Shown here piece by piece: positions 1-35,228 of a stretch of DNA of 35,228 nt. This DNA comes from an uncultured Lentisphaeria bacterium. GTDB lineage: Bacteria > Verrucomicrobiota > Lentisphaeria > Victivallales > UBA1829. The position numbers and the translations under genes are program-made. Location of the stretch: the NCBI GenBank assembly GCA_949282305.1, contig CASDPB010000077.1, positions 1 through 35,228 of the forward strand, written 5' to 3'. A model generated the notes under the pieces. It searched no databases and was not told where the DNA came from. It worked only from the letters and a program-made list of their open reading frames with translations. The first letter of the stretch is position 1. Each line of letters starts with the position of its first letter.

Positions 1-42
1 AGTTTTACATAGAAAGGACTGCAAGAAATTGCAGAGGGTGGA

Positions 43-65
43 TTTTTGTCTTCAAAAGACAAAAA
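43..65. repeat. Perfect AT-rich inverted repeat (10-bp arms, 3-nt loop)
   Basis: The arms are TTTTTGTCTT (43-52) and AAGACAAAAA (56-65), separated by CAA. The symmetry is perfect but the stem has few GC pairs, so it is a weak intrinsic terminator on either strand. It lies about 80 bases upstream of the first gene and could be a protein-binding site or the end of a transcript entering from the left. Function is inferred only. Confidence 0.5.
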
Positions 66-74
66 TGAGTTTAG

Positions 75-104
75 AAAACGTGAAAAAACAAAAAAAACGT
101 GAAA
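75..104. repeat. Direct repeat AAAACGTGAAA x2, 19-bp period
   Basis: Two identical 11-mers, AAAACGTGAAA, at 75-85 and 94-104 lie between the inverted repeat at 43-65 and the first gene. The 19-bp period puts them on roughly the same helix face. They could be operator half-sites for the first gene, but the tract is A-rich and I find no third copy in the window. Confidence 0.35.
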
Positions 105-145
105 TCTGGGGTTCAGTCCCTTGAATTTTACATAACAGGAACAAT

Positions 146-1192
146 ATGATGTTAGCAGAACGAAAACCCGATTTTGAACGGGTCAAGACAACCCTGGCAT
201 TTCAGGAGCCCGACCGGGTTCCAAATTTTGAAGTCTACGTGGCACGGCCGGTGCGCGAGGCTTTGCTGGGGTGCCCGCTCCCGGACGGACTGGAATCGGA
301 ACTGATCTACCGGCCGCGCCTGCATTACGATTTCATCTATCTGAATCCGCCTTACCGGCACCCCCCGGTATACAGCCGTCATGCGGAGAACCGCACCGAG
401 GACCGCACCTGGATCGACCAGCATGCCAATCTGGTGACTGACTGGAAAAGTTTCCGGGAATACACGGAATACCCGGAACCGGACAATCCGCTGGATCTGA
501 CGGAAATCCATGCTGGATGCCGCAGGGCGCGGGAAGTGCCCGGATACCTCGGCGTCGGGGCTCTGCTCCCGTCATGTCCTTTCACCGAAATCAACCTGGT
601 GATGGGATATGAAAACTTTTCCATCGCATTGTATGAGGATTATGAATTATGCTCGGCACTGGTGGAAAAATTCGGGGAAGTCGGAATCGCCGCGGCAAAA
701 CAGCTCGCGGCAAGCGATGTGGACTTTGTCTTCTTCGGCGACGACATGGCGTATACCGGCGGTCTGATGATCAGCCCGGAATTCATGCGGCAGCTGTTCT
801 TTCCATACTATCGGCGCTTTATTGAAATCATCCGCGACGCGGGAAAGCCGGTGCTTTTCCATTCCGACGGGGACATCTCGCCGTTGATTCCGGACTGGAT
901 CGACGCCGGGCTGAGCGGGCTGAACCCGATAGAGCCTCTGGCGATGGATATTGTCAAACTGAAAGAGCAGACCGCCGGAAAACTGGTGCTGACGGGCAAC
1001 ATTGATGTTGATCTGCTGACCCGGGGAACCGCCGATGAAGTCGCTTCACTGACCCGCAGACGCCTTGACCAGCTGAAAGGCGGAGGAGGTTACATGCTGG
1101 GCTCCTCCAACTCCGTCTGCGATTACGTCAACCCTCTTAACTATCAGACCATGCTGGCGACCAATGCCGAATATGGTGAATACATAAAATAA
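146..1192 (+). CDS. Uroporphyrinogen decarboxylase-like (UroD/MtaA superfamily) protein 1
   Basis: A 348-residue TIM-barrel protein of the UroD/MtaA superfamily, which includes heme-pathway UroD and corrinoid or coenzyme M methyltransferases. Recognition rests on the N-terminal F(E/D)xPDRVPNFE stretch, the FFGDDMAYTGG segment near residue 200, HSDGD at 239-243 and a C-terminal GGGGYMLGSSNSV strand. Methyltransferase members usually carry a zinc-binding His-x-Cys at the HSDGD site; the Cys is absent, so neither methyl transfer nor heme synthesis is supported. The gene leads a sugar locus and is 20 bases from a GH130 gene with an intervening GGAG site, so it probably acts on a sugar-related substrate. 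ATG 146 and ATG 149 both fit the AGGA at 137-140. Family is clear; reaction unknown. A second paralogue is at 12532-13596. Confidence 0.85.
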   Translation: MMLAERKPDFERVKTTLAFQEPDRVPNFEVYVARPVREALLGCPLPDGLESELIYRPRLHYDFIYLNPPYRHPPVYSRHAENRTEDRTWIDQHANLVTDWKSFREYTEYPEPDNPLDLTEIHAGCRRAREVPGYLGVGALLPSCPFTEINLVMGYENFSIALYEDYELCSALVEKFGEVGIAAAKQLAASDVDFVFFGDDMAYTGGLMISPEFMRQLFFPYYRRFIEIIRDAGKPVLFHSDGDISPLIPDWIDAGLSGLNPIEPLAMDIVKLKEQTAGKLVLTGNIDVDLLTRGTADEVASLTRRRLDQLKGGGGYMLGSSNSVCDYVNPLNYQTMLATNAEYGEYIK

Positions 1193-1212
1193 AAAAATGG
1201 AGATTAACTGTC

Positions 1213-2154
1213 ATGCGTTTAACAGATTTAGTGCACAGGTATGAAAACAATCCGCTGCTGACAACCAGGGATCTGCCGGGCAGCGACGCGGTGTTCAACT
1301 GCGGGGCGGTGAAGTTCCGTGACCGCTACATCCTGCTGGTTTCCACCAGCATTCCGGGAGCACCGGGGAACGGACGCAACATTCATGTGGCGGAAAGCCG
1401 TGACGGCATCCATTTCACCATTCGCCCCAAACCCTTTATCGAAGCCGGAACCGACGGACCGTTCACGCAGTTTGATTATGACATCTGCGATCCGAGAATT
1501 ACCGTGCTCGAGGGAAAAATCTACATTACCTACCCGGCACATCTACCGGGCGTCGGCATTGTCGGGGTGCTGGGAACAACCGAAGATTTCGAGACCTTCC
1601 GGAGAATCGAATACATCAGCCTGCCGCACAACCGGGTGCCGATTCTGTTCCCGGAGAAAATCAACGGAAAATATTACCGGATTGATCGTCCCTACGGTTT
1701 CTACGGGGGAAGCATGTGGATTTCCGAATCCCCCGACCTGACCTACTGGGGAAGACACCGGATGCTGTTCAATAAAGGATCTCAGGTATGGAACAGCGAA
1801 AAGGTCGGACCCTCGGGACCTCCGATCAAAACCAGCAGAGGATGGCTGGTCATCTTCCATGGAGTTTCCGGCGCGATGATGGCAAATTCAGCTTATCATC
1901 AGGGAGTGGCAATGCTCGATCTCAACGATCCGACCAAGGTGATTGCGCTTCCGAACCAGTATATCATGGCTCCGGAAACACCCTTTGAACGGGTTGGACG
2001 GGTTCAGAACACGATTTTCTGCACGGGGCACGTGGTGGAGGACGGACAGGTGAAACTGTTTTATTCCGCCTGCGATACATGTATATGCCTTGCCACATTT
2101 GACCTGGAGGAAATGGCGGAAGCCTGCATGAGCGTCCCCCAGGGAAAATGGTGA
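1213..2154 (+). CDS. GH130-like glycoside phosphorylase/hydrolase
   Basis: A 313-residue five-bladed beta-propeller protein resembling GH130, whose members phosphorolyse or hydrolyse beta-mannosidic linkages. Visible marks are the VFNCGAVKF strand near residue 28, CDPRIT at 92-97 (the Asp matches the general acid in the family's (E)DPR motif), RVPILFPEKINGKYY near 142, and GPSGPPIKTSRGWLVIFHGV. There is no signal peptide, so action is cytoplasmic. Length suits GH130. A GGAG site at 1199-1202 sits 10 bases before ATG 1213 and the gene follows the UroD-like gene closely, so they are probably cotranscribed. Phosphorylase versus hydrolase cannot be decided: that depends on phosphate-binding residues I cannot align here. 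Cytosolic mannoside breakdown would fit the GH38 enzyme in the facing locus. Confidence 0.85.
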   Translation: MRLTDLVHRYENNPLLTTRDLPGSDAVFNCGAVKFRDRYILLVSTSIPGAPGNGRNIHVAESRDGIHFTIRPKPFIEAGTDGPFTQFDYDICDPRITVLEGKIYITYPAHLPGVGIVGVLGTTEDFETFRRIEYISLPHNRVPILFPEKINGKYYRIDRPYGFYGGSMWISESPDLTYWGRHRMLFNKGSQVWNSEKVGPSGPPIKTSRGWLVIFHGVSGAMMANSAYHQGVAMLDLNDPTKVIALPNQYIMAPETPFERVGRVQNTIFCTGHVVEDGQVKLFYSACDTCICLATFDLEEMAEACMSVPQGKW

Positions 2155-2277
2155 GGAACGGTCTTTCCCCGAATCCCGTGCGCCGGTTCCCGGAGAATAC
2201 GGCGCCGGTCATTGCCATGGAAAGAGCCTTGAGCTTATGAATCCCGGAATATCATCAGCAGGCAACAGAAACACAAT

Positions 2278-4230
2278 ATGAAAACGATCGACTACAAGAT
2301 TTATTATGACAAAGTGCTGGCAGGCTGGATCGGCAAATCGTTGGGCGGTATTGTCGGAGCACCCTATGAGTGTCACAAGCAATTCAATTTTATCACGGAA
2401 GACAAACTCTGGCCGGACACTCTGTATCCCAATGACGACCTCGACATACAGGTGGTCTGGCTCGAGGCGTTACAGCAGCTCGGCGTTGCTCCGACCAGCG
2501 CCCAGCTTGCCGAATTCTGGCAGAAACACTGTTTTTACGTGTGCTGTGAATATGGAATTTTCATAGACAATCTGGAACACGGCATTTATCCTCCGCTTTC
2601 CGGCACCTGGCGCAATGAATTTTTCCAGGCCTCCGAAGGCTGCCCCATCCGCAGTGAAATATGGGGCTTCATTGCTCCGGGAAATCCGGCGCTTGCCATG
2701 GAGTATGCGGCAAGAGACGGAGTATTGGATCATGGAACCGTTTCGGTCGAACTGGAACAATTCCTTTCTGCCGCCGCGTCATTGGCGTTTTTTGCAGAAA
2801 ACCCGGTCGAGCTGCTGCGGGAAACCTGCAAGGCTGTCCCTGCGGAAAATGCCGGAGCACGCCTTTTCCGCGAAGTCCATGCCATTTGCCAGAACAATCC
2901 CGAACCGTTTGATGCGTGGCGAAAACTGGTGCGCAGATTCGGGCATCGGGACAGCACGAACGCACTGCTGAACAACGCCTTCGCCTTCACGGCGCTGCTG
3001 CTTGGCGGCGACAGTTTCAAGGAGACAATGCGGCTGTGCATCCAGTCCGGCTGGGACTGCGACTGTTCGGCGGCTACAGCCGGAGCCCTGTGGGGAGTCC
3101 TTCACGGCAGCAGCGCCCTGCCCGGCGACTGGCTTGAACGCATGGGGAAAAATCTTGTCTGCGCCTGTGAGATCCCTCATAAAAATGCGTCTCTTGCCGA
3201 ATTCGCCAGAGAGACCACCGAACTGGGAATCGAAGTTGCAGCGCTCATCAACCGCGACCTGCGGATAGAAAATGCTCCCGTCGTTCCGGTCCGCCCCCTC
3301 CCCGAACCGGAAGTCGCCATTCAGGTCTCCTACCCGGAAGACTGCCCCGTATTGTGGAGTGACCGCCCGACCAGGATCACCCTGACGATATGCAATCCTC
3401 TGAGCACGTCTTTTTCCGGCATGTTATGTCTGGAACTGCCCCAGGGGGTGGAAACGGACTGGACAAGCCGTAAAGTGGAAATCGCCCCGGGAAAGACAGT
3501 GCTGGAAGTCGTTGTCCGCAGAAAATCCCCGGATGATTTCCTGCACGATCACTACCTCTTCCGGGCCAGGCTGACCTCCAGCGACGGAGCGGTCACAGCG
3601 GAACGCACCTTCGGGCTGGACGGCGCCGTCATCTGGTCCGTTTACGGTCCATACTGGGATATGTGGGACAAGGATGCATATGCAGACTGCCCCTATCAAA
3701 ACGAACAGCTCACCTGCAATCCCGGCAATCTGCCGGAATTCTGCGGAGACGCCTTTAACACCCATGTGCGTCTGGACTATCCTTACTTAGATGAAAACCG
3801 TCTGCTCAAAGAGGACATCCCGGAGGAATCGCCTTTTCCGGTCGAGACGGCAGGACATCGGATCAGCCGCGAGGATCTGTTCGGATTCAACGGGGCGTCA
3901 TGCTGTTATCTGGTACGGGAATTCAAGGCGGACCAGCCTGTGGAAAACGTGCAGTTCCTCTTTCAGGCGGATTGCCCGTTTGTCTGTTATCTTGACGGGC
4001 GGCGCCTCTGTTCCAGCGAACGACATGAAAATCCCGGCACGGCTTACGCTGCCGCGCCGCAGTTCGACCTGACGGGCAGTCTCCAGCGGATTGTCATCAA
4101 ACTCGTGACGCGCCTGGAACATTTTCAATGCAGTCTGAACTTTGTGCGCCCTGTCGAAGTCCGGACGCACGCAGTTTCGCCCTATGTATCCGGCATCTCG
4201 GTCAGACTGCCTGAGAAAGTCGAAAAATAA
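2278..4230 (+). CDS. ADP-ribosylglycohydrolase-family protein with C-terminal sandwich domains
   Basis: Residues 1-320 are an ADP-ribosylglycohydrolase (ARH/DraG) fold: GWIGKSLGGIVGAPYE near residue 16, NDDLD at 52-56 and the second metal site WDCDCSAATAGALWG at 259-273, which corresponds to the family's GxDTDT-AA-GA motif with Cys in place of both Thr. The metal-binding Asp residues (53, 54, 260, 262) are kept. After residue 340 there are about 310 more residues, mostly beta: an Ig/NEW3-like stretch (ITLTICNPLSTSFSG) and a possible jelly roll. Ordinary ARH proteins are near 300 residues. There is no signal peptide. The sugar-locus context argues for hydrolysis of an N- or O-glycoside rather than protein de-ADP-ribosylation; that is inference. 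The ribosome-binding site is weak (123-base gap). Confidence 0.82.
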   Translation: MKTIDYKIYYDKVLAGWIGKSLGGIVGAPYECHKQFNFITEDKLWPDTLYPNDDLDIQVVWLEALQQLGVAPTSAQLAEFWQKHCFYVCCEYGIFIDNLEHGIYPPLSGTWRNEFFQASEGCPIRSEIWGFIAPGNPALAMEYAARDGVLDHGTVSVELEQFLSAAASLAFFAENPVELLRETCKAVPAENAGARLFREVHAICQNNPEPFDAWRKLVRRFGHRDSTNALLNNAFAFTALLLGGDSFKETMRLCIQSGWDCDCSAATAGALWGVLHGSSALPGDWLERMGKNLVCACEIPHKNASLAEFARETTELGIEVAALINRDLRIENAPVVPVRPLPEPEVAIQVSYPEDCPVLWSDRPTRITLTICNPLSTSFSGMLCLELPQGVETDWTSRKVEIAPGKTVLEVVVRRKSPDDFLHDHYLFRARLTSSDGAVTAERTFGLDGAVIWSVYGPYWDMWDKDAYADCPYQNEQLTCNPGNLPEFCGDAFNTHVRLDYPYLDENRLLKEDIPEESPFPVETAGHRISREDLFGFNGASCCYLVREFKADQPVENVQFLFQADCPFVCYLDGRRLCSSERHENPGTAYAAAPQFDLTGSLQRIVIKLVTRLEHFQCSLNFVRPVEVRTHAVSPYVSGISVRLPEKVEK

Positions 4231-4376
4231 AGGGTCAGGATACGATGACACGATTTTTCAAGGAAACCCGGAAACAGGACATGCGCCGGATCTTTCAGCG
4301 CCGCTGTTCCTGTTTGATGATCTCAGATGAATCAAAGCGTGCGCAACAGTGAAGACACGGCAAGGAGTCAAAAGCA

Positions 4377-6932
4377 ATGTCATCATTATATGACAAAGTG
4401 AAAGAAGTGGCGGCCGGTCAAGTCCCCGCAAATTATCTGCTGCCGTTGTTCTGGCAGCATGGCGAGTCCGGGGAAGTGCTGGCATCCGAAATCAAGGCAA
4501 TGCATGACGGAGGAATGGCGGCCTTCATATTGGAACCGCGTCCCTATCCCGGTTTTCTAAGTGAAGCCTGGTTCGATATTGTGGCATTTGCGCTGAAGGA
4601 AGCGGCAAAATACGGCATGAAGGTTTACGTCTTCGACGACAGCCATTTCCCGAGCGGATACGCCAATGGAGTCATTGCCGAAAAATACCCGCAGCATCTG
4701 CGCCGAATGCTGCGCATGGATTGTCTGGACGCTATCGGCCCCCGTCCGGGCGTCTCCCTGGCGGTGGCGGCATGGAAAAGGTTTCCGGAAGATCGTTTCT
4801 TCAAAGTGACCGCGGTGAAAATGAACGACGGCGGCAACGGCTTGGAACCGCAGAGCGGTATTGATCTTACGGATCGGATCACAGATGGAAGATTGTATTG
4901 GGATCTGCCCCCGGGACGCTGGCGGATCTGCGTATTTCATCAAACCCGGGAAGGTGGAGAGGAACATACCAGGAATTACCTGAATCTGCTGAGCCGCGAC
5001 GCCGTGAAATGTTACATTGACATTGTATATGAGCCGCATTATCAGCGTTTCCAATCGGAATTCGGGCGCACATTCATGGGCTTTTTCAGTGACGAGCCGC
5101 GCTTCGGAAATGCTGCGAGCTACGACGCGACGCTTGGAAAAATGCCGATGGTGATTCCCTTCGACGATCAGCTTCCCGCCCGGCTGAATGCCGCGGCCGG
5201 AGAAGATTTCGGAAGACTGTATCCCTGGCTCTGGTTCGGTTCGGGTGACTGCGCCCGCCGTGCACGGTATATTTACATGGACACGGTATCGCGCCTCTAT
5301 TCGGAAAACTTCCCAGGTCAGATCGGCGCATGGTGCCGCGAGCGCGGCGTGGAATACCTGGGGCATGTCGTCGAAGATAACGGCGCGCACGCCAGAATCG
5401 GCTACGGCAACGGACACTTTTTCCGTTCGTTGAAAGGGCAGAGCATGGCGGGAATCGACACCGTGCTGCTGCAGAATGTACCGGAATTTACCGAGGGATC
5501 ATTTCCAACGCCTTTCAGTCCGCCGCTGGATGCACGCTTCTACCATTGGGGACTGGGAAAACTCGGCAGCTCCTGCGGTCATCTGAATCCCGCGATGAAG
5601 GGAAAGACGTTCTGCGAAATATTCGGCGCCTATGGCTGGAACGAAGGACTGCGGATGATGAAATGGATGACGGATCATTTTCTGGTGCGCGGCATCAACC
5701 GCCTGATGCCGCACGCCTTTTCTCCAAAGGATTTTCCCGATCCGGACTGCCCGCCTCATTTTTATGCGGGAGGACACAATCCGCAATGGCGCGCGTTCCC
5801 TGTCTGGAGCAACTATGCCAATACCCTGTGCCATCTGCTGTCCGACGGCGTTCATCAGGCAACGGCAGCCGTGCTGTATCATGCGGAAGCGGAATGGACG
5901 GGAGACGATTACGAACCGTTTGAATCCGTCGTCCGGACTCTGAGCAGAGGAAACATCGACTGCGACGTTGTCTGCAGGGACATGCTTGACGACGCCGCAG
6001 TGCAGAACAACCGTCTGCAAATTGCACAGGAATCTTTCGACGCTCTGCTCATACCTTATGCGCAGTCATGGCCGGAGGCTGTTGCAGCCACGCTCCGCCG
6101 AATCGCCGAAGCAGGAGTGCCCCTGGTCTGGATGCGCGAAAAGCCTCCGGCTCTGCCCGGAGATGTGGTGCAGCCCGGCAGCCTCGTCTCATATTTCCTC
6201 GAAAAAGGCTGGTATGATTTTAAAATCAGCCCCGTGATGCCGGATCTGCGTTTCTATCACTATTGTTTCCCCGACGGAGAAGTATATTTATTTGTCAATG
6301 AAAATACCGGAAAGTCTCTGGACGGAGAAATCACATTCCGGCAGATCAAGCCTCAGCTGGGTTACGACCCCATATCCGGGCAATGGACGGATTTTGCCGC
6401 AGACGCCCGGTTCCCGCTGCATCTGACGCCCTCGCAGTCCTGTCTGCTTTTCCGGGGACTTGACAAGCTGCCTGAAACAGTTTCCTTCTCGAATCCGGTT
6501 GAAATTACCGGAGAGATTCCCGGTCCGAATATATGGGAAATTTCCACGGCAACGGCGGAAGAGTATCCGGACTTCACTCTCTTCCAGTCCGCGGCCCCGG
6601 CTGGAAATCTGGCATTGCCCGGCAGTCTACCCTTTTTCTCCGGCACAATCCGTTACAAGGCACGGATCGAAGTCCCGTCCGGGAAAGTCGTCCGTCTGCT
6701 GGATCTGGGCGAGGCTTACGAAACAGCCGAAGTGGCCATAGACGGGAAACCATGCGGCATTCGCATCTGCCCGCCCTATCAATTCGCCGTGGAGCTGAAA
6801 TCGGGAAGTCACGAACTTCAGATCGACATCACCAATACGCTGGCGAAGAAATACGGCACCGGCATTTTCGACGCCGGCAGTCTGCAGGATCCTTCCGGTC
6901 TGATCGGGCCGGTCCGTCTTTTCGTCTCCTGA
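4377..6932 (+). CDS. GH106-like glycosidase (putative alpha-L-rhamnosidase-type)
   Basis: An 851-residue protein with the architecture of GH106 and related uncharacterised glycosidases. The N-terminal TIM barrel has the characteristic VYVFDDSHFPSGYANG segment near residue 85 and GFFSDEPRFGN near 235, where the Asp-Glu pair is a plausible catalytic site. A central region and a C-terminal galactose-binding-like beta domain follow, ending in SGLIGPVRLFVS, as is typical of GH2/GH106 sandwich domains. There is no signal peptide, so it is probably cytoplasmic. AAGGAG about 10 bases upstream supports ATG 4377. GH106 enzymes release alpha-L-rhamnose from pectic or host glycans, but this neighbourhood of families is broad and the substrate is a guess. 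It is the last plus-strand gene before the LacI regulator. Confidence 0.75.
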   Translation: MSSLYDKVKEVAAGQVPANYLLPLFWQHGESGEVLASEIKAMHDGGMAAFILEPRPYPGFLSEAWFDIVAFALKEAAKYGMKVYVFDDSHFPSGYANGVIAEKYPQHLRRMLRMDCLDAIGPRPGVSLAVAAWKRFPEDRFFKVTAVKMNDGGNGLEPQSGIDLTDRITDGRLYWDLPPGRWRICVFHQTREGGEEHTRNYLNLLSRDAVKCYIDIVYEPHYQRFQSEFGRTFMGFFSDEPRFGNAASYDATLGKMPMVIPFDDQLPARLNAAAGEDFGRLYPWLWFGSGDCARRARYIYMDTVSRLYSENFPGQIGAWCRERGVEYLGHVVEDNGAHARIGYGNGHFFRSLKGQSMAGIDTVLLQNVPEFTEGSFPTPFSPPLDARFYHWGLGKLGSSCGHLNPAMKGKTFCEIFGAYGWNEGLRMMKWMTDHFLVRGINRLMPHAFSPKDFPDPDCPPHFYAGGHNPQWRAFPVWSNYANTLCHLLSDGVHQATAAVLYHAEAEWTGDDYEPFESVVRTLSRGNIDCDVVCRDMLDDAAVQNNRLQIAQESFDALLIPYAQSWPEAVAATLRRIAEAGVPLVWMREKPPALPGDVVQPGSLVSYFLEKGWYDFKISPVMPDLRFYHYCFPDGEVYLFVNENTGKSLDGEITFRQIKPQLGYDPISGQWTDFAADARFPLHLTPSQSCLLFRGLDKLPETVSFSNPVEITGEIPGPNIWEISTATAEEYPDFTLFQSAAPAGNLALPGSLPFFSGTIRYKARIEVPSGKVVRLLDLGEAYETAEVAIDGKPCGIRICPPYQFAVELKSGSHELQIDITNTLAKKYGTGIFDAGSLQDPSGLIGPVRLFVS

Positions 6933-6937
6933 AGCCT

Positions 6938-6976
6938 CCCCCTCCCCCGAATCATGCCTGATTTCCCGGGAGGGGG
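6938..6976 (+). terminator. GC-rich hairpin after the GH106-like gene
   Basis: CCCCCTCCC (6938-6946) pairs perfectly with GGGAGGGGG (6968-6976) around a 21-base loop, starting six bases after the stop codon. No T-tract follows, so it is not a classical intrinsic terminator. It may act as a 3' stabilising hairpin or Rho-assisted stop. The C/G runs could also form four-stranded structures. Confidence 0.45.
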
Positions 6977-7014
6977 GTGTTCCACTGCGGAATGATTTCC
7001 AGCCAATCTGTGAA

Positions 7015-7081
7015 CAACTGAAATTGCAGCTGTCCGGGAATGCAGATGCAAAGCGTCTGCGCGGGTATATTTCAGCTGTTG
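7015..7081 (+). other. Structured region upstream of lacI
   Basis: CAACTGAAAT (7015-7024) can pair with ATTTCA-(GCT)-GTTG (7069-7081, three-base bulge), enclosing a second hairpin GCAGATGC (7042-7049) / GCGTCTGC (7053-7060) with a three-base loop and one G-T wobble. Nested pairing suggests a folded RNA or DNA element, but no known riboswitch consensus is recognisable and no covariance evidence is available. Confidence 0.3.
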
Positions 7082-7126
7082 CGGCACATCATGGACAAGA
7101 AAAACTGCTTTCCCGCGATATGAGAC

Positions 7127-7155
7127 TTGATTTTCTCCGCAGATTGCGGTATTTT
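7127..7155 (+). promoter_or_regulatory. Putative sigma70 promoter of lacI
   Basis: TTGATT (7127-7132), a 17-base spacer and TATTTT (7150-7155). The expected transcription start near 7162 leaves a leader of about 34 bases before GTG 7196. The longest reading frame of lacI would start with the TTG inside the -35 box, which argues against that start. Confidence 0.45.
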
Positions 7156-7195
7156 GTATGAGGAATTATCATTTGACAACGGAGTTTCCGCCACT

Positions 7196-8245
7196 GTGAA
7201 AAAACCAGACAATGCACCTAGAAAACCGCGCATCAGCGATATTGCAGCCATGGCGGGAGTCAGCCGAATGACAGTCTCTCAGGCGCTCAATCCCCGCGCC
7301 GGTTCGGTGAGGGTTTCGCCGGAAACCCGGGCGAAAATCCAGCGGCTCGCGCAGGAGTTGAACTATCGCCCGAATCTGGCTGCGCGGCAGCTTGCGGGCG
7401 GAAGCAGCAAGATCGTCGGATACATCCTTGATGCGCAAAGCACGGAAAACTGGATCTCCTGCATGGCAACGGTCGAACAGATTCTCGGAGAAGCCGGATA
7501 CCGGCTTCAGATCGGGGCGCAGCACGATAATTTCCAGGCGATAGAAGAACAGGTTGCCGATTTCCACGCCCGCAGTGTGGACGGAATCATCTGCTGTTCC
7601 CATACTTATCTCGAATTCGGGGCGGAAATCGCACCGCTGTTTGAAGGTTTCCCCAACAAGGTGTTCATTCATGAACCGGTCATTCCCGGGACTGTCTCTT
7701 TCGTCGCGCAGGATCAGCGGGCTGGCATTCACATGCTGGTCCGCCGGCTTCTCTCGCGCGGATGCAGGGCGCCGTATCTGATTACGCCGGGCATCACGGA
7801 CCATGTGCATTACATCCGGATCAACGCATTCCTGGAGATCATGCGGAAATTCCATTTCCGTCATCCCGAGCAGTATTCCTTCCAGCTTGCCCCGCCGGAG
7901 GGACTTGCCACGGAAGCAGGCTGCAACTGGCTTCTCGACCGGCTTCTCCCGCTCCGCCCGGACGGACTGATCGTTTACAGCGACATCATTGCAATCCGCC
8001 TGATCAATCTGCTGAAAAAGCGCGGGCTGACGGTTCCGCGGGATATTGCGGTCGCCAGTCACCGCCATACAAAATACGGAGAAGCCAACTCGCCCTCCGT
8101 CACAGGGCTGGACTATCACTTTGCCGAAGTCGGGCGGGACGCGGCGGAACTGCTCCTCAAGTTCATGCAGATGCCGAAAGCGGAAGAGCGTCCGGTTGTC
8201 GGGAAATACATTCAGCCCAGCCTGTTTTCCGGCGAATCCGCGTGA
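7196..8245 (+). CDS. LacI-family transcriptional regulator
   Basis: A 349-residue LacI-type repressor if started at GTG 7196; the frame is open back to a TTG at 7127 (372 residues). GTG is preferred because 7127 lies in a likely -35 box, and the family normally begins just before the helix-turn-helix with a short basic KKP...RKP tail. The N-terminus shows ISDIAAMAGVSRMTVSQALN, then SPETRAKIQRLAQELNYRPNLAARQL, the classical HTH and hinge helix. The remainder is a periplasmic-binding-protein-like sugar sensor (VDGIICCSH, GYIL, RDIAVASH segments). It binds DNA as a dimer and releases it on binding a small ligand, probably a sugar. Operator-like palindromes follow the gene, before the pseudopilin it probably controls. 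Confidence 0.93.
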   Translation: MKKPDNAPRKPRISDIAAMAGVSRMTVSQALNPRAGSVRVSPETRAKIQRLAQELNYRPNLAARQLAGGSSKIVGYILDAQSTENWISCMATVEQILGEAGYRLQIGAQHDNFQAIEEQVADFHARSVDGIICCSHTYLEFGAEIAPLFEGFPNKVFIHEPVIPGTVSFVAQDQRAGIHMLVRRLLSRGCRAPYLITPGITDHVHYIRINAFLEIMRKFHFRHPEQYSFQLAPPEGLATEAGCNWLLDRLLPLRPDGLIVYSDIIAIRLINLLKKRGLTVPRDIAVASHRHTKYGEANSPSVTGLDYHFAEVGRDAAELLLKFMQMPKAEERPVVGKYIQPSLFSGESA

Positions 8246-8315
8246 AACGCAACAGAGTTCTTACATGTTCCTAACAGAAAGAAGATTGCATTTGCAGAAA
8301 AACGGGATACTGTAA

Positions 8316-8361
8316 CCGCAGAATGATATAGCGGTAAATTAATACAGTCGGAATTCTGCGG
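8316..8361. repeat. Inverted repeat enclosing the first operator copy
   Basis: CCGCAGAAT (8316-8324) and ATTCTGCGG (8353-8361) form a perfect 9-bp stem. The 28-base loop begins exactly with the operator-like sequence at 8325-8340. A second pairing, GGAATT (8350-8355) with AATTCC (8386-8391), is followed by a T-rich run (8398-8413) and could terminate lacI transcription. Which structure forms is unknown. Confidence 0.4.
8325..8340. promoter_or_regulatory. Operator-like site 1 (LacI type, CG centre)
   Basis: GATATAGCGGTAAATT is an imperfect 16-bp palindrome centred on CG, as LacI-family operators usually are. It matches the second copy at 8474-8489 at 14 of 16 positions. The 149-bp spacing, about 14 helical turns, would allow a looped repression complex. 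Assignment to the adjacent LacI protein is inference. Confidence 0.55.
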
Positions 8362-8435
8362 AACCAGGCGCCGGAATAACGGAAAAATTCCAGATACGTT
8401 TTTTGATTTTTTTCCAGAAATATTCCGTCCGGCTA

Positions 8436-8464
8436 TTGACAAGGAGGACATTTTCGATTATAAT
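8436..8464 (+). promoter_or_regulatory. Consensus sigma70 promoter for the pseudopilin gene
   Basis: TTGACA (8436-8441) and TATAAT (8459-8464) are separated by exactly 17 bases, a perfect consensus promoter. The predicted start near 8471 is immediately followed by operator copy 2, so a bound repressor would block initiation or clearance. It drives the pseudopilin, isomerase and secreted hydrolase genes. Confidence 0.85.
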
Positions 8465-8473
8465 TAAAGAAAA

Positions 8474-8489
8474 GATATATCGGTAAATC
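8474..8489. promoter_or_regulatory. Operator-like site 2 (LacI type, CG centre)
   Basis: GATATATCGGTAAATC is a 16-bp palindrome with 12 of 16 self-matching positions, centred on CG and lying 10-25 bases past the -10 hexamer. Position and symmetry are those of a LacI-family repressor site. Confidence 0.65.
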
Positions 8490-8549
8490 ATAAAAAGAAA
8501 ACAGACAGGACATTTCCCAACGACACGAATCCAGGAGAAAGAAGAGACT

Positions 8550-9356
8550 ATGGACATTTACAGGAAAAGCGGAGATTTCCGCAGTATTCACAAACAGGAA
8601 AACAATGGCGGAACGCACTGTTTCACATTGATAGAACTCCTTATCGTAATTGCGATCATCGCGATTCTTGCGGCAATGCTGCTGCCCGCTCTGAACAAGG
8701 CAAAAGAGAAAGCACAACAGATCAGCTGTGTCAGCAATATGAAACAGATCGGACTCGCTTCCAATCTGTATTCCGGCGATTATAAAGACTGGGTCATCTG
8801 CCGCCAGGCATGGGGAGAAGCCGGTGTGGAAACGGCATGGGCCGTCGCCTTCAGAAGACTGGGATACCTCCCCGCGGAAAAAGCATTCCAGTGTCCCTCG
8901 GAAAAAGTGACAACCATCGTCAAGATGCCGGGAGAGGATGGATATGATTTCAACAATCTTGAGAAGACATGGAGCTATGGAATCAGCTACAAAACATTCG
9001 GTGTGCCCGGAGATTCCATTCCCCGCCAGGTCAAAAACACGGAAGTCATGAAATACGGCGGCAATTCAGACACAATCGTATTCGGCGACGCCATTCCCCA
9101 GGACGGCACCTATCCCAGAACCGGAGAAAAAGGAATGATTGAATTCGACGGCGGAGCCAATCCCGCACGGTTCTATCCGAGCCCCGCATCTTATTACGGC
9201 TCACCCTTCCTGCGGCACGGAAGAAACTCCGGAGTCTTTGCCTTCTTTGATGGCCATGCAGGCGTCATCCTGCGCAGAGAACTCGTCAACAAGAAATACT
9301 GGTCTCCCAGACAGTGGTCGGACTCAAAACCATTTGTCCGTTACGGGGAATGGTAA
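8550..9356 (+). CDS. Pseudopilin-like protein (prepilin N-terminal domain, H-X9-DG-type C-terminus)
   Basis: A 268-residue type II secretion/type IV pilin-like protein. The hydrophobic helix [16 protein letters not shown] starts at residue 25 after a 24-residue leader and keeps the conserved Glu at +5. The residue before the cleavage site is Cys24 rather than the usual Gly. The C-terminus carries [15 protein letters not shown], a variant of the His-x9-Asp-Gly motif that defines a large PVC-bacterial family (here 10 residues separate His and Asp-Gly). Such proteins are highly expanded in Lentisphaerota and Planctomycetota and their role is unproven; suggestions include cell-surface binding or secretion accessory factors. 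Located directly after lacI with a dedicated promoter and operator, it is probably one of the strongest regulated targets. AGGAGA lies upstream of ATG 8550. Confidence 0.9.
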
Positions 9357-9423
9357 TTGGCATCCCGCTCCGCAGCGGCAAACGGAAAAAAATCACAAAC
9401 ATCAGGACAGAAAAGGATAAAAA

Positions 9424-10305
9424 TTGAAAAAAGAAAGTTCCTTGTTTTATTATTACTCATGGGAGCATGTGCCGGACGTGATGATCCCGAACATTTTTGC
9501 GGAATTCAAGGCGAACGGGGCAGAATGCCTTGTGTTCAGCCATGTATGGGCGGCAAGAATCCTGCGCGAACCCTCATTCTTCGCTCCCCTGATGACAATG
9601 GCGCGGAAAGCCGGAATCCGGCTGGGAGCCGTTCACGCGCCGTGGGGCGCGGCATTCGATCTGAACTGCTCCGACACGGCACGGCGGAAAGGTCTGATCG
9701 AAGACCACAAAACCGCAATGGCGTATGCCGCCGACGCCGGATGCAAAACCTACACGATTCATGTCGGTGCCTACAGCTGGGTTCTGGAGCATGTCCCGAT
9801 GCCGCGTCTGCGCGACCTCGCCCTTGACACGCTGGACAAACTGCTGCCGGAAGCGGAAAGACTCGGGCTCGTAATCGCCGTGGAAAACAGCTATGAACCG
9901 CCGAACAGCGCATCGGAAGTCGTCGGGCTCGTCTCGAAATTCGACTCCCCGCATATCGGATGCTGTTTCGATACCGGTCATGCCTGCCTGATGTCGCCGT
10001 TTCCCGGCAAGGAACGCTCGAAATATTTTGATGAAATCAATGATGCATGGTGGGAGGGGCTTGTGGAAACGGCGGATTCCTTTGAGAAGATGAAACCTTA
10101 CATTGTCACCTCGCATATCCATGACAACGACGGTTACAGCGATGCGCATGATCTGCCCGGACGCGGACGGATCGACTGGAAACGGCAGATTGAAAACCTG
10201 CGCGCCTGTCCGCGCCTGATTTCGCTCCAGACCGAAGTACGGACGATTCCCGGCTGTCTGCCGGTAAAAACGCTCGTGGAAACCTTCCGCGCCATTCTGA
10301 ACTGA
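9424..10305 (+). CDS. Sugar phosphate isomerase/epimerase-like TIM-barrel protein
   Basis: A 293-residue xylose-isomerase-like/AP-endonuclease-2 fold protein. Expected metal ligands are visible: Glu154 in VIAVENSYEPP, Asp183 and His186 in CFDTGHACL, the SHIHDNDG segment near 230-237 with a downstream DAHDLPGRGRIDW, and Glu271 in LQTEV. Family members isomerise or epimerise keto-sugars, or act on inositols. There is no signal peptide, so it is cytoplasmic. The start is TTG 9424, preceded by AGGA (9414-9417) at a good distance; no nearby ATG fits. It lies 67 bases after the pseudopilin gene and 30 before the secreted hydrolase gene, so it should be in the same transcript. The substrate is unknown. 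Confidence 0.85.
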   Translation: MKKESSLFYYYSWEHVPDVMIPNIFAEFKANGAECLVFSHVWAARILREPSFFAPLMTMARKAGIRLGAVHAPWGAAFDLNCSDTARRKGLIEDHKTAMAYAADAGCKTYTIHVGAYSWVLEHVPMPRLRDLALDTLDKLLPEAERLGLVIAVENSYEPPNSASEVVGLVSKFDSPHIGCCFDTGHACLMSPFPGKERSKYFDEINDAWWEGLVETADSFEKMKPYIVTSHIHDNDGYSDAHDLPGRGRIDWKRQIENLRACPRLISLQTEVRTIPGCLPVKTLVETFRAILN

Positions 10306-10335
10306 AACCTTGACAACTTTCCGGAGAAAAAACAA

Positions 10336-12375
10336 ATGAAACTGCTTTTGCCGATCCTCCTTTCCGCGATCACCCTGCACGGAAACGAACTGACGAATTA
10401 TCAGCGGGTCAGAAACCTGCCTGCAAAAAATCTGATTCAGGATGCAGGTTTTGAAGAAAACTCCCCGCTCTGGAAGAATCTGAACGCGGGTGGCTGGAAG
10501 ATCGTATCCGGCGCAGGGCGTAACGGTTCCGCCGGACTTGTCAACACCCGCAGAAATCCCAATGATTACGTCCTGCTGTCTCAACGGTTCGAGCTGAAAC
10601 CGGATACCGCATATGTGTTCGGCGGCTGGATCAGAACGGAAAATCTTTCAGGACGCGGCGCGTCGCTCTGCATCGAATGGAGCAATGCGCGAACCGGAAA
10701 GTGGCTCGGCGGAAGTTATCTCGGCGATGTCTCCGGCACCAGCGACTGGCAGGAGCTCAAAGGAAAATTCGTCATGAAGAATTATCCCGATCCGGTCAAA
10801 TGCCAGATCTCCTGCCTTGTCAGAAAAGGCAGTCGCGGATATGCCGCGTTCGACGACGTCTATATCCGGCCCGATGCGGCGGAATGGAGCGCCGCGATTC
10901 TCCATCCGGTTCAGGAGACCCTTTCCACAAAGGATCATACCCTTGAACTCGCCAGTTTCATCTCCGGAGAGTTCCGCTACAAAAAGACGGAAAAGCCGCG
11001 TTATCTCTGCAAAGTCGAAATCTCCGACGGAGAAAAAACTCTCCTGAACCGGAATTATCCGGTGGAGAAGAACCGGATCGTCCCTGAATTCAGGCCGATG
11101 CAGCCCGGGAAAAAGCAGATGAAACTGACTCTGTTCGACGAAGCCAACCGGATGCTCCTTGCGGAAAAAGAACTCACCTTCCGCGTTGTCCCGGAAAGCG
11201 AACTCATGAAGCGAACCGTCAGAATTGACCGGAACGGGCGCACTCTGGTCGACGGGAAACCGTTCCTTCCGGTCGGCATCTATATGAGCGGTCTGACGAA
11301 AGCGCAGATCGACACCGTAGCCGAAGCCGGGTTCAACACCGTTCTGCCGTATCAGAGCCCCGCCCTCGGGTTCGATGGCAGGAAGGGCCCCGCCGCCATC
11401 CGCGAAGTGCTGGACTACTGTCATGCAAAAAAGATCAAAGTCATTTTCAGCATCAAGGACGCCATGCCGAAAGGCGCGACCAACATGCAGCTCGAAACAT
11501 GGAACGGAATCACGGGAGACGTTGCGATCGGCAATGCGATTGTCGAAACGTTCAAGGATCATCCCGCACTGCTTGCATGGTATGTCTGCGATGAAGTCCA
11601 GCCGACTTATATCGACGCACTCATAAATCTGCGCCGCCGCATCAACCGCATGGACCCGGATCATCCGACCTTTGCCGTGTATTATCAGTTCAACTCCTAC
11701 GAGCGGTATCTCGGAGGACAGGACATCTTCGGAATCGACCCCTACCCGATCACAACTGCCGAAACCCGGAATCAGCAGAAAGTCATGGAACAGCTTCTGG
11801 GAGCTCTGAAAGTGCAGCGTCTCGCATCCGGCGGAATCGCCTGCTGGGCGGCGCCGCAGTACATGAACTGGGGCGTCTGGCAGCCGGATGGCAGACAGGA
11901 TCCCGCGGTTTATTACAGGAAATACCGGTTCCCGACACTGGAAGAACTGTATGCAATGATTGCGATGGAGATGATCCACGGAATCCGCGGGTTCGTCGGC
12001 TACTCTTACAGCTCCCTGTTCTACGGGCCGGATAAACAGCAGTTTGCCAAGACGTGGCCGCTCATAAAACAGGCGGTCGCATTCCAGCATCTGATGGCGC
12101 CTTTCCTGCTGTCCACGGAAAAAGCGCCGGATTTCCGGCTCAAGGTGACAAAAGGCAAGGTTTACGCGCAGAGCTACCGGACTGCGGACGGAAGGACAGC
12201 CCTGCTTGTCTCCTGTGTCGGACCGGGCGAAAGCGAGGCGGAAATCAGCTTTGAGGGAAAAACGCCGGATTTCACTGCACATCACGGTTCTTTCCGTAAG
12301 AGCGGAACAAATACATGGCTGTTCCGCGGCAGGGACATCTGTTCCGGTCTGCTTTACAATCCCCCGGGCACCTGA
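10336..12375 (+). CDS. Secreted glycosidase-like protein (CBM-like, Ig-like, TIM barrel)
   Basis: A 679-residue exported protein. Residues 1-17 are a signal peptide (MKLLLPILLSAITLHG). Residues 35-165 look like a CBM4/9-type jelly roll (DAGFEENSPLWKN ... GWIRTENLSG ... FDDVYIRPD). Residues about 190-290 are Ig-like. From about 295 a TIM barrel begins with RNGRTLVDGKPFLPVGIYMSG, which is GH2/GH5-like, with AWYVCDEVQP placing Glu420 as a plausible acid/base. A short beta domain ends the protein. No exact GH family is recognisable. As the only exported hydrolase-like product of the left locus it is the best candidate for initial polymer attack. GGAG nine bases upstream supports ATG 10336. Confidence 0.75.
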   Translation: MKLLLPILLSAITLHGNELTNYQRVRNLPAKNLIQDAGFEENSPLWKNLNAGGWKIVSGAGRNGSAGLVNTRRNPNDYVLLSQRFELKPDTAYVFGGWIRTENLSGRGASLCIEWSNARTGKWLGGSYLGDVSGTSDWQELKGKFVMKNYPDPVKCQISCLVRKGSRGYAAFDDVYIRPDAAEWSAAILHPVQETLSTKDHTLELASFISGEFRYKKTEKPRYLCKVEISDGEKTLLNRNYPVEKNRIVPEFRPMQPGKKQMKLTLFDEANRMLLAEKELTFRVVPESELMKRTVRIDRNGRTLVDGKPFLPVGIYMSGLTKAQIDTVAEAGFNTVLPYQSPALGFDGRKGPAAIREVLDYCHAKKIKVIFSIKDAMPKGATNMQLETWNGITGDVAIGNAIVETFKDHPALLAWYVCDEVQPTYIDALINLRRRINRMDPDHPTFAVYYQFNSYERYLGGQDIFGIDPYPITTAETRNQQKVMEQLLGALKVQRLASGGIACWAAPQYMNWGVWQPDGRQDPAVYYRKYRFPTLEELYAMIAMEMIHGIRGFVGYSYSSLFYGPDKQQFAKTWPLIKQAVAFQHLMAPFLLSTEKAPDFRLKVTKGKVYAQSYRTADGRTALLVSCVGPGESEAEISFEGKTPDFTAHHGSFRKSGTNTWLFRGRDICSGLLYNPPGT

Positions 12376-12492
12376 GAAGAAAAAGTTGCCGCGGGAGGCG
12401 CAAAACAATTCACGCGGGAACGGCGGAGGAGAAAAATTCCCGATCTCAAGGCAGCAGCCGCTCCGCCTGTTCCGCACCGGGGCAGTTCATTG

Positions 12493-12514
12493 TTCCGGCG
12501 ATGCCGAGCCGGAA
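12493..12514 (-). terminator. Hairpin between converging loci
   Basis: TTCCGGC (12493-12499) and GCCGGAA (12508-12514) form a perfect 7-bp stem with an 8-base loop, 18 bases downstream of the minus-strand UroD-like gene. No T-tract follows on either strand, so termination is only suggested. The same stem could serve the plus-strand gene ending at 12375. Confidence 0.4.
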
Positions 12515-12531
12515 AACATCTTCAGAGCATC

Positions 12532-13596
12532 TCAGCTCTTCCGGGCTTCATTCTCATGCCCGCCTCTCTGTTCCTGCGCAATCTTATCCCATTCCCGCAA
12601 AGCCGCCAGTGCCGTTTCCGGCTTTACAAGAACGCCAAGTTCCAATTCCTTGACAATCCCTCCCGCCGGGTCATAAAGATGTCCGGCAACCCTCCGGACA
12701 AAAGCACGTGCATCATCCGGCGTTTTTGTCAAGACCTTCTGACGGTCGATCTCCCCGAAAAAGGTCATCTTCCCCTTGGCGCATGCCGCGATCTTTTCCA
12801 GATTCATGCAGCCGATCTGGAAATTTCCAATGTCAAGTCCCAGTTCCACCAAATCAGGAATGATCGCTTCAATATTGCCGTCCGAATGCATAAAGACGAA
12901 TTTTCCGGAAGCATGACAGCAGTCAATGAATTTCTTATAAATCGGCTTAAAAATCTCCCGCCAGGTCTCCGGTGCAATCAGCAGGGCGCGCTGGGATCCC
13001 CAGTCATCCATATAGGCAATCCCATCCACCTCTGTTTTACACCAGAATTCGATTTCTCTGAGATAGAAATCGGAGATCGCCGCCAGAATCTTGTCTACAT
13101 TCTCCCCGCGCAGTGCCATATCCATCATTGCATTTTCTGTCCCGCGCAGAAACTGATACCGTTCCCAGGGACGCGGATTGCAGCCGGCAAACACGAATTT
13201 ATCGGTGTTGCGGCAGAACTCGTTCACTTTGGCAATTGCCGCCGCTTCGTCTTTCGGCAGGAGTTCATAAGGGGGGCGCAAACTGCTTAAATCCTCCAAG
13301 TCCGGAATCAGGGGAGTTTTCACTTCGCCGATCATCCCCGGATTGATATTGGTGAATATACAGCCCCATTCATCCACATGAATCCCTTTTTCAAAAGGAT
13401 CACCGGACAGGCAGGAGGACGGTTCATAAGGCGCAGGCGCCCATTCACAATCCGACGGAAATTCCTTCATAATTGCCTGATGCGCTTCCGGACTGGACCA
13501 AATGAAAGCCGGCAGAGCAAAAACACAGCATCCCAGCCGTTCCGGAAAATCAAACGTAAAAGTTTTGCGCAGAACCTCACGCGGTGTCTGACTCAT
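12532..13596 (-). CDS. Uroporphyrinogen decarboxylase-like (UroD/MtaA superfamily) protein 2
   Basis: A 354-residue UroD/MtaA-superfamily protein. A longer frame begins six codons upstream, but there the GGAGGAG lies inside the first codons. Placed before the internal ATG (MSQTPREVLRKTF) it is an ideal ribosome-binding site with nine bases of spacing, so 13596 is the start. Motifs parallel the first paralogue: DFPERLG near residue 16, YMDDWGSQ near 195, and HSDGN at 237-241, again without the zinc Cys of methyltransferases. No signal peptide. It is the last minus-strand gene of the right locus, 181 bases beyond the SMR-like gene, so cotranscription is possible rather than certain. Reaction unknown; not a heme gene by context. 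Confidence 0.85.
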   Translation of the reverse strand: MSQTPREVLRKTFTFDFPERLGCCVFALPAFIWSSPEAHQAIMKEFPSDCEWAPAPYEPSSCLSGDPFEKGIHVDEWGCIFTNINPGMIGEVKTPLIPDLEDLSSLRPPYELLPKDEAAAIAKVNEFCRNTDKFVFAGCNPRPWERYQFLRGTENAMMDMALRGENVDKILAAISDFYLREIEFWCKTEVDGIAYMDDWGSQRALLIAPETWREIFKPIYKKFIDCCHASGKFVFMHSDGNIEAIIPDLVELGLDIGNFQIGCMNLEKIAACAKGKMTFFGEIDRQKVLTKTPDDARAFVRRVAGHLYDPAGGIVKELELGVLVKPETALAALREWDKIAQEQRGGHENEARKS

Positions 13597-13777
13597 ATCT
13601 TCAATCTCCTCCATTTACAGTTTCAGAAGTACCTCCGCGGCACCTCTGTCACTTTAAAAAAATCAAAAATCATTTCCATCCGCAATTCGACAACGGTATT
13701 TCCGCCCGAACCGCACAGGAAGTCCGGCTGTCTCACCGCCTTCGCTGAATGACAGAGAATCATCTCCAGGGATTCCT

Positions 13778-14113
13778 TCATGTCGCGGCCGGATTGTTCA
13801 AAAACGCGGTCATCAGAATTCCGGTAAAAATCAATGCGATTCCGACATAGCCAAACATCGAAATCCGCTCGTGATAGACAAGCGCGACGGCAATCTGATT
13901 CAGTAAAAACGCCCCGCCGGTTCCGACAGCCATGACCAAAGCCGCAGGCATCAGGCGATACATTGAAATCATGAAAATGATGCTTGTCACTCCGATTAAA
14001 TTGCCAAAGCCAAATCCCCACCAGAAAAACCTGGGCGCCAGACTCCCCCACTTGAAAAGCAGATTGGCAGCCACCTGAAAAATTAAAAACATGATAATAT
14101 GAAAATACAACAT
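13778..14113 (-). CDS. SMR/DMT-type small membrane protein
   Basis: A 111-residue protein with four predicted hydrophobic segments (about 3-20, 32-50, 57-77 and 86-105) and the small-multidrug-resistance arrangement: a GTGGAFLLNQIAVALVYHERISMFGYVGIALIFTGI-like third and fourth helix region is visible across residues 65-100. SMR transporters are proton-coupled dimers exporting cations or guanidinium; relatives in the DMT superfamily move sugars or polyamines. The typical SMR Glu in helix 1 is not evident (FLIFQVAANLLFKWG instead), so drug efflux is doubtful. It is the only membrane-transport-like gene in either sugar locus. AGGGA lies upstream of ATG 14113 at a rather long distance; ATG 14092 is an alternative. 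Confidence 0.7.
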   Translation of the reverse strand: MLYFHIIMFLIFQVAANLLFKWGSLAPRFFWWGFGFGNLIGVTSIIFMISMYRLMPAALVMAVGTGGAFLLNQIAVALVYHERISMFGYVGIALIFTGILMTAFLNNPAAT

Positions 14114-14340
14114 TTCAGAGAAATCCCTGTTCCATCAGCCGTTGTTGTTGATTTATGCAACTTAATATCCCGTTCTGAATCAATGTTCCGTTCATCCCGT
14201 GATTTTTCAAAAGCAGAATTCTTCCTCATTTTGCGGAAAAGAAGCCGCGGCACGGCAATTTTCCGAAACAGCCGGTCCGCGCCATACACCGGCACAAATG
14301 ATCCCGCAGTCCTCGGAACGCCTCCTGCCTCTTTCCCCTT

Positions 14341-14371
14341 GACAGCGGCTGAAATCCGGCAGCACGCTGTC
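14341..14371 (-). terminator. Strong bulged hairpin after the GH42 gene
   Basis: GACAGCG-GCTG (14341-14351) pairs with CAGC-A-CGCTGTC (14360-14371), an 11-bp stem with one bulged A and an 8-base loop, 18 bases beyond the GH42 stop. It lacks a T-tract on the minus strand. It could be an attenuator or mRNA-stabilising end separating the glycosidase genes from the SMR and UroD genes. The rest of 14114-14388 holds no convincing gene. Confidence 0.5.
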
Positions 14372-14388
14372 TAAGTTTTCTCCAATCA

Positions 14389-16461
14389 TCAGGATTCCCT
14401 GTAGAGCACGACTGAGCCGTAGTGATCCAACCGCCGTTCTTCCGGAGCATACCGGGTGGAATAAACTTCGGTTTCCCCCGGTTCCAATTCTACAGTGAAA
14501 GGGGCTGCTCCCACATTGAAGATGAACCGGAAACTGCCTCCCTCGCCGGAACGAACCATTTCCCAGCATGCCGGATTTTCGCCCGGAATCAGATCCGCGT
14601 GCTGAAGAACTCTGCGGAACGCACGGAAACTGCCGTCTTCCGCCGTGCCGTTCCACCCCAGTGAAAAGTTTGCCCCGGAAGTAATCACCAGACCTTTGCC
14701 GTAAGGGTGTATCACGACTGCCGCGCCGGGGAAATCCGCCCATTCAGCGGCAATTTCGTCATCGCGGCAGTCCATCAGCCCCACCCGCCAGCCGCCGCCG
14801 TCTGCTGTCGCTCCGTCGCGCCAGCGGATTCCGGTATTTTCTCCGGAGGCAATCACCTGACGCAATCCTTCCCGACAGCCGGTCAGCTTCTCCAGGCCGC
14901 ACATGGGACGGTGTTTCGCCACCCAGGTATTGGATTCCCGGCAGGCGAAAGGATATTCGATGAAGAGCGTTCCGCCTTGCGCCGCGTAGTCGCATAACTG
15001 CCCGGCAAGCGCTTCATCCATGGATCCCACGGCATTTACGTGCAGTAGTTTGTAAGGACTGAAATCATCGCCCGGAGTCACGAAGTCGGCGTTGAATCCA
15101 TTCAGACGGAAAAGAGTAAAGGCGTTGATTTGAGCCCGCCGCGCCGGACTTTCCGCCGGTCTGAAAGGCACATTGGTATCAAGACTTCCGGGTTCGTCAT
15201 AAAGCAAGGTCTGAATTCTTGCCAGCAGATCGTCGCCTCGGGAATAAAGGCAGGCAACCGGGGAACGCACAGTCGCGGTTTTATGCAGCCGTTCTCCAAG
15301 CCGCGCCACCGTTTCCGCCACAGTATCGCAGACACAGCTGCGCACGGTAGGGCTTCCGTCAATTTCCCGCATTCCCCAGCCGTTGGATTCTTCGCCGAAA
15401 CGTTCGCTGCGGTATTGCCAGAAAGTGAAGCCATGACAGCCGACCGCCAGCGACATCAGCAGAATCTGATGCAGCTTTGCCGGATCGGGCGTTTTGCACC
15501 ACATCGCATAGTTGGGATAGAATTCCTGAATCCAGAACTTCGGATCCACCCGGCGCATCCACGCGCCCTGGTAAAGCGGGGAAGCCTCATCGTTCCAGCC
15601 GGAAGGATGCAGCGCGACCGGAAAAGAACAGCCGTAGAAATCCACTTGCGCCGCATTCAGAAGGTCGTTGCTGGTATCGCAGGCTGGGTCCTGAACCACA
15701 CTTGAGGCGCCGACATGACACATCACAATCCGCTCCGGAGCCCCTGCCTTCAACCCCTCATACGAGACACGAACCCGGTCCGCCACCGATTGTTCCGCCC
15801 ATTGCCGCCAAAGGTGCATCTCGGCAAAGTCCGATGCGCTTTCCGGCGGCTGCACCGTATCGAAACTGCTCCATGCCTTCCCGTATGCGTCGTTCAGAGC
15901 CTCAATGGTGCCGAAGCGCTCCGCCAGCCATCTGCGGTAGCTGGCGACGGAATGGGGACAGTGGCACTCGCCGAGAGGACGGCTGCGCGGTTCATTCCAT
16001 GCGTTGAAGAACCACAGGGCAGGATGATCCTTGTAACGTTCCGCCAGACGCCGGTTGAATTCAAATGCTGCCTGCCTCACTTGCGGATTGTCAAAACAGG
16101 GCAGCCAGCCGCCGACATAAAATGCCGCGTGCGAAATCGGTTCGATCGGGCGGTGATGAAAACCGATCCGCAAACCGCCGAGTTCCTGAAAAACCCAATC
16201 CGGCGCGGTCTCCAGCATGGACTTGATAATAACACGCAGCCCGTTCTTATGAGCCAGATCGCAGAGACGGTCAAGGTCGTCCCAACAGTATTTTCCCCGA
16301 ATCCGCTCATGCCAGCGCCACTGGGGACGGAACTGCACATGGGTGTAACGGCAGCGGGCGATTTCCCGCAAGTCTTCCTCCCATTCTTCCGGCAGCGGGG
16401 TCGGTGCCCGATAGTATTGTGTGCCGTAAGGGAAAAAAGGAGTTTCGACATAACGTTTCAT
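14389..16461 (-). CDS. GH42-like beta-galactosidase
   Basis: A 690-residue GH42 family enzyme (clan GH-A). The barrel starts at once, EEWEEDLREIARCRYTHVQ, and the catalytic pair is visible: Glu157 in WFFNAWNEPRS (acid/base) and Glu313 in KFWIQEFYP (nucleophile). Residues about 400-620 resemble the GH42 trimerisation (glutamine-amidotransferase-like) domain, and the end (ELEPGETEVYS) is the small beta domain. No signal peptide, so cytoplasmic. GH42 enzymes hydrolyse beta-galactosides, sometimes alpha-L-arabinosides. AGGAAAGG upstream supports ATG 16461, 52 bases from the GH38 stop, in one operon. Family confident, exact substrate not. Confidence 0.88.
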   Translation of the reverse strand: MKRYVETPFFPYGTQYYRAPTPLPEEWEEDLREIARCRYTHVQFRPQWRWHERIRGKYCWDDLDRLCDLAHKNGLRVIIKSMLETAPDWVFQELGGLRIGFHHRPIEPISHAAFYVGGWLPCFDNPQVRQAAFEFNRRLAERYKDHPALWFFNAWNEPRSRPLGECHCPHSVASYRRWLAERFGTIEALNDAYGKAWSSFDTVQPPESASDFAEMHLWRQWAEQSVADRVRVSYEGLKAGAPERIVMCHVGASSVVQDPACDTSNDLLNAAQVDFYGCSFPVALHPSGWNDEASPLYQGAWMRRVDPKFWIQEFYPNYAMWCKTPDPAKLHQILLMSLAVGCHGFTFWQYRSERFGEESNGWGMREIDGSPTVRSCVCDTVAETVARLGERLHKTATVRSPVACLYSRGDDLLARIQTLLYDEPGSLDTNVPFRPAESPARRAQINAFTLFRLNGFNADFVTPGDDFSPYKLLHVNAVGSMDEALAGQLCDYAAQGGTLFIEYPFACRESNTWVAKHRPMCGLEKLTGCREGLRQVIASGENTGIRWRDGATADGGGWRVGLMDCRDDEIAAEWADFPGAAVVIHPYGKGLVITSGANFSLGWNGTAEDGSFRAFRRVLQHADLIPGENPACWEMVRSGEGGSFRFIFNVGAAPFTVELEPGETEVYSTRYAPEERRLDHYGSVVLYRES

Positions 16462-16513
16462 AAGAAAGAACCTTTCCTGTAATTAAAGGAGGACGACGAT
16501 ATTGTCCATTTCA

Positions 16514-19261
16514 TCATTCAACTCGGAGAGTTTTAATTTCAAACGGGTGGAAGTCGGTTGCGGAAACTCCGGCTGTCGGCCGGCCGTCCGGACGGACTGC
16601 TGTCAGGGAGATTCCGGGGACATCCGCAAGTCTCCCTTTTTGCCCCAGGCGTTCGTAAACACGCAGGAGAGTCCCCCCGCCCTGCCATGCCTGACGCACC
16701 ATGGAAACGGCAAATTGTCTGCTGTTCCACGGCAGCCACTGCCCCGGAGCGGAGATCGGTTCCGGAACCGCCTCCGGTGTCCGGTTCAGCCATTCGGCAA
16801 TTTCCACAGGCGCCGCGACATCGCCATGATCCACTGCAAATGCAAACGCAAATTCATGATGCCCCAGATCATTGTACTGAGCATTTCCGCCGCGTGCCTC
16901 ATCGTCTTTTCCGACGAAGGAACCGGGACGTTCGGCAGAACGCAGCAATGTAATGTTCAGCTGCCCGTTTTTCACTGAAAAACCATATTTGCAGTCGGAA
17001 ATCAGCGAAAGAGCCAGCTCTTTGTCCGCGATGCGGACCCAGCGCTGCGCGGCAATCTCATACTGGGCACGTTCGATGGAAGTTTCCGAGCGCGTCGAAA
17101 ACTCCTCAAATCCATACTGGGACGCATATTGCGCCTTGTCCGCATCCACTGTTCCGGGAAGCTCAAAACGCATCAGATGCTCCGGTTCGTGCCAGTCCAT
17201 GACGACAAAAATCTCGCAGGTTGAAGCTCCTTCGTTCAGACGGAACTCCACGTTCATTCCGGATTGTCTGTAACTGTATTCCTGCCGGCAGTATCCGACC
17301 GGTCCATCGGCTTCGATGGTCTGTTTTATCAGCTTCAGCCCGGGAAGCGGTGCGGCATCATAGGTTCCGGGCTCAATGTTCCAGGCATTCCCCTTGTCCG
17401 AGTAAAGCCGGAAAGCCGCCGGCGCCTTCAAAAGTTCCCGCCCGGTTCGGCAGTCTGTCCAGCCTGCAACCGTGCCGTCCGCCTGAAATCTGATTTGAAT
17501 GACGCCATTATCCAGCGCAAGGTTCCCGGCTTTGACCGGAACCCCGCTCCACGGCTTCCAGGTGCCCCAGGACAGAGGCTCCAGATTCAAGACTTTCCAT
17601 CCCGCGGCATCTTTTTCCAGACGATGCAGCGGCGTTGAAGTCGGATTGAAGAAATATGCGGTGCTCTTCTTTCCATACCACCGTTCGATTTCAGAAAGCC
17701 AGAAGGCATGTCGTTCCGCGGCTTCCCGGTAAACACGTTCAATGGATGTGCCCGGCAGCACGTCATGAAACTGCATCAGCAAAACCTCTTCCTCAAATTC
17801 GCGGTACCATTCCGGCAATGCCTTCCGCCATACCACGGAAGCAAATTCCATATCCTGACGTTTCCGTTCATAACTGCGGTTGATCCGCTTAATCAGTTCA
17901 CAGCTGGTGAAGGTGCCCTGATGATTTTCCAGATAAAGCTCGCCGGAATAGTCCGGCAGGAGCGCCTTTTTTTCCGCAATCCGGTCAAAAAATTCTTCCG
18001 CCCGGGCATGAATCACCGGGGGGAAATCCGGACGATCCGCCATTCGCGCCAGCAGTTCCAAATGAGTTTCGCCGGGTCCCGCGCCCCCGTCGCCGATGCC
18101 GTACAGCATCAGAGACGCACCGGAAACAGCCCGTTGAGCGTCCTGCTTCCGGCATTTCATCACCGACTCAGGATTGGCGGAGCCGTTGTAGGTTTCCTCG
18201 GGAAGCCTGTAGGCGAGAATCCGGCTTCCGTCTATCCCGATCCAGTTGAATGCGTTGTGCGGAAACGGATTGAAACGGTTCCAGGCGTTTTTCATGGTCA
18301 GCACGTATTCCGCGCCGTTCAGCTTTGCAATCCCCGGAAGACTGCCGGAATAACCGAAAATATCCGGAAGCCAGACGGTTCTGACTTCATGACCGAAGTG
18401 TTCGCGCCAGTAGGTCTGCCCGTAGATGAACTGCCGCATCAGCGATTCTCCATCCGGAATATGACTGTCCGACTCCACCCACATGGCGCCCTGCAATTCC
18501 CAGCGTCCCGCCGCTTCGTGTTTTTTCACTTCGGCAAAAAGCTCCGGAGCCATTTTCTCCACCCAGGAATACAATTGCGGCTGACTTGCTCCAAAACAAT
18601 ACCATGGATATTGTTTCAGATTCGCAAGCGCCGTCACAAACGTGCGCACACCCTTGCGCCGGGATTCTCTCAAAGGCCAGAGCCACGCGAGATCAAGGTG
18701 GGCATGACCGATCGCATAAACCGGCAAGCCGTCGCTGACGCAGCCGGCTTCGGCAACTTCCCGTTCAAACCGCCGGTCAAAGTATGCCGCGGTCAAGGAA
18801 GCCGGACGGCGCACCAGTTCCGCAAAGCGCACTGCGCCGTCAAGCTGCAGTGCACCGAAAAGATCATTGCAGCCGGCATCTGCCCACACCTCGAAACGGT
18901 CTGATGAAATCCGCAGTTCACTCAAAGAGACAAACAGCTTTTCCGGAGTGCCGAGACTGCGGTCGAAAATACTGGAAAGATTGGTCAGAGCGCGAACAGG
19001 TTTCCCCGCTGCATTGTAAAGCAGCAGTTCGCCATTGACATCAAGCCGCAGCGCCAGTTCCTCAAACTTCCCGTCGGGCGGAACGACTCCGGAAAAACGA
19101 AACCAGCCGCAGTCAAACAGTTCCCCCCAGCTTTCGCCGACTGCCAGTTTCCGGTATTTTCCTTCCTGCCTTCGTTCAAACGGGAGCGGCTCCGGTGATG
19201 TCCAGGCTTCCACCTGAAGCGATGAAATTACTTCACAGGTATCTTCTATGGTTTCAAACAT
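16514..19261 (-). CDS. GH38 alpha-mannosidase
   Basis: A 915-residue GH38 enzyme. The zinc-site motif GHAHLDLAWLWP lies at about residues 185-196 (His186, Asp190 as ligands), the nucleophile Asp300 in VWLPDIFGYSG, and QFHDVLPGTSI near 560 carries the other zinc His. A beta-rich C-terminal half follows. The longest frame starts 27 codons upstream, but AGAGAG seven bases before the internal ATG (MFETIEDTCE) supports 19261; the extra N-terminus is basic and atypical. No signal peptide: it acts in the cytoplasm on alpha-mannosides. It lies between the GH32/43-like gene (110-base gap) and GH42 gene. With the GH130-like enzyme in the facing locus it points to mannose-containing glycans. Confidence 0.93.
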   Translation of the reverse strand: MFETIEDTCEVISSLQVEAWTSPEPLPFERRQEGKYRKLAVGESWGELFDCGWFRFSGVVPPDGKFEELALRLDVNGELLLYNAAGKPVRALTNLSSIFDRSLGTPEKLFVSLSELRISSDRFEVWADAGCNDLFGALQLDGAVRFAELVRRPASLTAAYFDRRFEREVAEAGCVSDGLPVYAIGHAHLDLAWLWPLRESRRKGVRTFVTALANLKQYPWYCFGASQPQLYSWVEKMAPELFAEVKKHEAAGRWELQGAMWVESDSHIPDGESLMRQFIYGQTYWREHFGHEVRTVWLPDIFGYSGSLPGIAKLNGAEYVLTMKNAWNRFNPFPHNAFNWIGIDGSRILAYRLPEETYNGSANPESVMKCRKQDAQRAVSGASLMLYGIGDGGAGPGETHLELLARMADRPDFPPVIHARAEEFFDRIAEKKALLPDYSGELYLENHQGTFTSCELIKRINRSYERKRQDMEFASVVWRKALPEWYREFEEEVLLMQFHDVLPGTSIERVYREAAERHAFWLSEIERWYGKKSTAYFFNPTSTPLHRLEKDAAGWKVLNLEPLSWGTWKPWSGVPVKAGNLALDNGVIQIRFQADGTVAGWTDCRTGRELLKAPAAFRLYSDKGNAWNIEPGTYDAAPLPGLKLIKQTIEADGPVGYCRQEYSYRQSGMNVEFRLNEGASTCEIFVVMDWHEPEHLMRFELPGTVDADKAQYASQYGFEEFSTRSETSIERAQYEIAAQRWVRIADKELALSLISDCKYGFSVKNGQLNITLLRSAERPGSFVGKDDEARGGNAQYNDLGHHEFAFAFAVDHGDVAAPVEIAEWLNRTPEAVPEPISAPGQWLPWNSRQFAVSMVRQAWQGGGTLLRVYERLGQKGRLADVPGISLTAVRPDGRPTAGVSATDFHPFEIKTLRVE

Positions 19262-19371
19262 GTCAATCTCTCTATTTCTCTTTTGCCTGTCAGGGAAGAC
19301 AGCATTTGTTTTCAACTTCTTTTCCCGCAATGCCGCCGGCACTCAACTTCCGGCAGTTCTTTCCGGTGTCT

Positions 19372-20886
19372 CTACGCCAGCTCGCGGATGCGGCAGTTGC
19401 GGAAGAGTGCAGTTCCACGGTCCACAAAGAGACCGAGCCCGCCGCCAAGCCCGCGGTAACGGGCAAAGCTGGTCAGGAGCCGGTCGTCAAGATAGATTTC
19501 CGTGTGCTCTTTCCGGGCAACCACCTTCAGCCGGAAACCCCGACCGACAGGAACGGGGGCATGCCTGGACTCCAGAAATTCGGCTGTGCGGAGTTCAATA
19601 TAGCGAACCCCGCCGAATTCGGAATCACCCCGGACACAGTCCGCGTCCCATGTTTCGGTCATGCGCAGCACAAAACCGGCGGCGGCCGCACCGCGCATCG
19701 TAATTTCCGATTCAAAGATAAAACTCTCCAGCGCAATATTCAAGGGAAGTATGGAAAAATTGGCGGAATTGTTCAATTGAATGCAGTTTTCTTCAATCCG
19801 CGCATCAATCGGGGGGCGCTTCCAGATATGCCCCCAGTCTTCCCGCACGGCGTGATTGCGCAGATAGTCATAATCCGGAGAAAGTTCACGTCTCACCAGC
19901 AACTCGACTTTGGGGGAATAACGGACAATGAGGCTGTCGCCGTCACGATCCAGCAGTTTCGGTGTCGTCAGCGTGCCGAAAACCGGAACTCCGCCGTCCG
20001 CACGGCCGTATTTCTCGCGGTCGGTATAGAGCAGATAGTCTTTTCCCTCGAATGTCAGATGATGAAGCGCCAGCGGACTTGCCGCGGTGCGGGCGCCGAG
20101 CAGAACGTTGTCCTTCAGCTGCCGGAAAGGTCCGAGCGGGGAATCGGATACGGCATAGATGGTGCCGCTGTAAATGCTCTCGTCGGTGAAAGAGGTGAAT
20201 GCGCCGTAAGAAAGTCCCGTCAGACAGGTGATGTACCAGAGATCGCCGATTTTGAATACATTGGGAACTTCGACGCAGCCGCAGTTCTCCGGTGCGAATA
20301 CAGGCTCGGGAAACTGTTCCCAATGGATCAGGTCGTCGGAATAGGCTCCGGCGATGATGCTTGTGCGCAGCAGATCGTCCGCCGGGCGGCGGGTGGCGAA
20401 ATAGCCATACCAGCCGGGACGGTCCGGAGCCTTGATGACGTGCAGGTCACGGCAGTCCCGGGTTCCGGGGACCGGACTCTCCAAAGTCGCATAATGCCGC
20501 GGATCAGGTATAATCACCGGGTTTCCCGGATACCTGGTGAAACTGCTGCCGTCGGAACCGGTCGCAAGACCGATGGCCTGGGAGCCTCCCTTCGTTGCGG
20601 AACCGCGCATGGTATAAAAAAGATACGCCTGATTGTCATGCCATACGGCAGAGCCGGTCCACGGAGTCATATCGTCGTCATCGCGTTCCAGACAGGTTCC
20701 GAGAACCGGGCTGCGCTCCTCCCAATGCACCAGATCGGTGGAGAATGCGTGCCCGAGATGGTTCTCATACCTCTGTCCGGCTTCATCGCGGGCGGTCTGG
20801 AGATGATAGAGGTGAACTCCCCCCGGTACAGTCATGCACCAGGGATCCCATACATACATGTGCGCGGGAGAATAATTCATGTTCAT
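19372..20886 (-). CDS. GH32/GH43-like five-bladed propeller glycosidase
   Basis: A 504-residue clan GH-J/F protein. The N-terminal propeller shows YVWDPW at 11-16 (Asp14 as nucleophile; the family consensus is NDPNG), a HAFSTDLVHWEE blade motif, CRDLHVI at 145-151 matching the RDP Asp, and CVEVPNVF at 204-211 matching the ECP Glu. From about 340 a beta-sandwich follows, typical of GH32 C-termini (LESFIFESEITMRG ... LGLFVDRG). All three acidic residues are kept. It could act on fructosides, but the diverged NDPN motif means arabinosides or xylosides remain possible. No signal peptide. AGGA eight bases before ATG 20886; it is 44 bases after the preceding gene in the same operon. Confidence 0.8.
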   Translation of the reverse strand: MNMNYSPAHMYVWDPWCMTVPGGVHLYHLQTARDEAGQRYENHLGHAFSTDLVHWEERSPVLGTCLERDDDDMTPWTGSAVWHDNQAYLFYTMRGSATKGGSQAIGLATGSDGSSFTRYPGNPVIIPDPRHYATLESPVPGTRDCRDLHVIKAPDRPGWYGYFATRRPADDLLRTSIIAGAYSDDLIHWEQFPEPVFAPENCGCVEVPNVFKIGDLWYITCLTGLSYGAFTSFTDESIYSGTIYAVSDSPLGPFRQLKDNVLLGARTAASPLALHHLTFEGKDYLLYTDREKYGRADGGVPVFGTLTTPKLLDRDGDSLIVRYSPKVELLVRRELSPDYDYLRNHAVREDWGHIWKRPPIDARIEENCIQLNNSANFSILPLNIALESFIFESEITMRGAAAAGFVLRMTETWDADCVRGDSEFGGVRYIELRTAEFLESRHAPVPVGRGFRLKVVARKEHTEIYLDDRLLTSFARYRGLGGGLGLFVDRGTALFRNCRIRELA

Positions 20887-20930
20887 CGCAAAAATCCTGT
20901 TGATGAAGTCAGTCTGCTTACAGCGTCCTC

Positions 20931-22928
20931 TTATTGCTCCCGGCTTTCACAGTAAAGCGCAGTCCAGGGGGCAAGCTCCGGCAATGCAAAGATCCGATAG
21001 CCATGATCGGCGCCTGCCGCATTCAGCGTCATTTCCTTTCCGCACTGACTGCACACAGTCAGAACCGGTGACTCCTGCTTCAGAAGAAGCGTGCCTCCCT
21101 GCATCGGATCCTGCGACATATTCCAGATCAGGGCATGATTCCGGCGCACCCAGAGCGCCGCCCGGTGATAACTTGCCAGGTATCCGGGCAGTTCCTCTTT
21201 GGAAAGCCAGCGGAAAAGCTGTTTCATCCGCTCCGACTGACTGCGGTAGAACAGCGTCCCCCAGGGATAATATCCTTCAACCGCAATCCTCCCGCCGAGG
21301 GAGTTGGTGTACACTCCGGAAAGACATTTGCCGAGCTCCACCCCGCAATAATCAACGCAGCGGCTCAATACCTGAGCCCCTTTGCAGGGCTCCAGGGAAA
21401 ACGCGGGCTGATACCAGAAGGACTGTCTGCCATTACGCCGTTTCCCGGCTGCGCGTCCATTCAGCGGGTGATCCGCAAACTCTTCAATGGCATCTTCCCG
21501 TATAATCTCCTTCACCGTAAAACCGGTCTCCCCGCCGAAGCCGCGCGAATTCAGCGTTTGCAGAGCAAAGCCGTCAAGGTAGGCTCCTGTTCTCAACATG
21601 GCGTGAATTTCCTCATCGCTCATTGATTCCACGGTCTGCCCCGCGACGGCGTAAAGGCAGGCATCTTCGGCGGTGTATGCGGCAGGCAGACCGATCTTCT
21701 GCAGTTCGCTGTTCAGAAAGCCCGGATCGTCGCTCCCCTGAAGTGTCAGCCACCTGCCGTCCTGCCCGCGATGGCTGAGATGAATCATTCTGCCGACGCC
21801 GTCAAATATTCCCTGCGGAGAAATGCGGCGGCAGCCATGCACAATGCGGTCTAAAAAGCCGCGGTTGCCGTTCAATGCCTGAATCAGCGACTGATTGACA
21901 TCGAAGTCGTCCCATTCACGTTCTCCGAAGACATTGTAAGCCACGCCGGTGGCGCCGGCGGCACAATAAATCTGCGGTTCCAGCGCGGTCATGAAATTGC
22001 TCTTATTGAGCCGTTGATAGTTGAAGCTCTCCACTTCCGCCTCAATGACTTCAACAGACTTCGGGAGCATGGCTGCCTCCCGTCCGATGCTGTTGGCTTT
22101 GTCCAGAATCTCATCCGGACAGCGGTCAAAGTAAAAGCCTCCTCCGGGACGCCACCAGACAGGACGGCGCCCCTCCCCCGCCAGGGCGGCAGCGTGACCG
22201 GCGAAATCAAGTCCGCAAATCGGCTGAAAACCGTCCATCTGCCCCAGAATGATTGACGGATCGACGGCATGGACAACCCGCTCGATATATCCCGCAATGT
22301 CCTCTATGACGCGCGCATTCCATTCCAGCAGTGCGGCGCGGCGTCTGCGTCTTTCCCCGGCGTCACTGCACTCAAAGAACGCCGGCAGATCCGCCAGCTC
22401 CCCATGATAGCCGATGAACGCGCTCAGCTTCGGAAAACAGGACGGGCAGAAACATCCGAAATCATAAACCTTTCCATGGTTGGACAGCCGCAGATCATCA
22501 TCAATCCAGATGAAATCCGGATGACATTCCGCGGCAAGGGTATAGCACTCCCTGATATAGTTCTCCCGCCAGACCGGATCGGCGGAGCAGAAGTTGCCGG
22601 GACAGGGCTGCCCCGAACTGTACACCATCACCTGACCGCCGGTCGCGGCATGGCGGACATTCTCATAGGTATGCCCAAGAGTGCACAGATGATTGATTCC
22701 CGCTTTCCAGCCGCGTTCATGCATGGCGGCAATGCGCCGTTTCAGAATCGCAAAGCGCGAACGCATGACGTCCATGGGGGGCGGCGTATGGTTGTTATTG
22801 CTGAAAAAGGCAAACTCGTCAGCCATGCGGGTTGCTTCTATTGTCTGAAGCAGCTCGTTGAAATCCTCGTCCTTTTCCCAGAGCTGAACCGTCAGCCGGT
22901 AGGATACATGTGCATTGCCGGAAGCCAT
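20931..22928 (-). CDS. Uncharacterised TIM-barrel glycosidase-like protein
   Basis: A 665-residue protein with no family I can name. The first half reads as a TIM barrel: FNELLQTIEATRMADEFAFFSNN, GWKAGINHL and DFIWIDDDLRL near residue 140, which could hold an active-site acid, followed by CFCPSCFPKLSAF, a Cys-rich loop seen in some GH42-like and related barrels. A middle domain resembles the amidotransferase-like domain of GH42, and the C-terminus is a beta domain (LLKQESPVLTVCSQCGKEM). There is no signal peptide. AGAGGAAAAC before ATG 22928 supports the start. Its place between a secreted protein and three known glycosidases suggests a cytosolic hydrolase. Confidence 0.6.
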   Translation of the reverse strand: MASGNAHVSYRLTVQLWEKDEDFNELLQTIEATRMADEFAFFSNNNHTPPPMDVMRSRFAILKRRIAAMHERGWKAGINHLCTLGHTYENVRHAATGGQVMVYSSGQPCPGNFCSADPVWRENYIRECYTLAAECHPDFIWIDDDLRLSNHGKVYDFGCFCPSCFPKLSAFIGYHGELADLPAFFECSDAGERRRRRAALLEWNARVIEDIAGYIERVVHAVDPSIILGQMDGFQPICGLDFAGHAAALAGEGRRPVWWRPGGGFYFDRCPDEILDKANSIGREAAMLPKSVEVIEAEVESFNYQRLNKSNFMTALEPQIYCAAGATGVAYNVFGEREWDDFDVNQSLIQALNGNRGFLDRIVHGCRRISPQGIFDGVGRMIHLSHRGQDGRWLTLQGSDDPGFLNSELQKIGLPAAYTAEDACLYAVAGQTVESMSDEEIHAMLRTGAYLDGFALQTLNSRGFGGETGFTVKEIIREDAIEEFADHPLNGRAAGKRRNGRQSFWYQPAFSLEPCKGAQVLSRCVDYCGVELGKCLSGVYTNSLGGRIAVEGYYPWGTLFYRSQSERMKQLFRWLSKEELPGYLASYHRAALWVRRNHALIWNMSQDPMQGGTLLLKQESPVLTVCSQCGKEMTLNAAGADHGYRIFALPELAPWTALYCESREQ

Positions 22929-22960
22929 ACTGTTTTCCTCTTTACTTTCTTCGCTGTCAA

Positions 22961-25195
22961 TTATTTTCCGCCGTCATTGCCGGAAAGCTGAATTAGATAA
23001 GTCCTGCCGGCAGGAATGGTGAACGTGACCTGTGTTTTCCCGGAGTCCGTCTTGAATTCGAGCGGAGCATTGTCCACAAGTTCATTTGCACCGGTGAAGA
23101 CTGCCTTCGCATAGTCTTCCGCGCGCAGACTCAGTGTGACGCGCCGGGCTTCCGCCGCGGGATTCAAGACCGTGAAATAGAGTCCGGCGGACGGCTGACT
23201 TCCCCAGCGTTCCACCAGCGCCCCCTGATTCACGGACGCATTGGTCAGCACTTCCCAGCCCGCCCGGTTGATCAGGTGAAGCAGACGGGCATATTTCGGG
23301 CATATCTTCAGCAGACGCTTTGTCACTTCCGGTTTATTCCAGTTGTTGGAAGTGCCGGAATAAATGCCGTACATCAACGCCCGGTTCATCCTGGCGTCCA
23401 TCTCCTCGACTGTCGTCTCCACAAAGCTCAGACGGTAGTCCTGAGTCGAGATCGGCTTGCGTCCCGCCAGAAAGCGGAACGTCCGCAAATCCGCCGGGTT
23501 CAGGGGTTTGGAATCGACATGCTCACCGGCTCCCAGGGCGTCGAGATAGCCGATATGGGACGCGATGACCGGATGCCAGCTGTTGTCGAAAATCGCATAG
23601 CCGTGCTGATCGCAGTAACGCCGGAATTCCGCCAGGAAGTCCGCATTGCTCAAGGCGTTGTGCAGAGCGGGAACCGCCTTGCCGTTCACCCTTGCAAACG
23701 TAAGGGGAGTCTCGGTATATTTCCAGTGTTCACGGCGGAAATTGTAGTTCGCCCAGCCTGCGCCATAGACAACACTGTCCAGATAGACAACATCCAGCTT
23801 GCGGTTGATGCTTTTCAGCTGCTTTGCAATATGCTCCACCTGATTCAGCTGTATGTCATAACGGTTCGGATGCGGCAGTCTCGGGCTCGGATTCGCCAGC
23901 AGAAAGCCTCCGGACCAGTTTTTACGCTCCACATTAGGAGTCCACGGGAAATCCTTCATCGGATAGCAGTGGAAAACCCACTCTCCGTCTTCACTTTCTA
24001 TCGCGCTGTTGTTCAACGCCTTTACGGTAAAGTCGCGCGTCAACCCCGGATAACGGTCCGACTCAGTAGTCGACTTCAGATCCTTAGCCAGGAATTTACG
24101 ATACTTCGCCGTATTGATCGGAATGTAAAAATCTTTAAAGACACTGGTCGGCAGTGTGCTGATATTCCTCTTGTTCGCCTTGACCCACTCATGCGGAATC
24201 GGCATCCAGATTGTCCAAGGCTCCGAATACTGCATTGCCGCCAGACCGGTTTTCTGGATTGCCGGAATGATCTCCAGCGGTTTTGAATATTCAAACTCCA
24301 TCTGGTCATATCCCATTCCGCACTTGAGCGCCGCCTGCAGTTCCGACTCGGCGACCCACAATGCCCAGCCGCCGTAAGGTGCGCGGCTTTCAAAACATTC
24401 GGGGAAAGCACGGTAGTAATTCTGCATTGCGCCACGGATTCCGGTTCCTCCTTTTCCGCCTAAAAAGGCAAACTGGAAATCCGCACGGTGCGGAAAGTTC
24501 TTCGTAATTCCGGACAGTCCGAGAGGAACGCTGACACTCAAATTGGCAGTACCGTTGTCCGCAACGTAGACGCCATAGGAGAAAAAGCGCGTTTTGCGCA
24601 GAGAATGCGCCAAAGCCACGTTCTGTTTTTCATTGTCAAGACTGCCCAGCGGAATCTGAGACTGATTATGACCGGAAAAACCATCCACCTGATTGGCTCC
24701 GCGCCCCGGTGTGACTTTTTCCACCCCCAGTGTGTCGTTGCTCCAGGAGTTGCCGAATCCCCAGTTCCCGGGCTTGAGAGCCGCAGAAAATGCAATCGTC
24801 ACCGCCCGGTCTTTCCGTTTCAGGTCAATGACCGTGCAGTCCGCCAGCATGGCATTGCCTGTCCCGGACGAGAAAACGGCGTCAAGCTCCAATCCGAGCT
24901 CCCTGCAGACTCCTTTATAGAATATGCGACCGTCTTTTTTATAGACCTTGACGGGGAGAAAGTTTCCTTTCTGTCCAGTCATTTCATCGGTCGCAGAAAA
25001 ACCGCCCGGTGCAGTTTTCATTGCCAGTTCCGTCCCGGCAACCGTCCACGAAGACAGCGTCCCTTTTTCCGTATCAAATCCAATGGCCTGCACAGCCGGA
25101 TCGCCCAGCCGCACTTCCGCCGCATTCAATGCGGTGGCAGTCAGAATGCCTCCCAGTGCCAGAGCAGACCAATATGCGCAATATAACTTTCTCAT
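22961..25195 (-). CDS. Secreted uncharacterised glycosidase-like protein
   Basis: A 744-residue exported protein: residues 1-25 are a signal peptide, probably cut after LNA. A beta-rich domain (26-260) resembles galactose mutarotase-like or GH36/GH31 N-terminal sandwiches. The middle is barrel-like, with VVYLDSVVYGAGW near 470 and DALGAGEHVDSKPL near 560 as likely active-site strands, and a C-terminal beta domain ends in FTIPAGRTYLIQLSG. This layout matches retaining alpha-glycosidases of clan GH-D or GH101-like enzymes, but no specific family is certain. It is the only exported hydrolase-like product of the right locus, the counterpart of 10336-12375. AAGGAAAAG upstream supports ATG 25195. 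Confidence 0.65.
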   Translation of the reverse strand: MRKLYCAYWSALALGGILTATALNAAEVRLGDPAVQAIGFDTEKGTLSSWTVAGTELAMKTAPGGFSATDEMTGQKGNFLPVKVYKKDGRIFYKGVCRELGLELDAVFSSGTGNAMLADCTVIDLKRKDRAVTIAFSAALKPGNWGFGNSWSNDTLGVEKVTPGRGANQVDGFSGHNQSQIPLGSLDNEKQNVALAHSLRKTRFFSYGVYVADNGTANLSVSVPLGLSGITKNFPHRADFQFAFLGGKGGTGIRGAMQNYYRAFPECFESRAPYGGWALWVAESELQAALKCGMGYDQMEFEYSKPLEIIPAIQKTGLAAMQYSEPWTIWMPIPHEWVKANKRNISTLPTSVFKDFYIPINTAKYRKFLAKDLKSTTESDRYPGLTRDFTVKALNNSAIESEDGEWVFHCYPMKDFPWTPNVERKNWSGGFLLANPSPRLPHPNRYDIQLNQVEHIAKQLKSINRKLDVVYLDSVVYGAGWANYNFRREHWKYTETPLTFARVNGKAVPALHNALSNADFLAEFRRYCDQHGYAIFDNSWHPVIASHIGYLDALGAGEHVDSKPLNPADLRTFRFLAGRKPISTQDYRLSFVETTVEEMDARMNRALMYGIYSGTSNNWNKPEVTKRLLKICPKYARLLHLINRAGWEVLTNASVNQGALVERWGSQPSAGLYFTVLNPAAEARRVTLSLRAEDYAKAVFTGANELVDNAPLEFKTDSGKTQVTFTIPAGRTYLIQLSGNDGGK

Positions 25196-25247
25196 GCAAC
25201 TTTTCCTTTTTTACTTTCTTTATATTTTCTCTGTTTCAGGCGGTTAT

Positions 25248-25916
25248 TTATGGATGCGGCTTTGTACCATAACTCGGCCAGACTCTTCCAAAGGCGTCTT
25301 CCGGAATGCTCCAGCGGTTTCCTTCCGTAAATCCTTTCAATTCACTGCGGGCATAATTGCGGACAGAACCATCCAGCTTCCCGAAGTTTCCGGTAAACTT
25401 GTGACTCCATGAATCAATCGTCTCAACTGCCATATTACCGCACCCATCACTCCACAAAATCCATTTCGGATTATTGGTCGATTTTATCGGAACTTCATCA
25501 TCAGTATTGCAACAGCGCCAGTATTTCTGATCGGGATGGTTCCCTGCCCAGAAATTATAGGTAAAGTTAGCACTGTCTGAAGCCAATGCTTTCGCAGAGG
25601 GACACCCCTGTGCCAGTTTTAGTGAAAAACCGTAATCGCAATAATCGTAATACACAGAACGATAGTCGCTTCCAGTAGGCCCATTATCGATAGACGGCCA
25701 AAATGGATCAGTTCCTTTTTCCGTCAGCCAATCCTTATTGTCGGCTGCGTACATGAAAGAAATCACCCCCAGTTGCTTCAGATTGCCTGCACAGGAGATG
25801 CGCTTTGCCGCATCGCGAGCCTTGGACAATGCGGGCAGCAGCATCGCCGCCAGGATCGCGATGATCGCTATTACGACCAGGAGCTCGATCAATGTAAACA
25901 CTGTTCTTTGCCTCAT
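25248..25916 (-). CDS. Pseudopilin-like protein (prepilin N-terminal domain)
   Basis: A 222-residue pilin-like protein. The hydrophobic helix [16 protein letters not shown] starts at residue 7, with Val rather than Gly at -1 and the +5 Glu retained. Downstream [20 protein letters not shown] is the usual continuation in PVC-bacterial members. The end shows [20 protein letters not shown], a version of the His-x9-Asp-Gly motif with nine residues between His and Asp-Gly. The N-terminus would anchor it in the inner membrane, possibly in a type II secretion-like fibre. It sits 43 bases after the GntR-type regulator gene and 52 before the secreted hydrolase gene. AAAGGA before ATG 25916. Confidence 0.9.
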
Positions 25917-25934
25917 TTTTTTGAATCCTTTCCT

Positions 25935-25963
25935 ATTATGTTTATGTTTATGTTAAATATCAA
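25935..25963 (-). promoter_or_regulatory. Possible internal promoter before the pseudopilin gene
   Basis: On the minus strand TTGATA (25963-25958), a 17-base spacer and CATAAT (25940-25935) lie just upstream of the pseudopilin gene; the TGA stop of the regulator is inside the -35 hexamer. A start near 25928 would cut into the ribosome-binding site, which weakens the call. The spacer holds a three-fold 6-bp repeat (ATAAAC-like). Confidence 0.35.
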
Positions 25964-27096
25964 ACAGATGAAGCACTCGTCCAACAAGTCTGCACCGCCG
26001 CCTTCTCCGTCGACCGGCGCATCACAAGTTCCGACGGAGAAACAAAGCCTGCCGCGGCACGTTCCGCCGCCTTTCCCGTCGACCGGCGCACCACAAGTTC
26101 CGGGCGCAGCACAAGCTGACAGGACTGGCTCTCATTATTCAGCAGAAATTCCAGAGCCTTGTTGACCAGCTGATCCAGAATATGCCCGCAAGTGGTCAGC
26201 GGCACCGGATATTCCGCCGCTTCAGTCAGATCATCATAGCCAACCAGGGAAATGTCCTCCGGAATCCGGAATCCGGAAATCAGCAGCTGTTCCATGATTC
26301 CCAGCGCCAGAATATCATTCTGCGCAACAATGGCGGTAAACGCCTTCCCCGTCTCCAGCAATTTGGAGGCGGCAAGGAATCCGGCGCTGCGGCGCAGTCC
26401 TTTGCACTGCATGCACAAGGAGGGATCAAGAGTCACATGCGCTTCCTCCAATGCGCGCCGGACGCCGCCTATGCGCAATTTATCGTCCAAGTCGATCAGG
26501 AATGCAATCCGGCGATGCCCCAGCTCCAGCAGATGCCGGGTCAGCTGATACATCCCGTCTTCCAGATTGTCCACCACATAATTCAGACGGTTGTCAAACG
26601 AATATCCTCTCAGGCAGACCACCTTTTTCCGGTGCTTGCGCAGCAGTTCCGTCACTGCCTCGGACTGCCCCACTTTCCAGTTGACGATTACTCCATCCAC
26701 CCGGTTCAGCAGCAGTTCAATGCGCTCCAGATCCGGCCAGGGCAGATTAATCATCAGCAGCATCGCATGGAGCTTGCATTCATCCAGTTTCGGCAGAAGC
26801 TGCTCAAAGGCATCACGTTCAAACTGCTGCCAGTCGCGGTCCACCAGAACCAGAATCGTACTGCTGTCACGAATTTTCGGAACGGGATACACCAGCGTCC
26901 CGAGTCCCTGCACCGGCTGCAAAAGTCCCTCGGCGGTCAGCTCCTGGATGGCACGCCGCACCGTGTTGCGGGATACTCCATACCGACGGATCAGATCATT
27001 TTCACTGGGCAGCAGATGCGGACGTTCCTGTTCAATACTGGAACGCAGTTTGTTCATCAGCAACTTATATAACGGTTTTCGGATTAATGAACCCAT
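25960..27096 (-). CDS. GntR-type DNA-binding / LacI-type sensor hybrid regulator
   Basis: A 378-residue AraR-like hybrid repressor. Residues 1-72 form a winged helix of GntR type (RKPLYKLLMNKLRSS, PSENDLIRRYGVSRNTVRRAI, GLLQPVQGLGTLVY). Residues about 85-345 are a LacI/periplasmic-binding sugar sensor (RVDGVIVNW, LLELGHRRIAFL, NDILALGIMEQL, DISLVGYDDLTEAAEY). LacI-like proteins normally end at the ELVVRRST strand; here that strand is followed by a second, near-identical SELVMRRSTEKAA copy from a 69-bp DNA duplication. The longest frame adds 77 residues that run through a consensus promoter, so ATG 27096 is the start. The gene heads the right locus and probably represses it until a sugar binds. 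Confidence 0.93.
   Translation of the reverse strand: MGSLIRKPLYKLLMNKLRSSIEQERPHLLPSENDLIRRYGVSRNTVRRAIQELTAEGLLQPVQGLGTLVYPVPKIRDSSTILVLVDRDWQQFERDAFEQLLPKLDECKLHAMLLMINLPWPDLERIELLLNRVDGVIVNWKVGQSEAVTELLRKHRKKVVCLRGYSFDNRLNYVVDNLEDGMYQLTRHLLELGHRRIAFLIDLDDKLRIGGVRRALEEAHVTLDPSLCMQCKGLRRSAGFLAASKLLETGKAFTAIVAQNDILALGIMEQLLISGFRIPEDISLVGYDDLTEAAEYPVPLTTCGHILDQLVNKALEFLLNNESQSCQLVLRPELVVRRSTGKAAERAAAGFVSPSELVMRRSTEKAAVQTCWTSASSV
25995..26104. repeat. 69-bp imperfect tandem repeat in the regulator 3' end
   Basis: The stretch around 25995-26035 recurs at 26064-26104, with CGACCGGCGC at 26011 and again at 26080, a period of 69 bp or 23 codons. The reading frame is kept, so the protein has two ELV(V/M)RRST(G/E)KAA segments. 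It looks like a recent slippage or unequal duplication. Confidence 0.8.
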
Positions 27097-27133
27097 TTTT
27101 CTGCCCTTGTCACGGTTTTCACTTATGCCTTTA

Positions 27134-27162
27134 ATTATAACATATACCAACAAGTTTGTCAA
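27134..27162 (-). promoter_or_regulatory. Consensus sigma70 promoter of the right locus
   Basis: Minus strand TTGACA (27162-27157), 17-base spacer, TATAAT (27139-27134): a perfect consensus. Transcription would start near 27127, leaving a leader of about 31 bases before the regulator ATG at 27096. Such a strong core promoter usually needs a repressor, which fits the regulator being the first gene. Confidence 0.85.
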
Positions 27163-27174
27163 GAGGGTAAAAGC

Positions 27175-27215
27175 CGGAAAAAGCATTTTTTTCCATAACT
27201 TTATGACTTTTTCCG
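27175..27215. repeat. Nested inverted repeats upstream of the regulator promoter
   Basis: CGGAAAAAG (27175-27183) and CTTTTTCCG (27207-27215) are perfect inverted copies 23 bases apart, and inside them lies CATAACTTTATG (27194-27205), a 5-bp-arm palindrome. They start 13 bases beyond the -35 box of the minus-strand promoter, a typical place for a regulator site. Function is inferred. Confidence 0.45.
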
Positions 27216-27480
27216 TAAAAACCTGCTCCGAACTTCCCCGGAACGCAAAAGCGGCGGCGGGATACGATGCAGTGCGGAAGCAATGCCCGGAAACTGCCGC
27301 GTGAATCCTCCTCCCCTCCCCCGGCACGCAACGCCTCGTGAATACGGAGACGGCGCCGCGTTTCCTCCGACGGGATGCTGTCCGGACTTTTTCCTTTCAA
27401 CTCTCTGTTTCTCCTACCGGAAATCTGCTGCCGTCGGAAAATCAGGCAGTCTTCTCTCCGCATAAAATTCTCTCCGGCAT

Positions 27481-27509
27481 TTGATTTTTCAGAAAGATAT
27501 TGGTATATT
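27481..27509 (+). promoter_or_regulatory. Putative promoter of the TPR lipoprotein gene
   Basis: TTGATT (27481-27486), 17-base spacer, TATATT (27504-27509). The implied start near 27516 coincides with the AGGAGG ribosome-binding site (27516-27521), leaving almost no leader, so the call is uncertain. Confidence 0.35.
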
Positions 27510-27529
27510 GGTTCCAGGAGGTCAACACT

Positions 27530-28339
27530 ATGAATAAAATGCTTTTCACTTTTTCCGCTCTTCCCGTCTTTCTTCTGTTCTGCTCCTGCGCAAATCCATC
27601 CGGCAAGGAGCTGGCGTCCCGCTACAACGCGGAAGGCAACTACGATGCCGCCGCTCACGCCGCCACGGAAGGACTCAGGAACGGAGAAAAAGACCCGTGG
27701 CTCTATCTGCAGCGGGCACAGGCCTATTTTGCCCAGGGCAAACAGAAAGAGGCTCTTGCCGATGCGGATACGGCGGTGAAGGAGGCTCCCGAACTGGCAG
27801 GAGCAAAGCTCATCCGCGGCATGCTCCGGGAGCAGAGCGGAGACTATGACGGAGCCATCGCGGACTACCAGGGCGCACTGAAGCTGAAATTCGACATGAA
27901 GAACCCGGATCTCGCACGAACCCGCACCATCTGCGCACTGGCAAAACTGCTCTATTACAGGAAAGACCAGAAACAAGCCGCCCTGAGCATGCTGGAAGAT
28001 CAGTACAAACTCAACACCCGCGATGTCCGCGTCCTCGACACCTATGCGTGGCTTCTGGCACATTCCGGCAGGAATTCCGCAAAAGCCCTGTCGCTGGCGG
28101 AGGGAGCGGCGGAATTCTATCCTTCCGCCCCCACCCTCGAAACACTGGCTTACGCCCAGGCGGTAAACGGCAAGTGGCAGGAAGCAGTCAGAACGCAGGA
28201 AAATGCAATCCGTTATGCGGCGGGACTCCCCCAGGGAGAACCATACGATACTTACAGGGCCACGCTCGGCAATGCGCTTCGTTTTTACCGGGCAGCCCGG
28301 CTGCCGCAGCCGACGGAACGTCTGCTCTGGATTCAGTGA
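27530..28339 (+). CDS. TPR-repeat lipoprotein
   Basis: A 269-residue exported lipoprotein. The start is ATG 27530, eight bases after a perfect AGGAGG; the frame is open ten codons further up without a site. Residues 1-19 are a hydrophobic signal ending LLFCS before Cys20, an acceptable though not ideal lipobox. The mature part contains about four to five TPR-like helical pairs: YNAEGNYDAAAHAATEGL, WLYLQRAQAYFAQGKQKEALADADTAV, AKLIRGMLREQSGDYDGAIADYQGAL, and a later VLDTYAWLLAHSGRNSAKAL. TPR lipoproteins scaffold envelope complexes; no partner is evident except the next gene, 15 bases downstream. Specific role unknown. Confidence 0.85.
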   Translation: MNKMLFTFSALPVFLLFCSCANPSGKELASRYNAEGNYDAAAHAATEGLRNGEKDPWLYLQRAQAYFAQGKQKEALADADTAVKEAPELAGAKLIRGMLREQSGDYDGAIADYQGALKLKFDMKNPDLARTRTICALAKLLYYRKDQKQAALSMLEDQYKLNTRDVRVLDTYAWLLAHSGRNSAKALSLAEGAAEFYPSAPTLETLAYAQAVNGKWQEAVRTQENAIRYAAGLPQGEPYDTYRATLGNALRFYRAARLPQPTERLLWIQ

Positions 28340-28354
28340 AAGAAGGATGCTGGC

Positions 28355-29296
28355 ATGTTCAGAAACATTGTCCTGCCGTTCACAGCCGTCCTCTGCTGCG
28401 TTTCATGCCGCCTGAATGCGGCGGAGAGCGACACTCTGGAAAGAATGTATCCCAACATCTCCATCTTCCGGAAAGACGTCATCCAAAGCGCAAACGACAA
28501 AGCAAATACAAAATCCGTCCGCTATCTCGGCCCGCAGCAGTTGTTTTTCACGGTCTCCGTTTTCAATCCCGCGGGAAAGGATATTGCGGAGGGTGCCGCG
28601 TCGCCGGAGCTGAAGCGGGCTTTCGCGCAAGCCGTCGAAACCCGGAAGCTGCTGCACGGGGAACTCAAAGCGGGAAAGACGGAAACTCTTTCCCTCTCCT
28701 GTCTGGCGGGCAGGAAACTGACAGGGCTTTACACCATCCTGACTTATACGGACAACAATCTCCCTTACCACATCTGCATTTTCATGGCAGGATACCGCGG
28801 CAATCTGCTCAAGGTGGAGTTCGCCCCCTCCGTGCCGTTGAAACAGGACCCGCAGGACCGGCTTTTCCGCGCCATTCTTGAAGAGGCAAAGGCAAATTTC
28901 TACACGGGAGAAAAGACCAACGTGCCGCAAAATATAAAAAACACCCTTGCGCGGGCAGTCCGTGCATTGGAGGAAAACCCTCTGGAAACGGGCAGTATCG
29001 CGGCGCAGGCAATCCGCAAATTCACGGATGACAGCTCCGATGTCTTCGTCATGATCCGGGAATCCGACATGCCGTGGCTTCCCAGACTGATGAACGGAAC
29101 GCCGGAGGAAAAGAAATATCTGAATCTGCTTCTGGCATCCTTCATGGGCGGCAATGCGCTTGCTCAACTGGAACAGAACATCTGCCGGGACATGCGGAAC
29201 GCCGGGCTCGCCTCCATGAGGAAAACCTATGCAAAAATCAAAGAAGCGGATCGGACATTCCTGCTGAAAGAGCTTGAAAAAGACGCCGGACAATGA
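28355..29296 (+). CDS. Exported protein of unknown function
   Basis: A 313-residue protein with a signal peptide (MFRNIVLPFTAVLCCVSCRLNA, probable cut after LNA). No family is recognised. The mature protein mixes beta strands (SVRYLGPQQLFFTVSVFNP, RGNLLKVEFAP) in the first half with a helical second half rich in Lys and Glu (KKTYAKIKEADRTFLLKELEK). It starts 15 bases after the TPR lipoprotein gene and is probably cotranscribed, so the two may work together at the cell envelope. It contains several Cys only in the signal region, which argues against a disulphide-rich surface protein. Confidence 0.75.
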   Translation: MFRNIVLPFTAVLCCVSCRLNAAESDTLERMYPNISIFRKDVIQSANDKANTKSVRYLGPQQLFFTVSVFNPAGKDIAEGAASPELKRAFAQAVETRKLLHGELKAGKTETLSLSCLAGRKLTGLYTILTYTDNNLPYHICIFMAGYRGNLLKVEFAPSVPLKQDPQDRLFRAILEEAKANFYTGEKTNVPQNIKNTLARAVRALEENPLETGSIAAQAIRKFTDDSSDVFVMIRESDMPWLPRLMNGTPEEKKYLNLLLASFMGGNALAQLEQNICRDMRNAGLASMRKTYAKIKEADRTFLLKELEKDAGQ

Positions 29297-29537
29297 CGCC
29301 GTCACGGGAATTGACATCCGGAAGCGCCCCCTTTCAAGTCTTCCTCCCCAGTCATGCGGACTATTACAGCTCCAGGCGGATTCTTCCTCCGCTCTGCATA
29401 TCAGCCGCCGGGCGGAATCGGGATTCTCCTCTCAACGGCTGACGCCTACCATATCCATGACAAGCCGTATGGAACGAAGCTCTCTGCCCGGCAGCTCAAA
29501 AACGGACGCCCTGCAGTCCGGCACGGCTGAACTGTTT

Positions 29538-30200
29538 TCACTGTCCCGCTGTGAAAATATCCCTCATAGGGATGACGCGGCAGTTCTGTTCCGCAAGATA
29601 TTCCATGCACGCCTCGAACCGGGCGGGTTCCGTGTTGACCCATGGATGCGGGAGATCGGGGACTCCGTGGAAAACAAGCACAGTGTATGCGGAATCCCCG
29701 GCGCGCTGCACGGCCTCGAAAAATTTATTTCCGGTGCTGTCATGGACAGGAACTCCCATGATGCGGAAGGGGTCGTCCTTCTGCGGATTGAATGTTGTAT
29801 CGCCGCAGCTTCGGGCTGTCACATATCCCCGTTCTTTCAAAAGCCCGATCACGTTTTCCGCAACGGGACCGCCCGGATAGGCGAATGTCCGGGGAAGCGG
29901 AATGGAATGTTTCCCGCATTGATCTTCTATGTAAGTGAGTTCTGAAAGAAATTCCTGATCCGTGGCGCTGCCGCAGTCGCAGTGGCTTCTTGTATGATTT
30001 CCGATTTCAAATCCCATTTGAGAAAGTTCTGCAATCTCTGTCCAGTTCAGATACGGAGACTGCCTGAATTTTCCGGAGTCGGGAAATTCACAGACATAAA
30101 ATGTTGCCCCGAAGTGGTATTTTTTCAGAATCGGAGCAGCGAACTCCAGATGATTCCGCAGGGCGTCGTCGAATGTGAGGACAATTGTTTTCCGTTGCAT
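29538..30200 (-). CDS. Polysaccharide deacetylase (NodB-type)
   Basis: A 220-residue CE4 deacetylase-fold protein. The NodB motifs are visible: TFDDA at 9-13 (Asp12 as metal ligand and Asp11 as base), HTRSH at 69-73 (His69 and His73), RTFAYPGGP near 104-112, and LVFHGV near 174 with the catalytic His. Such enzymes remove N- or O-acetyl groups from chitin-like, peptidoglycan or other polysaccharides. No signal peptide or membrane segment is seen, so it would act in the cytoplasm or be exported another way. It begins one base beyond the stop codon of the PHP-domain gene (30202-31491), so the two are cotranscribed and probably translationally coupled. Substrate unknown. Confidence 0.88.
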   Translation of the reverse strand: MQRKTIVLTFDDALRNHLEFAAPILKKYHFGATFYVCEFPDSGKFRQSPYLNWTEIAELSQMGFEIGNHTRSHCDCGSATDQEFLSELTYIEDQCGKHSIPLPRTFAYPGGPVAENVIGLLKERGYVTARSCGDTTFNPQKDDPFRIMGVPVHDSTGNKFFEAVQRAGDSAYTVLVFHGVPDLPHPWVNTEPARFEACMEYLAEQNCRVIPMRDIFTAGQ

Positions 30201-30201
30201 T

Positions 30202-31491
30202 TCAATCCTTTCTGAATAAAATGTCTTTCAGTTCGCCGGTATATCCGATCTCACGGAGAAATTTCAGATGCGGCTGAAAAAAACCGACTTCATAAAGATT
30301 GTGCGCATCGCTTCCCAGCGCGATCCTGACTCCCGCGTCAATGCACATTCTGGTAAAGACCGGGTCCGGACGATTGTGATGGAAGTTGATTTCCGCGGCG
30401 ACGTTGTTCTTTTTCAGGAGTTCCACAATCGGCTCGAACAGCCTGACCGGTTTTTCCCCCGCTCCGTCCCATGAGTAAATACGGAACGGATGCGCCAGAA
30501 TGTCAATTCCTGACTCGACCAGAGATTTGACGGCAAGGAAAAACTCCTCGTCGCCGCCTTCCTGTGCGTTTTTCTCCAGAGCATGGACTGCGCCGACTTT
30601 CAGTTCAAGGCGGTTCAGAACATCATTCCCTGCGATGAGGCGTCCTCTGCGATCCACATCCAGTTCCATGCCGAGGCGGCAGTGTTCCCGCTCCACATGG
30701 GAAAAGAGGTTCAGATATTCCTGTGTCCGCACGGTCTGTTCCCTGCAGTCGAGCCCCTCCTTATACCAGATTTTGTCTTCGCCCCGGTACTGCTCCTGCT
30801 TGAAATAGAGATGCCCGGAGTGTTCCGTGAATGCGATTTCCTCAAGCCCCCACAGCTTTGCCAGTTTGAGACAGGAGAGAAGTTCCATATTTTCATTGCA
30901 GTATGCCATCTGCGTATGAACATGCGTATCCGTCAAACCCGGCGGAAGGCGGTACTGCTCATAGTGAATCGTGACTTCGCCGGATTCGGCGACCTCGATG
31001 ACGGCGAAACGGTAAGGCGGTTCGCAGAGCGGCGGCGCATGAACCGTCATGATTCCCCTGTCGAACCCCGGCACACGGCATTCCGGCGCTGTAATGCAGA
31101 GAGAACAGTGACAATCCTTCAGTGCCGCCAGCGTGCCGGAAGAGATTGTCTCACTGCCGTTGTGCAGATAAATGAGTCTTTTGGCACAGCTCCGGTCTCT
31201 GATTTGATCGGACAGCAGGAATTCTCCGCATTCGACAGGGCATGGGCGTCCCTGAATTCCGGAAGTCATGGAAAGAAACGGCATTTGGAACTTTGCGGAC
31301 ATTTCACGGACAGCCGCAAGCTGTTCCGCCGCAAGTTTTTCCGCAGACCCGGTCAGGATTACGGCATCCGGCTGAATTTGCGAATTCAGATAATGAAGCG
31401 TCCGGAGAAAAACGATTTCGGAGAACTCCCTGTATAAAGATTCTGCCTCTGCCCCGCAGAGATCGGCGAAAAGTGCGATTCTGATGCTCAT
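30202..31491 (-). CDS. PHP-domain metal hydrolase with degenerate metallophosphoesterase-like N-terminus
   Basis: A 429-residue protein if started at ATG 31491 (MSIRIALFADL); the frame is open 84 codons upstream, but that part is unlike a domain. Residues 187-429 are a PHP domain with every metal-site motif: HVH at 190-192, EH at 223-224, Glu276, His303, AHPF with His334, and SDAH with Asp395 and His397. PHP proteins are phosphoesterases such as histidinol phosphatase or nucleotide phosphatases. Residues 1-185 resemble a calcineurin-type phosphoesterase (FADLCG, PDAVILTGSAE, MPFLSMTSGIQG), but the usual DxH, GD and GNHD residues are missing. Followed immediately by the deacetylase gene. Confidence 0.82.
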   Translation of the reverse strand: MSIRIALFADLCGAEAESLYREFSEIVFLRTLHYLNSQIQPDAVILTGSAEKLAAEQLAAVREMSAKFQMPFLSMTSGIQGRPCPVECGEFLLSDQIRDRSCAKRLIYLHNGSETISSGTLAALKDCHCSLCITAPECRVPGFDRGIMTVHAPPLCEPPYRFAVIEVAESGEVTIHYEQYRLPPGLTDTHVHTQMAYCNENMELLSCLKLAKLWGLEEIAFTEHSGHLYFKQEQYRGEDKIWYKEGLDCREQTVRTQEYLNLFSHVEREHCRLGMELDVDRRGRLIAGNDVLNRLELKVGAVHALEKNAQEGGDEEFFLAVKSLVESGIDILAHPFRIYSWDGAGEKPVRLFEPIVELLKKNNVAAEINFHHNRPDPVFTRMCIDAGVRIALGSDAHNLYEVGFFQPHLKFLREIGYTGELKDILFRKD

Positions 31492-31600
31492 TCTGACAAA
31501 CCTGCTGCCCCCGTTGTTTTCCTGTCCGCTGTAATCTAAGTTCAATTCGCGAAGTTTCAAGAACGCGGTTCTAAAAATGAAGTTTTTATTTTCCGCGACC

Positions 31601-31628
31601 TTGCTTTCTCCGTGGAACTGATTATAGT
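31601..31628 (+). promoter_or_regulatory. Putative promoter of the SGNH gene
   Basis: TTGCTT (31601-31606), 16-base spacer, TATAGT (31623-31628), with a leader of about 32 bases to ATG 31667. It lies in the 175-base region shared with the divergent PHP gene; no clear minus-strand promoter was found there. Confidence 0.45.
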
Positions 31629-31666
31629 TTATCGGATACATCAACAACAGAAGGAAAGTTTTTATC

Positions 31667-32779
31667 ATGGCGAACACGAAACGCAAGATGGATATTTCCA
31701 GTATCGACAGGAATTTTTCGGCTCCCGGAATCGGGGATTTCAATATTGTTTATACGGATGTAAAAAAAACGCCTTTCGCAATTGAGGGATTCCCGTGGTT
31801 CAAGCAGAACAAGTCCGCCTATTACCGCATCCCGAAGAAACTGACGGCAAAGGACACCAACGACGGAGTGATCGCCCTTTCCAATCATACCGCCGGCGCC
31901 TGTGTCCGCTTCCGCTCCGATTCCCCCGTGATTGTGGTGCGTGCAAAGCTCGCCTGGTCTTCCGATATGAATCACATGCCCCGTGCCGGAAGCGCCGGTT
32001 TCGATTCCTACTGCAAACCGGACGGCGGAAAGCAGCTTTACAATAAAACGGTTCAGCCGAACCGGGACCAAATTGATATTGAGGCGCTTCTGGGCGTGAA
32101 TCCCGGCAAGGGCATGTGCGACTGGCTGGTCAATCTTCCGCTTTACGGCGGCGTGGAATCGCTTGAGATCGGGATTGTGAAAGGCAGCTGCCTTGAGAAG
32201 CCGACGCCTCATAAGGTGCCGGCTCCCGTATTGTTTTACGGTTCGTCCATCACGCAGGGCGGATGCGCCTCGCGTCCGGGCAATGCCTATTCATCCATGC
32301 TCTGCCGTGCCGTGGATGCCCCGCAGGTCAATCTCGGTTTTTCCGGCTCCGCACGCGGCGAGGAAGCGCTTGCCCGCGAAATCGGAAAATTGAAACTTGC
32401 GGCTTTTGTTTACGATTACGACCATAACGCACCGAATGCGGAGCATCTGGAGAAAACGCATGAGAAGTTTTTCCGCATCATCCGGGAGCTTCAGCCGGAA
32501 CTTCCGGTGATTATGCTTTCCAGATGTGACTATGCCGATCATCCGGACTGCAATCGCCGCCGGGAAATTGTACGGACGACTTACCGCAATGCCGTCGGGG
32601 ATGGGGACAGGAATGTATATTTCATTGACGGGGAGATCCTGTTCGGCAGGAAAATGCGGGATGCCTGCACTGTGGACGGCTGTCACCCGAACGACCTCGG
32701 TTTTTATCGCATGTACAAGCATGTCCTGCCGGTTTTGAAGAAAATTTTGAAAAAATCCGCCGAAAAGGAGTTGGGCTGA
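31667..32779 (+). CDS. SGNH/GDSL-type esterase
   Basis: A 370-residue SGNH-hydrolase-fold protein. Residues 1-175 form a beta-sandwich like the N-terminal domain of SsfX3-type esterases. The catalytic half starts with FYGSSITQGG at 190-199, a GDSI-type block I with Ser for Asp, making Ser194 the likely nucleophile. The C-terminal DGCHPNDLGF holds the Asp337/His340 pair of block V. Such enzymes deacylate or deacetylate carbohydrates. There is no signal peptide. AAGGAAAG upstream of ATG 31667. The gene overlaps the next by one base (TGATG), so translation is coupled. Confidence 0.85.
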   Translation: MANTKRKMDISSIDRNFSAPGIGDFNIVYTDVKKTPFAIEGFPWFKQNKSAYYRIPKKLTAKDTNDGVIALSNHTAGACVRFRSDSPVIVVRAKLAWSSDMNHMPRAGSAGFDSYCKPDGGKQLYNKTVQPNRDQIDIEALLGVNPGKGMCDWLVNLPLYGGVESLEIGIVKGSCLEKPTPHKVPAPVLFYGSSITQGGCASRPGNAYSSMLCRAVDAPQVNLGFSGSARGEEALAREIGKLKLAAFVYDYDHNAPNAEHLEKTHEKFFRIIRELQPELPVIMLSRCDYADHPDCNRRREIVRTTYRNAVGDGDRNVYFIDGEILFGRKMRDACTVDGCHPNDLGFYRMYKHVLPVLKKILKKSAEKELG

Positions 32780-33501
32780 TGAAAAAATGGACCTCTGACA
32801 TTCTTACCCTTCAGAAATTTGATATGCGTCTGCGTGATCTTGAGATCAAATACCGCACGATCCCGCAGGAAAAGGCGCGTATGAAGAAAGAGCTGGAAAC
32901 TGCTTCCGCCGTAACGGGAAACGCCAGGGAACAGCAGCGGAAAGTCGAACATGACATCAAGGAGACGCAGTCGTCCATTGCTGCGCTGAATGACAAGATC
33001 AAGAAGACGCAGACACAATCCACGATGGTGAAGAAAAACGCGGAATATCAGGCGATGCTTGCGGATATCGAAGCGACGAAAGAGAAGATTTCGGAATTGG
33101 AAACGCATGAAATTGAACTCTACGACGAGCTTGAGAGCGCGAAAAAAGCCGTTCTGAACGCGGAAAAGGATTACTCAGCGGCGGAACGTGCCGTGAAAGC
33201 GGAACTTGCCGATTTTGATGTTCTGGTCTCCGAAATCAAGGAAGAGGTTCTGAAATTGAAGGCGGACAAGAAACGTTTCACGACGCAGATAGATTTGAAT
33301 GTTCTTGAAATCTATAAACGCCTTCTTGAGAGCGATAAGAAAGGCCGCCCGGTGGTTCCGATCATCAACGGTTCCTGCTCCAACTGTCTGCTGAAGATTA
33401 CACCGCAGACAATGAACGAGGCGAAAAAGGGAGCTGTGATTCAATGCGATAATTGTTCTCATATCATCTATGATCCGGAAGCTCCGTTCGATTACGAGTG
33501 A
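32779..33501 (+). CDS. CT398-like coiled-coil protein with C4 zinc ribbon
   Basis: A 240-residue protein: a long coiled coil (about residues 10-190, heptad-rich Lys/Glu) followed by a C4 zinc ribbon with Cys200, Cys203, Cys223 and Cys226 (GSCSNC ... IQCDNC). This is the layout of the widely conserved zf-RING_7/CT398 family; the chlamydial member has been linked to sigma54 and type III secretion, which I mention only as family background. No signal peptide. The ATG overlaps the stop of the SGNH gene (TGATG), an operon arrangement likely to couple translation. The cellular role in this organism is unknown. It is probably a conserved housekeeping gene rather than part of the sugar loci. Confidence 0.9.
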   Translation: MKKWTSDILTLQKFDMRLRDLEIKYRTIPQEKARMKKELETASAVTGNAREQQRKVEHDIKETQSSIAALNDKIKKTQTQSTMVKKNAEYQAMLADIEATKEKISELETHEIELYDELESAKKAVLNAEKDYSAAERAVKAELADFDVLVSEIKEEVLKLKADKKRFTTQIDLNVLEIYKRLLESDKKGRPVVPIINGSCSNCLLKITPQTMNEAKKGAVIQCDNCSHIIYDPEAPFDYE

Positions 33502-33530
33502 AAAAAAGTATATCTTCCTCTTTTCCGAGC

Positions 33531-33561
33531 TTGAAAAATAAAAAAAGCGGTGCATTTTATA
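33531..33561 (+). promoter_or_regulatory. Possible promoter of tRNA-Ser
   Basis: TTGAAA (33531-33536) and a TTTATA/TTTTAT -10-like element around 33555-33561 lie 18-19 bases apart, about 20 bases before the tRNA. Spacing is a little long, so the call is weak. Confidence 0.35.
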
Positions 33562-33581
33562 GCTTATCTTTTTTCTGTTGC

Positions 33582-33671
33582 GGAGAGATGGCTGAGTGGC
33601 CGAAGGCGGCGGTCTCGAAAACCGTTAACGGGGCAACCCGTTCGGGGGTTCGAATCCCCCTCTCTCCGCCA
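33582..33671 (+). tRNA. tRNA-Ser (anticodon CGA)
   Basis: A 90-base class II tRNA. The acceptor stem GGAGAGA (33582-33588) pairs with TCTCTCC (33661-33667); the anticodon loop CTCGAAA sits on a CGGT/ACCG stem, giving anticodon CGA for UCG codons. The long variable arm (ACGGG-GCAA-CCCGT) is that of serine tRNA, the T arm GGGGGTTCGAATCCCCC is canonical, and CCA is encoded (33669-33671). tRNA-Ser genes are common integration sites for prophages and islands, and phage-like genes follow. Confidence 0.95.
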
Positions 33672-33712
33672 ATTACCAACAACTTACGAATGTCATAAGA
33701 ATAAAAGCGCAT

Positions 33713-33734
33713 GTAAAACAGCCCCCTGTTTTAC
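33713..33734. terminator. Perfect hairpin downstream of the tRNA
   Basis: GTAAAACAG (33713-33721) and CTGTTTTAC (33726-33734) form a 9-bp stem with a CCCC loop, followed on the plus strand by TCCTGTTTTTG. It is a plausible terminator for the tRNA transcript, and its symmetry would also suit a protein-binding or recombination site. Confidence 0.5.
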
Positions 33735-33769
33735 TCCTGTTTTTGTAACCTATACCCCGTATAAATTAT

Positions 33770-33808
33770 AAAAAAATCTCCGAGCCGTTGCTTCTTCGGG
33801 AGGTTCGC
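33770..33808 (-). terminator. Second, diverged terminator-like element
   Basis: On the minus strand CTCCCG ... CGGAG is followed by ATTTTTTTATAA (plus-strand A-rich run just before 33777). Its loop sequence GCTTCTTCGGGAGG (33790-33803) matches the loop of the terminator at 33910-33948 at 13 of 14 positions, so the two appear related copies about 135 bases apart. The stem has a one-base bulge. Confidence 0.4.
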
Positions 33809-33889
33809 AAGAAAATACGGAAAAAGGCTCTTGAAATTGCCTTGAAGGGCGTGGCACTGCGTGTGAATGCCGTAAAAATAGAACGAAAG

Positions 33890-33948
33890 AAAAAATAAAA
33901 TAAAAAAACACCCCGGAAAGTTGAGCTTCTTCGAGAGGCCTCCGGGGT
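33890..33948 (-). terminator. Intrinsic terminator after the phage-type lipoprotein gene
   Basis: On the minus strand ACCCCGGA (33948-33941) pairs with TCCGGGGT (33917-33910), an 8-bp GC-rich stem, and the downstream run GTTTTTTTATTTTATTTTTT supplies the T-tract. It starts seven bases after the lipoprotein stop, a textbook factor-independent terminator. Confidence 0.85.
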
Positions 33949-33954
33949 TCGCTG

Positions 33955-34461
33955 TTATTCCGCTTTGGCGGAGGTCGTTGCCGACTGGCTGTTTTTTGCG
34001 GACTGGTCGGACTGTTCCGTTTTGTCCGCCGTCTGTTTCTGATTCGCGCGATATTTCCAGTAGTATTTCAGGCTCTCGACATACAGCTTTGCCATTTCCG
34101 GGTCCTTTTCCGCGAGGTCTACCAGGTAGCCGGTAATTTGCGGCCCGACATCGCGCCGGATGCGTTTCACACCTTTGATGCTGCCGTTCTGCGTATCCAC
34201 GGACACCCCGTTGTCAGCGTCGATTTCCAAATCCCAGCTGCTGTTTTCGCGGCTGACATCCACCACGTTCAGGCCATCTGTATAGCTTAGATTCGCCGTT
34301 GCGTTCTGCGGGTCAAGCCCCGCGTTTACCCTTGTTCCGATTGTAAACGCGCCGGTGTTATGGCTGCATCCCGTCAGCAGGAGCCCGATCAGCAGAACAC
34401 CTGCGAGATACAGCAGGGTAAGCGCCGTGTGCGGCAGTTCTTTGATGAGTTTGTCATTCAT
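33955..34461 (-). CDS. Phage-associated lipoprotein, unknown function
   Basis: A 168-residue lipoprotein: a basic start, a hydrophobic helix (TLLYLAGVLLIGLLLTGC) and a clear lipobox LLTGC at about residue 31. The mature part has beta-rich sequence (AFTIGTRVNAGLD, LEIDADNGVSVDTQNGSIKGV) and a low-complexity Gln/Ser/Ala/Lys tail (QSDQSAKNSQSATTSAKAE). No family is recognised. It is the last of three minus-strand genes that look like a phage late cluster, and small lipoproteins in this place can be spanin subunits, but the size and tail do not settle it. A good terminator follows. AAGGA lies 12 bases before ATG 34461, somewhat distant. Confidence 0.65.
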   Translation of the reverse strand: MNDKLIKELPHTALTLLYLAGVLLIGLLLTGCSHNTGAFTIGTRVNAGLDPQNATANLSYTDGLNVVDVSRENSSWDLEIDADNGVSVDTQNGSIKGVKRIRRDVGPQITGYLVDLAEKDPEMAKLYVESLKYYWKYRANQKQTADKTEQSDQSAKNSQSATTSAKAE

Positions 34462-34486
34462 GATTTCATTCCTTTCGTTTTAATTA

Positions 34487-34546
34487 GAAATGAGTAATGA
34501 GAAATGAGAAAATGCGGAATTTTCATTTTCAATTACTCACTATTTC
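34487..34546. repeat. Long imperfect inverted repeat between phage-type genes
   Basis: The left arm (34487-34513), built from GAAATGAG-type units, mirrors the right arm (34519-34546) with a few single-base gaps and a 5-base loop (34514-34518). It covers the stop codon of the small membrane protein gene. It could be an intercistronic hairpin, terminator or remnant of a small mobile repeat. Confidence 0.5.
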
Positions 34547-34800
34547 GTTTTCAGCGGCACATTGATCATGGCATGATACTGCTCGATCGCCGCCAGTTTT
34601 TCGCTGTTCTCTCCGACTTTTGTTTCCAGTTTTTCCAGACGCCCGCAATGAGCGTTCATATCGTTTGTGCAGTCCGCCTTGCGGACATATTGCGTCAACG
34701 ACTTATTCAGCAGCCTGATTTCCGTTGCCACCCACCCCAATACAGCCGTCATTACAACCAGAGCTCCGGAAAGCATCGCGATTGCCCAGCCTTCAGTCAT
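34540..34800 (-). CDS. Small membrane protein with coiled coil (phage lysis-type)
   Basis: An 86-residue protein starting at ATG 34800, six bases after AGGAGG; the frame is open 12 codons upstream without a site. Residues 4-24 (GWAIAMLSGALVVMTAVLGWV) form one membrane helix, followed by a charged coiled coil (LLNKSLTQYVRKAD, LEKLETKVGENSEKLAAIEQ). One-helix proteins with a coiled coil are common in phage lysis clusters (XhlA-like or holin accessory), but no specific family is certain. The start overlaps the stop of the upstream gene by eight bases (ATGACTGA), so translation is coupled. Confidence 0.65.
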   Translation of the reverse strand: MTEGWAIAMLSGALVVMTAVLGWVATEIRLLNKSLTQYVRKADCTNDMNAHCGRLEKLETKVGENSEKLAAIEQYHAMINVPLKTK

Positions 34801-35228
34801 GCGGCACCTCCTTTTCCACCTCTCGCGACTTCGCAACCTCGTAATCTTTCTTCGTCCATCCTTCCCACCCGAAGAGCTGACAGTAGTTGCTCCAGCGTCG
34901 CGCCCTGTTCAGCCAGAGCCAGCGCCGAATGTCCCACCAGCCGTAACGGTCTTTGACCAGCGTATAACAGTTTCGCCGGAACCGGTCGTTCGCGGCGGTG
35001 AACTGCTCCCGCGTCCCGCCTTCGTGATACTCCACATCGTGAATCAGCGCGGCAGGCTCGAACAATCCCGCGCTTTTCGTGATGATCTCCCGAAGCCAGT
35101 CGGGGAACCGGTCGGGCCCGATTCCGTTGTAGATTTCGGCGATTCCTGTAATGCTGTATTTGTCGAGGATTTCAACGTGTTCCAGTTTCAACCTCCGCGC
35201 CGTCAGAATCAGTTCTTTCAGTTTCTCA
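34793..35228 (-). CDS. Phage-type PLA2-like protein (partial, 5' end beyond window)
   Basis: The frame is open to the window edge, so the N-terminus is missing. An apparent start at TTG 35191 has GGAGG touching it with no spacing, and the residues upstream (EKLKELILTARRLK) look like real protein, so the true start is probably just outside. The rest has IHDVEYHEGGTREQFTAANDRFRRNC, reminiscent of the HD..Y and Asp of phospholipase A2-like domains known in small phage proteins, then a Trp/Arg-rich end (YGWWDIRRWLWLNRARRW). Function is unproven. It overlaps the small membrane protein gene by eight bases. Confidence 0.6.
   Translation of the reverse strand, partial: EKLKELILTARRLKLEHVEILDKYSITGIAEIYNGIGPDRFPDWLREIITKSAGLFEPAALIHDVEYHEGGTREQFTAANDRFRRNCYTLVKDRYGWWDIRRWLWLNRARRWSNYCQLFGWEGWTKKDYEVAKSREVEKEVPHD

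Follow-up and report, generated by a model that had tools for sequence, protein, structure and literature searches.

Does a protein with the fold of an ADP-ribosylglycohydrolase (ARH), encoded in the midst of glycosidase genes, act on ADP-ribose or on sugar chains? The question is raised by a 35,228-nucleotide stretch of DNA from an uncultured Lentisphaeria bacterium (the whole of which is referred to here as the window), in which the gene for such a protein is flanked by a GH130 gene (at 123 bp) and a GH106-like gene (at 146 bp), with a LacI-type regulator following them. GH42, GH38 and GH32/43-like genes lie further along the same window, and together these genes bear out the sugar locus proposed in the initial annotation of this DNA. 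The genes nearest to the ARH-fold gene, and one further gene that bears on its interpretation, are as follows.

1213..2154, plus strand: upstream neighbour, a GH130-type mannoside phosphorylase or mannosidase relative (PF04041, E=1.4e-44)
2278..4230, plus strand: coding sequence of the ARH-fold protein (650 aa, ATG start; full-length homologues at 28-57% identity)
4377..6932, plus strand: GH106-like (alpha-L-rhamnosidase-related) protein, the recurrent partner gene (PF17132, E=7.6e-9, matched over a short stretch; scores to AlphaRhamBT4145 and rhamnoside_JR fall under their cut-offs)
7127..8245, plus strand: LacI-type regulator (PF00356, PF13377)
9424-10305: AP_endonuc_2 gene (Pfam)

Other genes of the region may be recorded here. 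URO-D / MtaA-like (methylcobamide methyltransferase-type) genes occur twice inside the glycosidase region (146-1192 and 12532-13614); the first has a close homologue in another locus (L057:3610-4644), where it is located three genes upstream of the ARH gene. DUF1559-type pseudopilin genes are located near Lentisphaerota sugar loci, both in the window (8550-9356 and 25248-25916) and in L054, L055, L056, L063 and L098. Two long minus-strand ORFs among the glycosidase genes, at 20931-22928 (665 aa) and 22961-25195 (744 aa), have no Pfam match at E 0.001.

Architecture of the protein

The 650-aa ORF contains one Pfam domain, ADP_ribosyl_GH (PF03747; residues 16-283, E=2e-32), which scores 113.5 bits against a curated cut-off of 26.2; scores to the NCBIfam de-ADP-ribosylase models are far under their cut-offs. 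An AlphaFold2 model, for which the input was an alignment of 47 relatives, has a mean pLDDT of 94.2 and a pTM of 0.92. A Foldseek comparison of the protein with the PDB returned ARH3 (the closest), a Thermus ARH relative and DraG as top matches, 2cwc being among them. The ARH fold claimed in the initial annotation is thus present, both by sequence profile and by its all-helical predicted fold, and homologues of the same length are widespread. The protein can be divided into four parts.

2278..3252, plus strand: ARH catalytic-type domain, residues 1-325, all helical (Pfam PF03747, AlphaFold, Foldseek)
3310..3654, plus strand: predicted Ig-like beta-sandwich, residues 345-459, NEW3-like (AlphaFold models, Foldseek, weak NEW3 Pfam match)
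3655..3897, plus strand: linker with short helices, residues 460-540, opened by a conserved YGP(Y/F)W (model)
3898..4203, plus strand: predicted C-terminal jelly roll, residues 541-642 (AlphaFold models, Foldseek, GH2_N Pfam match)

The roughly 310 C-terminal residues had been likened to carbohydrate-enzyme accessory domains, and a fold prediction of residues 330-650 was proposed as a check. Modelled separately, the C-terminal 321 residues (pLDDT 91.4) are predicted to form an Ig-like sandwich and a jelly roll, and the best PDB match of residues 330-650 in Foldseek is the Ig-like and galactose-binding region of the Micromonospora viridifaciens sialidase (2bzd, 1w8o). Other matches include integrins, transglutaminases and further beta-sandwich proteins, and the TM over the two domains is low. 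Weak Pfam matches were obtained to the NEW3 domain (of alpha-galactosidase) in 3 of the 47 relatives, and to GH2_N (the GH2 sugar-binding domain) in one. The predicted fold therefore agrees with the earlier suggestion; the link to carbohydrate enzymes is the best reading of the two domains, and is short of proof, because the resemblance fits non-carbohydrate proteins as well and the Pfam matches are few and weak. No N-terminal signal peptide is evident on reading the sequence by eye, so that action in the cytoplasm, on imported oligosaccharides, is probable. For the ARH part, no GH catalytic family was found in Pfam or NCBIfam.

An altered metal site in a large family

In ARH3, the ligands of Mg-A are Thr76, Asp77, Asp78 and Asp316, and those of Mg-B are Asp314, Asp316 and Thr317 (PMC8141533, Table 2); in ARH1, Ser occupies both Thr ligand positions (PMC9738213). 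Alignment with canonical ARHs places the equivalent residues of the window protein as follows.

2368..2370, plus strand: Glu31, equivalent of ARH3 Glu41 (Glu flap), invariant in the subfamily
2431..2439, plus strand: metal motif 1, Asn52-Asp53-Asp54 (ARH3 Thr76-Asp77-Asp78; ARH3 ligands from PMC8141533)
3055..3066, plus strand: metal motif 2, Asp260-Cys261-Asp262-Cys263 (ARH3 Asp314-Thr315-Asp316-Thr317; ARH3 ligands from PMC8141533)

The four metal-site Asp residues (D53, D54, D260 and D262) are kept, just as the initial annotation had stated. It had also described the Thr residues as replaced, citing the string DCDC. The string is correct, and metal-ligand Thr residues are indeed replaced, although only at N52 (ARH3 Thr76) and C263 (ARH3 Thr317): C261 stands at a non-ligand position, where Thr is found in 104 of about 130 relatives and Cys in the window protein alone. 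We considered DCDC as a peculiarity of the window gene and rejected this, C261 being the only part of it that is unique.

Across some 130 aligned members of the subfamily the metal ligands invariably read Asn-Asp-Asp and Asp-x-Asp-Cys, in contrast to the (Thr/Ser)-Asp-Asp and Asp-x-Asp-(Thr/Ser) of known hydrolases. With the exception of one gapped fragment, G24, E31, N52, D53, D54, D151-H152, D260, D262 and C263 are invariant. The pattern PNDDL[DE][IL]Q was among those used to scan the genome collection, and for this reason the members recovered by similarity only are an important control: the same invariance holds in the 49 that have letters at the G24 to C263 positions. On this ground, and because Cys263 figured in none of the search patterns, we rejected motif searching as the source of the Asn/Cys motif.

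The conservation of the four metal Asp and the Glu-flap residue in about 130 members argues that the altered metal site is under selection. It also bears on the notion that the protein is a non-catalytic member of the fold, serving for example in sugar binding or as a scaffold. Such proteins have precedents in ARH2, for which hydrolase activity has not been demonstrated (PMC9738213), and in the ARH-fold proteins found within large complexes (8xks, 8xqw). However, ten active-site positions that are invariant across phyla do not make the pattern of a dead site, and we regard a non-catalytic role as the least probable of all the readings considered here.

Further changes set the subfamily apart. 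The ARH3 Asp34 position, in the GDxxG motif, is occupied by Gly24, and this is always Gly in the subfamily (as judged by alignment and by the same seven-residue spacing to the Glu). Every member has GxxIR(S/A)E(I/V/L)W where canonical ARHs have the substrate-pocket stretch GNGxxMR. Absent, then, are the Thr/Ser non-Asp ligands, the GDxxG Asp and the GNGxxMR stretch of the canonical hydrolases. In ARH3 itself, mutation of Asp34 (D34G) or of Glu41 severely reduces activity (PMC8319183).

The initial annotation treated the unusual site as particular to the window gene. This proved mistaken: it defines a large family, a variant of a known fold family, with at least 570 confirmed relatives in the genome-collection scan. 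The best 80 of these, many of them full length, include proteins of Lentisphaerota, Kiritimatiellota, Paenibacillus, Clostridia, Armatimonadota, Planctomycetota, Bacteroidota and archaeal MAGs. The ARH domain has homologues in 32 of 61 near genomes and, in the phylum as a whole, in 121 of 289, a single genome having as many as eight matches; no second PF03747 protein was found in the window genome itself, and a search of plasmids gave partial, distant matches only.

Three length classes, of 650 aa, 490-540 aa and about 700 aa, have D-x-D-C in common. Members of the third class carry (S/A/P)DDDI and GWDTDCN, together with an IGAQIFIDAFG stretch (L155, L156, L159, L160, L162, L163, L164). In a quick maximum-likelihood tree this likewise uncharacterised group of PF03747 proteins is sister to the N-D-D group, and all D-x-D-C proteins split from canonical ARHs, including the long-branched E. 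coli YegU, with an SH-aLRT of 100.

A sequence search of the PDB recovered canonical ARHs only, aligned mostly over the second metal motif, and no solved structure for the subfamily. Nor did we find an NCBIfam family that assigns it a function or, in the open-access literature, a characterised ARH-fold glycosidase, a named CAZy family or any function for the subfamily. Neither Pfam nor NCBIfam nor the open literature that we searched treats the Asn/Cys subfamily as an entity of its own, and in Pfam it is grouped with the de-ADP-ribosylases.

Gene neighbourhoods in other genomes

Neighbouring genes were tallied as the 25 commonest families in each set, a measure that may hide rarer single occurrences. 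Among the 137 scanned neighbours of the 650-aa class, 16 are sugar-type ABC permeases; solute-binding proteins, AraC regulators, GH127, GH51, GH42, GH106-like proteins, sulfatases and others also occur. The 490-540 aa class adjoins GH63, MGH1-like GH, DUF4838, L-fucose isomerase, FGGY kinase, GFO/IDH/MocA and AP_endonuc_2 genes. When canonical ARHs of the same phylum were subjected to the same analysis, the adjoining genes were instead those for DRAT (5 of 68), for Nudix and NrtR proteins and for ammonium transporters. It is therefore to the subfamily that the sugar context belongs, and not to the fold or the phylum.

This comparison bears directly on the idea that the protein removes ADP-ribose from sugar-catabolic enzymes and so regulates them, with the beta domains serving in protein recognition. 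The Pfam name, the retention of the four Asp and the Glu-flap residue, and the resemblance of the beta-sandwiches to protein-binding domains all speak for it. Yet every member has lost Asp34 along with the two Thr ligands, and no ADP-ribosyltransferase gene is among the 25 commonest neighbour families of either set (137 and 68 neighbours), as against the DRAT genes beside canonical ARHs; the lack of a second PF03747 protein in the window genome also counts against it. We consider de-ADP-ribosylation to be very unlikely.

A further alternative is some other chemistry on sugar chains, such as the removal of esters or acyl groups, or action on oxidised (keto) glycosides produced by GFO/IDH/MocA oxidoreductases. 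The loss of Asp34 implies that the chemistry has changed, and GFO_IDH_MocA and AP_endonuc_2 genes adjoin the 490-540 aa class, the window having its own AP_endonuc_2 gene. These neighbours are, however, not general in the 650-aa class, and the explanation seems to us distinctly improbable.

The linkage to the GH106-like gene is tight. A homologue of it lies downstream of the ARH gene in L055 and L056 (the latter probably the same record as G016), at a distance of about 5 bp, and in G022, at about 27 bp; in L103 it is upstream, at about 17 bp. In L096 it is found two genes downstream, and in L067 two genes upstream. The linkage is seen in 5 of 80 loci, many of which are partial, in addition to the window and G022, and spans two phyla (Lentisphaerota, Paenibacillus, Lachnospiraceae). 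Close copies of the window GH106-like gene are present at only six places among the 61 near genomes. By simple arithmetic, a single-copy gene would fall by chance within 3 kb of a given gene in about 0.15% of 4-Mb genomes.

Proposed function and relation to known systems

ARH enzymes cleave at the anomeric carbon of a ribose whose hydroxyls are bound to the metals. A scheme of this kind is suggested for the subfamily by its conserved Asp/Glu set, with Asn and Cys taking the place of two Thr and with a different substrate pocket. On balance we lean towards the view, in line with the glycosidase proposal of the initial annotation, that the window protein belongs to a subfamily that has turned from ADP-ribose chemistry to become an intracellular, metal-dependent glycosidase acting on short imported oligosaccharides. 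The broader proposal is more tentative, and in our judgement falls a little short of an even chance: that there exists a widespread family of ARH-fold glycosidases, now named protein ADP-ribosylglycohydrolases, with a two-metal centre that includes Asn and Cys ligands (N-D-D / D-x-D-C). It would extend over Lentisphaerota/Verrucomicrobiota, Bacillota, Bacteroidota, Armatimonadota, Planctomycetota and archaeal MAGs.

Such a glycosidase would bind two divalent metals at equivalents of the ARH3 MgA and MgB sites, site A being formed by N52, D53, D54 and D262, and site B by D260, D262 and C263. From general coordination chemistry, site B would be expected, through its Cys ligand, to favour softer metals (Mn, Fe, Co or Zn) over Mg. 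The substrate sugar would be held on the metals by its neighbouring hydroxyls, as ribose is in ARH3, and a metal-associated water, assisted by E31, would cleave the glycosidic bond. The Ig-like and jelly-roll domains may contribute to the pocket, by shaping or extending it, or may bind glycan. The enzyme would work alongside GH106-, GH130-, GH51- or GH127-type partners and would probably attack from the chain end, in exo mode. The GH neighbours are diverse and so name no single substrate; L-arabinofuranoside or L-rhamnoside specificity (a furanosidase or rhamnosidase) is a weak guess, prompted by the gene neighbours and by the fact that the parent family acts on ribofuranosides.

If the subfamily cleaves glycosides, an enzyme so far missing from carbohydrate-degradation clusters would be supplied, and it would become possible to test directly a metal-dependent mechanism that differs from the one used by classical two-carboxylate glycosidases. 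The database name 'ADP-ribosylglycohydrolase' is read as denoting regulators of protein ADP-ribosylation, and such readings would then need revision. A case in point is the abundance and enrichment of PF03747 in plant-associated (rhizoplane) Verrucomicrobia, which was interpreted as protein de-ADP-ribosylation (PMC7251102): some of those proteins may belong to the sugar-locus subfamily, and for proteins of the Asn/Cys type the interpretation is doubtful.

Comparison with known proteins begins with entries named 'ADP-ribosylglycohydrolase family protein' from Paenibacillus, Clostridia, Victivallis and others (among them L067, L070-L072 and L098, the last from the cultured Victivallis vadensis DSM 14823). 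These share the architecture and the Asn/Cys motifs and are fellow members of the subfamily, likewise without an assigned function. The accessory region of the M. viridifaciens sialidase resembles the C-terminal part in that a jelly-roll carbohydrate-binding domain comes after an Ig-like one, but identity is about 11%, TM across both domains is low and the catalytic domain is unrelated.

E. coli YegU, a putative ADP-ribosylglycohydrolase encoded by yegTUV, has the PF03747 fold and an operon that includes a sugar kinase. An alternative reading is that the window protein hydrolyses nucleosides, sugar nucleotides or NAD-derived ribosides in the service of sugar loci, much as has been outlined for YegU. 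The parent family acts on ADP-ribosides, yegU adjoins both the kinase gene and that of a putative nucleoside transporter, and the operon has been linked to ADP-glucose and glycogen (PMC10819704). YegU, however, lacks the C-terminal domains, has the canonical motifs (TDD / DTDT / GNGAAMR) and clusters with canonical ARHs in the quick tree; with its motifs canonical, we rejected it as a near relative of the subfamily. The subfamily, for its part, has lost Asp34 and the GNGxxMR stretch, and nucleoside kinases and transporters are not among its common neighbours (the 25 commonest families per set). Hydrolysis of nucleosides or related compounds is therefore unlikely, although not to be dismissed lightly.

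The systems closest in fold are ARH3, ARH1 and DraG (PF03747). The window protein shares with them a fold made up of helices throughout (with a target-normalised TM of 0.72 to ARH3) and the positions of the four metal Asp and the Glu-flap Glu. The subfamily differs in having Asn and Cys for the Thr/Ser ligands, Gly for Asp34 and a changed GNGxxMR stretch, and the window protein in its 310 extra residues and in its setting, which is a sugar locus and not an ADP-ribosyltransferase/Nudix context.
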